From contig NZ_JAAMFJ010000002.1 in NCBI RefSeq assembly GCF_018437235.1, positions 1 to 64,000 of the forward strand: DNA of 64,000 nt, in the 5' to 3' direction. The notes under the pieces are model-generated. The model worked only from the letters and a program-made list of their open reading frames with translations. It was not told the origin of the DNA and made no database searches. Source of the DNA: Fructobacillus papyrifericola. Lineage in GTDB: Bacteria; Bacillota; Bacilli; Lactobacillales; Lactobacillaceae. The position numbers and the translations under genes are program-made. Positions 1 to 64,000 of the stretch are shown here, one piece after another. Each line of letters opens with the position of its first letter. The stretch's first letter is position 1.

Positions 1-81
1 TCGCAAGGAACAATAATTAGTATACCGGCTGCTTGGGGGTTGGTCAATGGTTTTTTGGAAGAAGTTGAATCAATTTTCTAA
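1..81 (+). CDS. C-terminal end of an unknown protein (truncated by window edge)
   Basis: The plus strand is open in frame 1 from the first base to a TAA at 79-81 and encodes 26 residues ending in GFLEEVESIF. It is followed about 25 bases later by a hairpin with a T-run, which supports a genuine gene end. The fragment has a hydrophobic stretch (IISIPAAWGLV) and an acidic tail. I do not recognise the family from so few residues. Confidence 0.55.
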   Translation, partial: SQGTIISIPAAWGLVNGFLEEVESIF

Positions 82-104
82 AGCCGAAAGAAGAATAGGG
101 TTTA

Positions 105-126
105 GCGTTTCATAACGCCTTTTTTA
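105..126 (+). terminator. Rho-independent terminator of the truncated first gene
   Basis: A 5-bp stem GCGTT/AACGC with a 4-base loop is followed by a run of six T. It lies 24 bases after the stop codon at 81 and points the same way. The stem is short, so efficiency is uncertain. Confidence 0.55.
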
Positions 127-164
127 TCGATGAATTCGAACGTTTAGAAGCAACTGGCCCTCTT

Positions 165-536
165 CTATTCGTCAAAGGCTGTAAAAGTCGATGGTTGAAT
201 CGTCGTCAGCAGCTGCTGAATCTCATCACCCGTCTTAAAGGAAAGCGTTTTGGGCAAGTCCTTTTCGACTTTTGCAAAGTCGGTGACGTGAAAGGAATAG
301 AGCGGTGCTTGTTCTTCCCCCGGCAACTCAATTGTCGCCAACTCACCCAGACGCCAGGAATCAAAGTCTTTGACGCCCAAAGCTGCAAAGGACTTCAGAA
401 TCATCCCCAAGGAAGTTTCTTCATGGTGTTGATGGACTTTGACAGCCAAGAACTCATCTTTTCCATTCTTGTTTTCAACTAAGAAATAGGGCAAGTCGTG
501 ATCATAAGCAATTACAGTTGCAGCTACGACAGTCAT
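165..536 (-). CDS. Hypothetical protein, 123 aa
   Basis: The ATG at 536 lies 11 bases after the stop of the S1-domain gene, with a GAGGAGAAT-type SD, so the two are probably co-transcribed. The protein is soluble and begins with alternating hydrophobic residues (VVAATVIAYD, then PYFLVEN), which could be the first strands of a small beta-rich fold. A Nudix-like fold is a weak possibility, but no Nudix box is present. No signal peptide or membrane segment is visible. I do not recognise a function. Confidence 0.75.
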   Translation of the reverse strand: MTVVAATVIAYDHDLPYFLVENKNGKDEFLAVKVHQHHEETSLGMILKSFAALGVKDFDSWRLGELATIELPGEEQAPLYSFHVTDFAKVEKDLPKTLSFKTGDEIQQLLTTIQPSTFTAFDE

Positions 537-547
537 CGCATTCTCCT

Positions 548-940
548 CTACTGATTCTCAATTCCTAAACGCTTGGTTGCTTCCTTTAACCAACCCGGCA
601 TCGCCAAGGCGATTGGTTCAAAGCCGAAGTCCAGGTGATAGTTTGTCCAAAAGCGTCGTTTCACGTTCGTGTTTTTGATGATTGGCGTATCAACCAGGGC
701 CATCAGGCTCAATTGACGAACGGAAAGGGAAATCTTTTGACTATACTGGTCGATGTCTAAAATAATCGCTGACACCTGCTGCCCCACTGACAGTTCATCG
801 GAAAGGTTCTTCACAACGCCGGACTTTAACTCCGAAATATGAATCAACCCCTGGGTCGTTTCATCTAACTTCACGAAGGCCCCGTATGGCTGAATGCCCG
901 TTACGGTTCCCGTGACTTTTTGACCGATTTGATAAGTCAT
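548..940 (-). CDS. cvfD: S1 domain RNA-binding post-transcriptional regulator (CvfD/YugI/GSP13 family)
   Basis: The 130-residue protein is almost all one S1 domain at residues 5-75 (IGQKVTGTVTGIQPYGAFV, then GLIHISEL and KISLSVRQL), with a short basic C-terminal tail. This size and architecture match the YugI/GSP13 family, called CvfD in streptococci, where it acts as a ribosome- or RNA-associated post-transcriptional regulator of stress and virulence genes. The SD is GAAGGAG, 7 bases before the ATG. A terminator separates it from the upstream cyclophilin gene, so it may have its own promoter. Family assignment is firm; the physiological role is inferred from homologues. Confidence 0.85.
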   Translation of the reverse strand: MTYQIGQKVTGTVTGIQPYGAFVKLDETTQGLIHISELKSGVVKNLSDELSVGQQVSAIILDIDQYSQKISLSVRQLSLMALVDTPIIKNTNVKRRFWTNYHLDFGFEPIALAMPGWLKEATKRLGIENQ

Positions 941-970
941 TGGCCAACTCCTTCTATTGTAAATGTTAAT

Positions 971-1000
971 AAAAAAGTCCCCGCCAGAGGCTAGAGGACT
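971..1000 (-). terminator. Terminator after the cyclophilin gene
   Basis: On the minus strand AGTCC pairs with GGACT, with an inner GCC/GGC pairing, followed by six T. The stem overlaps the stop codon of the cyclophilin gene and closes the gmk-rpoZ-ppi operon. Confidence 0.65.
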
Positions 1001-1566
1001 ACTTGCTCAATCACAATGTCTTTTACTGGTCGATCGCCACGATCGGCTTTAGCAGCAGCAATCTTATCGACAACATCCATGCCAGCCACAACCTGACCAA
1101 AGACGGTGTGCTTACCATCTAGCCAAGGCGTTCCGCCCTCTTCTTGATAAACATTGGCAATTTCTTCTGCATAGCGGCCCAAGTAAGGCTTCATTTGCTT
1201 TGGAAAGTGCTTGTTTTGAACAATGAAGAACTGCGACCCGTTTGTGTTTGGACCGGCGTTAGCCATTGAAAGGGCGCCGCGAATGTTGAAGAGTTCCTTT
1301 GAAAACTCATCTTCAAAGGGCTTGCCCCAAATACTTTGACCGCCACGACCAGTTCCTTCGGGATCACCCGTCTGAATCATAAAGTCGTTGATGACCCGGT
1401 GGAAAATCACCTTGTCGTAGTCACCCTGCTTGGCGTGGGTCAGGAAATTCTCGACCGCCTTGGGTGCCTGTTCTGGAAAAAGCGCCAGGGCGATATCACC
1501 ATAGTTTGTCTTCAACGTTGCTTTTACATCGTCTGGGCCAAGGGCCAATTGTGGAAAGTCGCTCAT
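991..1566 (-). CDS. Peptidyl-prolyl cis-trans isomerase, cyclophilin type
   Basis: A single-domain cytoplasmic cyclophilin of 191 aa that isomerises X-Pro peptide bonds. The family signatures are clear: VIFHRVINDFMIQTGDP (active-site Arg in FHRV), SMANAGPNTNGSQFFI and a C-terminal GKHTVFGQV. An extended loop between SQFFI and HTVFG (residues about 115-140) is typical of Firmicute PpiB-like forms. I chose the ATG at 1566 because it follows the rpoZ stop by one base and has a GAGGA SD; an in-frame start at 1590 would overlap rpoZ. It is the last gene of gmk-rpoZ-ppi. No signal peptide. Confidence 0.93.
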   Translation of the reverse strand: MSDFPQLALGPDDVKATLKTNYGDIALALFPEQAPKAVENFLTHAKQGDYDKVIFHRVINDFMIQTGDPEGTGRGGQSIWGKPFEDEFSKELFNIRGALSMANAGPNTNGSQFFIVQNKHFPKQMKPYLGRYAEEIANVYQEEGGTPWLDGKHTVFGQVVAGMDVVDKIAAAKADRGDRPVKDIVIEQVVL

Positions 1567-1567
1567 C

Positions 1568-1783
1568 TTAATCCTCAGTGTCTTGCACAACGGGGTTAAT
1601 CACCACGTCGCCAGCTTCGATTTCTTCCAATGCTTGTCCAACCGTCTTCACGGAGTCAAACTTAACCTGTGTTGCTGGCATGCCGGCGTCCAATTCACGG
1701 GCTCGCTTTGATGCAAGGGCAATCAACTTGTAACGTGAATCGACTTTTTCAAGCAACTTATCAACTGATGGGTAAAGTAACAT
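1568..1783 (-). CDS. rpoZ: RNA polymerase omega subunit
   Basis: A 71-residue protein with the start typical of Firmicute omega ([13 protein letters not shown]) and the conserved block [17 protein letters not shown]. Omega aids folding and assembly of beta-prime in RNA polymerase. The ATG at 1783 has an AGAGGAGAG SD, and position directly behind gmk is the usual genomic context. Upstream in-frame starts would run into gmk. The acidic C-terminus (VVQDTED) is short. Confidence 0.95.
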
Positions 1784-1796
1784 GGCTCTCTCCTCT

Positions 1797-2396
1797 TTAT
1801 TCCGTAATTTGGTCAATCACACGGGAAACGCGCAGGCGTTCGGCTGTGATAATGGCCTTGATGCGATCAACGGCTTTTTCAACAACGTCGTTTTCAACGG
1901 CGTAGTTGTAGTTGATCATCTTCTTCAATTCATCTTTGGCAGCGGCAACACGCTTTTCGATTACTTCGGCGGAATCCGTTCCCCGTCCCTCCAAGCGCAT
2001 TCGCAGGTTCTTGATGTCTGGTGGCGTCAAGAAGATGTAGACACCTTCAGGCATCTTGGCCTTGACTTGCAAGGCGCCTTGGACATCGATTTCCAAGAAG
2101 ACATCCTTGCCAGAAGCGAGGGTTTCTTCTATGAAGGAACGTGGCGTACCGTAATAGTTACCAACGTACTCAGCGTATTCCAGCATGTCACCGGCCTGAA
2201 TCTTTTCTTCAAAGTCCTCACGGGAGACAAAGAAGTAATCCTTGCCGTCTTCTTCCCCTGTTCGGGGCTTTCTTGTCGTTGCTGAGATGGAGTAACGGAA
2301 GTCAACGCCATCGTCTTCAAAAATCGCCTTTCGAACCGTTCCCTTACCAACGCCAGATGGCCCTGATAACACGATTAACAAACCCCGTTCAGTCAT
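1797..2396 (-). CDS. gmk: Guanylate kinase
   Basis: ATP-dependent phosphorylation of GMP to GDP in the cytoplasm. The protein (199 aa) has the P-loop [10 protein letters not shown] near residue 12, the GMP-binding segment [14 protein letters not shown], and the [11 protein letters not shown] and LEIDVQGA motifs of the family. The start at 2396 ([12 protein letters not shown]) has a GAGG SD; the longer in-frame extension to 2462 would contain the promoter (TTGAAT at 2457-2462, 17-base spacer, extended -10 TAAGAT at 2434-2439) and is not used. It heads the gmk-rpoZ-ppi operon. Confidence 0.96.
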
Positions 2397-2433
2397 GTTC
2401 GTCCTCTTATCATCTCTAGTATCTAATAAAGGT

Positions 2434-2462
2434 ATCTTACCAGGAAATGGACTAAAATTCAA
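2434..2462 (-). promoter_or_regulatory. Promoter of gmk-rpoZ-ppi
   Basis: On the minus strand, -35 TTGAAT, 17-base spacer and extended -10 TGG-TAAGAT end 38 bases before the gmk ATG. Confidence 0.5.
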
Positions 2463-2630
2463 TTCTGACTATTGCCTAGCCCTTCTTAGGCCCGCCTTCC
2501 TGCTCGTGATTTTTAAAAGGCGAACAAAAAGCGAAAAGAGAATGGCTGTTCCCTTCTTTACGGATGTGGATAAAACGCTGTTATAAAGGTATTTATCAAC
2601 TCTTTAGACAAATTTAAGAAAGAAAAAGGT

Positions 2631-2659
2631 TTGCTTTTTCGAACAGTTGTTCGTATACT
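2631..2659 (+). promoter_or_regulatory. LexA-controlled promoter with SOS box in the spacer
   Basis: -35 TTGCTT (2631-2636) and -10 TATACT (2654-2659) are 17 bases apart. The spacer contains CGAACAGTTGTTCG (2640-2653), a full match to the Gram-positive LexA/DinR operator CGAAC-N4-GTTCG. A repressor there would block RNA polymerase directly. It drives the small gene at 2687. Confidence 0.85.
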
Positions 2660-2686
2660 AAAGTCAACAGATAAAGAGGAGGCGGC

Positions 2687-3010
2687 ATGATGCAAGTTAA
2701 GCTTTCAGCCCAACCACAAGTCAATTTCTTTCAACAGCTCAAGGAGAGCTGGACAAAGGTCAAGGAGCACTTCGAAGTGGTCCCATTAAAAGAACAACAA
2801 AACAGCACCGTGTTGATCACGCGCTTAGAAGAGGCCATCAACAACGGCCAACCAGTCGCCGTCCAGATGAACTACGGCTTTGATCAAGAACGCATCCAGG
2901 ACTTTTTCGGTGTGCTCTTCCAAGACAAGGCCGGTGCCCTACTCATTGACGATCAAATGAGCAACCGCTGCCACCAGCTGACACCCGCCCTTCTTCGTCA
3001 CATCGGCTAA
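2687..3010 (+). CDS. Small SOS-regulated protein, YolD-like
   Basis: A 107-residue cytoplasmic protein with an excellent SD (AGAGGAGG) and a promoter containing a perfect SOS box, so DNA damage should induce it. The C-terminal half (PVAVQMNYGF, then DKAGALLIDD and ending LLRHIG) has the strand pattern of the YolD-like family, small proteins often encoded beside Y-family polymerases in the Firmicute SOS regulon. Here no polymerase gene is adjacent; the gene stands alone between the gmk operon and a convergent gene. The YolD assignment rests on pattern and regulation, so it is tentative. Confidence 0.7.
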   Translation: MMQVKLSAQPQVNFFQQLKESWTKVKEHFEVVPLKEQQNSTVLITRLEEAINNGQPVAVQMNYGFDQERIQDFFGVLFQDKAGALLIDDQMSNRCHQLTPALLRHIG

Positions 3011-3019
3011 ACAAATACA

Positions 3020-3060
3020 AAAAGACCCTCGGTCCTTTCCTCTTGGACCAAGGGTCTTTT
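3020..3060. terminator. Bidirectional terminator
   Basis: A 15-bp, nearly perfect stem (AAAAGACCCT...AGGGTCTTTT, with GGTCC/GGACC inside) carries T-runs on both strands and separates two convergent genes. Confidence 0.9.
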
Positions 3061-3063
3061 TGT

Positions 3064-4167
3064 TTACTTCTTTTCAGCTTCACGCTTTGGTTCTTCTAAC
3101 AAGGCTTCCAAACGATCATCTTTTAACTGGGCCAGTAACTTATTGACTGCCCGAATGTCAACGTAGTGGTCGAGTCCCGAAGCTTCCAATTCAGCAATCC
3201 GAACCGTATCAATTGCCTTCTTTTGGTCCAAGAACTTCACGTAGCGCGCAATTTCACCACCCAATCCATCCAAGGAGTCCCATTCCGGTTGCCAGTAATC
3301 CATGAGGTCTTCTTTGGCAAAAGTCGTCAACAGGTCATTGGTCCATTCCCGGTGCGTGACCTGGTACTTCTGAGCCAAGCCCTTGTGGAAGGCCAAAAGC
3401 AGCTGCACTTCCTGTTCGGAAACAAGGTCCTTGATGGCAGTCTTTTGGAAGGTGTCCACCATCCGCTTTCCAAAGGCCAGCTCGTCTGCCACTGCTTGGG
3501 CAGACAACTTTTCCTTCTTGGGCTCGACGACTTTGCCGGAAAGCTTTGGTTCCGTTACAGCTAAGCCCTTGTAAACCTCTTCAATTGCCTTCAAATCAAA
3601 GTCGTCATCCTGCTCGTTTTGGTTCAAGAACTTAAACTGCAAGTCATCGATGGCATTCCCCGCCGCCATGACTTTGGCAACGTCTTGCCCCTGGAAGCGG
3701 AAGTAGTTGACCGCAAGCACCGTTCGGATAATCATCCGCCAGAAGTTTGGATCAAAGGAAGTCGTTTGAACGGAGAAGCGATCCGAAACGGAGGCTTCCT
3801 TGGCCAAGAAGGCCTGAATGTCATACAAAACGGGCATGAGCAAGATGAAGTAGCGCCAGTCACGATCAGCTGACTGCACCAAGGTGGCCTGCATCACTTC
3901 GTTGAGCTTCACAATGACCGGCTTGTCCGATGTAAAGTCCGAAAAGTTCTGCTGGACCATCGTGGCAATCAAGTCATCCAAGAAGAAGGAAGCGACTTCA
4001 AAGGTTTCCTTCTGGTAACTGTGCTGCTTGGTCAAGAAGAAACGGGCCCGCAGGAAGCCGGCAAAGTCGTTGTAATCAAATGGGGATAACTTGGTCTTTT
4101 CCTGGAACTTTTGCAAGCTCTTTTGCTTCTTAAACTTTTTAATCTGAGCTGACTTTCCTTGTTTCAT
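3064..4167 (-). CDS. Hypothetical protein, 367 aa, last gene behind mutS2
   Basis: A soluble, highly charged protein with no signal peptide or membrane helix. It begins with a strongly basic stretch (KKFKKQKSLQKF) and ends with a charged tail (EEPKREAEKK). The central region is helix-rich with aromatic clusters (FLRARFFLT, RDWRYFILLMPVL). I see no catalytic motif. It follows a 116-aa unknown gene by 9 bases, and both lie downstream of mutS2, so it is probably part of the cvpA-mutS2 transcript. Function unknown. Confidence 0.85.
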   Translation of the reverse strand: MKQGKSAQIKKFKKQKSLQKFQEKTKLSPFDYNDFAGFLRARFFLTKQHSYQKETFEVASFFLDDLIATMVQQNFSDFTSDKPVIVKLNEVMQATLVQSADRDWRYFILLMPVLYDIQAFLAKEASVSDRFSVQTTSFDPNFWRMIIRTVLAVNYFRFQGQDVAKVMAAGNAIDDLQFKFLNQNEQDDDFDLKAIEEVYKGLAVTEPKLSGKVVEPKKEKLSAQAVADELAFGKRMVDTFQKTAIKDLVSEQEVQLLLAFHKGLAQKYQVTHREWTNDLLTTFAKEDLMDYWQPEWDSLDGLGGEIARYVKFLDQKKAIDTVRIAELEASGLDHYVDIRAVNKLLAQLKDDRLEALLEEPKREAEKK

Positions 4168-4176
4168 GAAAACTCC

Positions 4177-4527
4177 TTAAATACTGAGGTCAAGCAGGTA
4201 CTTGCCGTGACCGAATTCCTTCATCTTGAATTGAAAAATTTGGTCTTTGCGCGTCAAGTCCGGCGTCTTGACCGTTGCCTGGCGGTCGCCCTCCAATTCA
4301 GCAATTTCAATTGCCTGGTTAATGGCGGAGAGAACGGGCGCAAAGGCCTTTGGTTCCGCTGAACCATAAAAGAGGTCGGCGTTGCCGTAAGTGTTTGAAC
4401 GGCGCTGCAAGGATACCAATACCTTGAAACGGTTCACTTCAAAGACCAAGTGGTTGTAGTTAAAGTCACGGGCGTAGCCAAACAATGCGGACAAGTATTG
4501 ACCCGCTGGGTATTTCTTTTCTGCCAT
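4177..4527 (-). CDS. Hypothetical protein, 116 aa
   Basis: Start chosen at 4527 (MAEKKYPAGQY), which has an AAAGGAG SD; an upstream ATG at 4545 lacks one. The protein is small, mixed alpha/beta by eye, with several aromatic residues (LFGYARDFNYNHLVFEVNRF), and no transmembrane segment. It sits 60 bases after mutS2 and 9 bases before the 367-aa unknown gene. The pair looks like a lineage-specific two-gene unit. Function unknown. Confidence 0.75.
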   Translation of the reverse strand: MAEKKYPAGQYLSALFGYARDFNYNHLVFEVNRFKVLVSLQRRSNTYGNADLFYGSAEPKAFAPVLSAINQAIEIAELEGDRQATVKTPDLTRKDQIFQFKMKEFGHGKYLLDLSI

Positions 4528-4586
4528 ACGGCTCCTTTTGGGCAAAGCCCAGTCATTTCGAATTGAACAAACAATTCGTTAAAAAT

Positions 4587-6983
4587 TTATTTTAGCGTCA
4601 CGATGGTTGCCCCATCGCCTCCGGCGTTGGCCGAAGCAAAGTGGAATTCCTTGACCCGTCGATCGGAACGCAAGAACTGCGTCACGCCCTGACGAAGAGC
4701 ACCAGATCCCTTTCCGTGAATGATTTCAACGGAGGAAAGGTTGGCTAGGACAACGGAGTCTAAGTATCGGTCCAAGTCGGTTAAGGCTGCTTCATAACGC
4801 ACGCCACGCAGGTCTAGCTTGGCTTGAACGCGGCCGGTGTTACCAGAACGGGCGGCCGTTTTGGCGACTTTTTGCCGCTTCTTCTTTTCCTGCTGGGCCT
4901 TGGCCGTTGCCTCGGTCTTGGTCAAGTCGTCTTCATCGACCAGCATCTTCAAGATACCCATCTGGACTTCCCACTGGCCGTTCTTGTGCTTTTTAACCAA
5001 AGTCCCCTGCTGGTTATAGGAAGAAACCAGGACTTCGTCGCCGGCGTGGAGTTCCTTAACCCGCTTGGCCTTCTGCAAGACCTTGTTCTTCTCCAGCTTA
5101 TCGGACTGCTGCAAGGCGGCAATCGCCTGCTTTTGCTTTTGCAAATCCTGCTCGGAGAGCTTTTGGGCAGAACTGCCCCCGTTCAGACGTTCCGAACGAA
5201 TTTCCTTAATCAGCTTTTCGGCTTCGTTGCGGGTTTTTGAAACCAGTTCGTTTGCCTTTCGCTTGGCGTCCAGCATGACTTTGGCCTGGTCCTTTTCGAG
5301 CTTCAGCTGCTCTTCATCCAGCTTTTCTTTTGCGACCTTGGCCGCCTCTTGGTCAGCGTTCAACTGCGCCCGTTCTGCCTTAACGGCCTGGCGCTGTTCA
5401 ACCAGGTCCTTAATCATGTCGTTTAATTGCTGGTCTTCCGGGTTCACCATGGTCTTGGCATCTGCCAAAACTGCTTGGTCAAAGCCCAAACGAGCGGCAA
5501 TGGCCAAGGCGTTGGACTGCCCCGGCACACCAATCAAGAGCTGGTAAGTTGGCTTAAGTGTCTCCACATCAAAGACCATGGAAGCGTTTTCCGTTCCTGG
5601 CCGTTCGTTACCGTAAAGCTTTAGTTCGGGATAGTGGGTCGTGGCAATGGTCCGCGCCCCTAAGGCCTTGGTCTTATCCAAAATGGCCATGGCCAAGGCG
5701 GCACCTTCGGACGGATCCGTTCCCGCACCCAATTCATCGAAAATCACTAGGCTGTTTTCATTGGTCTTTTCCAAAATGCCCTTGATGTTTTCCATGTGCG
5801 ATGAAAAAGTCGAGAGGTTCTGCTCAATCGACTGCTCGTCGCCAATGTCTGCAAAGATATCGTCAAAGACCGTCACCGTTGACGGACGGCCAACCGTAAT
5901 GAAGAGTCCGGACTGTGCTAAGAGTTGCAAAAGGCCCAGAGTCTTGATGGTAATCGTCTTACCACCGGTGTTTGGCCCGGTGATAATCAACGTTTCAAAA
6001 TCCTCACCCAAAGAAATATCGTTTTTAACGGACTTGGCTTCTCCAATCAGTGGATGCCAGGCTTGGTGCAAGGCGACCGCCTTCTCCTTCGATAACTCCG
6101 GCGCCATGGCATTTTGGGCCTTGGCCAAGCGGGCCTTAGCATTGATAAAGTCCAGCTGTCCCAGAACCGCTGCGTTTTGACGCAAGTCTTCTTCATGTTC
6201 AGCCAAAAGAACCGACAGTTCTGAAAGTACCCGGTCTTCTTCGGCTAAGGCCAAAACACGGACTTCAGACAAGTCATTGGCCAACTCGACGACGGCCTGT
6301 GGCTCGATGTAGTAGGTCTGGCCCGACTGACTTTGGTCGTGAACAATTCCTGGCACCTGGTGACGGTACTCGACTTTGACAGGGAGCACATAACGGTCGG
6401 CCCGCTTGGTCACGATGGTCTCAGACAGGTAGCGGGCGGACTTGCCCCGGGTGTAGTTGGCAAGGCGCTCCCGAATGGCCGCTTCCTTACCGGCCATTTG
6501 CCGGCGGAAGGAAGCCAAGGCAGAGGAAGCCGAATCAAGGACCCGACCTTGATCATCAACGGTTTCCTGCACCTTTTTGGTCAGTTCAAGCAGAAGAATC
6601 AGTTGCTCGACTTTTGCCTGTAAGCGGGGCAGCGAACCCTTTAAATCGTCTTCTTGAATGCGCTCAAAGAAGTGGGCAATGGCTGCCGTTGCTTGTAAGA
6701 CTTTGGCAAGGGCAACGATTTCACTGCCGTTTAGAGAAGCTTCGATTTGCAAACGGCGGGCCTGCTCTTCGATATCTTCCAAATTGGGCAGGGACAAGCC
6801 GCCGTGCAGCCGCTCCACCATGGCGGCTTCGGCCGTTTCCTGCAACCATTCACTGACTTCATCGAAGGAAGAAGATGGTTGTAAGGCAGCGACTAGTTTC
6901 TCACCCTGGGCCGTTTGAATAAAGGGCAGTAATTCCTGTTTTACCTTTTCATATTCGAGTGTTTGAAGAACTTTTTGATTCAT
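4587..6983 (-). CDS. mutS2: Endonuclease MutS2
   Basis: A 798-aa MutS2: core/clamp region to about residue 310, Walker A GPNTGGKT at 336-343, Walker B with LVIFDELGAGTDPSEGAAL, then a long charged coiled coil (about 515-640), a KOW-like segment and a C-terminal Smr nuclease domain (LDLRGVRYEAAL, EIIHGKGSGALR). MutS2 lacks the mismatch-recognition domain; family members suppress recombination and act on collided ribosomes. Start MNQKVLQTLEYEKV is typical. It follows cvpA by 13 bases. Ending VTLK is normal, so the gene is intact. Confidence 0.96.
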   Translation of the reverse strand: MNQKVLQTLEYEKVKQELLPFIQTAQGEKLVAALQPSSSFDEVSEWLQETAEAAMVERLHGGLSLPNLEDIEEQARRLQIEASLNGSEIVALAKVLQATAAIAHFFERIQEDDLKGSLPRLQAKVEQLILLLELTKKVQETVDDQGRVLDSASSALASFRRQMAGKEAAIRERLANYTRGKSARYLSETIVTKRADRYVLPVKVEYRHQVPGIVHDQSQSGQTYYIEPQAVVELANDLSEVRVLALAEEDRVLSELSVLLAEHEEDLRQNAAVLGQLDFINAKARLAKAQNAMAPELSKEKAVALHQAWHPLIGEAKSVKNDISLGEDFETLIITGPNTGGKTITIKTLGLLQLLAQSGLFITVGRPSTVTVFDDIFADIGDEQSIEQNLSTFSSHMENIKGILEKTNENSLVIFDELGAGTDPSEGAALAMAILDKTKALGARTIATTHYPELKLYGNERPGTENASMVFDVETLKPTYQLLIGVPGQSNALAIAARLGFDQAVLADAKTMVNPEDQQLNDMIKDLVEQRQAVKAERAQLNADQEAAKVAKEKLDEEQLKLEKDQAKVMLDAKRKANELVSKTRNEAEKLIKEIRSERLNGGSSAQKLSEQDLQKQKQAIAALQQSDKLEKNKVLQKAKRVKELHAGDEVLVSSYNQQGTLVKKHKNGQWEVQMGILKMLVDEDDLTKTEATAKAQQEKKKRQKVAKTAARSGNTGRVQAKLDLRGVRYEAALTDLDRYLDSVVLANLSSVEIIHGKGSGALRQGVTQFLRSDRRVKEFHFASANAGGDGATIVTLK

Positions 6984-6996
6984 AATACCTCAAGCT

Positions 6997-7518
6997 TTAG
7001 AGCCACCATTGATAAATTTTGTTAGAAATGATGGGGAATTGATCGATGTAGTGGTTTAAGTACTGGTTTTCAGTAAACTGTCCCTGCAACCAGGCGTTTG
7101 GAATGACTGAAAGGATTTCCAAAGCAAAGAAGGCCAGGACCAAGCCCAGGGCCAGGGATAAGAGGGCACCGAGGAGGCCGTCGACTTTGCCCAGGAAGGG
7201 AATCCGGCGAACAAAGTGAACGGAACGCAGTAAGAAGTGCCCAACAAAAGTCCCGAGCGCCATAATCACGGCAAAGGCGATGCCGGAAGCCAGGAAAGTC
7301 GAACCGGAGTTAGCCCAAGAACTTGGCACCGAAGGTCTGGCAAACTGGCCGGAAATCCAGCCGGAAAAGACGGTCGACAAAGGCTTTGAAAGCACCGTTG
7401 CCACATATAAGACCAAGCCCCAAAGGACGATTTTCGCCAGGCTGGTCACGAGACCGGTCCGATAGCCCGAATGAACCATCAGAACTAAGAATAAAATACC
7501 AATCCACATGAGTACCAT
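6997..7518 (-). CDS. CvpA family membrane protein
   Basis: A four-helix membrane protein of 173 aa (hydrophobic segments near residues 5-22, 28-45, 75-98 and 115-140), with the CvpA-like R-x-P-x-L-G-K-V-D-G-L-L-G-A motif in the third/fourth helix region. Start chosen at 7518 because AGGAGG lies 6 bases before it; a longer frame to 7656 overlaps rnhC on the other strand. CvpA-type proteins are next to mutS2 in many Firmicutes; their role is unclear (colicin V production in E. coli, envelope homeostasis elsewhere). Confidence 0.88.
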   Translation of the reverse strand: MVLMWIGILFLVLMVHSGYRTGLVTSLAKIVLWGLVLYVATVLSKPLSTVFSGWISGQFARPSVPSSWANSGSTFLASGIAFAVIMALGTFVGHFLLRSVHFVRRIPFLGKVDGLLGALLSLALGLVLAFFALEILSVIPNAWLQGQFTENQYLNHYIDQFPIISNKIYQWWL

Positions 7519-7540
7519 GGGCGTCCTCCTGAAAAAGTCG

Positions 7541-7602
7541 GCAAGCGTTTGCTTGCCGTTAATACCCTCAATTATACCATTAAAACTGCTATAATTAAGG
7601 CA
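7541..7602. promoter_or_regulatory. Divergent, overlapping promoters for cvpA-mutS2 and rnhC with a palindrome
   Basis: Plus strand: extended -10 TGC-TATAAT at 7590-7595. Minus strand: extended -10 TGG-TATAAT whose plus-strand image is 7571-7576. The two -10 elements are only 13 bases apart and face away from each other. A palindrome GCAAGC-GTTT-GCTTGC (7541-7556) lies just downstream in the cvpA leader and could be an operator or RNA hairpin. Confidence 0.65.
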
Positions 7603-8561
7603 TGCAAACTGTGATTTTACTGACAAAAGAAGGCTTAAAAAAAGCCAAACAAACATACGCGGACGCCCTGGTTCGACCCGCTCCTGCCAACAGTCTCTTC
7701 CAGGCCAAGCAAAACGGGCAAACTATCACCGCCTACCGTTCTGGCAAGCTCCTGATTCAGGGCAAGGAACCTGATCAAGAGGCGGTCCGTTTCAAGCAGT
7801 ACCTGCTGGCAAAACCGACTGCCACTGGCCTGTCAGCAGAAAGGGCCAACCCGCAGCGGCCGAGCGGAAAGAAGCCAAGGACGGCTCTTCCGGCTGGCTT
7901 TGCCGACTGGGGCGTGATTGGCTCCGATGAAGTTGGCGCCGGAGCCTACTTTGGCCCCTTGACAACGGCGGCCGTCTACGTTCCCCGTGACAAGGTGGCC
8001 GAATTGCGAAAGCTGGGCTTTGCCGATTCAAAAACCCTGACCGACGATAAAATCAAGAAGTTGGCCCCCTATATCATTGAGAACCTGCCCTACCACATCG
8101 TTAACCTGACGCCCGACTTTTATAACCAGAAACAAGAAAGCGGGCAAAACGTCGTGGCCATGAAGGCCCTCTCCCACAACTTCACCCACAACCAAGTCCT
8201 CGCTAAGCTGACCGATGGCCAAAAACCGGACGCCATTCTGGTCGACCAATTCGTTCAGGGTTCTTCCTACTACCGCTACCTGTCAAAAAACCGGCAGGTT
8301 CGGCCCGATGTTGCTACCTACTTCATTACCAAGGGGGAAAGCGAGCACGTGGCCGTCGCTGCTGCTTCAGTTCTCGCCCGCTACGTTGAATTAAAGAGCA
8401 TGGATGAGCTGAGCCAGGAGGCGGGCATGCCTCTGCCTATCGGGGCGGGAAAAGAGGCCGACAAAACGGCCGCCTGCCTTCTAAACCAGGGCAAGGACCT
8501 GCGGCACTTTGCCAAGCTACACTTCGCCAATACAAAAAAGGCCCAAGCCCTTCTTCATTAA
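7602..8561 (+). CDS. rnhC: Ribonuclease HIII
   Basis: Degrades RNA of RNA-DNA hybrids. The 319-aa protein has an N-terminal TBP-like substrate-binding domain (about 1-90), then the type-2 RNase H core with GSDEVGAGAYFGP (catalytic Asp-Glu near residue 107), FADSKTLTD, AILVDQF and ARY motifs. The ATG at 7602 lies 6 bases after the -10 hexamer, so the mRNA is probably leaderless or nearly so, and no SD exists. It is divergent from cvpA-mutS2, a common arrangement in Firmicutes. Confidence 0.93.
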   Translation: MQTVILLTKEGLKKAKQTYADALVRPAPANSLFQAKQNGQTITAYRSGKLLIQGKEPDQEAVRFKQYLLAKPTATGLSAERANPQRPSGKKPRTALPAGFADWGVIGSDEVGAGAYFGPLTTAAVYVPRDKVAELRKLGFADSKTLTDDKIKKLAPYIIENLPYHIVNLTPDFYNQKQESGQNVVAMKALSHNFTHNQVLAKLTDGQKPDAILVDQFVQGSSYYRYLSKNRQVRPDVATYFITKGESEHVAVAAASVLARYVELKSMDELSQEAGMPLPIGAGKEADKTAACLLNQGKDLRHFAKLHFANTKKAQALLH

Positions 8562-8570
8562 AGTCAAAAG

Positions 8571-8613
8571 AAAAAGCGCCACACAATCAATTCAGACTGT
8601 GTGGTGCTTTTTT
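8571..8613. terminator. Bidirectional terminator between rnhC and the YtxH-like gene
   Basis: Stem AAAAAGCGCCACACA / TGTGTGGTGCTTTTT (about 14 bp) with T-runs on both strands, between convergent genes. Confidence 0.9.
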
Positions 8614-8911
8614 ACTTGTTCAAATCGAGATCTTTTTCTTCAAGTTCGATGTCTTCTTGATCGTCGTCTTCGTGTGCGGCCACAGAATCCGACAGAGCTT
8701 CCTTTGAAGAACTGTAAGATGCCTTGGCCTGTTCCAAGTATGGTGCAACAGCCGATGAAGCCTTTTCCACCATGTCTTGCACTTGACTTTGAACATCGTT
8801 TAACTTCTTTTTCAAGTTTTCCTGGTCACGTTCTGACTGTGCCAACTTGTATGCGGCCGAAGCTCCCATGGCAAAGAGGAAGCCAGCCAATACCTTTGCT
8901 GATGCTTTCAT
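8612..8911 (-). CDS. YtxH-like small envelope protein
   Basis: A 99-aa protein with one N-terminal hydrophobic segment (residues 5-20, VLAGFLFAMGASAAY), then a coiled-coil-like middle rich in Gln, Glu and Lys, and a very acidic tail (EDDDQEDIELEEKDLDL). This matches the general form of YtxH-domain proteins, membrane-anchored stress proteins of unknown function. Start at 8911 chosen for its AAAGGA SD. It follows the DUF948 gene by 11 bases; YtxH and DUF948 genes are frequent partners. Confidence 0.8.
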   Translation of the reverse strand: MKASAKVLAGFLFAMGASAAYKLAQSERDQENLKKKLNDVQSQVQDMVEKASSAVAPYLEQAKASYSSSKEALSDSVAAHEDDDQEDIELEEKDLDLNK

Positions 8912-8922
8912 GATTGATCCTT

Positions 8923-9294
8923 TCACTTCGTCTTCTTTGAAGACTTTTTAAAGAGCTTTGACAAAACAAGGGCAAAGCCCGTCTTAGTAGCCGTTCCAAA
9001 ACCAGAAACGGAGGTTGAGGTCTTACGAACCGATTGGTTTAAGTCAGAAATCGTTTCGGACAAGTCAGCTGCAGCCTGCACCGTCACGTTCAGCGTTGCC
9101 ATCTTATCGTTTACGTCGTCAACCAATAAATTGGTATTGGCAATCAACTCGTTTGATGAACGAACCACCGTGTCCAAATCCGTTGTCAAAACGGAAACGG
9201 AACGCGTCAAGCGAAGCAAGAAAATCGACAAAGCCAACACAAGAAGCAAGAAGGCCAAGGCGAAAATTAATAGTGAAATCTGTCCTACCGTCAT
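8923..9294 (-). CDS. DUF948 domain membrane protein
   Basis: A 123-aa protein with one strong N-terminal membrane helix (residues 5-26, ISLLIFALAFLLLVLALSIFLL) followed by a long amphipathic helix with heptad pattern (TTDLDTVVRSSNELIANTN and on), and a basic C-terminus (LFKKSSKKTK). This is the DUF948/YtxG form. Start at 9294 chosen for a GGAGAG SD; the longer reading frame has no support. It probably forms a two-gene operon with the YtxH-like gene. Confidence 0.82.
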   Translation of the reverse strand: MTVGQISLLIFALAFLLLVLALSIFLLRLTRSVSVLTTDLDTVVRSSNELIANTNLLVDDVNDKMATLNVTVQAAADLSETISDLNQSVRKTSTSVSGFGTATKTGFALVLSKLFKKSSKKTK

Positions 9295-9410
9295 AATCTC
9301 TCCAATCAAATATTTATTGAAATCATTTCTATTGTAACAAAATATGAGCGAATTACCAGGAAAAGCCGAATTCCAACAATTCGTTGACAGGCACCTGCCG
9401 CTTTCAAAAT

Positions 9411-9434
9411 AAAAAAGCCCCGGAGGGCTTTTTT
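9411..9434 (-). terminator. Terminator of the RNase Y gene
   Basis: Stem AAAAAAGCCC/GGGCTTTTTT with loop CGGA, immediately at the rny stop codon; T-run on both strands. Confidence 0.85.
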
Positions 9435-10990
9435 TAACGGGCGTAATCGATGGCCCTTGTTTCCCGAACAACCGTCACCTTGACGTGTCCAGGATATTCG
9501 AGCTGATCTTCGACCTGTGCCTTAATATCGTGAGCGAGAACCGTTGCCTGAATATCAGAAACCTGGTCAGGCTCCACCATCACGCGGACCTCACGGCCAG
9601 CCTGAATGGCGTAAGCGGTTTTCACGCCTTGATAATCACTTGCAATGTGTTCCAGATCCGTCAATCGTTGAACGTAGTTTTCAAGCGATTCGGAACGGGC
9701 ACCTGGGCGGGCAGCGGAAATGGCATCCGCAGCCGTCACCAGTTCAGCAAGTGGTGATGTTGCTTCAACATCGCCGTGGTGGGCAGCGATGGCGTTTACA
9801 ATGTTTGGCTTTTCATGATACTTTTCAGCGATTCGAACACCGAGTTCAACGTGAGAACCTTCGACTTCGGCGTCGACTGCTTTTCCAATATCGTGTAAGA
9901 GCCCTGCACGCTTTGCTTGCGCGACATCCATTTTAAATTCGGCAGCCATCAAGCCGGTCAGCTTGGCGACTTCCAAAGAGTGTTGTAAGACGTTTTGTCC
10001 ATAAGAAGTTCGGTAATTCATGCGTCCCACCAACTTGATTAAGTCGGGGTGCAAACCACGAATACCAAGTTCGAAAACGGCTTCCTCACCCTTTTGGCGA
10101 ATGTTTTCGTCCATTTGGCGACGGGCCTTTTCAACCGCTTCTTCAATTTTAGCCGGGTTAATCCGACCATCTTGAATCAAGGCCTCTAAGGCGTTCTTCG
10201 CGATTTGACGACGGAGTGGATCAAAGCCGGATAGAACCACTGATTCTGGCGTATCATCGATGATCAAATCAATACCAGTCAGTGATTCAATGGTCCGGAT
10301 GTTGCGGCCTTCACGACCGATAATCCGGCCTTTCATGTCCTCACTTGGCAGGTTCACAACCGAAACCGTCACGTCGGATACCGTATCGGCAGCCGAGCGT
10401 TGGATGGCGTCAACAATCAAGTTGCGGGCCCGCTTCTCACCCTCGTTTTTAGCGTCTTGTTCGTACTCTTGGATCAAAGCAGCCCGTTCTTTTTCAAGTT
10501 GGGCCTTGGATTCGGACAAAATCACGTCCTGGGCCTGGTCCTTGGTCATTTGACCAATTTCTTCCAGCTTGGCTTCTTGTTCCGAAAGCTTTTGTGAAGC
10601 CGCTTCTTCCTTTTCGGCCGCGGAGTCCAAACGATTCTGCAGCTTTGTTTCTTTTTTAATCAAAGAAGCATCGCGTTCGTTTAACGTGGCGTCTTTCTTA
10701 TCCAGGGTATCAATCCGGTCTTGCAACCGTGATTCCTGGCCTTCCACCCGCTTTTGTCGGTCGGCAAGCAACTGCTCAACCTGGTGACGATACTCCTGGG
10801 CGTAGCCCTTGGCATCGACTTCAGCGGATTTCTTAATGCTTTTTGCTTCGTCTTGTGCTTGTTTTAAAATGTTTGTTGCAACCTGCTTAGCGTTATCTAG
10901 GCGAATTTGGTCAAGGACCTTTTTACCTAGATAACCACCAGCTAAGCCGATTAAAAGAGCAAAGAGTGCTGAAATAATCAATGTCAGCAT
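9434..10990 (-). CDS. rny: Ribonuclease Y
   Basis: Membrane-anchored endoribonuclease that initiates mRNA decay in Firmicutes. The 518-aa protein has an N-terminal membrane helix (residues 2-24), a long coiled coil (about 30-190), a KH domain ([17 protein letters not shown] near 220) and an HD domain ([13 protein letters not shown] near 365, HHGD near 410). Length is normal. SD AAAGGAAAAG precedes the ATG at 10990. A sigma-A promoter (TTGACC/TATACT) lies 45-75 bases upstream with a cre-like palindrome against the -35. Confidence 0.97.
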
Positions 10991-11035
10991 ATTCTTTTCC
11001 TTTCAGTCATGAATCTAAATACAATTCACATGTCT

Positions 11036-11080
11036 AGTATAGACAAAGAAGCCTCGGCGGTCAATTGAAAGCGCTTTTGA
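11036..11080 (-). promoter_or_regulatory. rny promoter with cre-like operator
   Basis: Minus strand -35 TTGACC (11059-11064) and -10 TATACT (11036-11041), spacer 17. Directly upstream, 11065-11080 reads TCAAAAGCGCTTTCAA, which matches the CcpA cre consensus except at one TG dinucleotide. CcpA control is inferred, not shown. Confidence 0.65.
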
Positions 11081-11179
11081 AACCGGGTTTTCACTCCGCT
11101 AAAAGTCGCCTAGATGGCCCCTTCTGCCCCTTCTCTGCAGCGGAAAATTTTTCTTTGCCCAGCTCTCTTATTTAGAAAT

Positions 11180-11209
11180 AAAAAAGAAGCACCTTATATC
11201 CGTGCTTCT
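11180..11209 (-). terminator. Terminator after smpB
   Basis: On the minus strand GAAGCAC pairs with GTGCTTC (7 bp) and is followed by TTTTT. It ends the rnr-smpB unit. Confidence 0.8.
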
Positions 11210-11215
11210 TCTCAC

Positions 11216-11680
11216 TTAATTTTTAAACTGGCGCTTCAAGTCCCGTTCGACATCACGCTTCTTAATTGACTGCCGCTTATCGTACTGTTTCTTTCCACGA
11301 CCAACGCCGATTAAGACTTTAGCAAAGCCCTTCTTTAAGTAGACCTTGAGGGGCACGATGGTCACCCCGCTCTCCTTAGCCAAGACAGCCAAGTGCTGAA
11401 TCTGTCGCTTGTGCAACAGGAGAATGCGGGAGCGGGTCGGCTCAACGTTGAACTGGTTCCCCTGCTCGTAGTTGGCAATGTGGACATTGGTTAAGTAGGC
11501 CTGGCCGTCGTGAATGGTCACAAAGCCATCCCCAATGGTAATTTGGCCGGCCCGAACCGATTTGATTTCGGTTCCGGTTAAGACAATTCCAGCCTCCACC
11601 GTTTCCTCAATGCTGTAATTAAAGCGCGCTTTGCGATTGGTTGCCAAAGCATCGTTTTGAATCGTTTTTTTCTTTGCCAT
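11216..11680 (-). CDS. smpB: SsrA-binding protein SmpB
   Basis: Binds tmRNA and brings it to stalled ribosomes for trans-translation. At 154 aa it has normal length, with the family motifs KARFNYSIEETVEAGIVLTG (beginning), GTEIKSVR, PLKVYLKKG and the C-terminal GVGRGKKQYDKRQSIKKRD tail that enters the decoding centre. SD AAAGGAG. It lies 22 bases after rnr, the classic rnr-smpB pairing, which couples mRNA decay to ribosome rescue. Confidence 0.97.
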   Translation of the reverse strand: MAKKKTIQNDALATNRKARFNYSIEETVEAGIVLTGTEIKSVRAGQITIGDGFVTIHDGQAYLTNVHIANYEQGNQFNVEPTRSRILLLHKRQIQHLAVLAKESGVTIVPLKVYLKKGFAKVLIGVGRGKKQYDKRQSIKKRDVERDLKRQFKN

Positions 11681-11702
11681 GGCAGCTCCTTTCGCTAACG
11701 GC

Positions 11703-14135
11703 TTACTTCTGCTTCATTTGGAAGGGGTGCTTGTGGGTTTGACCGGACTTGGCCGCCTGCTGGCCCCTCTTTTGATTGCTTTCAGAACGGCCCTGGCCGG
11801 ACTGACCACGTTCCTTTCTTGGGCCGTCATGTTTTCCCTGCCGGTCAGAGCGACCACGGTTACGGTCATTGCCACCTTTTCGGTTACCGCCGTTCCCACG
11901 GCCACGGCTCTTGTCCCGCTTATCGCGGCCGAATTGACCACGGCTTGGTTGAGGGACTTTAATATCGGTCGTTGGGGCCTCTTCTGGATTGACCAGCATA
12001 AAGTCGACGGTCGAATCCTTCTTAGAAGCACGGATGACCTTCACCTTGACCTTTTGGCCAATCTGGAAGATGTGGTGCTTGGAACGGCCGATCAAAGCCG
12101 CGTGCTTTTCGTCGTAGTCATAGTGGTCATCGGTCAGGTTCGAGATGTGCACCAAACCTTCAACGGTGTTATCCAAGGAGACAAAGAGGCCGAACTTCAA
12201 AGCCGCGTTAACCACGCCTTCGTATTCGTTACCGACTTTGTCTTCCATGTACTCCGCCTTCTTCATGGCGTCGACCAAGCGTTCTGCATCGATGGCCCGG
12301 CGTTCACGAGTGGAAGTATCAACTCCGATTTGAGCCAGCGATGAGGCGTACTTTTCCTGTGCTTCGACGCCATAGCCATTCTTGGTGTACCACTTGATCA
12401 AGCGGTGAACCGTCAAGTCAGGGTAACGACGGATTGGCGAAGTGAAGTGCGTATAGTACTTAGCACCCAGACCAAAGTGGCCCAGTGGTTCCGGTGAATA
12501 CTTAGCCTGCTTCATGGCCCGCAGCATCATCGTTGAAATCATTTGTTCGGCCGGATCGTCCTTGACCTTCTTCATCAAAGTCTGAAGCATCATTGGCGTC
12601 ACGTTGGCTGGATCTCCCTTAACCGGGTGGCCCAATGCCTTGGCGAATTCAAAGAAGGACTGCGCCCGTTCCTCATCCGGCGTTTCGTGAATCCGGTAAA
12701 GGAATGGAACCTTCTTCTTATCAAAATGTTCGGCGACCGTTTCGTTGGCAGCCAGCATGAAGGATTCAATCATCCGTTCCGCAGTGCCTCGTTCGCGGAC
12801 AACCACGTCAATGGCCTTCCCCTGATCGTCGACGATGATGGACCCTTCGGGTGCATCGAATTCGATGGCCCCGCGCTTTTCACGCTTCTTGGCCAAAATC
12901 TGGTGCAAGTCGCCCATCGTGTCAAACATGTCGGCCAGGCCGGTGTATTCTTTGCGAGCTTCTTCGTTACCAGCAAGAATCTGGTTGACTTTGTCATAGG
13001 TCATCCGGGCGTGGGATTCGATGACAGATTGCTCCAAGCGGTGCTTAACCACTTCACCCTGTTGGTTAATTTCCATTTCAACGGACATGGCCAAGCGAGT
13101 GACGTTGGGGTTCAGAGAAGCAATGCCGTTTGACAGCTTCTGAGGTAGCATCGGAATCACGCGGTCCGTTAAGTAAACCGAAGTGCCACGGTTATAGGCC
13201 TCTTCATCGATGGCCGTTCCCGGACGGACATAGTGGGAAACGTCGGCGATGTGGACCCCGAGGTGGTAGTTTCCGTTTTCTAACTTCCAGGCCACAACGG
13301 CGTCATCAATATCCTTCGTATCAGCTCCGTCAATGGTGACCAAAGGCTGATCCGTAATGTCTTGACGGCCTTCCCATTCGGACTTCAGCACTTCGTTTGG
13401 AATGGCGTCGGCTTCCTTCATCACAGCGTCTGGGAAGCGGTTTGGCACCTTCTTGTTTTCAACGATTTGCATGATGTCCATGCCGGGTTCGTTTTCAAAG
13501 CCGAGCACTTCAGTCACCGTGGCAATCAGCTGCTTGGGGTGAACGGCGTCGGCATAGGATTGAATTTCAGCTACGACAACCTGGCCGTCGTGGAGCTCTT
13601 CATCGGCAGTCGAGGCATCGACAATCACTTGGTAGGAACCGGCCTTCTTATCCGTTAAGCGAATTTGGCCAACGGTTCCTTCAAAGGGCGTGTTGGACGA
13701 GTAAATCCCAACGACACGGGTATAGGCGTGTTCGAGAATTTCTTCGACTTTTCCTTCGGGACCGCGGTCGGCCGACTGTGCCGGCTTGACCATTGAGACG
13801 CGGACCGTGTCGCCCTGCATGGCATGTAGGGTGTTATCCGGTCCGATAAAGTAGTCCGGCAGGTTTTCGTCGTAGCGGACAAAGCCAAAGCCCTTATCAT
13901 TGGCCTTGAATTCGCCGACGATGTCGCCCTTTTGGCCCTGGAACTGATAAGAATCCTGGTCGACTTTTTTAACGATTTGGTTATCGGCGAGGTTTTCTAA
14001 GACACCGAGTACCTGACGGTAGCCGGCAGCGCCCTCCAAGCGGAGGCCGTCCGCCAAGTTTTGGGCGGAAAAGGCCTGTTTCGGATTGGCCTTCAAAAAG
14101 CCTTCCAACTGTTCTTTTACTTGCTTTGTTTCCAT
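11703..14135 (-). CDS. rnr: Ribonuclease R
   Basis: 3'-5' exoribonuclease of 810 aa that degrades structured RNA. Order: N-terminal winged-helix (residues 1-65), two cold-shock domains, RNB catalytic domain with TIDGADTKDIDDAV (metal-binding Asp cluster near residue 273-282), then S1 domain (YEGVVNAALKFGLFV near 640) and a long basic Arg/Gly-rich tail (about 725-810) of the type that binds tmRNA-SmpB. The SD (AGAAAG) is weak. Downstream smpB fits the function. Confidence 0.97.
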   Translation of the reverse strand: METKQVKEQLEGFLKANPKQAFSAQNLADGLRLEGAAGYRQVLGVLENLADNQIVKKVDQDSYQFQGQKGDIVGEFKANDKGFGFVRYDENLPDYFIGPDNTLHAMQGDTVRVSMVKPAQSADRGPEGKVEEILEHAYTRVVGIYSSNTPFEGTVGQIRLTDKKAGSYQVIVDASTADEELHDGQVVVAEIQSYADAVHPKQLIATVTEVLGFENEPGMDIMQIVENKKVPNRFPDAVMKEADAIPNEVLKSEWEGRQDITDQPLVTIDGADTKDIDDAVVAWKLENGNYHLGVHIADVSHYVRPGTAIDEEAYNRGTSVYLTDRVIPMLPQKLSNGIASLNPNVTRLAMSVEMEINQQGEVVKHRLEQSVIESHARMTYDKVNQILAGNEEARKEYTGLADMFDTMGDLHQILAKKREKRGAIEFDAPEGSIIVDDQGKAIDVVVRERGTAERMIESFMLAANETVAEHFDKKKVPFLYRIHETPDEERAQSFFEFAKALGHPVKGDPANVTPMMLQTLMKKVKDDPAEQMISTMMLRAMKQAKYSPEPLGHFGLGAKYYTHFTSPIRRYPDLTVHRLIKWYTKNGYGVEAQEKYASSLAQIGVDTSTRERRAIDAERLVDAMKKAEYMEDKVGNEYEGVVNAALKFGLFVSLDNTVEGLVHISNLTDDHYDYDEKHAALIGRSKHHIFQIGQKVKVKVIRASKKDSTVDFMLVNPEEAPTTDIKVPQPSRGQFGRDKRDKSRGRGNGGNRKGGNDRNRGRSDRQGKHDGPRKERGQSGQGRSESNQKRGQQAAKSGQTHKHPFQMKQK

Positions 14136-14162
14136 GTATGTTTCTTTCTAAAAAATGCTAAT

Positions 14163-14194
14163 AAAAAATCAGTCTACAAAAAAGTAAACTGACC
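14163..14194 (-). terminator. Hairpin with T-run between secG and rnr
   Basis: On the minus strand TCAGTTTAC pairs with GTAGACTGA (one mismatch) and is followed by TTTTTT. It could terminate or attenuate secG transcripts ahead of rnr. Confidence 0.65.
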
Positions 14195-14201
14195 TTATTA
14201 A

Positions 14202-14438
14202 TTAATGAGCGGCTAAGTACATCAAGACGAGTGCAATGATGAACCAAAGCGCACCAAGAACCGTCGTAATTCGACGCATGATGGCCTCAAAGCCGCGGGA
14301 CTTTCGTTCGGTAAATAGATCGGTTGCGCCGCCAGACAGAGCTGACAGTGCATCTTGTTGCTTACTTGGCTGCATCATGACTGAAACAATCAGTAAAAAG
14401 CCAACAACCAGCAAGAGAATGGTTAAAATATTAGTCAC
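14202..14438 (-). CDS. secG: Protein-export membrane protein SecG
   Basis: A 78-aa SecYEG subunit with two membrane helices (residues 3-22 and 57-76) and the conserved cytoplasmic loop with MMQPSKQQDALSALSGG. The start codon is GTG at 14438 (cac on the plus strand), with GGAGG 7 bases before it. A promoter with TTGGAA, 17 bases and TATACT lies just upstream inside the end of the trmH-type gene region. Position before rnr-smpB is the standard Firmicute order. Confidence 0.93.
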   Translation of the reverse strand: MTNILTILLLVVGFLLIVSVMMQPSKQQDALSALSGGATDLFTERKSRGFEAIMRRITTVLGALWFIIALVLMYLAAH

Positions 14439-14488
14439 AAGGACGCCTCCACTCGCAATTCATACTCTTTAGTATAGCAAAGTTCCCC

Positions 14489-15262
14489 TTAATTTCCAAG
14501 GGACAGGCGGAACATCAGAACCCCACCAGCAACGGCAACGTTCAATGATTCGGCCGACCCGAGCAGCGGAATGTAGAGGTTGGCCGTCGTTTGCTTGGCT
14601 AATTCAGGATTCAAGCCCTGGCCTTCGTTTCCAACAATGAGTGCTCCGGCTGAGAGACCATGAATGTCTTGGTATGGCTTGGCCTCTTCGTTCAACTCAG
14701 AACCATAAACGGGCAAGTCGTTTTCCTTAAAGGCCGCAATCCAGTCGTTCAAGTCACCCTGCAAGACTTCCAAGTGGAAGTTTGAACCCTGCATGGCCCG
14801 CACGACTTTGGGCGCGTAGAGGTCAGCGGTTCCAGTTCCGAGGACAACGCCCTTAAAGCCGGCAGCATCGGCCGTACGAACCAAAGTCCCCACGTTACCG
14901 GGATCTTGAATGGCATCCAAGAAGAGCCAGAGGCCGTCGTGGACGTAGCTAGGGTTGAATGTCTTTTCAGGCAAAGTCACTTCGGCAAAGATCCCCTGAG
15001 GCGTCTTTGAGCCGGCGATGTGGGCGGCGACTTCCTTTGAAATTTCAAAGGCGGGCACACCGTGCGGCACGTCGGCCAAGTGCTCTTGCATCTGTTCTTC
15101 AGTTGCCATGATGGCGTGGAACTTGGCCTTGGCGTTAATAGCTTCTTGCACCAAGTGCCAGCCGTCCAAGAGGTAAGTCTTTTGTTCAAGGCGGCCCTTC
15201 TTCGTGGCCAACTTGGCCCAGGCTTTCACCTTGTTATTTTGCTTTGATAAAATGCGTTCCAT
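14489..15262 (-). CDS. TrmH/SpoU family RNA 2'-O-methyltransferase
   Basis: A 257-aa SPOUT methyltransferase that probably methylates rRNA or tRNA ribose using SAM. The N-terminal substrate-binding domain (about 1-95) contains the LxGWHLVQEA element. The SPOUT domain carries LDAIQDPGNVGTLVRTADAAG (motif 1), GNEGQGL (motif 2) and PLLGSAESLNVAVAGGVLMF (motif 3), which form the trefoil-knot SAM site. All three motifs are intact. SD AAGGAAG. The exact RNA target cannot be read from the sequence; a TsnR/YsgA-like role is likely. Confidence 0.9.
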   Translation of the reverse strand: MERILSKQNNKVKAWAKLATKKGRLEQKTYLLDGWHLVQEAINAKAKFHAIMATEEQMQEHLADVPHGVPAFEISKEVAAHIAGSKTPQGIFAEVTLPEKTFNPSYVHDGLWLFLDAIQDPGNVGTLVRTADAAGFKGVVLGTGTADLYAPKVVRAMQGSNFHLEVLQGDLNDWIAAFKENDLPVYGSELNEEAKPYQDIHGLSAGALIVGNEGQGLNPELAKQTTANLYIPLLGSAESLNVAVAGGVLMFRLSLGN

Positions 15263-15287
15263 AATACTTCCTTTTCAATTCGACTAC

Positions 15288-16241
15288 TTAGTCGTTTGGA
15301 CGGTTCTGCTTGCCAGCGTTGCGGCCTTCCCGTGGTTTTTCATCCGTCACATCGCGTGGACGCAAGTCTTCTGGGCGCACGCGCCTTGTCGTTTGGTTAA
15401 CGAAGTTTTCGGCGCTTTGACCGTTGTCTCCTGTCGGCTTCAGCAAATCATCGGCCGTTTTCAAGATGGTAAAGTCTTCTTCAACCTGCTTCTTCAAGCC
15501 GGCGTACATCAAGTGCGTAATGAAGGCCTGAGCCACCACAAAGACTCCACCAACGATGAAGTAGAGGCCAAGTGCCCCAGATGAAACAAAGGTAAAGCCG
15601 GCAATCATGATGGGCATGAACCACATCAAAGCGCCGGTTTGCTTCTTTTGAGCAGCTGGGACGTGCAATTGCGTCAAGTAGGCCTGCCAGAGGTAGATAA
15701 CCAAGACCAAGACGGAAAAGAGAATCTGTGGTGAGGACAAGTCAAAGCCAAGGAAGCTGGCCGACTTCAAGCCCTTGGCGTGCATGATGGCCAAGTAGAG
15801 TCCGGAGAAGATTGGCATCTGAATGGCCATGGTCAACCAGGACACCCCACCAGTTAATGAAATGTTGTTTTCCCGGTAGAGAGCCATTGAGGCCATCGAA
15901 GCAGCCTGCTGTTCAGCAGGCGTCTTAGCCGTCTTAACCGCTGCTTGGACTTTTTCAAACTCCGGACGGAGCTTTTGCATCTTCAGTTGTGAAATGGTCG
16001 TTTTCTTTGACTGGCTGACCATGATTGGCAGCAAAATCAACCGAACGATGGCCGTCAAAATGATGATGGCCCAACCAATGGCGTTCACGCCACCAACGGC
16101 ATCCGCAATCTGCAGCAGAATCTTGGCGATTGGCTTTGAAACCAATGCATAGATGCGACCGTGCACACCGTAGCCACCAGTAAAGAGGTAAATGTCAAAG
16201 AGCACCACCAGAATCGTGGCGTAGCGTTTCAATAATTTCAT
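15288..16241 (-). CDS. yidC: Membrane protein insertase YidC/OxaA
   Basis: A 317-aa YidC2-type insertase with five membrane helices (near 5-25, 55-80, 130-155, 170-190, 205-235). It has the conserved hydrophilic-groove helix with ILTAIVRLILLPIM (catalytic Arg) and ends with a basic cytoplasmic tail (TTRRVRPEDLRPRD). The N-terminus lacks the lipobox cysteine found in many Firmicute YidC proteins. SD AGGAG; extended -10 TGC-TATAAT about 50 bases upstream. Confidence 0.93.
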   Translation of the reverse strand: MKLLKRYATILVVLFDIYLFTGGYGVHGRIYALVSKPIAKILLQIADAVGGVNAIGWAIIILTAIVRLILLPIMVSQSKKTTISQLKMQKLRPEFEKVQAAVKTAKTPAEQQAASMASMALYRENNISLTGGVSWLTMAIQMPIFSGLYLAIMHAKGLKSASFLGFDLSSPQILFSVLVLVIYLWQAYLTQLHVPAAQKKQTGALMWFMPIMIAGFTFVSSGALGLYFIVGGVFVVAQAFITHLMYAGLKKQVEEDFTILKTADDLLKPTGDNGQSAENFVNQTTRRVRPEDLRPRDVTDEKPREGRNAGKQNRPND

Positions 16242-16316
16242 GTTGGCTCCTAAAAAGCTTTGTATTCATGTCTTCGTAATCCCAACCAATTATAGCAAGA
16301 TTCAGCTTGGACTGGG

Positions 16317-17432
16317 TCACTTTTCGTCTTCTTTAGAATCGTCTGCCACCCTTTGCAAAGTCAAGGGAAAACGCAACCGGAAAGAGGAACCGGACCCGAG
16401 GGCCGATTCGACTTGGACCTGGCCGCCATAAGCCGCCACCATCTTTTTGACGATGGATAGGCCAAGGCCGTTTCCACCCGGTTGGTGCACGCGGGCCTTA
16501 TCGACCCGGTAGAAGCGATCGAAAATCCGGTCCAAGTCTTCTGCCGCAATCCCCTGGCCAAAGTCCTGAACACCAATTTCAACCCAGGAACCGGCCTTGG
16601 CTAAGGCCAGGTGGACTTCCTTTCGCTCCGTTGAGTACTTGAGGGCGTTATCCAGCAAGATGATTAACAGCTGCTCCAAGTGGTCGGGACGGATGGCGAC
16701 TTGGGCGGCCTTATCCAGGCCGTTATCAAAGGTCCAAACAAAGTCGGGGTGCAGAATTTGAAAGTCGTGATAGACCCGTTCGACCACCGGCCAAACCTGT
16801 GTCTGAACCTGGTCGGCGTTGACCGTCAGCTTTTCTGCTCGCGTCAGTTCGAGCATTTCGTTGACCAAGACTTCCATGCGCTTGATTTCGGCAAGTGATG
16901 ACGACAGGGAGTCTTCCAAGACCTCCGGGTCGTCCTTCCCCCAGCGCTCGAGGAGGTTTAAGTGCCCCTTCACAATGGCCACCGGTGTCCGCAATTCGTG
17001 GGAGACGTCTGAGACAAAGTCCTGCTGGGAGTGCACCAGGTTTTGCACCTGGCCCATCGTCTCGTTCATGACTTTGCCCAGGTTATCGAGCTCCTGGTTG
17101 TAGTGCAGGGATTCCACCCGTTCTTCTGTCAGCGGGTCCTCTTCGAAGGCGAGCATGACTTTGGTAATCTTTTTCACGGGCCAAACGAAAAACTGGGCCA
17201 GTAAGAAGGCCAGCAGAAAAATCCCAATGGCGGCAAAGGCCAAAAAGGACCACCACCAGTGACCAATGGCCGAAAAGACGGCCTTGGACAAATCAGGCCC
17301 CTGAATGACCATCAAACCGAGTATGATGCCGCAGGCGATTAGTAAAAAACCCACCGCTAAACCAAGGGTCAAGATGGCCTGACTCGTCGTCAACAGTGAG
17401 TGTTTTGAATTGTTTTGCTTCTGTTCAGCCAT
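16317..17432 (-). CDS. Sensor histidine kinase (EnvZ/ArlS/CovS class)
   Basis: A 371-aa membrane kinase: two helices (about 15-38 and 57-80) with a very short extracellular loop, a HAMP-like linker, the HisKA phospho-acceptor box SDVSHELRTPVAIV (His near 142), and the HATPase_c boxes DNALKYS (N), DFGQGIA (G1), FDRFYRVD (F) and GNGLGLSIV (G2). All are intact. The short loop suggests sensing in the membrane or from a partner. It begins one base after the stop of the response regulator, so the two are translationally linked. Confidence 0.92.
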   Translation of the reverse strand: MAEQKQNNSKHSLLTTSQAILTLGLAVGFLLIACGIILGLMVIQGPDLSKAVFSAIGHWWWSFLAFAAIGIFLLAFLLAQFFVWPVKKITKVMLAFEEDPLTEERVESLHYNQELDNLGKVMNETMGQVQNLVHSQQDFVSDVSHELRTPVAIVKGHLNLLERWGKDDPEVLEDSLSSSLAEIKRMEVLVNEMLELTRAEKLTVNADQVQTQVWPVVERVYHDFQILHPDFVWTFDNGLDKAAQVAIRPDHLEQLLIILLDNALKYSTERKEVHLALAKAGSWVEIGVQDFGQGIAAEDLDRIFDRFYRVDKARVHQPGGNGLGLSIVKKMVAAYGGQVQVESALGSGSSFRLRFPLTLQRVADDSKEDEK

Positions 17433-17433
17433 T

Positions 17434-18123
17434 TCAGCTCCGCATCACGTAGCCCGTACCACGGACCGTTTGGATATAGGAAGTCTTTGATTCCGGATCA
17501 TCCAACTTGTTGCGCAAGTATCGAATGTAAACGTCAACAACGTTCGTTTCGATCTTGGTGTCGTAGCCCCAAACCTTCTTCAACAACTTTTCGCGGGCTT
17601 GCACCACGTCGATGTTTTCAAGCAGGATCAACAAAAGGTCGTATTCGCGCTTGGTCAAGGAGATGATTTGATCATCGCGGCGAACCGTGCGGTTTTCCTT
17701 TTCCAAAGTCAGGTTCTTAAAGTTGATGACATTCAAAGAAGAACCGGTCGGTGCCTTTTCAATGTCAATTCGACGCATCAGTGAACGAACCCGGGCCAGC
17801 AATTCTTCGATGGCAAAGGGCTTAACAACGTAATCGTCGGCTCCGTAATCCAGACCAGAGACCCGGTCGATAACCGAGTCACGAGCCGTCATCATGATGA
17901 TTGGCGTCTTCTTGACTTCACGCAAGCGGCGGGCGACTTCGAAACCGTTTAATTCGGGCAGCATCAAGTCCAACAAAATCAAGTCAAAGTCTTCGGCCAA
18001 GGCGCGGTCGAGTCCCTCGCGGCCGTTTAGGACCGTCTCAATTTGGTAGCCTTCGTGCTCCAGTTCGAGCTTGACAAACTTGGCCAAGTTTTCTTCATCT
18101 TCTACAATTAAAATTCGGCTCAT
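17434..18123 (-). CDS. OmpR-family response regulator
   Basis: A 229-aa regulator with a receiver domain (residues 3-115: EDEEN acidic pair, LILLDLMLPELNGFEV phospho-Asp near 51, conserved Thr in MMTARD, Lys in DYVVKPF) and a C-terminal winged-helix Trans_Reg_C domain (130-228, ending in VRGTGYVMRS). It resembles ArlR/CovR regulators of envelope and virulence functions. The leader has an 8-bp inverted repeat at 18149-18171 that might be its own operator. It is the first gene of a two-gene operon. Confidence 0.94.
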   Translation of the reverse strand: MSRILIVEDEENLAKFVKLELEHEGYQIETVLNGREGLDRALAEDFDLILLDLMLPELNGFEVARRLREVKKTPIIMMTARDSVIDRVSGLDYGADDYVVKPFAIEELLARVRSLMRRIDIEKAPTGSSLNVINFKNLTLEKENRTVRRDDQIISLTKREYDLLLILLENIDVVQAREKLLKKVWGYDTKIETNVVDVYIRYLRNKLDDPESKTSYIQTVRGTGYVMRS

Positions 18124-18148
18124 AATCTTCTCCGCTGGGCGAATGTTC

Positions 18149-18171
18149 GTAAACGAGTCAAAATCGTTTAC
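18149..18171. repeat. Inverted repeat upstream of the response regulator
   Basis: GTAAACGA and TCGTTTAC are separated by 7 bases, between the -10-like TAAAAT (near 18204) and the start codon. It may be an operator or RNA hairpin in the 5' leader. Confidence 0.5.
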
Positions 18172-18227
18172 CGCCCTTTTAAATGAATTTCTTTTAATGG
18201 TATTTTACCATAGGTTTAAACATTATC

Positions 18228-18800
18228 TCATTTTTTAAAGAATTCGTCTAATTTTGCCAAACGGGGATCCAGTTTGGCTTCTTTTTCGGCGACTTGATCA
18301 CCTTCGGCTGCTTCGTCGGGGTGCTCCTGCAAAAACTCTGCTTCGGAAATGACCTGCCAGTCCTTGCCCTCTGGCAAGGGAGCACCGGCAGCTTCTTCCT
18401 CAGTCAAGACTTGCAGAGGTAGAGCGGAAACCAGGTTGTCCAAAACCGCCTGATCCAGGTCAACGACGTTATTGGTCAGGGGGAAAACGGCCGCATCTTC
18501 GTCGAATTGGTCGATTTTCTTTGGATCCTCCACGTAGGTTTCGTCAAGCGTCAAATCAGTTGACCAAGAAACGGGTGACAGTGACCGGGAAGAAGGCAGG
18601 ACCAAGTCTGCGTGCAAAGTCGCCTGCAGCAAATAGTCATCCTGATCATCCATCTGGACAGAGCCCGTCACCTTGATGGGTTCAGCCGTCAAAATCAAAT
18701 CGGCAAAACGTTCCTTGATCAGTGGATTCAAATCGAGTGTTTCGTCAAACTTTAATGGTTCGTTACGGTGCTTTTGCAACTGTTGTTTTGGAAATTTCAT
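18228..18800 (-). CDS. YceD family protein (DUF177)
   Basis: A 190-aa soluble acidic protein. The N-terminal half has the DUF177 layout with a beta-rich core (VTGSVQMDDQDDYLLQATLHADLVLPSSRSL), but the CxRCL zinc-like motif seen in many YceD proteins is absent. It has an extended acidic C-terminus. YceD is linked to 23S rRNA or ribosome assembly and is normally followed by rpmF. Here no rpmF follows: the next 100 bases hold only the response regulator leader. It starts 3 bases after tmcAL. Confidence 0.85.
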   Translation of the reverse strand: MKFPKQQLQKHRNEPLKFDETLDLNPLIKERFADLILTAEPIKVTGSVQMDDQDDYLLQATLHADLVLPSSRSLSPVSWSTDLTLDETYVEDPKKIDQFDEDAAVFPLTNNVVDLDQAVLDNLVSALPLQVLTEEEAAGAPLPEGKDWQVISEAEFLQEHPDEAAEGDQVAEKEAKLDPRLAKLDEFFKK

Positions 18801-18803
18801 GAC

Positions 18804-19991
18804 TTAGTCCTCTTCTCGTATGTAGTGGATGGGTCGTCTGGTCAGGTCCTGTTGGTTCTGACTGTTACTCTGCTCGGCCAGTAGCTGCCAAATCAAGCCG
18901 GCCTTGTAGTCCAGGCGGAGGTTGGCCTTAGCGAGGCCTTGGTCCACCCGGGAAATGATGGGCAGGCGGGCCTTGCGCTTGACTTCAGATAGGTAGGCCT
19001 GACCCTGGTCGGTAAAGCCGAGCAAACGAATGTAAGAATCGGCCATGGCCGCTTGCATCTGGTCGACTTTAATGTTTAAGAGCGTGTAAAGCATGGTCCG
19101 TTGCATCCGGGCGAAGGTGTAGCGCTTTGACTTAACCGCCTTGATGAAGGACTGGTAAGATTGCGGCGCTTCCTTGGCCGTGGCCACACCGACCAAGCGG
19201 TGCTCCAGGCCTTCGGCCATCTGGTAAACCTGTCCCAACTGCCCCACCGTATCTGTGAGCAAGCGATAGCGAAGTAGGTTGAAAAAGATTCCTTCAAAGG
19301 CTAGCGTATTGGGCTTTTCCTTCAGTGCCTCTAAGGTGTCTTTTGGAACGACCCGTTCAACCTTCTCCCACTTGCCCTTGTGAAGGGCCAGGCGGATGGA
19401 GGAAGCCGAGGCGATTTCTTGGTCCTCGTCAATGGTCTGATCGTGATAAGCGGCTTCCTTACGGGCAATCGGATGCAGTTTCATCGAAAGACCCAGCTTC
19501 AACACCGCCTTGGCATAGGAGAAGGCCAGAATATCGTTTGGATCTTCCAGTTTAAAACCGGTCTGTTCCTCTAGTTCTGCCGCATAGGCCGCTGCATAGG
19601 TCTGGGCCTTATCCGCTTTTTTATCCTCTGTTTGAATGGCTTCGGCCTGCTTGGCCAAGTCCATAAAGTCAATTTCTGGGTGTTCAGAGCCAAAAACCAG
19701 CTCCTCAACTCCGAGTGCCGCCAGAATTTTGACGGCCCCCTCGGCAAAGAGATGACCCGGCTGAACGACCGAAAAGACCGGCAGTTCGACCATCAGGTCG
19801 GCCCCGTTGTGCAGGGCTAACTTGGTCCGTTCCCACTTGTCCAAGATTGCTGGTTCGCCCCGCTGCACAAAATTTCCGGACATGACGACGACAGCAGCAT
19901 CCGCCCCGGTCACCCGTTTGGCTTCCTGCAGGTGGTAGGCATGGCCGTTATGGAAGGGATTGTATTCGGCAATGATTCCGACTGCCTTCAT
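18804..19991 (-). CDS. tmcAL: tRNA(Met) cytidine acetate ligase TmcAL (YlbM)
   Basis: Makes N4-acetylcytidine at the wobble position of elongator tRNA-Met from acetate and ATP. The 395-aa protein has the nucleotidyltransferase start VGIIAEYNPFHNGHAYHL with the HxGH signature, then SGNFVQRGEPAI and the C-terminal HIGH-family features typical of YlbM. Start MKAVGIIAEYNPFHNGH at 19991 overlaps the methyltransferase stop (ATGA), indicating translational coupling. An upstream in-frame start at 20012 is less likely. Length matches the family. Confidence 0.93.
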   Translation of the reverse strand: MKAVGIIAEYNPFHNGHAYHLQEAKRVTGADAAVVVMSGNFVQRGEPAILDKWERTKLALHNGADLMVELPVFSVVQPGHLFAEGAVKILAALGVEELVFGSEHPEIDFMDLAKQAEAIQTEDKKADKAQTYAAAYAAELEEQTGFKLEDPNDILAFSYAKAVLKLGLSMKLHPIARKEAAYHDQTIDEDQEIASASSIRLALHKGKWEKVERVVPKDTLEALKEKPNTLAFEGIFFNLLRYRLLTDTVGQLGQVYQMAEGLEHRLVGVATAKEAPQSYQSFIKAVKSKRYTFARMQRTMLYTLLNIKVDQMQAAMADSYIRLLGFTDQGQAYLSEVKRKARLPIISRVDQGLAKANLRLDYKAGLIWQLLAEQSNSQNQQDLTRRPIHYIREED

Positions 19992-20749
19992 GACTTTGCT
20001 CCTTTTTGACACTGGAAGAACCAGCGACTATCTTCTGCACTGGCTTCCTTCTTGAAAAAGTCGGCCCCGACCTGAATGTTTGTAAAGCCAACTTCTTTCA
20101 ACATGGCTAAGTAGTCGGCCATGTCGTAGGTTTGCTCGTGATGGACCTCGCGGACCAGCTTAAAGGCGTCCAGCCCCTCGTCGTATAAGAAGAACTTCAA
20201 GTCGTGGTCAACCGAATTCTCTTCCTCGCCAAAAAAGGCCGTCCACATGAAAATCTTTTCCGGATCCTCGTCGTTGTTGTAGTAAAAGTCCGCGTAGTCC
20301 TCGTTGACCATCTTTGGTGTGATGACATCAAAGAGGAAGGTTCCGCCCTCTTCCAAATGCTCGTAGGCCTGTTGAATTCCGAAAAGGAAGTCCTCCTTGC
20401 TTGGCAGGTAGTTCAACGTGTCAGCAAAGGATACAATGGCCGGATAGCGTTCCTCCCAGTCGGAAAAGTCGCGAATGTCAGCCTGCAACAAGCGCAAGTC
20501 AACAGCCGCTGCAGCCGCATGGTCCTGGGCTAAACCAAGCATCGGTGCCGACAAATCGAGCAAGTCGACCTGGTAGCCAGTCTGGGCCAATAAAACGGCC
20601 AACCGGCCGGCCCCACCGCCCAAGTCAAGCAGCTTTCCCGGAGCAATCCGGTCTTTGACAAGCTTGGCCCAGTCCTCGTATAACTGCCCGTCAAAGAGCT
20701 CGTCATAGAGTTCGGCAAAAGTTTGGTAAGGCTGTTCTTCTTTGGCCAT
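19988..20749 (-). CDS. Class I SAM-dependent methyltransferase (YqeM family)
   Basis: A 253-aa cytoplasmic methyltransferase with motif I LLDLGGGAGRLAVLLAQ near residue 40, an acidic residue ending strand 2 (VDLLDLS) and ADIRDF in the motif II region. It lies in the conserved yqeK-rsfS-yqeM block, so YqeM is the likely family. The substrate is not known. SD AAGGAGG. The leader between rsfS and this gene has a long hairpin (20778-20803) that might modulate expression. Confidence 0.88.
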   Translation of the reverse strand: MAKEEQPYQTFAELYDELFDGQLYEDWAKLVKDRIAPGKLLDLGGGAGRLAVLLAQTGYQVDLLDLSAPMLGLAQDHAAAAAVDLRLLQADIRDFSDWEERYPAIVSFADTLNYLPSKEDFLFGIQQAYEHLEEGGTFLFDVITPKMVNEDYADFYYNNDEDPEKIFMWTAFFGEEENSVDHDLKFFLYDEGLDAFKLVREVHHEQTYDMADYLAMLKEVGFTNIQVGADFFKKEASAEDSRWFFQCQKGAKS

Positions 20750-20811
20750 GCTGGCCTCCTTTCACGTCGAAAGGGCCATCCGGGTTAAACGCACCCAAAT
20801 GGCCCTCTTTT

Positions 20812-21174
20812 TTACTCGCTTACGTAGTCGGACAAGTCCAGTGATTTGGCATCGTACCAGAGCTTATCCAAGTGGTAAAAGTCACGGGATTCTTCATCGA
20901 AGACGTGCACAATCACGTCACCCAAGTCCAAAACAACCCACTGGGCTTTTTCAAAGCCTTCGATGTGGTCGATTGGATAACCGGCTGCAACAACTTCTTC
21001 CTTCACTTCGCGGGCAATCGCTTGGACCTGACGGGTCGAGCTAGCCGATGCCAAAACGAAGTAGTCAGCCAAGAGGGAAACACCTTGCATGTCTAAGGCT
21101 GTCACGTCTTCACCACGCTTGTTATCGATGGCTTCTAAAACCGTCTTCAACAATTCCTTGCTTTCTTGGACCAT
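20812..21174 (-). CDS. rsfS: Ribosomal silencing factor RsfS
   Basis: A 120-aa protein that binds uL14 on the large ribosomal subunit and blocks subunit joining when nutrients are low. Family motifs include DVTALDMQGVSLLADYFVLASA, RQVQAIAREV, EGFEKAQWVVLDLGDVIVHVF and FYHLDKLW. Length and motifs are normal. It follows yqeK by 11 bases in the yqe operon. Confidence 0.95.
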   Translation of the reverse strand: MVQESKELLKTVLEAIDNKRGEDVTALDMQGVSLLADYFVLASASSTRQVQAIAREVKEEVVAAGYPIDHIEGFEKAQWVVLDLGDVIVHVFDEESRDFYHLDKLWYDAKSLDLSDYVSE

Positions 21175-21185
21175 AAAATCTCCTT

Positions 21186-21776
21186 TTACTTTTGTAAATA
21201 AGCTGCCCAGTCATTGTAGGCATCAAACGTCTTTGGATAAATCACTTGTTCTTTACTTGCTAGGTAGGACAAGGTGTGGGCCAACTGGTAGAAAACCCCT
21301 TGGCCCAAGGACTGGTCCGTCAAAGAACGGGCCTCTTCAACACCGGGAAAGTCCCGGCCGGTCTCAAGGTAGTCGGCCATGAAAATGACTTTATCAAGGG
21401 TGGTCATTTCCTCATGACCGCCCCCCGTTGTGTGCAGGCGAATGGCCTGCAAAATGGCTGGGTCCTTAATGCCCAGTTCGTCTTTGACGAATTCGGCCCC
21501 AACAACCCCGTGCCAAATGGGATTCCCCCACTTTTTTAAGGATGCCGGTAGCTTGGCCTGGTCAATCTTTTCTAAAAAGTCGGCCGCGCTGCGTTCCTTG
21601 GCATAGTCGTGCACCAGGCCGGCTAAAGCCGCCTCTTTCACGTCCACGCCGTTTTGCTTGGCTAACTTGACGGCATAGTCCGAGACCCGCAGGCAGTGTT
21701 CATAGCGGTGTTTGGACAGATGTGCTGCCACTTTTTCCTTGTAAACTGCAAGTGCTTGCTCATTTTCTGCTGTCAT
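21186..21776 (-). CDS. yqeK: HD-domain nucleotide hydrolase YqeK
   Basis: A 196-aa HD-superfamily protein; family members hydrolyse diadenosine tetraphosphate symmetrically. Metal-binding residues are seen in SKHRYEHCLRVSDYA (His), LVHDYAKER (His-Asp) and HTTGG plus MADYLE. In most Firmicutes yqeK directly follows nadD; here yhbY is directly upstream and no nadD lies between (10-base gap). All key residues are present. Confidence 0.93.
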   Translation of the reverse strand: MTAENEQALAVYKEKVAAHLSKHRYEHCLRVSDYAVKLAKQNGVDVKEAALAGLVHDYAKERSAADFLEKIDQAKLPASLKKWGNPIWHGVVGAEFVKDELGIKDPAILQAIRLHTTGGGHEEMTTLDKVIFMADYLETGRDFPGVEEARSLTDQSLGQGVFYQLAHTLSYLASKEQVIYPKTFDAYNDWAAYLQK

Positions 21777-21786
21777 GTCTGCCCCC

Positions 21787-22101
21787 TTAAGCGAGTTTGT
21801 TAATTTCTAAGGAGTACTTCACGTACTTTTCGTCCTTGGCTTCTTCGTAAAGAAGAACCGTCTTCCCGATTACCTGGGCAACCGTGATATTGGACTTGGC
21901 CTCGATAAAGGCCGCCAGTTCCTTGGCAGAAAGCTCGGAGCCCTGTTGCACGTTCACCTTGATCAGTTCACGCTTGGCCAAGGCCTTTTCAACTTCGGCT
22001 AACCACTCTTCTGAAGCGCCGGCCTTTCCGATTGAAAAGATTGGGCTCAAAGTATTGGCTTGCGAACGCAAGTATCGTTTTTGTTTACCAGTTAATTGCA
22101 T
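21787..22101 (-). CDS. yhbY: YhbY/YqeI family RNA-binding protein
   Basis: A 104-aa CRS1-YhbY (CRM) domain protein that binds pre-50S ribosomal RNA. Typical features are LTGKQKRYLRSQANTLSPIFSIGKAG and LIKVNVQQGSE, ending in IGKTVLLYE. It starts on the yqeH stop (TAATG overlap). It supports the ribosome-assembly theme of this operon. Confidence 0.94.
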   Translation of the reverse strand: MQLTGKQKRYLRSQANTLSPIFSIGKAGASEEWLAEVEKALAKRELIKVNVQQGSELSAKELAAFIEAKSNITVAQVIGKTVLLYEEAKDEKYVKYSLEINKLA

Positions 22102-23264
22102 TAAATCATGGCCTTTCTCAAAAATACGGCAACGCCTGCTGGTGCGTATCCCTTAACGGTCACACCGGCTGGCAGAGTAATGAAACCAAGACCGGCAAAC
22201 ACCAAATCAGCAGCCGTCTTGGTCTTGAATTCGTGACCCACGAGCTTGGCAGACTGATCCTTTGGCACGGGTGCTAACAAGCTTCCCTGGTGCTTCTCGT
22301 AAAAGTCATCGGCCCCGGCCATCTTGGTCCGGTGCAGGTTCAAGTTGTTTTCAAAGTAGAAAGTCGCTGAGGTCTTCTGATCGCCAACACCAGCCAGCAA
22401 GTCAAAGCGTGCCAAACCACCAATGAAAATGGTTTGTTCCGGATTCAGTTGATAAGTCCGGGCTTTAATCTCGTTTTTCGGCAGGACGTACTTCAAGTCC
22501 TTGTCTGAAACCTGGTGGGCGTACTGATCGGCCTTGATAATTCCAGGCGTATCAATCAAAGCCTTGCCATCGTCTAAGGGAATGGCAATCTGGTCAAGGG
22601 TCGTGCCTGGGAAACGGGAGGTTGTGATCAACTCCTGAACACCGGTCTTGGACTTGATGATTTGGTTAATCAAGGTTGACTTACCAACGTTGGTCGTCCC
22701 AACGACGTAAACGTCTCGACCGGCGCGTAACTCATCGATGGTCGATAGAATGTCGTCCAAATTGGCCGGGTGAGCAGCAGAGGTCAAAGCAACGTCAACG
22801 GGCTTAATCCCCTGCTCCTTCAACTGACCACGGACCCAGTCCTTAATCTTGTTTGGCTTCAAGGACTTGGGCAACAAATCAACCTTGTTGCCGACCACAA
22901 AGATGGGATTGTCGGAACCAACGAAACGGGGCAGGCCCGGAATCGTCGAACCGGAAAAGTCAAAGAGATCCAAAACATAGACAATCAAGGCCTTGGCTTC
23001 CGAAACCTGGTGCAAGAGCTTGATAAAGTCGTCGTCAGTCAAAGAAACCGGTTGGATTTCGTTGTAGTGGCGCAAGCGGAAGCAGCGCTGGCAGAGCAAC
23101 TGCTCGGATTCCAGCTGCTTTTGCAAAGCTGACATGGGGAGAAAACCAACCTCTTCCTTATCAGTTGTTTGCATCTTGGCTCCACAGCCAATGCAGTAAA
23201 GCCCTTCTTCTAAGGCTTCTTGCACCTCTTCTTTTGTGGCCATCGTTGCTTCTTTTTCTACCAT
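22101..23264 (-). CDS. yqeH: Ribosome biogenesis GTPase YqeH
   Basis: A circularly permuted GTPase of 387 aa for 30S maturation. Order: N-terminal zinc ribbon (CIGCGAKMQ ... CQRCF), G4 NKVDL near 150, G5, then G1 GTTNVGKSTL near 195 and G3 DTPG, followed by a C-terminal domain. Start at 23264 (MVEKEAT) or 23243 (MATKEEV); both have only weak SDs, so the first residue is uncertain. aroE, usually next, is instead in the aromatic operon at 49739. Confidence 0.95.
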   Translation of the reverse strand: MVEKEATMATKEEVQEALEEGLYCIGCGAKMQTTDKEEVGFLPMSALQKQLESEQLLCQRCFRLRHYNEIQPVSLTDDDFIKLLHQVSEAKALIVYVLDLFDFSGSTIPGLPRFVGSDNPIFVVGNKVDLLPKSLKPNKIKDWVRGQLKEQGIKPVDVALTSAAHPANLDDILSTIDELRAGRDVYVVGTTNVGKSTLINQIIKSKTGVQELITTSRFPGTTLDQIAIPLDDGKALIDTPGIIKADQYAHQVSDKDLKYVLPKNEIKARTYQLNPEQTIFIGGLARFDLLAGVGDQKTSATFYFENNLNLHRTKMAGADDFYEKHQGSLLAPVPKDQSAKLVGHEFKTKTAADLVFAGLGFITLPAGVTVKGYAPAGVAVFLRKAMI

Positions 23265-23270
23265 ATAGGC

Positions 23271-23822
23271 TTAGTCTTCCTTTGCTTGAGCGGCCTCTGT
23301 CAACGAATCGTAAAAGACCAGGCCCTTCTTTTTATAAATCATTTTCTTTGCTTGGTTTTCAATGAACCGGTTGACCCAAGTCTGCCACATGTCCGATTCA
23401 ATCAAGCGCTCCACCAAAACGGAGGGCACACCGGCTAAGTGGGAGGCCCAGACGTCGGTCAGCATTTGGTCGCCAACCATCAGGACTTCGTCCTTTTTCA
23501 AGTCCCGTTCGCGCAGGACTTTTAAAATGCCCCGTGGCAGCGGCTTCAAGGACCAGGCCGTGTAATCAACGTCCAGGTCACCAACCGCCTTTTGAACACG
23601 CTCCCAGGTGTTGTTTGACACAACAATCACCTCGATACCGGCCGCCTTGGTCTCCTTCAACCATTCGTGCAACTCAGGGGTCCCCTGTGGATTATTCCAG
23701 GCTAAAAGCGTGTTATCCAAGTCGGTCAACACGGCTTTGATATTGTGCTTTTTCAATTCGGGAACGGATAAATCGTAAACGGATTTAACACAGTAAGTTG
23801 GCTTTAAAAAGTTTAGGACCAT
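23271..23822 (-). CDS. YqeG family HAD phosphatase
   Basis: A 183-aa HAD IIIA protein with motif I LTDLDNTLLAW (nucleophile Asp), motif II VVSNN, motif III Lys (LKPLPRG) and motif IV VGDQMLTDV. Physiological substrate unknown; some relatives dephosphorylate phosphatidylglycerophosphate, but YqeG is unproven for this. First gene of the yqe operon, start at 23822 preferred over a GTG 12 bases upstream. The promoter -10 TATAAT lies about 35 bases upstream. Confidence 0.88.
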   Translation of the reverse strand: MVLNFLKPTYCVKSVYDLSVPELKKHNIKAVLTDLDNTLLAWNNPQGTPELHEWLKETKAAGIEVIVVSNNTWERVQKAVGDLDVDYTAWSLKPLPRGILKVLRERDLKKDEVLMVGDQMLTDVWASHLAGVPSVLVERLIESDMWQTWVNRFIENQAKKMIYKKKGLVFYDSLTEAAQAKED

Positions 23823-23882
23823 GCTTTTTCTCACTTCATTATTTACGTCTTATTATACACGAAATAACTGGCTTTCTGGGAC

Positions 23883-23906
23883 AAAAAAAGACCCCAAAAG
23901 GGGCCT
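23883..23906 (-). terminator. Terminator of the APF-like gene
   Basis: On the minus strand GGCCCC-TTTT-GGGGTC is followed by seven T, about 20 bases after the stop codon at 23928. Confidence 0.85.
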
Positions 23907-23927
23907 TCCATCCGACAAACAATTGGT

Positions 23928-24527
23928 TTAGTACCAACCGTTTGATTGGAAATGCGCGATGGCGTTTGCTACTGATCCATAGCGAGCCGCAATGTAACCT
24001 TGCATGGCTTGCAATTGGACAGCGTAATTACCACGGTAGTCTTGACCAGCTGCATAAGTTGCATAGGCTGATTCAGACAATTGACCGATTCCGTAGAAAG
24101 AACCGTTCGATGCGTTGACATTTCCGCTGGATTCACGTTGGATTAACCAGTTGATATCCCCGGAAGCATCAGAAGTAGTGGTAGTCGTTGCGGCAGAAGA
24201 TGCCGTAGAAGTCGTTGCAGTACTTGATTGGGTGCTTACCGCAGTCGTAGCAGCTGAAGCTGCTTGGCTGGAAGTGTCGTCAGCTGACGTGTCTGTAGTA
24301 GACGCATCAGTATCGGCGGCGGCTTCTTGACTGACTGCTGAAAGTTCAATGCTCTTAATGTTATCCAATGATGAAACCGCCGTTTTGACAGTCTTACCAT
24401 TAACGGAGCCAGCAACCTTAGCAGCTTGGTCAGTCGTGGATTTAGAACTATTAAATTGTGAGTTAACAGCGGTCAATGCGAGACCGACAACTGCAACACT
24501 AGTAAGTAAAATTTTATTAAACATCAT
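23928..24527 (-). CDS. Secreted APF-like cell-wall protein with lysozyme-like C-terminal domain
   Basis: A 199-aa exported protein: signal peptide or N-terminal anchor (residues 1-22, ILLTSVAVVGLALTAVNS), a long Ser/Thr/Ala-rich low-complexity linker (about 60-125, full of TTTT and SSA), and a C-terminal domain of the aggregation-promoting factor/IsaA type (INWLIQRESSGNVNASNGSF, then GIGQLSESAY, ending ARYGSVANAIAHFQSNGWY). The Glu in RESSGN is the likely catalytic residue of a transglycosylase-like fold. It should remodel peptidoglycan at the surface. The leader is about 140 bases with no strong SD. Confidence 0.88.
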   Translation of the reverse strand: MMFNKILLTSVAVVGLALTAVNSQFNSSKSTTDQAAKVAGSVNGKTVKTAVSSLDNIKSIELSAVSQEAAADTDASTTDTSADDTSSQAASAATTAVSTQSSTATTSTASSAATTTTTSDASGDINWLIQRESSGNVNASNGSFYGIGQLSESAYATYAAGQDYRGNYAVQLQAMQGYIAARYGSVANAIAHFQSNGWY

Positions 24528-24665
24528 GTCTTACATTATTCCCGATAGAGATTATCTGAAGATTAAAGTGAGAATTTCATCATTTTAATCAAAGAAATAA
24601 GTAATCAAACCTCCGTTGTCTTTCCGTGAAACAACCGCGTTGAGCGGGCGTTTGTGTGGTGTTCT

Positions 24666-25985
24666 TTATCTATTTTTCTTATTCAACCAGTGATATACTG
24701 GCCAACCCAATAATACGATTATAACGGAAATCAACACTCCTTGCAAATCGTTGGATAATTCCGACACTTCCACGTAGATGGAACCGACAATGGCAACGAT
24801 CGGAATGAATGGGTAAAGGGGCATTGAAAAGTCCCGGTTCTTCCCCTCTGGATCCCGTCGGCGCAGGATAAAGGCACCGATGAAGGCCAGAATATAAAAG
24901 AGGAAGGTAATGAAAACGGCGTAGTCCGTCAGCTTATTTGGATCCGTAACCCACATCATGACGTAGCCAATGCCAATCATCAACCAGATGGCGGCGTTTG
25001 GCGTCTTTGACTTCTGATTCAACTTCGCAAAGGTCTTAGCAAAGGGAAAGTCGCCCTTCTTCGCCATGGCGTAGAGCACACGTGGGAAGGATACGACTTT
25101 ACCGTTCAGGGTACCCATCAGCGAAATCAAGATGGCAACGGACAGCAAGCGTCCACCCCAAAGGCCAAAGGCCTGCTCGGCCACGTGAACCGTCGCGCTC
25201 GAACCGAGGGCAACAATTTTGTCGGCTGGAAGAGCCCGGTAAGTGCCGTACGAAACGCCAACAAAGGCGACAATGACGATCAAAATCCCATAAATAATCG
25301 CCTTTGGCAGGGTCTTCTGAGGATTCTTGATTTCACCAGAAATATTGGCGAGCGTCACCCACCCATCATAGGCAAAGAGCGTGGCCAAAACGGCGACACC
25401 GAAGCCACCCCCAGCCGTTTGCATGGTGGTTGAAACGGTCTGGGACAGAGCGTCTTCCTTGCCAAAGAAGAGACCAAAAATCGTCAGGGCAACAATCGGC
25501 AGCAACTTAATCGAGGTCGTCAAAACCTGGAAGGAAGCTGACGCGCGGTTTGGCACTGAGTTAATCAAGCCAATAATTCCGAGGCCAAGCATTCCAGCTG
25601 GCACAGACCAAGCCGTATTAAAGCCGAAGAGTGACGTAAAGAGCAGACCAAGGTATGCTGCAATCGCCCCCATCATGGCTGGTCCGTAAAAGACCACCTG
25701 CATCCAACCGGCCAAGTAACCGATTGTCTTGCCATAGAGCTTGGTCAGGTAGATGTAAATGCCACCCGTTTCCGTCATTTGTGAACCAACTTCGGCAACG
25801 GTCATACCCGCCGTCAAAGTCAAGATACCACCAGCCAACCAGGCCAGTAGAGCAAGCGAGGTCGAACCGGCCGTTTGTAGGACCGAACCCTGCTTAAAGA
25901 AAATCCCGGAACCAATGATTGTCCCAATTACCAAAGCGAGTGAGGACCAGAGACCAAACCCCCGGTTTAGTTCTTCTTTTTCCAT
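24666..25985 (-). CDS. APC family amino acid permease (SteT/LAT-like)
   Basis: A 439-aa, 12-helix transporter. The start FGLWSSLALVIGTIIGSGIFFKQG has the helix-1 GSGIF substrate-binding break typical of the L-amino acid transporter group (SteT serine/threonine exchanger). Substrate cannot be fixed from sequence. SD AGGAGG. It probably has its own extended -10 promoter (TGT-TAAAAT near 26026 on the minus strand). No neighbour suggests its substrate. Confidence 0.9.
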   Translation of the reverse strand: MEKEELNRGFGLWSSLALVIGTIIGSGIFFKQGSVLQTAGSTSLALLAWLAGGILTLTAGMTVAEVGSQMTETGGIYIYLTKLYGKTIGYLAGWMQVVFYGPAMMGAIAAYLGLLFTSLFGFNTAWSVPAGMLGLGIIGLINSVPNRASASFQVLTTSIKLLPIVALTIFGLFFGKEDALSQTVSTTMQTAGGGFGVAVLATLFAYDGWVTLANISGEIKNPQKTLPKAIIYGILIVIVAFVGVSYGTYRALPADKIVALGSSATVHVAEQAFGLWGGRLLSVAILISLMGTLNGKVVSFPRVLYAMAKKGDFPFAKTFAKLNQKSKTPNAAIWLMIGIGYVMMWVTDPNKLTDYAVFITFLFYILAFIGAFILRRRDPEGKNRDFSMPLYPFIPIVAIVGSIYVEVSELSNDLQGVLISVIIVLLGWPVYHWLNKKNR

Positions 25986-26222
25986 TATTCGACCTCCTTT
26001 TTTATATTGATTTCAATAAATAGTATTTTAACATGTTTTTAATCTTGGGGGTGGAAAAGGTTTGAAAGGGCATTTGGGGGAATAAGAATATCTTAGTCTT
26101 GCCAATCAAATAAATGATGTTTTCAAAAGTTTATGGGCACCGTTCCGTACGTTTTTATTCGAGAAAGCGCTTTTTTCGAATAAAGTATCCACTTAGCACC
26201 CAAAATTAAGCATATCGAAGAC
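25986..26222. other. AT-rich intergenic region with palindromes
   Basis: Between the permease and the adhesin terminator. It holds the permease promoter, a palindrome centred on AAAGCGCTTT (26163-26172) flanked by TTCGA/TCGAA arms, which resembles a cre site, and TTCCGTACGTTTT (26143-26155), repeated at 30934. I see no gene in it. Confidence 0.5.
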
Positions 26223-26260
26223 AAAAAAGTCCCTCCAGGTATAAATACCTAGAGGGACTT
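26223..26260. terminator. Strong terminator after the adhesin gene
   Basis: AAGTCCCTC-C-AGGTA / TACCT-A-GAGGGACTT, about 14 bp with one mismatch, followed by TTTTTT on the minus strand. Confidence 0.9.
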
Positions 26261-26289
26261 AGCAAAAAATGATACAAAACTAGACCGTA

Positions 26290-29200
26290 TTACATGTACT
26301 GGTTATCATTTTCCTCTTCATCTTTTTTCCGACGCTTTGCCAAAACAAAGAAGAAGAAACTTGGTGCTGACACGCCAACTACTCCGAGAGTCATCCAGAA
26401 ACGATAATCCGGTTCCTTTGACTTAACAGATTTCTTAGTTGGCTTTGATTTTTTCGTCTGCTTTTCACCAGACTTTGTTGCGGGTAATTCCTTTGGTGTA
26501 GAAGCTTCTTGCATGAGCGCAGGTGAAGAAACAATTTGTAGCGGTGTCTGAAGAACTGGCTGTGCGACAAACGGCCGTACAGAACCTACGACATAGGAAG
26601 AAATAACTTCCTGCTTACCATTCAACAAAATTCCCCTCAAAGTATCGAAATCATCCGACTGGTCGATAGCTGCGAGAGCTTTTCTGACCTTTTCATTCAA
26701 GACAGCAGTCTGCTTTTCTTTCTCATCCACAGACAAGTTAGCGTCGTTGTTGATTGAATTCTGCACTTCGGCAGCAGTCTTTCTCAATTCTGACTTTGCC
26801 AACTCTTTTCGTTGGTCAAGATCATCCGACACGTGCTCACCATCAATCTTCTGGAGGCCAGCAGCCTTTGCTGCCGTCACGTCATCACTGCTTGTCGCAT
26901 TCGTGATGTTGTCCTTGGCCGTTTGGGCGTCCTTATCAACCGCCGCCTTTTGGGCCGTCTTTTGGTCACCACTCAACGTCTTGTCCGCGTCAATGGCGTT
27001 CTTCACCGTCGTCGCTTCGTCGTCGATCGCATCCGCTGCCGTCTTCTTTTGATCTGCTAATGGTGTTCCGGTAGTGTAGTCTTTCGTAATTTTATCTACA
27101 CCAGTTGTCCCAGCATCCGTAGCGGAAGCAGAATCGGAAGCAATAGTAACATTGCGCTTGGCATCCGCTGTATCAGAGGTTACATTATTTGACTGTTTCG
27201 TCTTATCATCATTGGAAAGACTATTATCAGCCTTTGTTTTGGCAGCTGTTTCAGCCGAAGCATTGTCAATAGCTGCGTTAGCAGCAGACTTTGCAATTTC
27301 CGTCTGCCCATCTTGAGTTGCTGCCTCAACTGTTCCCGCACCGGCAGTTTCAGCATTTGTTACTGTCGTGGTAGAAGTAGCATCCAAAATGTTTTGCTTT
27401 GCTGTTTTAGCAGCGCTTTCAATTGTTAACTTAGTAGCTTCTTTATCAATGTCGGACAATCCATCAACAGTCGTCTCAGAATTCTTAACAGAATTATTGA
27501 TTGTAGAAGTTGCTGAAGCCTTAGCAGCATCCAATTGAATTTGGTTTTCACCTGCTGTTTGCAAACCGGAAATCTTGTCGGCATCCGTTGCATTATCAAC
27601 ATTTTCCTTGGCCGCATTACGATCATTGTTAATCAAGGCCGTCATGTCTTTTACTTCTTGCTCAGTCAAGTTCTGACCAGCAAGATTGGCAACTGCCTGA
27701 TCAGCAGCTTGATCAATCGCTGCCTTAGCAGCATCCTTTGTCGCCGTTAAATCAATCTGCTTTGATCCGGCATCACGGGCAGCTTCAACCGTTTCTTTTC
27801 CAGATTCGGTAACTGTTTGAATATCATTTGTGTTGTCAGCGTCAAGAATGTTCTGCTTTGCAGTTGCTGCATCAGATGCAATTGCCGCTTGAGCATTCGT
27901 TTTTGCCGTTTTATCAGTGATCTTACTCAACTGATCGTTTTCTGCCGTCTTCACGGCATCATTAATAACAGCGGTCGCTGCTGCCTTAGCTGCGTCCACC
28001 TTAATTTGGTCTTCACCAGCTGTTTGCAAACCGGAAATCTTGTCGGCATCCGTTGCATTATCAACATTTTCCTTGGCCGCATTACGATCATTGTTAATCA
28101 AGGCCGTCATGTCTTTTACTTCTTGCTCAGTCAAGTTCTGACCAGCAAGATTGGCAACTGCCTGATCAGCAGCTTGATCAATCGCTGCCTTAGCAGCATC
28201 CTTTGTCGCCGTTAAATCAATCTGCTTTGATCCGGCATCACGGGCAGCTTCAACCGTTTCTTTCCCAGATTCGGTAACTGTTTGAATATCATTTGTGTTG
28301 TCAGCGTCAAGAATGTTCTGCTTTGCAGTTGCTGCATCAGATGCAATTGCCGCTTGAGCATTCGTTTTTGCCGTTTCATCAGTGATCTTACTCAACTGAT
28401 CGTTTTCTGCCGTATTCACGGCATCATTAATAACAGCGGTCGCTGCTGCCTTAGCTGCGTCTACCTTAATTTGATTTTCACCAGCTGTTTGCAGACCTGA
28501 AATCTTGTCGGCATCCGTTGCATTATCAACATTTTCCTTGGCTGCATCGCGATCTTTATTGATGAGATTGGTCATGGCTGTGACTTCATCTGATGTCAGG
28601 TTCTGACCAGCAAGATTGGTAACTGCCTGATCAGCAGCTTGATCAATCGCTGCCTTAGCAGTATTTTTAGCTGTATCCAAAGCGCCAGCATTTTTAATAA
28701 GGTCATCAATTTTCTGCTTTGCCACCGTTACTTTTTCAGCAACTTCCGTGCTGGTAGTTGTTTCAGAATTGATGTCATTAATAGAGGTAGTCGCTAACGC
28801 TTTTACTTCTGAAATAATCTTATTTTTTTGATTATCAGTCAAGCCATCGACTTTACCAAGCGCACCAGTCTCACTGGTCTGCTGTGTCGCATACGCCAGA
28901 ATGTCATTTTCTGCTTGAAGCTTCGTTTGACCGAGCTGGATATTTGCAATTCCAGTATTCTTAGCATTTTCAATGGCATCATCAACATTGGTTGCGTTTT
29001 TAATTGCATCAATCGCTGAATTAGCCGCAGTTTCCAATGATGTTTTAGCTGCTTCCTGATCAGTAAGATTTGTCATCTTATCAACAGCCGCTTGCGAAGT
29101 AGCTAGCTGTTCTTTAATCGCCGCAATGGCCTTATCGCGAGCACCACCGAGGGCTACTGCATTATCGTATTGCGCCTCAATTGTGGAAATAGCGTCACTT

Positions 29201-30771
29201 TGCGCATTATTAACAGTTAATACCAACTGCGCATTGTTAATCTGCGTTTGAGCTGATTGGGCCGCTTCCTTCACAGCGTTTGTGAAGGAAGCCTTTTCTT
29301 CATCAGTCAAGGTCATGGCCTCAATGGCCTGAGCCTTCGCATTTGAATCCTTCGCAACCGCATCCATTGCCTTAATCTTTTCGGCAATTAAATCAATGGC
29401 AGAAATGCCATTGTCCTTCTGAGTTGCCACATCATCAGAAGAATTTTGCGCTTCAATGTTCGTTTCGGCAGTGGTTGCTGAAGTCTTAATGTCTTCAATC
29501 AACTTTGCCAAAGTCGTTGAATCAATGACAGTCAAATCTTGAACGGCGTTAATTTGATTTGTTTTTTCTGATTCAATCGCATCCTTAGCCGCAGCTTTAT
29601 CAGCGACAAGATCAATGGCTGAAATCCCATTGGTTACATCGGTATTGATTTCTTCGACCGTTCCGGCATTATTAATTCCATCGCGCGCCGTTTGAGCAGC
29701 ATTCTCAATGTCTTTCAGCTTCTGCTCTTTGTCATCAATGGAAAGGCTTTCAACCGCTGCTTTTTTTGCAGATTCCTCATTGTTAATTTTTACAAGAGCA
29801 GCAGAACGGGCTGCGTCGGCAGCAGCTTTTGCAGATTTTGCATCATTGTTTGCCTGCACCACGTTCTGATCAATTTTTGCTAAATCATTAACAAAATCAT
29901 CTGAAGTTGTCACATTATTGATCTGATTGGAAAAGTCATTTTTTTGTGATTCTGACAATGAATCTGCGTTATTCAGTGACGTTGTTGATTTTTTCTTCAA
30001 ATGGTCAAGCAAAGCAGCATTATATCGATCAGCAAAAGCACTTCCTGAAATATACTTAGCCGTTGACCAAATTGGCCGTTAACCAGTTCCTAGATCAGTA
30101 TCTGAACTGTACATGGCACTAATCGAATCAGTGCTTAACATTTTCACCGCTTCTAATTTAATGGTCAAGGTGGCTTCACCACCAACGACTTTACCAGTAT
30201 TAATATAGGCATGAAGATAAGGAACCCCATTCTTATCATTCATGCTACTCAATGCTGTATTTACATTCGTAGTACCATCGCTCATACTTGCCGAAACTGA
30301 TTTTTGTTTTTTATTTAGAGAATCCGACAAGAGAACATCAAAATATGAAAATCTTTTTCTACCATCCGTATCAATTGTTTTGGTATTGAAAACTAAGGTA
30401 ACGTTATAGTTTCCATCTGAAGTGGGCTCAATACTCTTAAAATCAAACGTTACATTTTTCGCCAGAGTATCATCTATTATTGCTGTCGAATTTTTCCACT
30501 TCTTTTCTGTATCATAACCAATCAAATTTTTCGAACTATTTTCATATCTCTTATACCAAGTATTATTTGTTTCTTTCCATTCGCTAACAGTTAATCCATT
30601 GGTAGTTTTTTCATTTACCGCTGCATTCGCATGAATGGCTGCTGGGAAGAAATCAAGATGAATGTTCTCTGCAACATCCGCCGCTGCAGCTCCTAAAGCA
30701 ACACCAATAATTCCAGCAAAAATCCAATTTTTACCAGATTTATACATTTTGTAACGTTCTTTTTTAACCAT
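26290..30771 (-). pseudogene. Large KxYKxGKxW surface adhesin with DUF1542-like repeats, split by one in-frame stop
   Basis: The reading frame is continuous from ATG 30771 to 26290 except for one TAA at 30079-30081; the two halves (230 aa and 1240 aa from the first possible restart at 30012) are in the same frame, joined by 22 open codons. The first part begins with the KxYKxGKxW signal (KMYKSGKNW) and a hydrophobic segment, then a beta-rich domain. The second part is Ala/Asp/Lys-rich helical repeats resembling DUF1542/GA modules, ending with LPATKSG, a 20-residue basic spacer, a membrane helix and a KRRKK tail. LPATK departs from LPxTG. Likely a cell-wall adhesin; either a nonsense pseudogene, a readthrough gene or a sequence error. 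Confidence 0.85.
27535..28680 (-). repeat. 465-bp tandem repeat within the adhesin
   Basis: The same landmark (gcaaaccgga / gcagacctga) recurs at 27561, 28026 and 28491, so the period is exactly 465 bp or 155 residues. The first two copies are almost identical at DNA level and the third has drifted. The unit contains AAKAAIDQAADQAV, AKENVDNATDADKIS and AKQNILDADNTND. Near-identity at DNA level points to recent duplication or gene conversion. Confidence 0.92.
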
Positions 30772-30960
30772 TTAATACCTATTTTCTATTTATATAAAAT
30801 TTATTTTTATAATTTGCGAATTTTTAAATATACAATAATACTATTATACGTTACTTTTACTTATATTACAAATGTATTACAGAATATAATTTTTATTATA
30901 CTTTCTAGACATCAATTGAAAATAAAAAGCTTTTTCCGTACGTTTTAAATAAAAAACAAC
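30772..30960 (-). promoter_or_regulatory. AT-rich adhesin promoter region
   Basis: Two sigma-A promoters on the minus strand: TTTTCA, 16 bases, TATAAT (the -10 near 30897), and TTGTAA, 17 bases, TATAAT (the -10 near 30845). The region is far richer in AT than neighbouring DNA, and includes the 13-bp sequence shared with 26143 (30934-30946). No gene is seen. Confidence 0.6.
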
Positions 30961-30993
30961 AAAAAAGCAGCAACCTCATCGGTTGCTGCTTTT
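30961..30993 (-). terminator. Terminator of uvrA
   Basis: AAAAGCAGCAACC-TCATC-GGTTGCTGCTTTT, a 13-bp perfect stem with T/A runs, 10 bases after the uvrA stop. Confidence 0.92.
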
Positions 30994-31002
30994 AAACATC
31001 TT

Positions 31003-33879
31003 TTACTTCTTTTCCGCCTTTTCCCGGGCAATGTCACGTTCCATGATTTGCTTCAGGTACTTGGCTGTATAGGACTCCGTGTTCTTGGCGACTTTTTCTG
31101 GGGTACCCGTGGCGATGATTTGACCACCGCCGGCACCACCCTCAGGACCAAGGTCGATGATCCAGTCAGCGGACTTGATTACATCCAGGTTGTGCTCAAT
31201 GACGGTCACGGTGTTGCCGTTGTCAACCAACCGGTTCAAGACAAGCAGCAGGCGCTCGATATCGTCGGTGTGCAAACCAGTCGTTGGCTCGTCTAGGATG
31301 TAAATTGTCTTACCATTTGTGCGTCGGTGCAGTTCGGAAGCCAGCTTCATCCGCTGTGCTTCCCCACCTGACAAAGTCGTCGCGGACTGGCCCAACTTGA
31401 CGTAGCCCAAGCCGACGTCCACAATCGTTTGCAAGCGACGGGCGATCTTTGGAATTGGTGCAAAGAAGTCCAAGGCATCTTCGGCCGTCATGTTCAAGAC
31501 GTCAGAAATCGTCTTCCCCTTATAGGTCACTTCCAAAGTCTCGGAGTTGTAACGCGTGCCATGACAAACCTCACAGGCCACGTAAACATCGGGCAGGAAG
31601 TTCATCTCAATCTTGATGACCCCGTCACCGCGACAGTTTTCACAACGGCCACCCTTGGTGTTAAAGGAGAAACGGCCCTTGGCATAACCACGCAACTTGG
31701 CTTCATTGGTTTGGGCGAAGAGTTCGCGAATGTCATCAAAGACACCGGTATAGGTTGCTGGGTTCGAACGGGGTGTCCGTCCGATTGGCGACTGGTCGAT
31801 GTCAACCACTTGTTCGACATTTTCGATTCCCTCAACCTTGCGGTAGGCACCGGGTTTGTTCGAGTTCTTGTTTAGCTTCTGCTTCAAGACACGCTTCAAG
31901 ATGGTGTTGACCAACGTCGACTTTCCCGAACCAGAAACGCCAGTCACAGCCACGAACTTACCAAGTGGGAACTTGGCCGTCACGTTCTTCAAGTTGTTTT
32001 CCTTGGCTCCACGAATGATGATTTCCTCACCATTGCCCTTGCGACGGGACTTTGGCACCGGAATAAACTTCTTCCCAGACAGGTACTGACCAGTCAGTGA
32101 CTTCGGATTGGCCATCACTTCAGCCGGTGTACCGGCCGCCATGATCTTACCACCAAGGGAACCTGCGCCCGGCCCAACGTCAATCAAATAATCGGCCGCA
32201 TTCATCGTGTCTTCGTCGTGTTCAACGACGACCAGAGTGTTGCCCAAATCCCGCATGGCCTGCATGGAGGCCAGCAGCTTATCGTTGTCACGCTGGTGCA
32301 GTCCAATCGATGGCTCATCCAAGACGTAGAGCACACCGGACAGGTTGGCCCCGATTTGCGTGGCCAAGCGAATCCGCTGGGATTCTCCTCCAGACAGGGT
32401 CGCAGCGGACCGTGACAAAGTCAAATAGTCCAAGCCAACGGACTGGAGGAAGCCCAGGCGGTCCTTGATTTCCTTCAGGATTGGCTTGGCAATCTCATCG
32501 TCTTGTTGACCAAGTGAGATGTTGTTAAAGTAATCAATTTCGTCGTTAACTGGCAGGTTAGCCACGTCACCGATATTTTTGCCAGCGACTTTGATGGACA
32601 AGGCCGCCTTGTTCAGCCGGTAGCCGTGACAGGCCGGACAAGTCAACTTGGTCATGTACTGGGCCATGACATCACGGGTAAAGTCGGAGTTCGTTTCCTT
32701 GAAACGGCGGGCGATATTGTTCATAACCCCTTCGAAAGGTTGGTCAACATCGCGAACGCCACCAAAGTCGGAATTGAAATGGAAGTGGAAGTTCTTGTCG
32801 CCCGAACCATAGAGAATCAGTTCTTGCTGGTCCTTCTTCAATTCCTTAAAGGGCGTGTCCAAGTCAATCTTGAATTGCTCACAGAACTGCTCCAAGAGCG
32901 CTGGGTAATAATTCGATGAAATTGGATTCCAAGGGGCGATTGCTCCCTGACGAAGCGTCAACGTATCATCTGGAATAACCAAGTCAATGTCGACTTCCTG
33001 ATTCGAACCCAAGCCCTGACAAACTGGGCAGGCCCCGTCGGGTGCGTTAAAGGAAAAGAGGCGGGGTTCCAAGCGACCCGGACGAAAGTCCTTCAAGTCA
33101 CCCAGATAGTGGTCCGACATCCGAATTGGATCTGCGGCCTCCTCACCTTCCCGTGCGACTGGCTCCAACACGACTAGACCGTTAGCCAAACCAGTGGCAG
33201 CCTCGATGGAATCGAACAGTCGCGAACGCGAACCGTCCCGCAAAACCACTCGGTCAACCATGACCGAGATGTCGTGGAACTTGTTGCGGTCGAGGTTGAC
33301 TTCGTCGGGGCCGTCGAGTTCGATGATTTCGCCATCAACTTTGGCACGGAGGTAACCCTGCTTTTGCATCTTTTCAAAAGTCTTTTGGTGGGTCCCCTTC
33401 TTGTGCTCAATGACCGGGGCAAAGACCTGGAGGCGAGTACCGTCTGCCAAAGTCTTTTGCACGTAGTCGACCATCTGATCGATGGTCTGCATGATTTTGG
33501 TGCCGTCAGCCGGGTCATCCGGCTTTCCCACACGTGCAAAGAGCAGACGGAAGTAATCTGCGATTTCGGTCACCGTTCCAACCGTTGAACGGGGGTTGTT
33601 CGAAGTCGTCTTCTGATCGATGGAAATAGCCGGTGAAAGGCCGTCAATCGAATCAACGTCTGGCTTATCCATCTGACCTAAGAATTGCCGAGCATAGGCT
33701 GAAAGGGACTCGACATAGCGCCGTTGCCCTTCCGCATAGAGCGTATCGAAGGCCAAGGAGGACTTTCCAGAACCAGATAGACCGGTCACGACTGTCAACG
33801 AATCCTTTGGAATGTCGACGTCAATGTTTTTTAAGTTGTGGGCGCGTGCACCCCGAATTTCAATTTTATTCTTTGCCAT
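31003..33879 (-). CDS. uvrA: Excinuclease ABC subunit A
   Basis: Damage-recognition ATPase of nucleotide excision repair, 958 aa. It has two ABC modules: Walker [11 protein letters not shown] near residue 32 and [10 protein letters not shown] near 650, with signature LSGGE in both halves, and two zinc modules (CPVCQGLG...CPACHGYR and CENCRGDG...CEVCHGT), all cysteines present. Starts [20 protein letters not shown]. It follows uvrB by 65 bases and probably shares its LexA-controlled promoter. Confidence 0.97.
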
Positions 33880-33944
33880 TGCTTCCTCTACTGGAGACGG
33901 GAACGGTGTTTTGTTCCCATCCTTCGATTCTTGAGCGGGCGGTC

Positions 33945-35957
33945 TTAGCGACCAGCCTGCTTTTTCAATTTCATAATGTTATCGCGAACCTTGGCGGCGG
34001 TTTCAAAGTCCAAGTCCTTGGCGGCGGCCCGCATTTGGGCGGCCAGATTCTCTAGAATATCGGTCTGATCCGACTTTGGCAAGTCAGCAAAGTCGACCTC
34101 GGTCATGTCCACCGAGCTGTCCGCCTCGACCGTCTTCGTTGACGAAATCAAGTCGCGAATATCCTTCTTGATGGTCTTTGGCGTGATGCCGTGTTCCTTG
34201 TTGTAGGCCATCTGAATCTCACGACGTCGGGCCGTTTCATCCATGGCCCACTTCATCGACTTGGTTACCGTATCAGCGTACAAAATCACGTGACCGTTCG
34301 CGTTACGGGCGGCACGCCCAATCGTCTGAATCAAGGAACGGGGGTTACGCAAGAAACCTTCCTTGTCGGCATCCAAAATGGCCACCAGAGAAGTTTCCGG
34401 CACGTCAATTCCCTCACGGAGCAGGTTGATCCCGACCAGCACGTCGTACTTGCCCAAACGAAGCTCACGAATAATCTTGGTTCGCTCCAGGGTCTTGATG
34501 TCCGAGTGCAGGTAGGCGACTTTGATACCAACGTCCTTCAAATAGTCCGTTAAGTCTTCCGACATGCGCTTGGTTAAGGTCGTGATAAAGACTCGCTCAT
34601 CATTTTCGATTCGCTTGTTGATTTCACCGACCAAATCATCAATCTGGCCCATGACCGGACGAACCTCAACTTCAGGGTCTAGCAGACCGGTCGGACGAAT
34701 GATCTGTTCAACCAGGTCCTTCTTTGGTACCCGCTCCAGTTCGTAGTCACCCGGCGTGGCGGACATGTAGATAATCTGGTTGACGCGGTCTTCAAACTCC
34801 GGCAGCTGCAAGGGCCGGTTGTCCAGAGCCGATGGCAGGCGGAAACCATAATCGACCAGCGTCTGCTTGCGGGCTCGATCGCCATTGTACATCCCGCGAA
34901 CCTGGGGCATCGTCACGTGACTTTCGTCAACAACAATCAAAAAGTCATCCGGGAAGAAGTCCAGCAAGGTAAAGGGTGCCTCCCCCTCCTTACGGCCGTC
35001 CATCCAGCGGGAATAGTTTTCGATTCCCGGTGTGAAGCCCATTTCCTGGAGCATGGCCAAGTCGTATTCCGTTCGCTGGCGGAGCCGTTGGGCTTCCAGC
35101 AATTTACCATCGGCCTCCAGCTCCTTTAAGCGACCGTCCATTTCTTCACGAATACCGACCAGGGCTTCCTTCATCCGCTCGTCATCGGTCATGAAGTGCT
35201 TGGCTGGGTAGACGGCGACGTAGTCCTTTTCGGCTACGACTTGCCCGGTCAGGGCGTTGATTTGGCGAATTCGGTCAATCTCATCGCCAAAGAATTCCAC
35301 CCGCAGGGCCAACTCGTCCTGTGACGATGGGAAGATTTCAATGACATCCCCACGCACCCGGAAGGTTCCACGCTGAAAGTCGATGTCGTTTCTAGCAAAC
35401 TGCACGTCAACCAAGTCGTGCATCAGCTGGTTGCGTCCGTATTCGTTGCCTACCCGCAAGGAGATCACGTGACTCTTATACTGGTGGGGATCACCCAAAC
35501 CAAAGATTGAGGAAACCGAAGCAACCACAATCGTATCGTTGCGCTCAAACAAGGAAGCCGTCGCCGAGTTACGGAGCTGATCGATTTCATCGTTAATGGC
35601 CGAGTCCTTTTCAATAAAGGTATCAGACGATGGTACGTAGGCCTCGGGCTGGTAGTAGTCATAGTAGGAAACAAAGTATTCGACCGCGTTGTTTGGGAAG
35701 AATTCCTTTAGCTCCGAATAGAGTTGACCGGCCAGAGTCTTGTTGTGGGACAGGACCAGGGTCGGCTTATTGTTTTTAGCAATCACGTTGGAGATGGTAA
35801 AAGTCTTTCCCGTCCCCGTTGCACCAAGGAGGATTTGCTCCTTCTCACCGTCCTTCAAGCCCTTGACCAAGTGGTCGATGGCCTTTGGCTGATCACCGGT
35901 CGGCGCATATTTTGAAACCACCTGGAACTGTTCATCATTTCGCTTTGGTTCAACCAT
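33945..35957 (-). CDS. uvrB: Excinuclease ABC subunit B
   Basis: DNA-loading helicase-like subunit of nucleotide excision repair, 670 aa. Walker [11 protein letters not shown] near residue 45, the beta-hairpin region with [43 protein letters not shown] and a C-terminal UVR domain ([24 protein letters not shown]). SD GGGAGG. Upstream -10 TATACT and an SOS box indicate LexA control. Confidence 0.97.
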
Positions 35958-36000
35958 TTTTGCCTCCCGATTCCGTTAAACACTTAGTGTTAGTATAACA

Positions 36001-36043
36001 AAAAACGAACAGATGTTCTATATCACACATCTGCTCGCTTTTT
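36001..36043 (-). terminator. ltaS terminator that contains the uvrB SOS box
   Basis: On the minus strand GCGAGCAGATG pairs with CATCTGTTCGT (including G-U pairs) and is followed by TTTTTT, ending ltaS transcripts. The distal arm contains the SOS operator. Confidence 0.75.
36006..36019 (-). promoter_or_regulatory. SOS (LexA) box of uvrBA
   Basis: CGAACAGATGTTCT matches CGAAC-N4-GTTCG with one mismatch. It lies about 10 bases upstream of the -10 TATACT of uvrB on the minus strand, where bound LexA would occlude the -35 region. Confidence 0.8.
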
Positions 36044-36060
36044 AATTGTTTTGTCTAAAA

Positions 36061-38175
36061 CTACTTTAATTCCGGTGCGTCGGTTTGGTAGTCACCAACC
36101 GTGCTCTGGTAGTTGTTTTTAGCCAACAGTGACGTTGGGTTTGACTTTTGATTCTGCTTTAAGCTCTTCAAAGCCGAGGCCTTCTGGTAATCGTAAGAAG
36201 ACTTGTCGACCGTGTAAGCGTTCAAGCGGGTCTTGTCGAAGCGCAACAAGTCACCGGTGATGACTTTGTCAGAGTAGGACAGGGACTTGTCGGCATAGGC
36301 CTGAACACGCTTAGCCGTAGCCTTCAAAGCCGGGTTAGACTGCATCGACAGCTTCTGACCAGTCTGTGTGTCGTAATAGTCGTTGCGATACTTCGTATAG
36401 GTCGGCGTGACCCAGTCGCCATTACGGAAGACAACCGTTTGCTGGTTTTGCTGGGAAAGCAAGTCGTGACCAAAGATGGTCATGCCATCCGTTGAAACGC
36501 CTAGTAGGTGCAGCAAGGTTGGCATCATGTCGATTTCACCACCGTAGGTGTGGTTAATGCCACCCTGCAGACCGTTGCTGTGAATCATGAACGGCACCTT
36601 CTGGAAGTTGGCCAAATCGTAGTTGTTGACCGAATCCTTGCCGAGCAACTTGGCAATTGCCGGCTGGTGGTTTTCGGAAATACCGTAGTGATCACCGTAC
36701 AAGACGAAGGTCGAGTTATCGTACAAACCAGTCTTCTTCATGTAGTTCATCAGTTCGCCAAAGGCCTCATCCAAATAGTGGGCCGTTTGAACGTAGCCGT
36801 CGACCGTCGAATCACCAGTCTGCGTGGCTGGGAAAGTCGCGTTCTCCTTATCCAAGGTGTATGGGTAGTGGTTGGTAACCGTGATCAACTTTGCATAGAA
36901 TGGCTGAGGCAACTGCTCCAGGTACTGAGCCGAGTCCTTCAAGAAAATCTTATCCTTCAAACCGTAACCAACTGAATAGTTGGCCTTGTCGGCGTTCGGA
37001 AAGTAATTCTTGGAGAAGAAGTAGTTGTAGCCAAAGGACTTGTAAGTGTTGTTTCGGTTCCAGAAAGTCGACACATCCCCGTGGAAGGCAGCTGACGTGT
37101 AGCCCTGCTGACCAAGGATGCCCGGCATGGCCTCAAAGGTGTTTGACGTACCGTACTTGGTCATGGCCGATCCCGTTGACAGACCGTAGAGCGAGTTCTC
37201 CTGCATCATTTCGGCATCGGAAGTCTTTCCCTGGCCAACCTGGTTGTAGAAGTTGTCAAAGGAAAGTGTGTTCTGGTCGTGGTAGAAGGCGTTCAGGTTT
37301 GGTGTGACTTCCTGGCCGTCGACCTTGTAATCAATCAAGAACTGCTGGAAGGACTCCAGGTGAATCACAATCACGTTCTTACCCTTCAGAGTTCCGTAGT
37401 AGGAAGCGTTGGCTGGAATATTGTTTTGATTAATAAAGTTCTGAACTGTCTTCAAATCCTTAGCCGTCGCGTCCTTACGGGAATCCGACTGCTTTTTGGT
37501 TTGAAAGGCGTTAAAGGCCGCGTATTCGTTTAGACCCAGATACTTAACAATGTAGTTGTTATCAAAGGAACGCGTCAGCAAACCCGAACGGTCGACCGAG
37601 GCAATGCCAAAGTCTACAAACATCAAGGCCACACCCAGGCAGGTCGTCAAGAAGGCGTAGCGCTTGGCCAGCCCCTTCTTGTCGATTGGCCAAAATTTAA
37701 AGAGCAGGCAGATGGCCAAAACCACCAAGTCCACGTAAACCAAAAAATCCGTTGGCCTAATAATGGCGGCAATCGACTTGCCCAAGTTATTCCCCGTTGA
37801 CGAACCGGAACCAAGAATTCCAAAGGAAAGAAAGTCCGAGAATTCACGGTAATAAAGCATGTTTGAAAAGAGCCAAATCGTTTGAATCAAGTTAAAGAGC
37901 CAAACGAGGAAGTAGGCTAAGCGGCCACGGAAGTAGAGGGCAATCCCCAGTAAGATAATGGCCGTTGGGATGGGGTTTAAGGCCAGCAAGAACAGCTGGA
38001 CTGGACCAGAAGCCCCAAGCGCGAAGTTAAAGAAGTAATTCAGGTAGGTTTTCAACCAAACGAGAATCAAGTTTAAGATGAAAAAGCCCGTTAGGCTGGT
38101 CCAACAGGAACCAGACTTTTTAATGCTCGACCAAGTCAAGCCCTTCTTCACCGCATCCATGAATCGTTGTAACAT
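36061..38175 (-). CDS. ltaS: Lipoteichoic acid synthase
   Basis: Polymerises glycerol phosphate from phosphatidylglycerol onto the glycolipid anchor outside the membrane. The 704-aa protein has five N-terminal membrane helices (about 28-50, 58-82, 88-108, 143-162, 170-190) and an extracellular sulfatase-like domain. The metal/catalytic residues are visible as HLESFQ (Glu274) and GKTSDAEM (catalytic Thr318), with LYGDHYG near 495. The C-terminal extension past about 620 is lineage-typical. It is the last gene of a five-gene LTA cluster. Confidence 0.95.
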   Translation of the reverse strand: MLQRFMDAVKKGLTWSSIKKSGSCWTSLTGFFILNLILVWLKTYLNYFFNFALGASGPVQLFLLALNPIPTAIILLGIALYFRGRLAYFLVWLFNLIQTIWLFSNMLYYREFSDFLSFGILGSGSSTGNNLGKSIAAIIRPTDFLVYVDLVVLAICLLFKFWPIDKKGLAKRYAFLTTCLGVALMFVDFGIASVDRSGLLTRSFDNNYIVKYLGLNEYAAFNAFQTKKQSDSRKDATAKDLKTVQNFINQNNIPANASYYGTLKGKNVIVIHLESFQQFLIDYKVDGQEVTPNLNAFYHDQNTLSFDNFYNQVGQGKTSDAEMMQENSLYGLSTGSAMTKYGTSNTFEAMPGILGQQGYTSAAFHGDVSTFWNRNNTYKSFGYNYFFSKNYFPNADKANYSVGYGLKDKIFLKDSAQYLEQLPQPFYAKLITVTNHYPYTLDKENATFPATQTGDSTVDGYVQTAHYLDEAFGELMNYMKKTGLYDNSTFVLYGDHYGISENHQPAIAKLLGKDSVNNYDLANFQKVPFMIHSNGLQGGINHTYGGEIDMMPTLLHLLGVSTDGMTIFGHDLLSQQNQQTVVFRNGDWVTPTYTKYRNDYYDTQTGQKLSMQSNPALKATAKRVQAYADKSLSYSDKVITGDLLRFDKTRLNAYTVDKSSYDYQKASALKSLKQNQKSNPTSLLAKNNYQSTVGDYQTDAPELK

Positions 38176-38199
38176 CTTTCAATCCTCACAAAAACTGAC

Positions 38200-38454
38200 C
38201 TAAAAGGTCAGCTGTACGTCACGAAGTAAATCGTAAATTTCAATGGCCACCAAATCGACGTTATCGAAGTGGTAGTGCTTTTTTAAGCGGTGGTCCAAAA
38301 TGTCCCAATCCTGGTTTTCCTGATCGTAGGTTACCTGGAGCAATTCCAGGCCGTATAGATCAAAGCGCCGTTTTTGGAAACGACCGTCCTTTGCCTTTTC
38401 CATGGCAAACAACCGCTTTAAGATACCTTGTAGTTGACTCTTCTCTTCTGACAT
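38200..38454 (-). CDS. YkuJ family protein (DUF1797)
   Basis: An 84-aa protein resembling B. subtilis YkuJ: N-terminal helix (SQLQGILKRLFAM), central strands and the C-terminal NVDLVAIEIYDLL element, which is the most conserved part. Function unknown. It is placed inside the LTA cluster between the flippase-like gene and ltaS, starting 1 base after the former, so they are co-transcribed. Confidence 0.82.
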   Translation of the reverse strand: MSEEKSQLQGILKRLFAMEKAKDGRFQKRRFDLYGLELLQVTYDQENQDWDILDHRLKKHYHFDNVDLVAIEIYDLLRDVQLTF

Positions 38455-38455
38455 A

Positions 38456-39484
38456 TCACCCTTCTTTTGCTTTCCTTACCGGGATGACGTAGGCCAAAAT
38501 GCCGGCAAAGAGACCGAAGTAGTAAGTTATCAAACGCCAAATCAAAATGACTAAGACCAGCGTCGCCGGATTCTTAACAAAGGGGGTAAAGAGCAACTGG
38601 AAGGACAGTTCGGCACCGCCGACCCCACCCGGAATTGGGAAGAGCGAAATCACCATGACAATCATGATGTTCATGGCGATAATCAACCAGGGATTGACCG
38701 AGGCGTAACCGAAGGCCCGAATCACAAAGTAGGGCACGACGTAGAGAGCAACGAGCTGTAATCCGGTATAGATGGTTGCAACGAGCAGCGCCCGACCAGA
38801 ACGGATAACCCGCTTAGACTCCTCGTGGAAGCTCAAAATCTTCTGCTTGGCCCCTTCTTTAACTTGTGAAAGGCTTTCCCCTTTGTAAAGTCCTGAGACT
38901 AATTTAGCACCAAGGTCCACGACTTTCAAGGACAAAGCTGGCCAAAACATCACCAATAAAATACCGATGATGACAAAGGCGTGAATGGCAATGGCAAAGG
39001 GAATGAAAGTGGCAAAGGCCGGGTTCACGTTTTGGTAAATAAAGTTCTCGGCAGCAAAGTAGCCGACCACAAAGAACAGCACGACCACGATTTGATAAAC
39101 CAAAAACTTCATCAAAATGACGGAAAGGGCCCTAGAAGCCGGCATCTTTCCCCGAGTTAGCCCATAGAGCTGGGCCGGTTGACCGCCGGTTGCAAAGGGC
39201 GTGATACCAACCCCCAACTGGTTCATCAGAGGCACTCGAATCAGGGTCCCCCAGGAAGTTTCTTCACGATCTTTTTTGCTCAACAAAGCATGCGTAGCAA
39301 AGGCTTCTAAAATTAGAGAAGTAATCATCATGAAAAAACCAACCAACAAGAAACGCCAGTCAAGGACTTTTAAAGCGGCTTCCAACTGCTTCCCGCGACC
39401 AGAAAGTTCGTTAACCAAGTAGTAAATCACCAGGCCGGTTGTGAAGAGCACAACCAGAGCCGATAACTGATTTCGACGTGACAT
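38456..39484 (-). CDS. Lysylphosphatidylglycerol synthase TM region/flippase-like protein (UPF0104)
   Basis: A 342-aa membrane protein with about eight helices of the YbhN/MprF N-terminal type. Typical features are GQPAQLYGLTR near 140 (the conserved ATGGQPxQ segment) and PIPGGVGGAELSFQLLF near 285. It has no C-terminal aminoacyl transferase domain, so it is unlikely to synthesise lysyl-PG. In Gram-positive bacteria such genes sit beside glycolipid glycosyltransferases and may move lipids across the membrane. SD GGAG. Confidence 0.88.
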   Translation of the reverse strand: MSRRNQLSALVVLFTTGLVIYYLVNELSGRGKQLEAALKVLDWRFLLVGFFMMITSLILEAFATHALLSKKDREETSWGTLIRVPLMNQLGVGITPFATGGQPAQLYGLTRGKMPASRALSVILMKFLVYQIVVVLFFVVGYFAAENFIYQNVNPAFATFIPFAIAIHAFVIIGILLVMFWPALSLKVVDLGAKLVSGLYKGESLSQVKEGAKQKILSFHEESKRVIRSGRALLVATIYTGLQLVALYVVPYFVIRAFGYASVNPWLIIAMNIMIVMVISLFPIPGGVGGAELSFQLLFTPFVKNPATLVLVILIWRLITYYFGLFAGILAYVIPVRKAKEG

Positions 39485-39494
39485 AAACTGCTCC

Positions 39495-40568
39495 TTAAGC
39501 GTTTTGGTCGGTCAGGCGCAGGGCCACCGTGCCATTCTCGTTAAAAGGCAGGGCCTTTTCGTCCAAGGTTGCCCGATAGACCTGGCTCAGCACCTCCCCT
39601 ACTTGGTGAAGGTCACGGCCCTTGGCAACCTCATAACCGGCTTCCGTCAAATCGGGCCGATTACCAGCCAAAATGGCCATCATTTGCTGGTCAAAGTCTT
39701 CGAGATCTTCTGCCTTGTAGCAGTTTTCTTGATCAACCAACCAGCCATCGTAAACCGGAATATCGCGAACCAGCAGATTTTGCTTGGAAGCTAGCGCCTC
39801 CAAGACAACAATCCCTTCCGTTTCTTCAAAAGAAGGATACAAGAAGAGGTCGGCGCCCGCATAGGCACCTTTAATAATGTCACCGGTAATGTAACCAGGG
39901 AAAATCAAGTTTTCTGGATGGTGTTCGATGGCTTCCCGAACCTTGGCGGGCACAATGGCCAGATTCGTGTGGCCAAACCAAATAAAGGTGATTTCTGGGT
40001 GGCGCTTGGCCAGCTCGATAAAGTCAAAGAGACCCTTGCGCTCAAAGAAGAGGCCAACGGCCATGACAACCTGCTGGTTTTCCTTAATATCAAAGTATTC
40101 CTTGTATGCTTGAATCCGCTTCTCGTCGGGTTCGTACTTGCTAATATCAATCCCGTTTGAAACCGGGTAAATCGGCTGTGTTAAGCCGTAATTTTCCAAG
40201 AGTGACTTGGAATAAGGGGTTGGTGTAATCAGGGCATCGGCTTGACTGTAGAGTGCCACCAAATACTTCTTGTAGAGCGGTGCCAAAAGGTTGGAACCAA
40301 AGAAGGAATTTCTGAAATCTTCATAAGTGGAGTGGGCGTGATAGACGACTTTCTTGCCCATCTTCTGCGCCTTTTTGACCATGTGCATCGAGTTCACCCC
40401 GTAGGTGTTGATATGCAAGACATCGTAATCGCGGCACTTGGGGTCGGTCGTCACGGTGACGTCAGCCACCGGTCCCAGTGCGGCCTGTTGCAGGCGCAAA
40501 GCACGGCCGATTCCCGACTGGGCAATCCATTTTTGATTTTCAAAGTATAAAAGGACTTTCAAAGTCAA
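39495..40568 (-). CDS. GT4 glycosyltransferase, second enzyme of glycolipid anchor synthesis (LafB-like)
   Basis: A 357-aa GT-B enzyme, with the C-terminal nucleotide-sugar site PSFEETEGIVVLEALA (E-x7-E motif near 250). It probably adds the second sugar to monoglycosyl-diacylglycerol to make the LTA anchor. The start codon is TTG at 40568, with AGGAG, overlapping the stop of the upstream glycosyltransferase (TTGA). No membrane helix, so it would be peripheral at the inner face. Sugar specificity is inferred from the context. Confidence 0.88.
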   Translation of the reverse strand: MTLKVLLYFENQKWIAQSGIGRALRLQQAALGPVADVTVTTDPKCRDYDVLHINTYGVNSMHMVKKAQKMGKKVVYHAHSTYEDFRNSFFGSNLLAPLYKKYLVALYSQADALITPTPYSKSLLENYGLTQPIYPVSNGIDISKYEPDEKRIQAYKEYFDIKENQQVVMAVGLFFERKGLFDFIELAKRHPEITFIWFGHTNLAIVPAKVREAIEHHPENLIFPGYITGDIIKGAYAGADLFLYPSFEETEGIVVLEALASKQNLLVRDIPVYDGWLVDQENCYKAEDLEDFDQQMMAILAGNRPDLTEAGYEVAKGRDLHQVGEVLSQVYRATLDEKALPFNENGTVALRLTDQNA

Positions 40569-41800
40569 TTTCTCCTAAATGGGTTTCGTAAGAGTCGTTT
40601 GATGTAGCCGATTTCCTCGTCGTTCAACTGATCGGAGTCATCCTCTTCTTCGTTTTGCTGATAATCGCCAATCACTTCTTCGTAGAAGGCCATGACCCGC
40701 TTGGCAAAGGTCGTGGCATCGACGTTTTTCACGGCTGCCTTGCGGACCTTTTCGTCCTTTTCTGTCAGCGGACGAATCAAATAGGCCGCCAAGGCGTCCC
40801 GAAAGGCATCGTAGTCATCAACCAGTTCGCCAATTGCCGGATCCGTTACTAATTGATCCAAGTAGGGCGAGTGGATGGCCACAAAGGGCCGGTTTGATGC
40901 CAAAGCTTCAATAAAAGTCAGCCCCTGCGTTTCGGAATCCGATGAAGAAACAAAGACGGTGGCCAGGCGGTAGTAATCCGCCACCTGATCGTGGTCAACC
41001 ATGCCAACGAAGGTAATCGAATCCTGCAACTCCAAATCTTCGACTTGTTCCTGCAGGGACTTTTTGGCTGGTCCATCCCCGGCAATGATGAGCCGGGCAT
41101 TTGGAATCGTTTCCAAGATTTCGGAAAAGGCCGAAATCGTCATCGCGATGTTCTTTTCAAAGGCCAAACGGCCAAGTGAAAGGGCAACCGGTGTGCCCGG
41201 TTCAATCCCTAGTTTGGCGTGCAAGTCTTCCTTGCCAGCGCCCAGTTCCTTGACGGCCACACCGGTTGGAATCACCGGAATGGGAATGTCGTCAACACCA
41301 TAAGAAAGCAGGCTCTCCTTCACCCGTTCGGAAGGTGCAATGCAGCCGTTCATCGACTTGAGGTAAGCCTTGACCAAGTGGGAAACGGCGGAAGGCTTCA
41401 AAAGCATGCCCCGGGCCACGTAGTGGGTGTAATCCTCGTACATAGTGTGGTAAGTGTGAATGGCTGGAATCTTCAGACGCCGGGCCACATACTTCCCAAT
41501 CAAGCCAAGCGAGAATTCGGTTTGGGTGTGGACGATGTCCAAGTCCAGTTCCCGAGCAATCTCGACGGCTTGAATCAAGCCACGAAAAGTCAGACGCCGG
41601 TCCTTAAAGCCAAAGTAAGGTAAAGAAGAGAAACGGTATATCCGTTCCTCTTTCGTGTGCTTGTCGACTTTTGGATCCGTCGTTGTAAAAATGTAGACCT
41701 CGTGGCCCTGTTCTTCCAGGGCGTCTTTCAAGGTTTGAATGGACGTTGCTACTCCAGAAACCTGTGGAAAGTAGGTATCCGTGAATAAGCCAATTTTCAT
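40565..41800 (-). CDS. GT4 glycosyltransferase, 1,2-diacylglycerol 3-glucosyltransferase-like (LafA/BgsB-like)
   Basis: A 411-aa GT-B enzyme starting MKIGLFTDTYFPQVSGVATS, a hallmark of alpha-monoglucosyl-diacylglycerol synthases. It has VHTQTEFSLGLIG, GYG-type linker, LGRLAFEKNI (sugar-nucleotide site) and SDSETQGLTFIEALA (E-x7-E, near 295). A basic tail (IKRLLRNPFRRN) suits membrane association. Promoter: TTGGCT, 17 bases, TATAAT, about 45 bases upstream. It heads the LTA cluster. Confidence 0.9.
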   Translation of the reverse strand: MKIGLFTDTYFPQVSGVATSIQTLKDALEEQGHEVYIFTTTDPKVDKHTKEERIYRFSSLPYFGFKDRRLTFRGLIQAVEIARELDLDIVHTQTEFSLGLIGKYVARRLKIPAIHTYHTMYEDYTHYVARGMLLKPSAVSHLVKAYLKSMNGCIAPSERVKESLLSYGVDDIPIPVIPTGVAVKELGAGKEDLHAKLGIEPGTPVALSLGRLAFEKNIAMTISAFSEILETIPNARLIIAGDGPAKKSLQEQVEDLELQDSITFVGMVDHDQVADYYRLATVFVSSSDSETQGLTFIEALASNRPFVAIHSPYLDQLVTDPAIGELVDDYDAFRDALAAYLIRPLTEKDEKVRKAAVKNVDATTFAKRVMAFYEEVIGDYQQNEEEDDSDQLNDEEIGYIKRLLRNPFRRN

Positions 41801-41882
41801 GGTTTGCCCCCATTGCTAAATCGCACTAAGCATAATGATAACATTATACCATTTTTGCCCCTTTCAGCCAAAAAGGACCGGG

Positions 41883-43655
41883 TTAATCAAAGACCATTTG
41901 GTTGTAATAAAGCTCGGAATAGAAGCCTTTTTCAGCGATTAGTTGGGCGTGTGAGCCCTTCTCAATCACCTGACCATCCTTCAAAACAACAATCTGGTCA
42001 GCTGACAAAATTGTCTTCAGCCGGTGGGCAATCACAAATGAGGTCCGGTCCCGCATGACGTTTTCCATGGCCGCCTGAATCCTTTCTTCGGTCACCGTAT
42101 CAACGTTGGCCGTCGCCTCATCCAAGATGAGCAGGTCGGGATTAGTCAAAATCGTCCGAGCAATCGACAGCAACTGTTTTTGACCGGTTGAAAAGAGGTT
42201 GTCCGCCCCCGTCACCTTCGTATCATAGCCATCCGGCAGGCTCATGATAAAGTCGTGAATGTTGGCCTGCTTGGCCGCCTCTTTCACCTCTTCCAAACTT
42301 GCTTCGGGCTTTCCAAAGGCAATGTTTTCCCGAATTGACTTGGAAAAAACCACGGATTCCTGCAGCACAATGCCAACCCGGTTACGCAAGGAGGTCAGGT
42401 CAAAGTCCTGCAAGGGTGTGCCATCATAGGTGATCTTCCCACCGTTCAAATCATAGAAACGGTTCAGCAAATTCATCACCGTCGTCTTACCAGAACCCGT
42501 TGGCCCAACTAGGGCCACCATCTGCTCCTTTTTCACGTCAATGGAGACATCCTTTAAGATTGGACGAGCTGGCTGGTAGGCAAAGTCGACGTGGGACAAA
42601 ACCACGCCCTCTTTCAAGGGACCGGCCTGCTTTTTTCCGCCATTAACTTCGTTTGGCTTCTCTTCCACATCCCGAATCCGGTTGGCACCGGTAATGGCCA
42701 ACTGTAATGGATTATAAATGGCTGTCAACTGTGAAATTGGCTGGAAGTATTGCTGCGAATAGGTCACAAAGACCACGATCAAAGAAAGGCCAGCCGCCTT
42801 GTCCATCCCGTTGTGTAGAACCAGCCAGGAACCAAAGAAAATCACGATGGCCAGGTTCAACAAGGAGAAGCCCTGCATCAAAGGTGATAAGAGGCCGGAA
42901 AAGAACTGGCCCTTCTGGCTGGCCTTGCGTACTTCTTCGTTGAATGGTCCAAAGGCTTCCACGGAAGCCTGCTGCCGACCTTCGGCCAAGAGTACGGCTT
43001 GACCGGAGAGTTGCTCGTTAATGTAGCCGTTTAGATCACCGGTTGCCTGCTGCTGCCTTTCAATTTGCTTACGGGCCTTGTTAACGATAGAAAGGGCCAC
43101 GATAACGGCGAATGGTGAAAGAGCCATGGTCACCAGGGCCATGGTCAGTGACTTTTCTAACATCATCCAGATGATGCCTAAAAAGAGCACGCCCTGGGAG
43201 AAAATCTGAAAGACGGCCGAGTTCATGGCGTTGAAGACGTTATCCAAATCCGAGGTGAACAAAGACAAAATCTTGCCGTCCTGATGGGAGTCAAAGTAGC
43301 GAATGGTCTTTCTTTGCAGGTTGGCAAAGAGGCCGAGGCGCATTTCGCCAACAGAATCCGAGGAGATCCGTGAGATTACAAGGCCGGATAGCACCAGGCC
43401 AATTTCGGACAGCAAGTAAAAGATCACCATCCCCACCAAGGCCTTGTAAAAGTCCTGCAGAGAGGCGTGGGCCCCTGGCGTAAAGGAGGCCGTCAAGTAC
43501 TTGGTCAGACCCGAGACGGCATCCCCTAAGTAGAGCGGGGCCTTAATCTGGGCGTAAGTGCCGGCCAGAGTGAAGACGGCCGCAAAGAGCAGCCCCTTCC
43601 AGTAGGGCTTCAGGTAGCGCACAAAGTAGTCAACGGCTTGTTTTAGCTTATTCAT
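41883..43655 (-). CDS. ABC multidrug exporter subunit with canonical Walker B Glu (LmrD/BmrD-like)
   Basis: A 590-aa half-transporter: six membrane helices (residues 15-320), then an ATPase domain with Walker A GPTGSGKTTV near 375, signature FSTGQKQLLS (not SGGQ), Walker B LLILDEATANVDT with the catalytic Glu, and H-loop IAHRL. It overlaps the partner gene by 8 bases. The partner has the complementary changes, so the two form a heterodimer with one functional ATPase site. Substrates are probably hydrophobic drugs or lipids. Confidence 0.93.
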   Translation of the reverse strand: MNKLKQAVDYFVRYLKPYWKGLLFAAVFTLAGTYAQIKAPLYLGDAVSGLTKYLTASFTPGAHASLQDFYKALVGMVIFYLLSEIGLVLSGLVISRISSDSVGEMRLGLFANLQRKTIRYFDSHQDGKILSLFTSDLDNVFNAMNSAVFQIFSQGVLFLGIIWMMLEKSLTMALVTMALSPFAVIVALSIVNKARKQIERQQQATGDLNGYINEQLSGQAVLLAEGRQQASVEAFGPFNEEVRKASQKGQFFSGLLSPLMQGFSLLNLAIVIFFGSWLVLHNGMDKAAGLSLIVVFVTYSQQYFQPISQLTAIYNPLQLAITGANRIRDVEEKPNEVNGGKKQAGPLKEGVVLSHVDFAYQPARPILKDVSIDVKKEQMVALVGPTGSGKTTVMNLLNRFYDLNGGKITYDGTPLQDFDLTSLRNRVGIVLQESVVFSKSIRENIAFGKPEASLEEVKEAAKQANIHDFIMSLPDGYDTKVTGADNLFSTGQKQLLSIARTILTNPDLLILDEATANVDTVTEERIQAAMENVMRDRTSFVIAHRLKTILSADQIVVLKDGQVIEKGSHAQLIAEKGFYSELYYNQMVFD

Positions 43656-45384
43656 GGTCGCCCTCCTTTCCCTTCTGACTTTGGTAAATTTCTTGGTAGA
43701 AGGAACTCTCTTCTAGGAGTTCCTGGTGGCTTCCCGAACCAACAATCCGACCCTCATCAAGAACGAGAATCCGGTCGGCATGGATAATGGAGGCAATTTT
43801 TTCGGCAATGATGACCTTTGTCGTTTGACCAAAGTCCTTCTCCAAGACTTCTTGAACCCGCTTTTCAGAACGGGCGTCCAGGGCCGACGTCGCATCATCT
43901 AAAATCAAAAGCCGGGGCTTTTTGACAAGGGCTCGGGCCAGGGATAGGCGCTGCTTTTGCCCACCGGAAAGGTTGGCCGAACGCTCTGAAATTTCGTGTT
44001 CCAAGCCATCTGGGTAGGTAAAGACAAAGTCGGCGGCCTGGGCAGCCGAAACAGCCGCCTCCAAATCTGCTTGACTAGCCTCTGGATTACCCATCCTCAA
44101 GTTCTTCTCAATCGTTCCAGAAAAGAGGACTGGTTTTTGCATCACGATACCGACCGCCTGATGCCAGTCGCTTTCAGCAATGTCTTCGATGGCCTGACCA
44201 TCAACTAAGACCTGGCCCTTTTCGGCCTGGTAGAGCCGGGCCAACAAGAGGGCCAAAGTTGACTTGCCAGATCCCGTCGAACCGACGATGCCCAAGGTCT
44301 GTCCCGCCGCCAGTGTAAAGGACAGGTCCTTCAAAACTGCTTCTTCCGCCTTCGGGTAAGTAAAAGTCAAACCATCCACAACCAGTTCCTTGGTCAAGAA
44401 GGCGTCTTTTTCAATCGCTACTTGCCCTTCTTCGTTAGCTTGAGCCGTTTCCTCGCCCATCACGGCCGCGATTCGTTTCAATGAGACGAAGCCACGGGAG
44501 GCAAAGGTCGAAATCATCCCCAACATCAAAAGGGCCATCAAAATTTGGTTCAAATAGGTAATAAAGGGGGTGATTTTAGCCAGTTGATCTGGCGCTTCTT
44601 TAATCGAAGTCGAAATAAAGAGCAGGGCGGAGGCAATGGCCGCGTAGGAAATCAACATGAAAATTGGGAACATCAGGTTGAAAAGATAGCCGATTTTCGT
44701 GTTGACCGCCGTCAACTGGGCCGTGTTTTCGGCAAAGTTTTGCTCCTCTTGCCCCTGCTGGTTAAAGGACTTCACCACGCGCACGCCAGCCAGGTTTTCC
44801 TGTGCTAAGGTGTTGTTTTGGTCAATCAAGTGCTGAATTTTACCGAAGTAACGGCCCATCATGGCAAAGATGCGCTTGGATGACAGAACAATCAGGACAA
44901 TCATCAACAGCACCACCCACCAAAGAGAAGGGAGGGTCCAAATGGCCAAAACGATGGCGCCAATAAAGAGGATGGGCACCCGCAAAACCATCTGAAGACT
45001 CTGCATGACCAGCTGCTGAACCTGGTTAATGTCGTTGGTCAACCGAACCACCAGGTTAGCTGAACTATAGGACTGGACCTGTTCGAGTGAAAAGGACTGA
45101 ATCTTTTCGTATTCGGCCAAGCGGATGTCAGCGGCCACTCCCTGGGAAACCTGGGAGGCAAAGTACGTGCCGGTGATCCCGGCTAAGATACCAAGCAAGG
45201 CCAGGCCCAACAAAAAGGCCCCGTTTTTCAAAATCACATCCGACTGGTTTTGAATGATGGCCGACATCATTTTTTCTAGAAACTGTGGCTGTGCCAAAGT
45301 CGAAAAGGCCATCAGCGTAACAGCTACAACGGCCACGGTTATTTTCTTCCAGTACGGCTTGGCATACGTTATTAATAATCCCAT
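43648..45384 (-). CDS. ABC multidrug exporter subunit with degenerate Walker B (LmrC/BmrC-like)
   Basis: A 578-aa half-transporter with six N-terminal membrane helices and an ATPase domain: Walker A GSTGSGKSTL near 365, canonical signature LSGGQKQRLSLARAL, but Walker B LLILDDATSALD, in which the catalytic Glu is replaced by Asp. The H-loop region reads IIAEKIASI, so the switch His is also replaced. This is the inactive-site partner of a heterodimer. The SD is ATAGGAG, and a terminator hairpin ends only 25 bases upstream of the ATG, so expression probably depends on antitermination. Confidence 0.93.
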   Translation of the reverse strand: MGLLITYAKPYWKKITVAVVAVTLMAFSTLAQPQFLEKMMSAIIQNQSDVILKNGAFLLGLALLGILAGITGTYFASQVSQGVAADIRLAEYEKIQSFSLEQVQSYSSANLVVRLTNDINQVQQLVMQSLQMVLRVPILFIGAIVLAIWTLPSLWWVVLLMIVLIVLSSKRIFAMMGRYFGKIQHLIDQNNTLAQENLAGVRVVKSFNQQGQEEQNFAENTAQLTAVNTKIGYLFNLMFPIFMLISYAAIASALLFISTSIKEAPDQLAKITPFITYLNQILMALLMLGMISTFASRGFVSLKRIAAVMGEETAQANEEGQVAIEKDAFLTKELVVDGLTFTYPKAEEAVLKDLSFTLAAGQTLGIVGSTGSGKSTLALLLARLYQAEKGQVLVDGQAIEDIAESDWHQAVGIVMQKPVLFSGTIEKNLRMGNPEASQADLEAAVSAAQAADFVFTYPDGLEHEISERSANLSGGQKQRLSLARALVKKPRLLILDDATSALDARSEKRVQEVLEKDFGQTTKVIIAEKIASIIHADRILVLDEGRIVGSGSHQELLEESSFYQEIYQSQKGKEGDHE

Positions 45385-45408
45385 GGAAAACTCCTATCCG
45401 GCATTGTT

Positions 45409-45440
45409 TGAAAAAGGACTCTTCTTTTGGAAGAGTCCTT
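45409..45440 (-). promoter_or_regulatory. Attenuator hairpin in the ABC exporter leader
   Basis: AAGGACTCTTC-CAAAA-GAAGAGTCCTT on the minus strand, an 11-bp perfect stem with T-run, ends about 25 bases before the start codon. There is no room for a promoter after it. Upstream hairpins (GACGG/CCGTC at 45444-45458 and GGGCC/GGCCC near 45463-45475) may form alternative folds. Confidence 0.75.
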
Positions 45441-45509
45441 GAGACGGTTAAACCGTCATTTTGGGGCCAGGGCCCACCGCCATTTTCTTTCGCTTCATTT
45501 ACCACCATT

Positions 45510-45551
45510 TTACGGAAAGATTGAGGAAAGTCCATGGTCAAATGTAAACAT
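45510..45551 (-). CDS. Putative leader peptide, 13 aa, upstream of the ABC exporter
   Basis: ATG at 45551 with an AGTGGAG SD 3-4 bases before it encodes MFTFDHGLSSIFP and stops at 45510. It starts 11 bases after the stop of the small membrane gene. It is in the right place to couple translation to the attenuator hairpin, as BmrB does for bmrCD in B. subtilis. An alternative frame (TTG at 45541) runs through the hairpin but lacks an SD. Tentative. Confidence 0.4.
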   Translation of the reverse strand: MFTFDHGLSSIFP

Positions 45552-45562
45552 TCGCTCCACTT

Positions 45563-45748
45563 TTATTCCTTTTCTTGACGGCTTCGGCTAAAGAGCGAAC
45601 AGAGTAAGAGCAAAGCAGCCGTGCTCAGTAAGCAAATGGTCGCTAAGCCGGAGAGCCGCCCCATACTTTCCGGATAGAAAATCAGCACAAAACAAACACC
45701 TAAGATTAAGAAGAGCGCGGTCAGCGCCCGAAAGTAAATCGACAACAT
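45563..45748 (-). CDS. Small two-helix membrane protein, 61 aa
   Basis: ATG at 45748 has an AGGGGGAG SD. The protein MLSIYFRAL... has two hydrophobic segments (about 6-24 and 33-50) and ends SRSRQEKE. I do not recognise it. It lies directly upstream of the ABC exporter leader and may share its transcript. It could be a regulator or accessory protein of the exporter, but that is only context. Confidence 0.65.
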   Translation of the reverse strand: MLSIYFRALTALFLILGVCFVLIFYPESMGRLSGLATICLLSTAALLLLCSLFSRSRQEKE

Positions 45749-45874
45749 CGTCTCCCCCTTTTTGATGGATTGACTGGCAAAAAGCCTTCTTTCTGTCTGC
45801 ATTATAGCACCTAAAAGACCGGCCTTGTCCCTTTCAGACAATCTTAGACAAAATCCGTCAAAATGCCTAAAAAC

Positions 45875-45905
45875 AAAAAAGCCCCGCCAACCGGCAGGAC
45901 TTTTT
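45875..45905 (-). terminator. Terminator after yajC
   Basis: GTCCTGCC / GGCGGGGC stem on the minus strand, followed by six T. Confidence 0.85.
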
Positions 45906-45922
45906 CATCAATCCAAAAGACC

Positions 45923-46255
45923 TTAGTCTTCCTTCTTTTCTTCAGCTTCTTCAGCAGGCTTTTCGTCTGCTGGCTTCGTTGCTTCATCAGCCTTTGCTGC
46001 TTCAGCATTCTTAACGGAGCGGATGGCCGTCAACTCGAAAGTCAAGATAACGCCTTCGCAATCCAAGTCAACCGTCTTTTCGGCTTCGTTGACGCGGTCA
46101 ACCTTACCGTGCAAGCCACCAATGGTAATGACGTCAGAGCCCTTTACCATTTGGTTCTTCATTTCAGCTTGGCGTGCCTGTTGCTTCTTTTGTGTACGTG
46201 ACATCCACCAAACCATCACGATAACAAGGACAAGGGGGAGAATAAAACTTTGCAT
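45923..46255 (-). CDS. yajC: Preprotein translocase subunit YajC
   Basis: A 110-aa protein with one N-terminal membrane helix (residues 3-20, FILPLVLVIVMVWWM), the conserved SRTQKKQQARQAEMKNQMVKG-type block, VITIGGLHGKVDRV and a low-complexity acidic/Lys/Ala tail (residues 85-110). It assists SecDF-YajC in export. Position downstream of tgt is the classic tgt-yajC order. Confidence 0.92.
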   Translation of the reverse strand: MQSFILPLVLVIVMVWWMSRTQKKQQARQAEMKNQMVKGSDVITIGGLHGKVDRVNEAEKTVDLDCEGVILTFELTAIRSVKNAEAAKADEATKPADEKPAEEAEEKKED

Positions 46256-46301
46256 GCGATTACTTCCTTCTTTTAATTAATTGTATACATTGTACCAGAT
46301 T

Positions 46302-47519
46302 TTAGAAAAGGCGGGCGTTCTTTTTGTTATAGCCGTAGTCTTCTAAGACCTTCTCGCGGAATTCCAAGAGGCGGTCCTCTTCAATTGCCTGACGCATTTC
46401 CTCCATCAAGTGCAAGAGATAGCGCAGGTTATGTTCGGAAGCGATTTGCGCCCCCAAACGCTCGTTGGCGTTAAAGAGGTGGTGCAAGTAGGAACGGGAA
46501 AGGTTCTGGTAAGGGCTGTAGTTTGGCAAATCGTACTGGGCCAGGTTGCCAAACTGGTTCTTGCGAATCGGGTTGTCCGAATAATAGGTCAGATCCGGAT
46601 CGATCGGTGAAAAGTCCTTCTTATAGCGGGAGTTTTTAATCACCACCCGGCCCTTTGAGGTCATCAACGTCCCCTTGCGACCGATTCGGGTTGGCAAGAC
46701 ACAGTCGAACATGTCAATCCCACGAATCACGCCGTCAATCAGTGAATCCGGTGCGGCAACACCCATCAAGTAACGGGGCTTGTCTTCAGGCAAAAGGGGC
46801 ATGGTAAAATCCAAGACCCGGTTCATTTCCTTTTTGGATTCCCCGACCGAAAGGCCACCAACGGCATAGCCTGGCAGGTCCATCTTGACCAATTCCCGGG
46901 CCGATTCCGTGCGCAAATCGCGGAAGCCGGCTCCTTGAACAATCCCAAAGAGTGCCTGACTGTCCGTTTTCTTGTGGTACTGCTGGGCTCGGTCGGCCCA
47001 ACGCAGGGACCGTTGCATGGAATTTTTGATGTAGTCATAGGTTTCAAAGTAAGGAATCGCTTCGTCCAACTGCATCATGACGTCAGAGCCCAGGTTATTT
47101 TGGATCCGCATGGCCACTTCCGGTGACAAGAACATCTTGTCGCCGTTTACGTGGTTTTGAAAAGTCACACCCTCTTCTTTGAGCTTTCGCGCATCGGACA
47201 AAGAGAAGACCTGGAAGCCACCGGAATCCGTCAGGATGGCCTGGTCCCAACCCATGTACTTGTGCAGGCCCCCGGCTTCGGCAATCAATTCATCGCCAGG
47301 CCGGACCCAGAGGTGGTAAGTGTTGGCCAGGATAAACTGGGAACCGATTTCCTTTAGGGTGCGGGTGTTCACGCCCTTAACGGCCCCCTGTGTGCCAACC
47401 GGCATGAACATGGGGGTTTCATAGACTCCGTGCGGCGTGTGCAAGCGCCCACGACGGGCCCCGGTGTGTTTTTCTGTGTGGAGATGTTCGTACCAGACGG
47501 CTGGCTTTTGCTCTTTCAT
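46302..47519 (-). CDS. tgt: tRNA-guanine transglycosylase (Tgt) lacking the zinc-binding cysteines
   Basis: Exchanges G34 of tRNAs with GUN anticodons for preQ1 or queuine. The 405-aa TIM-barrel enzyme keeps general-base Asp ([11 protein letters not shown]) and nucleophile Asp ([14 protein letters not shown]). However, the C-terminal zinc site is changed: canonical bacterial Tgt has CxCxxC before the NYSRAYLHHL helix, but residues 309-338 here form a longer, Cys-free loop ([17 protein letters not shown]), although the helix with His is kept. GIVQGG also reads GIVQGA. The enzyme may be zinc-independent or altered; the sequence is otherwise intact. Promoter with extended -10 TGC-TACAAT. Confidence 0.92.
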
Positions 47520-47589
47520 ACTGCACCTACTTGATTTGTTTTCTTTCTATATTGTAGCACGGACCGACTTTTGCCCGCCTACAAAGCAG

Positions 47590-47620
47590 TTGTTTCTTCG
47601 TAAAATCCGCGTTATGATAG
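47590..47620 (+). promoter_or_regulatory. Promoter of the Nudix gene
   Basis: TTGTTT, 17-base spacer and TATGAT in the 140-base divergent region between tgt and the Nudix gene. Confidence 0.55.
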
Positions 47621-47660
47621 CCGCAGCTTGAAAATGTTTTCAATCGAAAGGATGTCAAAC

Positions 47661-48176
47661 ATGGAAGAAAATTACATTGCGCGCATGCGTGCCAAAGTCG
47701 GCCACGAAGGCATGATCTTCAACTCGGCCTTCGGTGTTCTCTGGAACGAGGCCCACGACGCCATCTTGCTCGAAAAGCGTGGCGATAGCAAAATCGGCTA
47801 CGGCTTTCCCGGTGGCTTTTTAGAATACGGGGAATCCCCAATGCAGGCCGTCGTTCGTGAATTCAAGGAAGAAACCAACCTCGACGTCGAAGTTGTGCGC
47901 ATGCTTGGCATGGCCACCCACATCAACCCCAAGAATTCCTGGGGCGATGCGCAAGAAACGATTTCAATGGGCTTTGAAGTCAAGCTCGTCGAGGGCCAGA
48001 CAGCCGAAAAGCTCAAGGCCGACGGCGATGAAACCCTGGCCGTTTCCTTCGTTCCCGTTAACCCACGACCAACCATGTTTGTGCCCGCGGCCCAAAACAC
48101 CCTGGAGCGCATCTTGACCGTTAATGAAGAAAACGAACAACCCTGGTTGCGCGAACCGGGCAAAAAAGAAGATTAA
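47661..48176 (+). CDS. Nudix hydrolase
   Basis: A 171-aa pyrophosphohydrolase with a complete Nudix box, GGFLEYGESPMQAVVREF plus KEETNLDV (about residues 50-75: G-x5-E-x7-REuxEE). The ATG at 47661 has AAAGGA 9 bases before it; an upstream frame start at 47628 is less likely. The substrate is not evident; it could clear oxidised nucleotides or dinucleotides. Single gene between divergent tgt and the ncRNA region. Confidence 0.88.
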   Translation: MEENYIARMRAKVGHEGMIFNSAFGVLWNEAHDAILLEKRGDSKIGYGFPGGFLEYGESPMQAVVREFKEETNLDVEVVRMLGMATHINPKNSWGDAQETISMGFEVKLVEGQTAEKLKADGDETLAVSFVPVNPRPTMFVPAAQNTLERILTVNEENEQPWLREPGKKED

Positions 48177-48267
48177 GGAAAGGCAGCCGAACGGCTGTTT
48201 TTTTTGGACTTTTTTAGAGGGTAAAAAGAGACTAATCTGAATTATTTGTATAACATTTTTAAAATAC

Positions 48268-48295
48268 TTGCTATTTTTTAAAAAGATGTTAAACT
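48268..48295 (+). promoter_or_regulatory. Promoter of the ncRNA candidate
   Basis: -35 TTGCTA (48268-48273), 16-base spacer, extended -10 TGT-TAAACT (48287-48295). It is 80 bases after the Nudix terminator and points into the structured region at 48301. Confidence 0.6.
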
Positions 48296-48300
48296 GACGG

Positions 48301-48535
48301 TGTCAAAAGCGTGACAAGCTCCTAGTATTTCTGTCTACCAGTAACTCGATTATTCTCTTTTCATCTGATTACACCATGCATCAAAACAATTGGAGACTTT
48401 CCAAACGAAATCCCGGTAGCGGATTCATCACCGCCACCACCGTATTCCTAAAAAATTTTACCTGTAGTCAATAAACCAATGCTTTGATTCCAGACTGTCA
48501 CGCTGACAGCAAAAACGACTTCGGTCGTTTTTGTT
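48301..48535 (+). ncRNA. Candidate stand-alone structured RNA (unclassified)
   Basis: The segment has its own promoter and intrinsic terminator and no convincing ORF. Its ends pair: TGTC and AGCGTGACA (48301-48316) with TGTCACGCT and GACA (48496-48508), 13 bp. A second long-range helix pairs 48380-48393 with 48476-48488 (12 bp). A hairpin GGTAGCGG/CCGCCACC lies inside (48415-48438). The terminator is AAAAACGAC-TTCG-GTCGTTTTT (48511-48532). A closed-end RNA of about 210 nt resembles 6S-like RNAs in outline, but I cannot assign it. No T-box or known riboswitch core is apparent. Confidence 0.6.
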
Positions 48536-48563
48536 TTGACTGGAAACAAAGTACTGGTACACT
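48536..48563 (+). promoter_or_regulatory. Promoter of the TauE-type permease
   Basis: TTGACT (48536-48541), 16-base spacer, extended -10 TGG-TACACT (48558-48563). The -35 lies in the T-rich tail of the ncRNA terminator, so the RNA and the permease seem to be separate units. Confidence 0.65.
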
Positions 48564-48604
48564 ATCAAAGGAATCATCAACTTTTTTAGGAATCGAGTAC
48601 TGAT

Positions 48605-49345
48605 ATGATCATTGTCTTATACGGCTTTTTAATCGGCTGTTTTGTTACCTTAATCGGGGGTGGTGGGGCCACCTTTTACCTCGGCGTTTTGACTTCTTCT
48701 CTTGCCATGTCAACCGAGATGGCCGTCCCCACCTCACTTTTTATCGCCGTTTTCGCCCTGTTTTCGGGTTTCTTAACCCAGTTAAAATTACAAAACGTCG
48801 AAATCCGGGTCGGTAATCGCTTAATTTTAGCCGCCGTCCCCGGCATTTTAATCGGGACCTACCTTGCCCGTTTCATCCCGGCTGCGCTCTATCAACATGC
48901 CGTTGGTGTCATCTTAACCATAATGGGTTGCATCGTTTTGTATAAGAACGTCTTTGCTAAGAAAAAGGATAAAAAGACGAATTCTGAGTCCAAAGTCGCC
49001 CTGCTCTTTGGCCTAATTTCTGGCTTAATGGTCGGCTTTGGTGGCCTTTCCGGCGGATCGGCAACGGTTGCTGGTCTTTCCATCATCGGCCTACCAGCCG
49101 TTAAAGCCGCCGGTACAACGACCTACATTCTCTGGGTGCTGGCCGTGGTTGGCTTGATCAGCCACTTAGTTGCCGGATCTCCCATCTCTTGGACGGCCGG
49201 CCTCTTCCTTATGTTAGGTGGGGTGATTGGCTCAATTTTAACGCCGCTCGTCCTCCGCTTGTTTGATCAAAAGAAGTTGAACAAGGTCCTCTCGCCCTTG
49301 CTTGGTTTCGTGATTATCTACTTCGGATTAAATTTGATTTTTTAA
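48605..49345 (+). CDS. TauE/SafE family sulfite/organic anion permease
   Basis: A 246-aa membrane protein with about eight helices arranged in two halves, each with a Gly-rich segment (LIGGGGATFYLG near 18 and VGFGGLSGGSATVAG near 140), the duplicated DUF81 signature of TauE/SafE transporters. These export or import sulfoacetate, sulfite or related anions; here no sulfur genes are adjacent, so the substrate is open. Start ATG at 48605, with an AGGA about 12 bases upstream. Confidence 0.9.
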   Translation: MIIVLYGFLIGCFVTLIGGGGATFYLGVLTSSLAMSTEMAVPTSLFIAVFALFSGFLTQLKLQNVEIRVGNRLILAAVPGILIGTYLARFIPAALYQHAVGVILTIMGCIVLYKNVFAKKKDKKTNSESKVALLFGLISGLMVGFGGLSGGSATVAGLSIIGLPAVKAAGTTTYILWVLAVVGLISHLVAGSPISWTAGLFLMLGGVIGSILTPLVLRLFDQKKLNKVLSPLLGFVIIYFGLNLIF

Positions 49346-49346
49346 T

Positions 49347-49383
49347 AAAAAAGCTGCTAACTTTCTTGTTAGCAGCTTTTATT
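49347..49383 (+). terminator. Terminator after the TauE-type gene
   Basis: AAAAGCTGCTAAC / GTTAGCAGCTTTT, a 13-bp stem followed by T-rich sequence, right after the stop codon. Confidence 0.9.
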
Positions 49384-49423
49384 TAAACTTATAAGATATT
49401 TTATGAGTATTTGATTAAAAATA

Positions 49424-49455
49424 ACTTGTCATTTCTTCATTTTCATGTTTTAATA
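49424..49455 (+). promoter_or_regulatory. Promoter of the aromatic operon
   Basis: -35 TTGTCA, 17-base spacer, extended -10 TGT-TTTAAT, about 35 bases before the leader peptide start. Confidence 0.65.
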
Positions 49456-49484
49456 AAAACAACTTCAGGAAAGGAATCCCGAAC

Positions 49485-49544
49485 ATGAAATCAATCAACT
49501 TAAACATGATGAACCGTTACTACGGCTTTTATTACTTTAGATAG
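49485..49544 (+). CDS. Tyr/Phe-rich leader peptide of the aromatic operon
   Basis: ATG at 49485 with an AGGAAAGGA SD encodes MKSINLNMMNRYYGFYYFR followed by TAG (49542-49544). Six of the last nine residues are Tyr or Phe (YYGFYYF). Stalling of a ribosome at these codons when Tyr- or Phe-tRNA is uncharged is the classic input of transcription attenuation (as in pheL of enterobacteria). It is followed by alternative hairpins and a terminator before aroE. Confidence 0.85.
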   Translation: MKSINLNMMNRYYGFYYFR

Positions 49545-49712
49545 CACGTCCGGATCTGATGCGGACGTGCCGACACGTTCGCATCTAAGTAGTAAGAGTC
49601 ATTTTTAACTCGGCTGACTAGGTGCACCCCTAGTCAGCGATTGATGAATTTTGTTCGGAATTTTTTCCACACAATTTTTAGGCCGACTAGGTTTTCCTAG
49701 TCGGCCTTTTTT
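49544..49712 (+). promoter_or_regulatory. Attenuator of the aromatic operon
   Basis: Segment 1 GCACGTCC (49544-49551) pairs with segment 2 GGACGTGC (49563-49570), or segment 2 (GCGGACGTG) with segment 3 CACGTTCGC (49574-49582). A strong hairpin GCTGACTAGG/CCTAGTCAGC (49613-49638) shares its arms with the terminator GGCCGACTAGG-TTTT-CCTAGTCGGCC (49681-49706, then TTTTTT), so these can pair with each other. The leader peptide lies upstream. No T-box consensus sequence is present. Confidence 0.8.
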
Positions 49713-49738
49713 ATTTAAAAAAATACGAGGAAGACACA

Positions 49739-50620
49739 ATGACAAGAATCGATGGACACACAATTTTAATCGGCTTGATGGCATACCCAATTCGCCACTC
49801 CATGTCACCAACCATGCATAACACAGCTTTTGAGGCGTTGAACTTAAACTACGCTTACCTAGCCTTCGACATTGATGGACATCAGTTAGCCGATGGTGTC
49901 AAAGCCATTCGTACTTTGGACATGCGTGGATCAAACGTATCCATGCCGAACAAGCAGGCCATCATCCCCCATTTAGACAAGTTGGATATCTCAGCTAAGA
50001 TGACCGGCGCCGTCAACACGGTGGTCAACGACGACGGCGTCTTAACCGGTTACACAACGGACGGTGTTGGGTTCGTCAACGACCTTAAAAAGAAGGGGCA
50101 TGATGTTGCTGGTAAAAAGATGCTAATCGTTGGTGCCGGTGGCGCTGGTATTCCAATCGCCGCTCAATCAGCAATTGAAGGCGCCAGCGATATTCGTATT
50201 GCCAACCGTAAAGACGGCCATTTAAAAAAAGCCGAAGAAATTGCGGATAGCATTAACGAAAACTCTGGTGCTGTTGCTTCGACTTTTACATTAGAAGACG
50301 GGGAAGCCTTCAAGGCAGCACTTGCCTGGGCTGACATCTACGTGGATGCCACTGGTGTTGGCATGAAGCCTTTGGAAGGCAAGGCATTGGTTAACGACCC
50401 AAGTTGGTTAAAAGAAGACCTCGTGATTTACGACACCGTTTACGCCCCACGCACCACAAAGCTCATGGAAGTTGCCAAGAAAGCAGGCGTTAAAAACGTC
50501 TACAACGGACTCGGCATGATGGTTGAACAAGGAGCAGCCGCCTTCAAACTATGGACGGGACAAGAAATGCCCATCGACTTAGTAGAACAGGCCATGGCCG
50601 AAAAGGATAAAGAAAAATGA
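49739..50620 (+). CDS. aroE: Shikimate dehydrogenase
   Basis: NADP-dependent reduction of 3-dehydroshikimate to shikimate. The 293-aa protein has the N-terminal substrate domain with LIGLMAYPIRHSMSPTMHN (SxS shikimate-binding), SNVSMPNKQAI (catalytic Lys in NK), GAVNT, then the Rossmann domain with GAGGAGIPIAAQ near residue 130 and Asp in the DAT segment, ending YNGLGMMVEQGA. SD AGGAAG. First structural gene behind the attenuator; in other Firmicutes it sits in the yqe block instead. Could also act on quinate, as some AroE/YdiB do. Confidence 0.95.
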   Translation: MTRIDGHTILIGLMAYPIRHSMSPTMHNTAFEALNLNYAYLAFDIDGHQLADGVKAIRTLDMRGSNVSMPNKQAIIPHLDKLDISAKMTGAVNTVVNDDGVLTGYTTDGVGFVNDLKKKGHDVAGKKMLIVGAGGAGIPIAAQSAIEGASDIRIANRKDGHLKKAEEIADSINENSGAVASTFTLEDGEAFKAALAWADIYVDATGVGMKPLEGKALVNDPSWLKEDLVIYDTVYAPRTTKLMEVAKKAGVKNVYNGLGMMVEQGAAAFKLWTGQEMPIDLVEQAMAEKDKEK

Positions 50621-51381
50621 CAGAAGCCGTTTATACACGAAACATTGCAGTTGGAAGTGGCCCAGCCAAGGTGGCCATTCCCATCACAGTGGTGACACCA
50701 GATGAACTCACAAAGTTACTGCCCACTATTCAAGAAGCGAACCCTGACATTGTCGAATGGCGCGTGGACTTCTTGGAAAAGTGGCAAGACGATGCAACCT
50801 TAGTGGAAATCTCTTCTAGCATTCGCCAAGCATTCCCTGAAACACCAATTATCGCAACCTATCGAACAAAGGAAGAGGGTGGCGAACAAACCATTCGCCC
50901 TGCCGACTACGAACGGATCTTGAAACGCTTGGCCGAGTTACCAGTTGACATGGTCGACGTTGAGATCAACCGTGAGGCATGCATCGTGGAAGAAGCAGTC
51001 AAAGCCATCCATCAACTTGATAAAATTGTCATCGCATCTTTCCACGACTTTAACAACACGCCCAGTACTGAACAACTAGAGAACACCTTCAACAAGATGC
51101 AGTCAGCAAAGGCCGATGTTTTAAAAGTCGCCGTGATGCCTCACACCACAGAAGACGTTCTTCAGCTCATGTCCTTCAGTCAGCAGGCTGCTCGCAAATC
51201 CCCTGAACCAATCGTTACCATGGCCATGGGCCAACTTGGTTCCGTGACACGAGTGGCCAATCATATTACCCACTCCGCCATTACCTTTGCGTGCTTAACT
51301 AAAGAACAGGCATCAGCGCCAGGTCAAATTGAAATCAACAACCTGCGCAGCATTCAACACACCCTAGAAGGAGATAGCTAA
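50617..51381 (+). CDS. aroD: 3-dehydroquinate dehydratase, type I
   Basis: Converts 3-dehydroquinate to 3-dehydroshikimate through a Schiff base. The 254-aa TIM barrel has EWRVDFLEKW (Glu-Arg), the catalytic His in ASFHDFNNTPS near residue 143 and the Schiff-base Lys in VLKVAVMPHT near 170, with MAMGQLGSVTRV at the C-terminal part. It overlaps aroE by 4 bases (ATGA) and the MFS gene by one base. It can use dehydroquinate from quinate as well as from aroB. Confidence 0.94.
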   Translation: MTEAVYTRNIAVGSGPAKVAIPITVVTPDELTKLLPTIQEANPDIVEWRVDFLEKWQDDATLVEISSSIRQAFPETPIIATYRTKEEGGEQTIRPADYERILKRLAELPVDMVDVEINREACIVEEAVKAIHQLDKIVIASFHDFNNTPSTEQLENTFNKMQSAKADVLKVAVMPHTTEDVLQLMSFSQQAARKSPEPIVTMAMGQLGSVTRVANHITHSAITFACLTKEQASAPGQIEINNLRSIQHTLEGDS

Positions 51382-52820
51382 TGAATACACAAGTCACTAA
51401 CCGACTTCGAGCCGGACTATACGCCAACTACCTGGTTCACGGTTTTGGCATGATCATTCTAACTCAGAATTTGATCCAACTTGCTCATAACTGGTCGAGT
51501 ACCTTAACCGCCGCTTCCTTCGTTCTATCTGGAATTGGAATTGGCCGTTTGGTTGCTTACCTCCTAATGGGTTTCATCTCCGACCACTTTGGTCGTAAGA
51601 CTTCCTTATTAATTGGAATTACCACTTACTTCCTATTCTTGGTACTAACGCCAATCAACACCTCGGTGGCTATGGCATACGGCTTAACCATCCTAGCTGG
51701 TGTTGCAAACTCCGCCATGGATTCGGCGACCTACCCACTGCTAGAGGAAATCTCCAAGAAGAGTACCTCAAACACGGTTTTGCTAAAGGCTTTCATCTCA
51801 ACCGGTGAGTTCATCCTTCCACTGATTGTTCTCTACCTATCTGATAACAACCTCTGGTTCGGTCTTTCCTTCATGGTTCCGGCAGCCATCCTAGCTTTGA
51901 ACTTTATCAACATTTGGACCTTACCGATCAAGAAGATTCAACAGGCCAAAGTCGAAGAAAAGCCAAGCCAGTCAGTTGCTCTACATGGCATTCGCAAGAC
52001 CGTTCTAATGGCCGCTTTGCTCCTTTACGGTTTCTCATCAATGGCCGTGATGATCTGGTTCACCCAGTGGATTACCATCTACGCAACGGGCGTTGGCTTC
52101 TCGAAGTCGGTGGCCCACTTCCTACTCTCCCTCTACAGTATCGGTTCCATTACTGGTGTTCTTACAGTAGTAACTGTACTTCGCCGCTTCAACATTAAAA
52201 AAGAACTCTTCCTATTGTTGAACACCCTTTCACTCCTATCCATTGTGACTTTGTCAATGAGCTCAATCGAAACAGTGGCTAACATCTCCACCCTTGTCTT
52301 CGGTTTCTCAGCCGCCGGCGGTTTGATGCAAATTGCCTTAAATAGCTTGCTATCGCTAACAGCTAAGAACAAAGGCTTGATGACGGGAACCTTCTTCATC
52401 TTCGGATCGCTGGCCTCCTTCGCGGTGCCAATTATTACCGGACTGTTGATTAAGAACCCAAACATCAACATCATCCTAGCCGATTCTTCCATGGCCCTCA
52501 TGTCCTTTTCCATCGCCATCGTTTTCTACGCCCTTCTTCCAAAGGAAGCGCAGTCACTAAAGGACGCCCGCAAGGAAATCGACCGGATTGATAAGCAGCT
52601 ACTTCGCTTATCCGAGCAACGCTTCACCGCCGTCGAAGATGTTATCCGCTTCAAGCAGCAAGACGACATCGCCGTCGAAGACTTGTCCCGTGAACAAAAA
52701 GTGCTTGATAAGATTGCTAAGAACAGTCAAAAAAAAGCACTCATTCCATATAACCAAGCCATCTGGCAGGCCATGATGAATGAATCAAAGGCTTATCAAG
52801 TATCGAAACAAGACAACTAA
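51381..52820 (+). CDS. MFS transporter fused to an AroQ-type chorismate mutase
   Basis: A 479-aa fusion. Residues 1-385 form a 12-helix MFS transporter (helix 2-3 loop DHFGRKTS, a typical MFS signature). Residues 392-475 form a chorismate mutase of E. coli AroQ type: Arg397, Arg414, Lys425, Asp434, Arg437, Glu438, Ser469 and Gln473 align with E. coli Arg11, Arg28, Lys39, Asp48, Arg51, Glu52, Ser84 and Gln88, with almost the same spacing. All active-site residues are present, so the domain should convert chorismate to prephenate at the inner membrane face. Gene overlaps aroD. The transported solute is unknown; quinate, dehydroquinate or shikimate would fit. Confidence 0.93.
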   Translation: MNTQVTNRLRAGLYANYLVHGFGMIILTQNLIQLAHNWSSTLTAASFVLSGIGIGRLVAYLLMGFISDHFGRKTSLLIGITTYFLFLVLTPINTSVAMAYGLTILAGVANSAMDSATYPLLEEISKKSTSNTVLLKAFISTGEFILPLIVLYLSDNNLWFGLSFMVPAAILALNFINIWTLPIKKIQQAKVEEKPSQSVALHGIRKTVLMAALLLYGFSSMAVMIWFTQWITIYATGVGFSKSVAHFLLSLYSIGSITGVLTVVTVLRRFNIKKELFLLLNTLSLLSIVTLSMSSIETVANISTLVFGFSAAGGLMQIALNSLLSLTAKNKGLMTGTFFIFGSLASFAVPIITGLLIKNPNINIILADSSMALMSFSIAIVFYALLPKEAQSLKDARKEIDRIDKQLLRLSEQRFTAVEDVIRFKQQDDIAVEDLSREQKVLDKIAKNSQKKALIPYNQAIWQAMMNESKAYQVSKQDN

Positions 52821-52842
52821 TCAAAAAAAAGAGGAAAACATC

Positions 52843-54012
52843 ATGATCAACTACATTACCGCAGGCGAATCACACGGACCAGAACTTTCTGGTATTTTAA
52901 CTGGCATTCCCGCCGGCCTTCACTTAGACATTGACGAAATCAACGCTGCCCTTTCCGCCCGTCAGGGTGGCTACGGTCGTGGTAACCGTCAAAAGATTGA
53001 ACATGACCAAGTCATCATCACCGGGGGTGTTCGTCACGGCGTGACTTTGGGCTCACCGATTGCCTTAACGATTAAGAACCGCGACCACGCCCAGTGGTCC
53101 AAAATCATGGACCCCGTCACGCCTGCAAACGCTGAGAACACGCTGCGTGCTGTTTCACGTCCACGGCCCGGCCATGCCGACCTTGTTGGTGGTATGAAGT
53201 ACGGCCATCGGGATATGCGCAACGTCTTGGAACGGTCTTCTGCTCGTGAAACCGCCATGCGTGTGGCCATTGGAAACATTTGTAAGCAGGTCTTAGAAGC
53301 ATTGGACGTCAAGATTGTCGGACACGTTGAATCAATCGGCGGTATCCAAGCCGCTGGTGACCTTTCAACTGACGTTGCCAGAATCGAAGCGGGTATCCAA
53401 AAAAACGACCTCCGCATCTTGGACCAAAGTAAGGTCGAAGAAATCCACGACCGAATCGACCAGGCCAAGCGCGAAGGTGACACTCTCGGCGGTGTCATCC
53501 GAGTTGTGGCAACCAACTTGCCAGCCGGCCTTGGTTCCTACACCTCTTGGGATACCAAACTCGATGCCAAAGTCGCTGGTGCTGTTGTCGGCGTCAACGC
53601 CATGAAGGGCTGCGAAATCGGTGACGGCTTTGAGAATGCCGTTCGCCCAGGTTCCCAAGTCATGGATGAAATCGACTGGGAAGAAGGCAAGGGCTTCACT
53701 CGTAATTCCGATCACTTGGGTGGTTTCGAAGGTGGTATGACAAACGGTATGCCCGTCATTGTTAAGGCAGCCATGAAGCCGATTCCAACCCTCTACAAGC
53801 CATTACAGTCCGCAGACATCAACTCAAAGGAAATCAAGAAGGCAACGGTGGAACGTTCGGACACGACCGCCATTGTGCCAGCCTCCATCGTGATTGAATC
53901 GGTGGTGGCCATCGAATTGGCCAAGGCCATCACAGAAACCTTCGACGGTTCCCAAATCGACCGCTTGAAAAAGCAGGTTCAAGACTACCGCGAAGAATTG
54001 AAGAACTTCTAA
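52843..54012 (+). CDS. aroC: Chorismate synthase
   Basis: FMN-dependent conversion of EPSP to chorismate. The 389-aa enzyme has GESHGPELSGILTGIPAG near the start, RQGGYGRGNRQKIE, SRPRPGHADLVGGMKY, ERSSARETA and DSHLGG-type (SDHLGGFEGGMTNG) motifs. Start at 52843 (MINYITAGESHG) with a GAGGAAAA SD; an upstream frame to 52780 overlaps the MFS gene and is not used. Confidence 0.96.
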   Translation: MINYITAGESHGPELSGILTGIPAGLHLDIDEINAALSARQGGYGRGNRQKIEHDQVIITGGVRHGVTLGSPIALTIKNRDHAQWSKIMDPVTPANAENTLRAVSRPRPGHADLVGGMKYGHRDMRNVLERSSARETAMRVAIGNICKQVLEALDVKIVGHVESIGGIQAAGDLSTDVARIEAGIQKNDLRILDQSKVEEIHDRIDQAKREGDTLGGVIRVVATNLPAGLGSYTSWDTKLDAKVAGAVVGVNAMKGCEIGDGFENAVRPGSQVMDEIDWEEGKGFTRNSDHLGGFEGGMTNGMPVIVKAAMKPIPTLYKPLQSADINSKEIKKATVERSDTTAIVPASIVIESVVAIELAKAITETFDGSQIDRLKKQVQDYREELKNF

Positions 54013-54021
54013 GGAGCACCT

Positions 54022-55296
54022 ATGACAACCCCGACTTTAAAAGGAAGCATCCAGGTCCCCGGTGACAAATCAATTTCCCACCGTGCCATCATTTTTGGGG
54101 CTATTGCAGAAGGCGACACTCACGTTAAAAACTTTCTTCGTTCAAACGACTGCTTGGCAACCCTTCAGGCCTTTCGTCAAATGGGTGTTTCAATCGACGA
54201 ACAAGGCGGCGAATTAATCGTGCACGGCGTCGGCTTAAACGGTCTGTCAGCTAGCTCAGCAGATCTCAACATGCAGAACTCTGGCACTTCAACCCGCTTA
54301 CTAGCCGGGCTTTTGGCCGGGCAGGACTTTAAAAGCCGCATGATTGGTGACGCCTCCTTGTCCAAGCGTCCAATGGACCGTGTCATCGCGCCTTTGACCC
54401 AAATGGGTGCTGAACTAGCCGCTACCGAAGGCCATTTGCCAATGACGGTGAAGGGGCAGGCATTACACGGTATCAACTACCGTTTACCCGTTGCTTCAGC
54501 CCAGGTGAAGTCCGCCATTTTATTGGCTGCCTTGACGGCCGAGGACGAAACGGTGATTGAAGAACCACTTCCTTGCCGTGACCACAGCGAACGAATGTTA
54601 GCTCTTTTCTCACCAGAAAGTATCGAACAAACTGGGGATAAGATTCACATTCGCCCTGGTTATCCACTAAAGGGACAAGAAGTGCTTGTTCCTTCAGATA
54701 TCTCCTCAGCCGCCTTCTTCCTGGTGGCTGGTGCTATCGTTCCTGGTTCAAAGATTACCATCGAATCCGTTGGGATGAACCCCACCCGTACCGGAATCAT
54801 CAAGTTGTTAGAACAGATGGACGCTGACTTAACAATTGATTCAATCGACACAGCCGGTGAACCAATGGCTAACTTAACCATTCAGGCTGGACCTTTAAAG
54901 CCATTTAACATCACCGAAGAAGACATCCCCGCTCTGGTCGACGAAGTACCAATCCTGGCTCTTCTTGCCGCCCGTGCTGACGGTGTCTCCACTATCTCTG
55001 GTGCAGCTGAATTACGTGTTAAGGAATCCGACCGCTTGGCCGCGATTGCCACCGAATTCAAAAAGCTTGGCATTCAAATTGAGGAAAAGCCAGACGGACT
55101 TATCATTACTGGTTCAACAGAACCACTCCATGTGGCAGACAAGCAACTCGAATCATACGGTGATCACCGCATTGCCATGACTTTAAAAGTCGCTAGCCTC
55201 TTAACTGACCAAGCAGTCAACATCCGAGATGAAGACTGCATGGCGGTATCCTACCCCAACTTTACCAAGGACCTAAACCAACTACTAAGGAAGTAA
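54022..55296 (+). CDS. aroA: 5-enolpyruvylshikimate-3-phosphate synthase
   Basis: Transfers enolpyruvyl from PEP to shikimate-3-phosphate. The 424-aa protein shows GDKSISHRAIIFGAIAEGDT, LNMQNSGTSTRLLAGLLAG, GDASLSKRPM (the RP segment), LPVASAQVKSAILLAAL, PSDISSAAFFLVAGA and ELRVKESDRL with SYGDHRIAM at the C-terminus. All are intact. Normal length. It starts 9 bases after aroC and lies before tyrA. Confidence 0.96.
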   Translation: MTTPTLKGSIQVPGDKSISHRAIIFGAIAEGDTHVKNFLRSNDCLATLQAFRQMGVSIDEQGGELIVHGVGLNGLSASSADLNMQNSGTSTRLLAGLLAGQDFKSRMIGDASLSKRPMDRVIAPLTQMGAELAATEGHLPMTVKGQALHGINYRLPVASAQVKSAILLAALTAEDETVIEEPLPCRDHSERMLALFSPESIEQTGDKIHIRPGYPLKGQEVLVPSDISSAAFFLVAGAIVPGSKITIESVGMNPTRTGIIKLLEQMDADLTIDSIDTAGEPMANLTIQAGPLKPFNITEEDIPALVDEVPILALLAARADGVSTISGAAELRVKESDRLAAIATEFKKLGIQIEEKPDGLIITGSTEPLHVADKQLESYGDHRIAMTLKVASLLTDQAVNIRDEDCMAVSYPNFTKDLNQLLRK

Positions 55297-55300
55297 GAAC

Positions 55301-56161
55301 ATGACCACAGTCTTTATCGACGGCTTGGGCTTTATCGGCGCCAGCCTTGCGGAATTAATGAAAGAGAGTCAGCCAGATGTCAAAATCATCGCGCATGACC
55401 CAAATCCCGAAAACCTTCAGGTAATGATACAGTCTGGCACTGTTGAAGCATCCGTTGCTTTCGATGAAGGTGCCAAAAAGGCCGACTGGATTTTCTTAGC
55501 TAGCCCAGTGGCGGTCATCTGCCAACGCCTAGAAGAACTTGCTAAGCTCGATTTAAAGTCTGGTGCCGTCGTCACCGACGTTGGTTCTTCAAAGGTCCAG
55601 ATTGAAAAGAGTGCCCAGACATTGATGGCAAAAGGAACCGCCTTCTTGGCTGGTCACCCAATGGCCGGTTCTCATCTTTCTGGTGCAGCAAATGCCAACC
55701 CAGGGCGCTTGGTAGACCACACTTACTTCCTCATTCAAGAAAATACCAGCCAAGAAGAAGTTCAGGATTTCGAAGACTTACTTTCCGCAGCACGCTTTGA
55801 CTTTCGAATGGTCGATGCCAAGAGCCACGACCACATTGTGGCCAGCTCTTCTCACCTACCCCACCTACTCGCCTTTGCCTTAGCCGAAACAGTGGCAAAG
55901 GACCAGCGAGAATCGGATGTTGACTGGGGAAAGCCAGCTGCTGGCTTCTTGGATGCTAGCCGGATTGCCAAGGCTGACCCCACCATGTGGACCAGCATCT
56001 TCCTGTCGAACCCGAACCAGGTCCTAGCCGAAATTACGGACTTTGAAAAAGAAGTACAAAAGTTGAAAAAGTATATCGAAAACGGTCAGGAAAAGAAACT
56101 TTTTAACCAACTAAGTGCAACCCAAAAAGATCGCATTCAAATGGAGAAAGAACATGAATAA
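55301..56161 (+). CDS. tyrA: Prephenate dehydrogenase
   Basis: NAD-dependent oxidative decarboxylation of prephenate to 4-hydroxyphenylpyruvate, for tyrosine. The 286-aa protein has the Rossmann motif DGLGFIGASLAELM near the N-terminus, VTDVGSSK, AGHPMAGSHLSGA (active-site His) and SSSHLPHLLAFAL. It lacks the C-terminal ACT domain, so it may not be feedback inhibited; the attenuator may be the main control. It overlaps aroK (ATGAATAA). Confidence 0.94.
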   Translation: MTTVFIDGLGFIGASLAELMKESQPDVKIIAHDPNPENLQVMIQSGTVEASVAFDEGAKKADWIFLASPVAVICQRLEELAKLDLKSGAVVTDVGSSKVQIEKSAQTLMAKGTAFLAGHPMAGSHLSGAANANPGRLVDHTYFLIQENTSQEEVQDFEDLLSAARFDFRMVDAKSHDHIVASSSHLPHLLAFALAETVAKDQRESDVDWGKPAAGFLDASRIAKADPTMWTSIFLSNPNQVLAEITDFEKEVQKLKKYIENGQEKKLFNQLSATQKDRIQMEKEHE

Positions 56162-56666
56162 TCCAATTTTAATCGGCTTCATGGGCTCCGGTAAAACAAC
56201 CGTTGGCCGTGAACTTGCCAAACAATTGAATATCCCCTTCTCCGATTTGGATTTAGTCATTGAAAATCGAATCGGTCAAACGATCCCTGAATTCTTTTCC
56301 AACATGGGTGAAGCTGCCTTCCGAAAAATCGAAGCGAACCAACTCATTACTGAACTAGACAGTGAAAATATTTTAGCAACCGGGGGTGGCACTGCCTGCC
56401 AGGCCGTGAACCAGGAAATTTTAATCCAACACGACCGGCCAGTTATTTGGTTACAGCCATCCGATGAAACCACCATCGCCAACCTATCTGGTGAAGACTG
56501 GGATAAGCGCCCCATCTTAGCCGATAAAAGCGTGGATGACTTAATTGCCCTAAAAGATTCTCGGCGGGAAAAATACGGTAAGACAGCTGATTTAATTATC
56601 CAAGTCGACCAGAAAACACCGAAAGAAATTGCCAAAGAAATTATTGAAGCACTAAAAAACGTCTGA
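56154..56666 (+). CDS. aroK: Shikimate kinase
   Basis: Phosphorylates shikimate with ATP. The 170-aa P-loop kinase has GFMGSGKTTVGRELA near residue 8, SDLDLVIENRIG (shikimate-binding Asp), FRKIE, LATGGGTA (GGG shikimate loop) and the lid Arg region DKRPIL, with SRREKYGKTAD. Start at 56154 with GGAGAAAG SD, overlapping the tyrA stop. Longer frame from 56115 is excluded by overlap. Confidence 0.95.
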   Translation: MNNPILIGFMGSGKTTVGRELAKQLNIPFSDLDLVIENRIGQTIPEFFSNMGEAAFRKIEANQLITELDSENILATGGGTACQAVNQEILIQHDRPVIWLQPSDETTIANLSGEDWDKRPILADKSVDDLIALKDSRREKYGKTADLIIQVDQKTPKEIAKEIIEALKNV

Positions 56667-56687
56667 TTAAACAGAAAGGAATCGTTT

Positions 56688-57233
56688 ATGCCTCTTATCC
56701 ATACCCTTGGTCCCAAGGAAACCGACGCGAACCTAGCAGCCCGTACCTTACAAGATGAGGACCCCCACTATCGGGGCCTTCCCATTCAGCTCCACCCCGA
56801 CTTTTCCTCCGTCTATGCCAATCTGGCTACGTACAAGGGTGACTACTTCTTAGTTCCCGTTGGCTATCAGGGCCCTGCTGGTGATAGCTGGACCAGCCAG
56901 CACTATGCCCACTGGCAAGAGCTTTCCATTCAAAAGACTTGGGCAGCGCCCACCATGGAAATGCTCTTAGTTGAAAACACCGAAGTGCAAAATGGCAAAG
57001 CCGTCAGCCACAAGACGACCACCGCACTGCTAGATGACTTTGCCAGCCAAAATATGCTCAGCCTCGATGTTGACTACGTCCCGGCTAAACCACTGGCTGC
57101 CGATTCCTTTCTAAAAGGTGATTATCAATACGCTATCTTCAGCCAAAACGCAGAAGTAAAGCTCAAGGCATCCCATCGTATTATCGAACGCTTCCAGCCC
57201 GAAATGATCTGGTGCCTCTATCAAATCAAGTAA
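56688..57233 (+). CDS. Prephenate dehydratase/BacA-fold-like protein, end of the aromatic operon
   Basis: A 181-aa soluble protein, start ATG 56688 with AGAAAGGA. It begins IHTLGPKETDANLAARTL, resembling the LGPEGTxSExAA start of prephenate dehydratase and of B. subtilis prephenate decarboxylase BacA, and has LVPVGYQGPAGDSW in the position of VPxxY-type PDT/BacA core. I cannot find the TRF motif of classical PheA, and there is no ACT domain. In the operon, prephenate would be its natural substrate. It may be a divergent dehydratase (to phenylpyruvate) or a decarboxylase, or a binding protein. Assignment tentative. Confidence 0.75.
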   Translation: MPLIHTLGPKETDANLAARTLQDEDPHYRGLPIQLHPDFSSVYANLATYKGDYFLVPVGYQGPAGDSWTSQHYAHWQELSIQKTWAAPTMEMLLVENTEVQNGKAVSHKTTTALLDDFASQNMLSLDVDYVPAKPLAADSFLKGDYQYAIFSQNAEVKLKASHRIIERFQPEMIWCLYQIK

Positions 57234-57263
57234 AAAAGCGAACGCTCACGCGTTCGCTTTTTT
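57232..57263. terminator. Bidirectional terminator closing the aromatic operon
   Basis: AAAAAAGCGAACGC-TCA-GCGTTCGCTTTTTT-type stem of about 14 bp between convergent genes, touching both stop codons. Confidence 0.92.
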
Positions 57264-57519
57264 AACGGCGTCTTCTAACAAACCAGAGGACAAGAATAAT
57301 GATGATGAGCAGGCCAAAGAAGCCAAAGAACGAGGCCAATTCTGCGCCAATGTGCCAGCCCAAACTCCAAAAGAGGCCGCGGGCAATCCAACGGCCAAAG
57401 CCACCACCAAAACCAGAGGAGCGACGGCTATAGGAACGGCCCGTTCGGCCAGACCGTACTGGACGTACCCGGCTAACGCGGGCGCCCCGTAATAAGGTTG
57501 TTTTTAAAAGTGGAAACAT
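57262..57519 (-). CDS. Small Arg-rich single-helix membrane protein
   Basis: An 85-aa protein: residues 10-45 are rich in Arg, Ser and Gly (GARVSRVRPVRSGRTGRSYS), then a hydrophobic C-terminal segment (about 58-80, FFGFFGLLIIIILVLWFV) followed by RRRR. SD AAGGAG 8 bases before the ATG. The basic N-terminal region may bind nucleic acid or the membrane surface. I do not recognise it. Convergent with the aromatic operon. Confidence 0.7.
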   Translation of the reverse strand: MFPLLKTTLLRGARVSRVRPVRSGRTGRSYSRRSSGFGGGFGRWIARGLFWSLGWHIGAELASFFGFFGLLIIIILVLWFVRRRR

Positions 57520-57558
57520 CGTGACTCCTTAATCGACTTTACTAAGGGTTATGATAAC

Positions 57559-57586
57559 AAAAAAAGCCGTCCAATGAACGGCTTTT
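57559..57586 (-). terminator. Terminator after the EIIC-like gene
   Basis: AAAAAGCCGT/ACGGCTTTTT with a 7-base loop, followed by T on the minus strand. Confidence 0.88.
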
Positions 57587-57600
57587 TCGTAAAAGACATT

Positions 57601-58779
57601 TTACAAATCTTGCTTAAAGTCAGCTGGTTGGTAAAGCTTCAGCATCTTTGAGAAGACAAGCTGAGCCAAGATACCAGCAATGACTGGGACAACGAACCAA
57701 GCAATCAAGGCAATAACTGGTGAAACAAAGTTTGACATGACCGTTGATGGAATGGCGGTATCCTTAATTACAGACTGCAATGGTGACACCATTCCGATGT
57801 AACCAAAGCCGGCAGTAATGGCCGTTCCCTGGACGTTGAAGAGTGCGACCGGAATGCCGGACAAGGCAGCGGCGAACATGAATGGCAAGAGCGTGACGGG
57901 CTTCTTGAAGACCGATGGCATCATTCCCTTCATGGCACCCAAGAAGATGGCAACCGTGGTTCCCTTCTTGTTGACTGACCATGAGTTGATCAATAAGACA
58001 ACCGTCGTTGCGACAACACCCATGGCAGCGGCACCGGAACCAATTCCAGTCAGGTTAATGGCCAAAGCGATTCCAACCGTTGAGATTGGCGTCACAATGA
58101 TCACGGCAAAGGCCATGGCAATCAAGATTGCCATTGGCACAGGGGCCAACTTCGTGAAGGACTCAACCACGTCACCGATCCAGGTGGTCAACTTACCAAC
58201 CGTTGGCGCGATTTCCTTACCAAGCAAACCAACACCACCACCAATCAAGATTGGTGACAAGATGATGGCAACGGAGCCAAAGCCGTTCAAGTAGCGGGAA
58301 ACCAACCAGATGACCAAGACCGCAATGGCCGCAACCAACATGGCGTTGATGACGTCACCAGCACCGGCTGCCATGTAGAGGCGGGTAGGTGCTGCCAAAG
58401 TCTTGTGGGTCAATGGGTTGACCGTTCCGGCCTTGGCCATTCCCCAGGTAACGGAGTTTGAGGCCACCATCGTTGCCAGGGCGACAACTCCAGTATCCAA
58501 GACCTTCATCTTGAAGTTCATGGCAACGGCCATACCAATCAAGAATGGAATCATTGACGTAAAGAGCGTCAAGATGGCTGAAAAGTCAGCCCCCCATTGG
58601 GTATTACCCAATCCAGAGTACTGGATGATGTACTTCATCACGGCTGATGGCAAAACACCAATCAAGATACCGTTTGCTGAACCTGACAAAACCTTGAAGA
58701 AAAAGTCCTTCAAGTGCAGGTTTTCTTTTCCAGAAAAAACAGGCAATGGCTTGCTTTCCGGCATTACGTTTTCTGACAT
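57601..58779 (-). CDS. PTS EIIC-like membrane protein (PTS_EIIC_2 family)
   Basis: A 392-aa protein with about ten hydrophobic segments, including GILIGVLPSAVMKYI near the N-terminus and LSPILIGGGVGLLG in the middle. No EIIA or EIIB gene is nearby, as is usual for this subfamily, so its role as a transporter or sensor is open. Start at 58779 with AGGAGAG. The ldhD terminator T-run abuts this SD, so expression must come from readthrough. Confidence 0.85.
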   Translation of the reverse strand: MSENVMPESKPLPVFSGKENLHLKDFFFKVLSGSANGILIGVLPSAVMKYIIQYSGLGNTQWGADFSAILTLFTSMIPFLIGMAVAMNFKMKVLDTGVVALATMVASNSVTWGMAKAGTVNPLTHKTLAAPTRLYMAAGAGDVINAMLVAAIAVLVIWLVSRYLNGFGSVAIILSPILIGGGVGLLGKEIAPTVGKLTTWIGDVVESFTKLAPVPMAILIAMAFAVIIVTPISTVGIALAINLTGIGSGAAAMGVVATTVVLLINSWSVNKKGTTVAIFLGAMKGMMPSVFKKPVTLLPFMFAAALSGIPVALFNVQGTAITAGFGYIGMVSPLQSVIKDTAIPSTVMSNFVSPVIALIAWFVVPVIAGILAQLVFSKMLKLYQPADFKQDL

Positions 58780-58791
58780 TTTCTCTCTCCT

Positions 58792-58821
58792 AAAAAAAGA
58801 CCCCAAGGTTCGCTTGGGGTC
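58792..58821 (-). terminator. Terminator between ldhD and the EIIC-like gene
   Basis: GACCCCAAG/CTTGGGGTC (9-bp perfect stem) plus seven T on the minus strand, directly before the SD of the next gene. Confidence 0.9.
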
Positions 58822-58832
58822 AAAGCACGTAA

Positions 58833-59900
<1,068 letters not shown>

Positions 59901-60509
59901 TTATTTTTTCAAGGTAATTGGCTTTTCGCCGGCTTTTTCCATAATGCCGTCGATTAGTCCGTATTTTAGCGTCTCTTCGGCCGACATCCAGTAGTCACGT
60001 TCGGTATCCCGGGCAATTGTCTTCAAATCCTTACCAGAATTATCAGCCAAAATCTTGTTCAACTTGTTACGAGTCTTGGTCAATTGCTCGGCAATGATGG
60101 CCATATCGGATTGTTGCGTGCCACCAGCAGCGCCACCCATTGGTTGGTGAATCAGGTATTCGGCATTTGGAAGCATGAAGCGCTGACCCTTTTCACCGGA
60201 TGAGGCGATAATCGTCCCCATTGAGGCGGCCAAGCCCATGACGATGGTTGTCACTGGAGCCTTGATAAAGTTCATGGCATCAACAATCGACAAACCAGCC
60301 GTAACAGAACCACCTGGTGAGTTAATGTACATGGAAATTTCCTTGTCAGGGTCTTGGGCTTCCAAGAAGAGCAGTTGGGCAACAATGGACGTTGCCATGC
60401 CGTCTTCCACCTCGCCTTGAACCAGAATAATCCGGTCCTTCAAAAGTCGTGATGGCAAATCATAGGACTCGCGTCCGTTTGCGGTTTGTTCAATAACACC
60501 TGGCCACAT
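59901..60509 (-). CDS. clpP: ATP-dependent Clp protease proteolytic subunit
   Basis: A 202-aa serine peptidase that forms the tetradecameric chamber for ClpC/ClpE/ClpX. Catalytic triad: Ser in GLAASMGT near 98, His in LIHQPMGG near 123, Asp in [10 protein letters not shown] near 172. Gly-rich heptamer loop intact. It begins [17 protein letters not shown] and SD AAGGAG precedes it. I see no CtsR operator repeat in the upstream 80 bases. Confidence 0.96.
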
Positions 60510-60568
60510 AGTAATCTCCTTTTATCTTCTTTAGTATTCTATTGTAACGCAAAACAAAGTCTTTCTAA

Positions 60569-60595
60569 AATAAAAAGAGGCCTCGGCCTCTTTTT
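60569..60595 (-). terminator. Terminator of whiA
   Basis: AAAAAGAGGCC-TC-GGCCTCTTTTTTT: stem with T-runs at the whiA stop codon. Confidence 0.88.
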
Positions 60596-61537
60596 TTAAA
60601 GTTGATCAGGATTAAAAGTACCCTCGTCGATTTGCTTGGCCATTTCCTTTAGCTTGCGCATCCGGTGGTTGGCGCCGGACTTTGAAATTTCAAGGTAATC
60701 GCCAATTTCGGTCAAGGACGCATCCGGGTGCTCCAAACGGGCCCTGGCAAAGTCGGCCAGCTTGGCCGGCAGTTCGTCTAAATCGCCAATCTCAGATTGG
60801 ATTGTCAGAATCGTTTGAACCTGGGCATTGGCCGCATCAGCCACCTTTTGAAGATTGGCCATGTCAGCGTTCATCATCCGGTTGGCCGAATTGCGCATGT
60901 CTTTTGCCAGGCGTACGTCTTCAAAGCGCAACATGGTCGCCGTCGCCCCAATCAGTTTCATGAATTCAACAATCTTATCCGAGCGCTTCATGTACAAAAC
61001 GTAGTGCTTTGATCGGGTAATCATCTTCACCGGCATCAAAAAGTCTTCAATCAAGTCCAGCAACTGATCGGCCAAACCCTCTTGGCCAGTCGAAATCTCT
61101 AAGTGGTAGTTCGACTTTTCAGGGGAGTTAACGGAACCAGCAGCCAAAAAGGCGCCGCGCAAAAAGGCCGCCCGCTTATCTTCGGTGTTTAGCAACCATG
61201 CGGGCACCGATTGGTCCAAGCCAAAGGGGTCGACCCCCAAATCCGCTAGAATCTCTTCGACATGGGAATGGAGCACCACGGTCACCACCTTGTGCTCCGA
61301 CAGGGCAAACTGCTGCTTGACGTTAAAGTCGACATCGGCCTCCGGATAGGATTGGCGAATCAAGGAAAAGATTCGCCGGGCAATGGCCGGATTATCGGTC
61401 TGAACCCGGATCTCTTGCTCAAAGCCTAGCGTCGTCACCCCGTTCATCTGCAGGAGGGCCGCTAGTTCAGGTTTGGCCGCATCGTCTGAGACGATTCGAC
61501 CGGTTAGTTCCTTCTTCACTTCCGCTGCAAAGGACAT
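60596..61537 (-). CDS. whiA: WhiA DNA-binding protein
   Basis: A 313-aa protein: N-terminal LAGLIDADG-like fold without nuclease residues (residues 1-190, LRGAFLAAGSVNSPEKSNYHLE) and C-terminal helix-turn-helix (LTEIGDYLEISKSGANHRMRKL). It acts in cell division and chromosome segregation in Firmicutes. It starts on the yvcK stop (TAATG). Usual length. Confidence 0.95.
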   Translation of the reverse strand: MSFAAEVKKELTGRIVSDDAAKPELAALLQMNGVTTLGFEQEIRVQTDNPAIARRIFSLIRQSYPEADVDFNVKQQFALSEHKVVTVVLHSHVEEILADLGVDPFGLDQSVPAWLLNTEDKRAAFLRGAFLAAGSVNSPEKSNYHLEISTGQEGLADQLLDLIEDFLMPVKMITRSKHYVLYMKRSDKIVEFMKLIGATATMLRFEDVRLAKDMRNSANRMMNADMANLQKVADAANAQVQTILTIQSEIGDLDELPAKLADFARARLEHPDASLTEIGDYLEISKSGANHRMRKLKEMAKQIDEGTFNPDQL

Positions 61538-62505
61538 TAGTCATTCTCCAGTTGGTCGAGCAAGACGCTAGCAACCTTTTGCCCATCGTGAAAGGCACCG
61601 GCGTCACGAAGGAGCAAAAAGTCCCGTGAAACCACCGTCGCCCCTTCGGCCTCAATGGCCATTGGATCCTGTTTCACCTGGGTCGAAATCTCTCCCCAGC
61701 GTTGGTAATCGACAAAGTCGTCGGGCACTTCGCTCTGGTTGGTCAAAACAGCATCCACCATCGGCTTACCCAAATGGCGGTTCAAGACGGCCAGGTGTTC
61801 GGCATCGGTATAGGCATCCGTTTCACCCTTTTGCGTCATGATGTTGGCAATGTAAACCTGCTTAGCAGGGGTTGCCTGCAGGGCTTCTCGAATGCCTGGC
61901 ACCACGATGTTGGGCAAAATGGAGGTAAAGAGCGACCCCGGTCCATACACAATCATGTCGGCTGACAAAATCGCGTCGACGGCATCTGGATTAGCCTGAA
62001 TCGTTTGACCTTCCACGGAAGGCCCGACCCAGACGGAATCCAGGGCTTGGTGAGCGGCCGTAATGGCTGCTTCACCAGACAGTTTCTGGCCAGCCACCGT
62101 TTCCGCCTTTAAAATCAGGGGTTCCTTTGAAACCGGATAGACCTGGCCCTTAATCTTTAAATACTTAGCCAAGCGAGCAATGGCTTCGGAAACGTCCCCG
62201 GTCATTTCGGTTAGGGCCGCAATCAAGAGGTTTCCCACCGCATGCTTGGCTAAAAAGTCGTCATGGGTTTGGAAACGGTATTGGAAAAGATCCAAGAGTT
62301 CTTGGTCGGCTGTGGACATCGCCACCAAAATGTTCCGGATATCCCCAGGTGGAATAATGTTGACATAATCACGGAGCAGACCAGACGAACCACCGTCGTC
62401 TGCGACCGTCACAATGGCGGTCAAGTCCACATCGGCTTTGACAAGTGGCTGGATAATGACGGGCAGGCCCGATCCACCACCAATCATCACGATTTTTGCA
62501 GGCAT
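61537..62505 (-). CDS. yvcK: Gluconeogenesis factor YvcK/GlmR (CofD-like)
   Basis: A 322-aa UDP-GlcNAc-binding regulator of carbon flow to peptidoglycan precursors. It has GGGSGLPVI near the N-terminus, VTVADDGGSSGLLRDY and GDIRNILVAMS, the CofD/YvcK core, and GPGSLFTSILPN. SD AAAGGGG. Coupled to whiA; rapZ (yvcJ), usually upstream in the three-gene set, is absent and replaced by the RadC-family gene. Confidence 0.94.
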   Translation of the reverse strand: MPAKIVMIGGGSGLPVIIQPLVKADVDLTAIVTVADDGGSSGLLRDYVNIIPPGDIRNILVAMSTADQELLDLFQYRFQTHDDFLAKHAVGNLLIAALTEMTGDVSEAIARLAKYLKIKGQVYPVSKEPLILKAETVAGQKLSGEAAITAAHQALDSVWVGPSVEGQTIQANPDAVDAILSADMIVYGPGSLFTSILPNIVVPGIREALQATPAKQVYIANIMTQKGETDAYTDAEHLAVLNRHLGKPMVDAVLTNQSEVPDDFVDYQRWGEISTQVKQDPMAIEAEGATVVSRDFLLLRDAGAFHDGQKVASVLLDQLEND

Positions 62506-62536
62506 GTGTTGGCCCCTTTCGTTTGAAACTTCTCCC

Positions 62537-63196
62537 CTAGTTTACCATTTTTCTGGTTAAAACCGGTTGGGGAAGGCGTTTTTTTGTTGGAAATTCTTCG
62601 ACCAAGCCCCCCTCTTCTTCCACCATTGACCAGTAAGCCTCCTTGGTGACAATGAAGGCATCCAGCAGCGGTAGCCCCAGCTGCTCCCCCAGGTCGGACA
62701 GCCTTCTTGTAAAGCGCCGGTCTTCAACGGATGGTTGGACCTGGCCAGAGGGATGGTTATGGGCAATAATCATCGCGTAGGCGTTTTTTTGCAGGGCCTT
62801 TTGAAAGATTTCACGTGGCGATGCCGAAACTTCGGTTAAAGTTCCAACAAAGACCACCTCCCAACCAATCAAATCCAGCTGGGTATTCAGCGAAGCCAAA
62901 AAGACCTGCTCTTGTTTTAACGAACCGATTTCCGCTTGGGCAAAGCGGCCAAAAACCTCCGAGTGCTTTGCTGAAATCAACCGGTTCTGAGCGTGTTGTT
63001 GCATCTGCTGGCCAGCGAAAAGGGCGTGCAGTAAGGCCCTGTTCACGCGCGGATTCTCCGAGATAAAGTCGGCGGCCGTTTCGCTATCCAAAGAAAGAAA
63101 GTCAAAGCCCTTTGGAAAGTAAAGATCAAAGCGGGCACTTTCAACTGCCGCATCTTCACCCAAGGCCTCGTAAAAAGAAAAAACCTGTTTTTTCAT
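62537..63196 (-). CDS. RadC-family JAB-domain protein
   Basis: A 219-aa protein with the JAMM-type metal motif IIAHNHPSGQVQPSVED in the middle, with Glu-containing EVSASPREIFQKAL before it, as in RadC. The N-terminal HhH-like UPF0758 region is shorter than in long RadC proteins. The role is uncertain: not RecA-related repair as once thought. Start ATG 63196 lies at the foot of a 12-bp inverted repeat. Confidence 0.85.
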   Translation of the reverse strand: MKKQVFSFYEALGEDAAVESARFDLYFPKGFDFLSLDSETAADFISENPRVNRALLHALFAGQQMQQHAQNRLISAKHSEVFGRFAQAEIGSLKQEQVFLASLNTQLDLIGWEVVFVGTLTEVSASPREIFQKALQKNAYAMIIAHNHPSGQVQPSVEDRRFTRRLSDLGEQLGLPLLDAFIVTKEAYWSMVEEEGGLVEEFPTKKRLPQPVLTRKMVN

Positions 63197-63231
63197 ATTG
63201 TCCCCCCAACGGGTGACACGAAAAAACAGGT
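63183..63231 (-). repeat. 12-bp inverted repeat overlapping the radC start
   Basis: ACCTGTTTTTTC and GAAAAAACAGGT (63183-63194 and 63220-63231). The loop holds the GGGGGG SD; the 3' arm covers codons 2-5 of the RadC-family gene. It may also act as a weak terminator for the MFS gene. Confidence 0.7.
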
Positions 63232-63242
63232 AATTTATCCAT

Positions 63243-64000
63243 TTATTTCTTAACGGTGCTCTTCACTTGATCAACCGTCTTTTGGATACGGGCAACCACC
63301 CGGCCATCGTTGGCACGGGGATTGGTCATCTTCATGACTTTCAAAGACATGAACATAGCAAGGACCACGAGAACCAAGTCCATGATGTAGGTCCACATGA
63401 TACCGAGCGAAGTGCCCTTGGCCATATCGGAGCCGTGGCTGTTTTGGAAGACCGAAACAATCGAAGCGGCCAGGGCAATCCCGACGGCGGCCGAATAGTT
63501 GTTAACGGCCGCAAAGATTGAGTTTCCGGCGTTGTGGTACTGCCGGTCCATATTGGAGATGGCGTTGGTCATGTTGTTTCCGTTCCAGAAGCCAACCCCC
63601 AACTGCATGAGGATGAAGCCAATCGTGGCGGTCAAGACCGTAAAGGGCAGAACCGTCATGAAAAGAACACCAAAGAAAATCAAACCAAGGCCAATGTTGT
63701 TTGGCAAACGAGCTCCAAAACGGTCGTAGAGGTTTCCAGAAATCACCGCCATGAAGGCCAGGCCAAGGGCTCCTGGGAAGAGGGCCAAGCCGGCCACGGA
63801 AGAATTCTGGTGCAAGATGAGCTGCAGCCCCATTGGAATGGCGTAGTTAAAGGTTAAGTTGACCATCTGCAAAATGAAGGCCGAGGAGACGGCCAAACGG
63901 AACATTGGCTTAGCAAACATCTTTGGTGAAAGCAGCGGTTCCTTCTCGTTGCGAGCGTAGAAGTAATAACCCAGAATACCAAAGACAAAGGCAGCCAGTG
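63243..64000 (-). CDS. MFS drug transporter (DHA2/EmrB-like), C-terminal part; gene continues beyond the window
   Basis: The frame is open on the minus strand from 63243 to the window end, so the true start lies outside. The visible 252 residues include six or seven membrane helices, with ALGLAFMAVISGNLYDRFGARLP (loop motif) and GVGFWNGNNMTNAISNMD. The pattern fits the C-terminal half of a 14-helix DHA2 exporter. It ends with a basic tail (KTVDQVKSTVKK). Likely drug or solute:proton antiporter. Confidence 0.88.
   Translation of the reverse strand, partial: LAAFVFGILGYYFYARNEKEPLLSPKMFAKPMFRLAVSSAFILQMVNLTFNYAIPMGLQLILHQNSSVAGLALFPGALGLAFMAVISGNLYDRFGARLPNNIGLGLIFFGVLFMTVLPFTVLTATIGFILMQLGVGFWNGNNMTNAISNMDRQYHNAGNSIFAAVNNYSAAVGIALAASIVSVFQNSHGSDMAKGTSLGIMWTYIMDLVLVVLAMFMSLKVMKMTNPRANDGRVVARIQKTVDQVKSTVKK

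Follow-up and report, generated by a model that had tools for sequence, protein, structure and literature searches.

What does an MFS transporter carry when its gene lies among the genes for chorismate synthesis, and why should the protein end in a chorismate mutase (CM)? These questions are raised by a 479-aa open reading frame (ORF) on the forward strand of a Fructobacillus papyrifericola draft genome (1.30 Mb, 93% complete), which encodes an MFS transporter with a C-terminal AroQ CM in one unbroken frame (51381 to 52820). Positions refer to the window, the whole 64,000-nucleotide stretch of contig NZ_JAAMFJ010000002.1 that we analyzed. A sequence-only reading had described the product as a 12-helix transporter joined to a fully conserved mutase, lying between aroD and aroC, and had proposed that import is coupled to metabolism or, alternatively, that the product is sensed. 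Our genome comparisons indicate that the protein is probably a YdiM/YdiN-type shikimate importer whose tethered AroQ domain would serve as the cell's CM_2-type chorismate mutase.

The transporter domain spans residues 1 to 385 (51381 to 52535, + strand). Its Pfam match to MFS_1 covered residues 15 to 350 (121.4 bits against a cut-off of 33.4), and a fold search aligned residues 1 to 390 with solved MFS structures in the PDB at Z scores up to 42.9; searches of this kind with the transporter returned only "MFS" and indicated no cargo. The AlphaFold2 model of the fusion (mean pLDDT 84.4) contains the MFS helices, then a nonhelical linker of 7 residues (386 to 392; 52536 to 52556, +) between the last transporter helix and the first CM helix, and finally the AroQ domain (residues 393 to 479 plus the stop codon; 52557 to 52820, +). 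The latter forms the three-helix AroQ protomer with its long first helix (residues 393 to 428, 435 to 448, and 452 to 478). For the claim of a 12-helix transporter, the MFS fold speaks in favor, and the twelve helices are taken from that fold, but a simple hydropathy scan counted only 10 segments. CM_2 matched residues 397 to 473 (57.8 bits against a Pfam cut-off of 27), which identifies an AroQ (type II) domain, and Pfam found MFS and CM_2 as the only domains of the protein, with no DAHP synthase domain. The CM domain scored 55.5 bits with the NCBIfam model for monofunctional gram-positive CMs (TIGR01805), under its cut-off of 71.2, and the MFS part scored 45.3 bits with that for the aromatic acid/H+ symporter family (TIGR00895), far under the cut-off of 418.55. 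Homology to E. coli YdiM (about 35% identity), shikimate-gene neighbors, and the C-terminal CM together place the protein among the CM fusions of the YdiM/YdiN subfamily. The usual MFS topology is compatible with a cytoplasmic AroQ domain.

The alignment bore out the claim that all eight catalytic residues are present, from Arg397 to Gln473: R397, R414, K425, D434, R437, E438, S469, and Q473 fall on R11, R28, K39, D48, R51, E52, S84, and Q88, which we take to be their E. coli counterparts. The single ORF was likewise confirmed, by its uninterrupted frame, by Pfam, and by its recurrence in 22 of 150 genomes (our own included), as open frames of 477 to 525 aa in which the transporter part also matched; this recurrence rules out assembly error or chance. 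Among 37 fused rows, which stand for 23 distinct genes, some of them present two or three times, seven of the eight residues were kept in every row; at the eighth position, 35 rows had Gln and 2 had Glu. The CM_2 match of the fusion was the sole one in 21 of the 22 fusion genomes, the exception (G057) having further, partly broken matches; these counts rest on CM_2, with AroH-type CMs (PF07736) lying outside the search. We infer that the AroQ domain catalyzes the mutase reaction.

Both domains are under purifying selection between the window and F. durionis, whose fusion protein (locus L032) is 92% identical and, after that of Fructobacillus sp. CRL 2054 (93%), the closest from a named relative in our scan. 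NG86 gave dN/dS values for this pair of 0.050 (MFS part) and 0.047 (CM part); with YN00 they were 0.064 and 0.112, respectively. The CM part was looser in some pairs (0.321 versus 0.072 for the MFS part in L039/L041), and several values for other pairs were undefined. We also looked in the 23 fused genes for an internal start preceded by a Shine-Dalgarno (SD) sequence near the start of the CM, in the interval reaching from 25 codons upstream of R11 to 11 codons downstream. None was found except in L041, which has a GTG 25 codons before R11 with GGAG upstream, and there is thus no indication that the CM is also made as a product of its own. Outside the Lactobacillaceae, no such fusion was seen among the longer CM_2 ORFs inspected in a phylum sample in which 109 of 398 genomes have CM_2. 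That sample held 17 CM_2 ORFs of more than 400 aa besides our own gene, and 11 were inspected, including all 8 of at least 440 aa; these 11 had no hydropathy transmembrane segment, and their similarity to MFS proteins went no further than a 16-residue stretch (E ~0.5).

The fusion gene sits within an aro operon on the + strand in the order aroE-aroD-[MFS-CM]-aroC-aroA-tyrA-aroK-PDT-like, where PDT-like denotes a divergent protein resembling prephenate dehydratase; its location between aroD and aroC was thus correctly reported. Upstream lie aroE for shikimate dehydrogenase (49739 to 50620; Shikimate_dh_N and SDH_C, with TIGR00507 over its cut-off) and aroD for type I 3-dehydroquinate dehydratase (50617 to 51381; DHquinase_I, with TIGR01093 over its cut-off), and the ATG of the fusion gene shares one base with the aroD stop codon (TAATG). 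Downstream come aroC for chorismate synthase (52843 to 54012; Chorismate_synt), whose ORF opens at 52780 and for which 52843 was chosen by eye as the likely start, aroA for EPSP synthase (54022 to 55296; EPSP_synthase), tyrA for prephenate dehydrogenase (55301 to 56161; PDH_N and PDH_C), and aroK for shikimate kinase (56115 to 56666, start codon provisional; SKI). The last gene (56688 to 57233) encodes the PDT-like protein. Its copy in the window had no Pfam or NCBIfam match; 7 of 14 aligned members matched PDT at E values up to 1 (best, 1.8e-4), and the top PDB folds for its model (pLDDT 93.5) were prephenate dehydratases, at TMq 0.57 to 0.62 with an rmsd over 5. The canonical domain (PF00800) was found in 0 of the 9 fusion genomes searched, and the PDT-like protein may be the missing prephenate dehydratase. 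Its gene was not seen in the stretches from G051 and G045.

The aroD and aroK genes of F. ficulneus (G005; L035/L131) are each in two pieces in different frames, through either decay or sequencing error. Nicoliella spurrieriana carries its aro operon with the fusion, and with trp genes near it, on a 344-kb record labeled a plasmid (NZ_CP093360.1; L144). In the public record, the only label on that fused gene is "MFS transporter", and none of the genes listed for the stretch shown, where the gene table is incomplete by design, is a CM. A chorismate mutase can therefore escape annotation in this form.

Upstream of aroE we found a leader ORF of 19 codons plus a stop (49485 to 49544, +), MKSINLNMMNRYYGFYYFR, which ends in RYYGFYYFR. 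It overlaps an attenuator-like region (49524 to 49707, +) whose paired elements were counted on 14 aligned rows. Three pairings (49524-49537/49587-49600, 49558-49569/49574-49585, and 49613-49622/49629-49638) accompany a strong terminator (49680-49691/49696-49707) that has a T run and ends 31 bases before aroE; two alternative pairings (49544-49552/49562-49570 and 49612-49622/49696-49706), all on the + strand, have arms in common with the terminated form, as an attenuator needs. Across the 14 aligned leaders, 95.3% of cells were paired in the terminated form and 94.3% in the alternative form. Changes on both sides of a pair affected 17 pairs of the terminated form, where slid controls gave 6 at most, and 9 pairs of the alternative form, where they gave no more than 3. 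In its number of pair types, however, the alternative form did not exceed shuffles, 264 of 500 of which reached that number. Of 26 leader regions, some of them near-copies, 21 contained an ATG ORF of 10 to 30 aa in which Tyr or Phe made up 6 or more of the final 10 residues, versus 3 of 1,040 shuffled ones. L039, L041, and L042 have looser versions of it, and L046 and L052 have none. Fourteen of the 26 regions have a perfect-stem terminator 49 to 70 bases upstream of the first gene, and in F. papyriferae and F. parabroussonetiae, where no aroE or aroD was found, the leader is directly 5' of the fusion gene. Rfam gave no match at the gathering threshold in the window, and 17 subthreshold hits around the leader were taken as chance. 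The leader, the mutually exclusive hairpins, and the terminator together look like a leader-peptide attenuator of the Lactobacillaceae. A Tyr/Phe-rich leader ahead of the operon supports a biosynthetic role for the transporter.

The early steps of the pathway are where the genome appears to depart from a complete route to chorismate. It has aroC, aroA, aroK, aroE, and aroD, but its 93% complete assembly gave no match for DHQ synthase (PF01761; the archaeal-type PF01959 lay outside the search) or for DAHP synthase (PF00793; type II PF01474 lay outside the search). Elsewhere in the sample, PF00793 matches in G030 and G068 fall in ORFs of 296 to 297 aa. We then compared the distribution of transporter homologs with that of DHQ synthase across the 150 genomes, 99 of which have chorismate synthase. 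At 140 bits or more, a line set after viewing the list, all 23 aroC+ genomes without DHQ synthase had a homolog, versus 23 of the 76 that have the enzyme; none of the 51 genomes without chorismate synthase had one. Other lines gave different counts, at 300 bits (17/23 versus 10/76), at 180 bits (21/23 versus 22/76), and at 90 bits (23/23 versus 25/76, with homologs in 4 of the 51 genomes without chorismate synthase as well). Homologs of the fusion clade only gave 19/23 versus 13/76; within the family the figures were 23/23 versus 15/30, and by genus they were 12/12 versus 12/35, and since the sampled genomes are related, Fisher p values for these comparisons are too small.

This distribution bears on the cargo. 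A substrate outside the shikimate pathway (a metal, isoprenol, or an exported aromatic product), of the sort proposed for E. coli YdiM, would agree with the E. coli phenotypes and listings in the available portion of PMC10588857, but the transporter belongs to the aro operon in the Lactobacillaceae, and its presence follows chorismate synthase and, among genomes having that enzyme, the absence of DHQ synthase. We consider such a cargo improbable. The transporter very probably imports some acid of the shikimate pathway, judging from these patterns of gene content, which suggest that import can make up for the lack of the first enzymes of aromatic amino acid synthesis. Gene reduction reported for one Fructobacillus clade, with fewer genes for shikimate among eleven amino acid pathways (PMC9934391, 2023, as far as the portion at hand goes), fits with the missing early steps. 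The importer would replace both DHQ synthase and DAHP synthase in 16 of the 22 fusion genomes, the host included. Six fusion genomes (G002, G006, G012, G043, G045, and G077) keep DHQ synthase, so the fusion as such is not tied to the loss of that enzyme.

The sharpest evidence for shikimate itself as the cargo is provided by four fused genomes (G003, G009, G051, and G076). AroK, EPSP synthase, and chorismate synthase are present in each, and searches found no AroB, no AroE, and no AroD of type I or II, with G051 being 87% complete. The retention of AroK in genomes without AroB, AroD, and AroE makes imported shikimate a plausible feed, and if the gene absences are real, nothing but imported shikimate can feed AroK in these four genomes. 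Three unfused genomes (G032, G068, and G073) show the same gene loss with a transporter homolog present; aroA was looked for in G073 among these three. None of them is a clean case, because the transporter frame of G073 is broken, the homologs of G032 and G068 are only about 34% identical and group with the other clade in the transporter tree, and G068 has the PF00793 match noted above. Of the 23 genomes without DHQ synthase, two had transporters that were not placed in the tree, namely, G073 and G044, whose transporter lies at contig ends. Where AroD and AroE are kept, dehydroshikimate or quinate is perhaps also carried.

Imported shikimate would then pass through AroK, AroA, and AroC to chorismate, the tethered AroQ domain would convert chorismate to prephenate, and prephenate would go on to TyrA and the divergent PDT-like protein. 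The proposal that import is directly coupled to the mutase reaction is not supported by this order of events, since AroK, AroA, and AroC act between shikimate and chorismate and make a direct handover to the mutase unlikely. Physical fusion of transporter and CM does invite the thought of a transported acid passing straight to the mutase, but the cargo would need to be chorismate, and aroK, aroA, and aroC are retained beside the fusion even where AroB, AroD, and AroE are gone. We regard such straight passage as very improbable.

Unfused neighbors at several loci bear on how the mutase came to be attached. A single in-frame stop parts MFS from CM in Limosilactobacillus mucosae (L045), L. frumenti (L046), L. 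alvi (L056), and strain MRS-253-APC-2B (L043); the two unfused genes overlap at ATGA in L085 and L087 (genomes G047 and G024); and loci L048 to L051 have the order MFS-aroE-aroD-CM-aroC. With neighbors only one stop or an overlap apart, the fusion looks like the outcome of a stop loss in the operon, and we infer that it arose when the stop between two neighboring operon genes was lost. A tree of 66 transporters, from which duplicate rows had been removed by hand, placed all 23 fused proteins inside a 46-row clade (support 100/100). The remaining 20 rows, separate from the fusion clade, include aroE-MFS-aroD clusters, within which distant unfused relatives of the transporter sit.

A single clade of the 23 fused rows was rejected (AU p 2.7e-9). 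When the nested unfused row from G020 was included, the clade was not rejected (AU p 0.13), which makes a single fusion with a single loss in G020 possible. The G020 transporter (G020:C1:1770649; L088, L113) lacks a CM domain and is nested among fused ones, with a separate 94-aa CM frame about 180 kb away; the fused domain was apparently lost or split off. Three other loci are worth recording. G057 has, on contig C72 (L116), a second, decayed cluster in which an unfused transporter lies by CM and aroK remnants and aroE; its intact fusion is located elsewhere. L098 and L099 (G111 and G106) hold unfused transporters in aroE-MFS-aroD-MFS clusters beside a protein of 674 to 677 aa that reads like an old-yellow-enzyme-type reductase, with a LysR-like regulator added in L099, both names coming from reading of the sequence alone; these clusters are possibly for quinate/shikimate use.

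An origin of this kind leaves room for a fusion without functional coupling, in which the two activities do not depend on each other and being joined only fixes the ratio of importer to mutase and puts the mutase at the membrane. Unfused neighbors separated by only a single stop or overlap, the nested unfused transporter of G020 with its CM elsewhere, and the occurrence of both fused (16) and unfused (7) homologs among genomes without DHQ synthase are all consistent with that idea. It fits less well with the persistence of the fusion, with a short linker (7 residues in the model), across several genera and with the absence of an internal start, bar one weak exception, and one origin with one loss (AU p 0.13) would imply long retention. 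We judge the chances of an uncoupled fusion to be evenly balanced.

Alternatively, and in line with the earlier suggestion of product sensing, the AroQ dimer, with prephenate or chorismate bound, might gate the entry of shikimate as a counterpart of the AroQ-DAHP synthase fusions. AroQ is attached to the entry point of the pathway in the transporter and DAHP synthase cases alike, CM_2 and PF00793 occur in one ORF in the eight f8 genomes having both (361 aa in G131, G138, and G145), prephenate or chorismate bound to AroQ inhibits DAHP synthase in the portion of PMC5526877 at hand, and CM fusions are thought to serve regulation according to the available part of PMC10588857. Weighing against such gating, the active site keeps all of its catalytic residues, and genomes of this kind also carry unfused forms. 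We offer this control of entry only tentatively, as a possibility with chances well below even. Within our preferred account of a shikimate importer with a tethered mutase, feedback of bound chorismate or prephenate on the transporter, as AroQ acts on DAHP synthase in Bacillus and Listeria, is the least certain part, and we would put it forward as a minority view.

A slightly more speculative extension joins this gate to the leader. In lactic acid bacteria without DAHP synthase, AroQ feedback might act on the shikimate importer in place of the first enzyme, with prephenate or chorismate on the tethered mutase shutting uptake, while the operon would be regulated at the level of transcription by the Tyr/Phe leader-peptide attenuator. 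We think this combination rather unlikely.

Under the shikimate importer hypothesis, these bacteria appear to take up environmental shikimate and to carry out just the final part of the pathway, of which the transporter would then be the committed step. Orphan transporters of the YdiM/YdiN group thereby gain a specific, testable cargo, and if AroQ gates transport, this would be a case of a metabolic enzyme exerting direct feedback on the transporter to which it is fused.

The transporter-CM architecture is already in print, contrary to the earlier suggestion that it is not a standard arrangement, though as "a handful of cases": the portion of PMC10588857 (PLoS One, 2023) available to us states that YdiM orthologs in Firmicutes often adjoin shikimate genes, with a handful fused to chorismate mutase, and presents the YdiM-CM fusion of F. 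durionis as an AlphaFold model. That protein, the 92% identical ortholog, has the same architecture and shikimate neighborhood. The same portion leaves its cargo open, brings in neither the loss of DHQ and DAHP synthases nor a shikimate-only feed, and does not discuss sole-CM status, a stop-loss origin, or the leader. What our genome comparison adds is a proposed function for the published fusion.

E. coli YdiM aligns over 77% of the query at the identity given above. Its gene lies in ydiM-ydiN-ydiB-aroD, beside those for quinate/shikimate dehydrogenase and AroD, but unlike the window protein, YdiM and YdiN have no CM domain. E. coli makes shikimate itself.

AroQ has been joined to other partners. 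The AroQ-DAHP synthase fusions of B. subtilis, Geobacillus, and Listeria, in which AroQ mediates inhibition by prephenate or chorismate (PMC5526877, in the portion at hand), resemble the window protein in having AroQ at the entry point of the pathway, but there the partner is an enzyme and AroQ is N-terminal, whereas here the partner is a transporter and AroQ is C-terminal. PheA and TyrA of E. coli and the exported CM-cyclohexadienyl dehydratase fusions also contain an AroQ-type CM within a bifunctional protein; as described in the accessible part of PMC10520331, their partners act on prephenate and none is a transporter.
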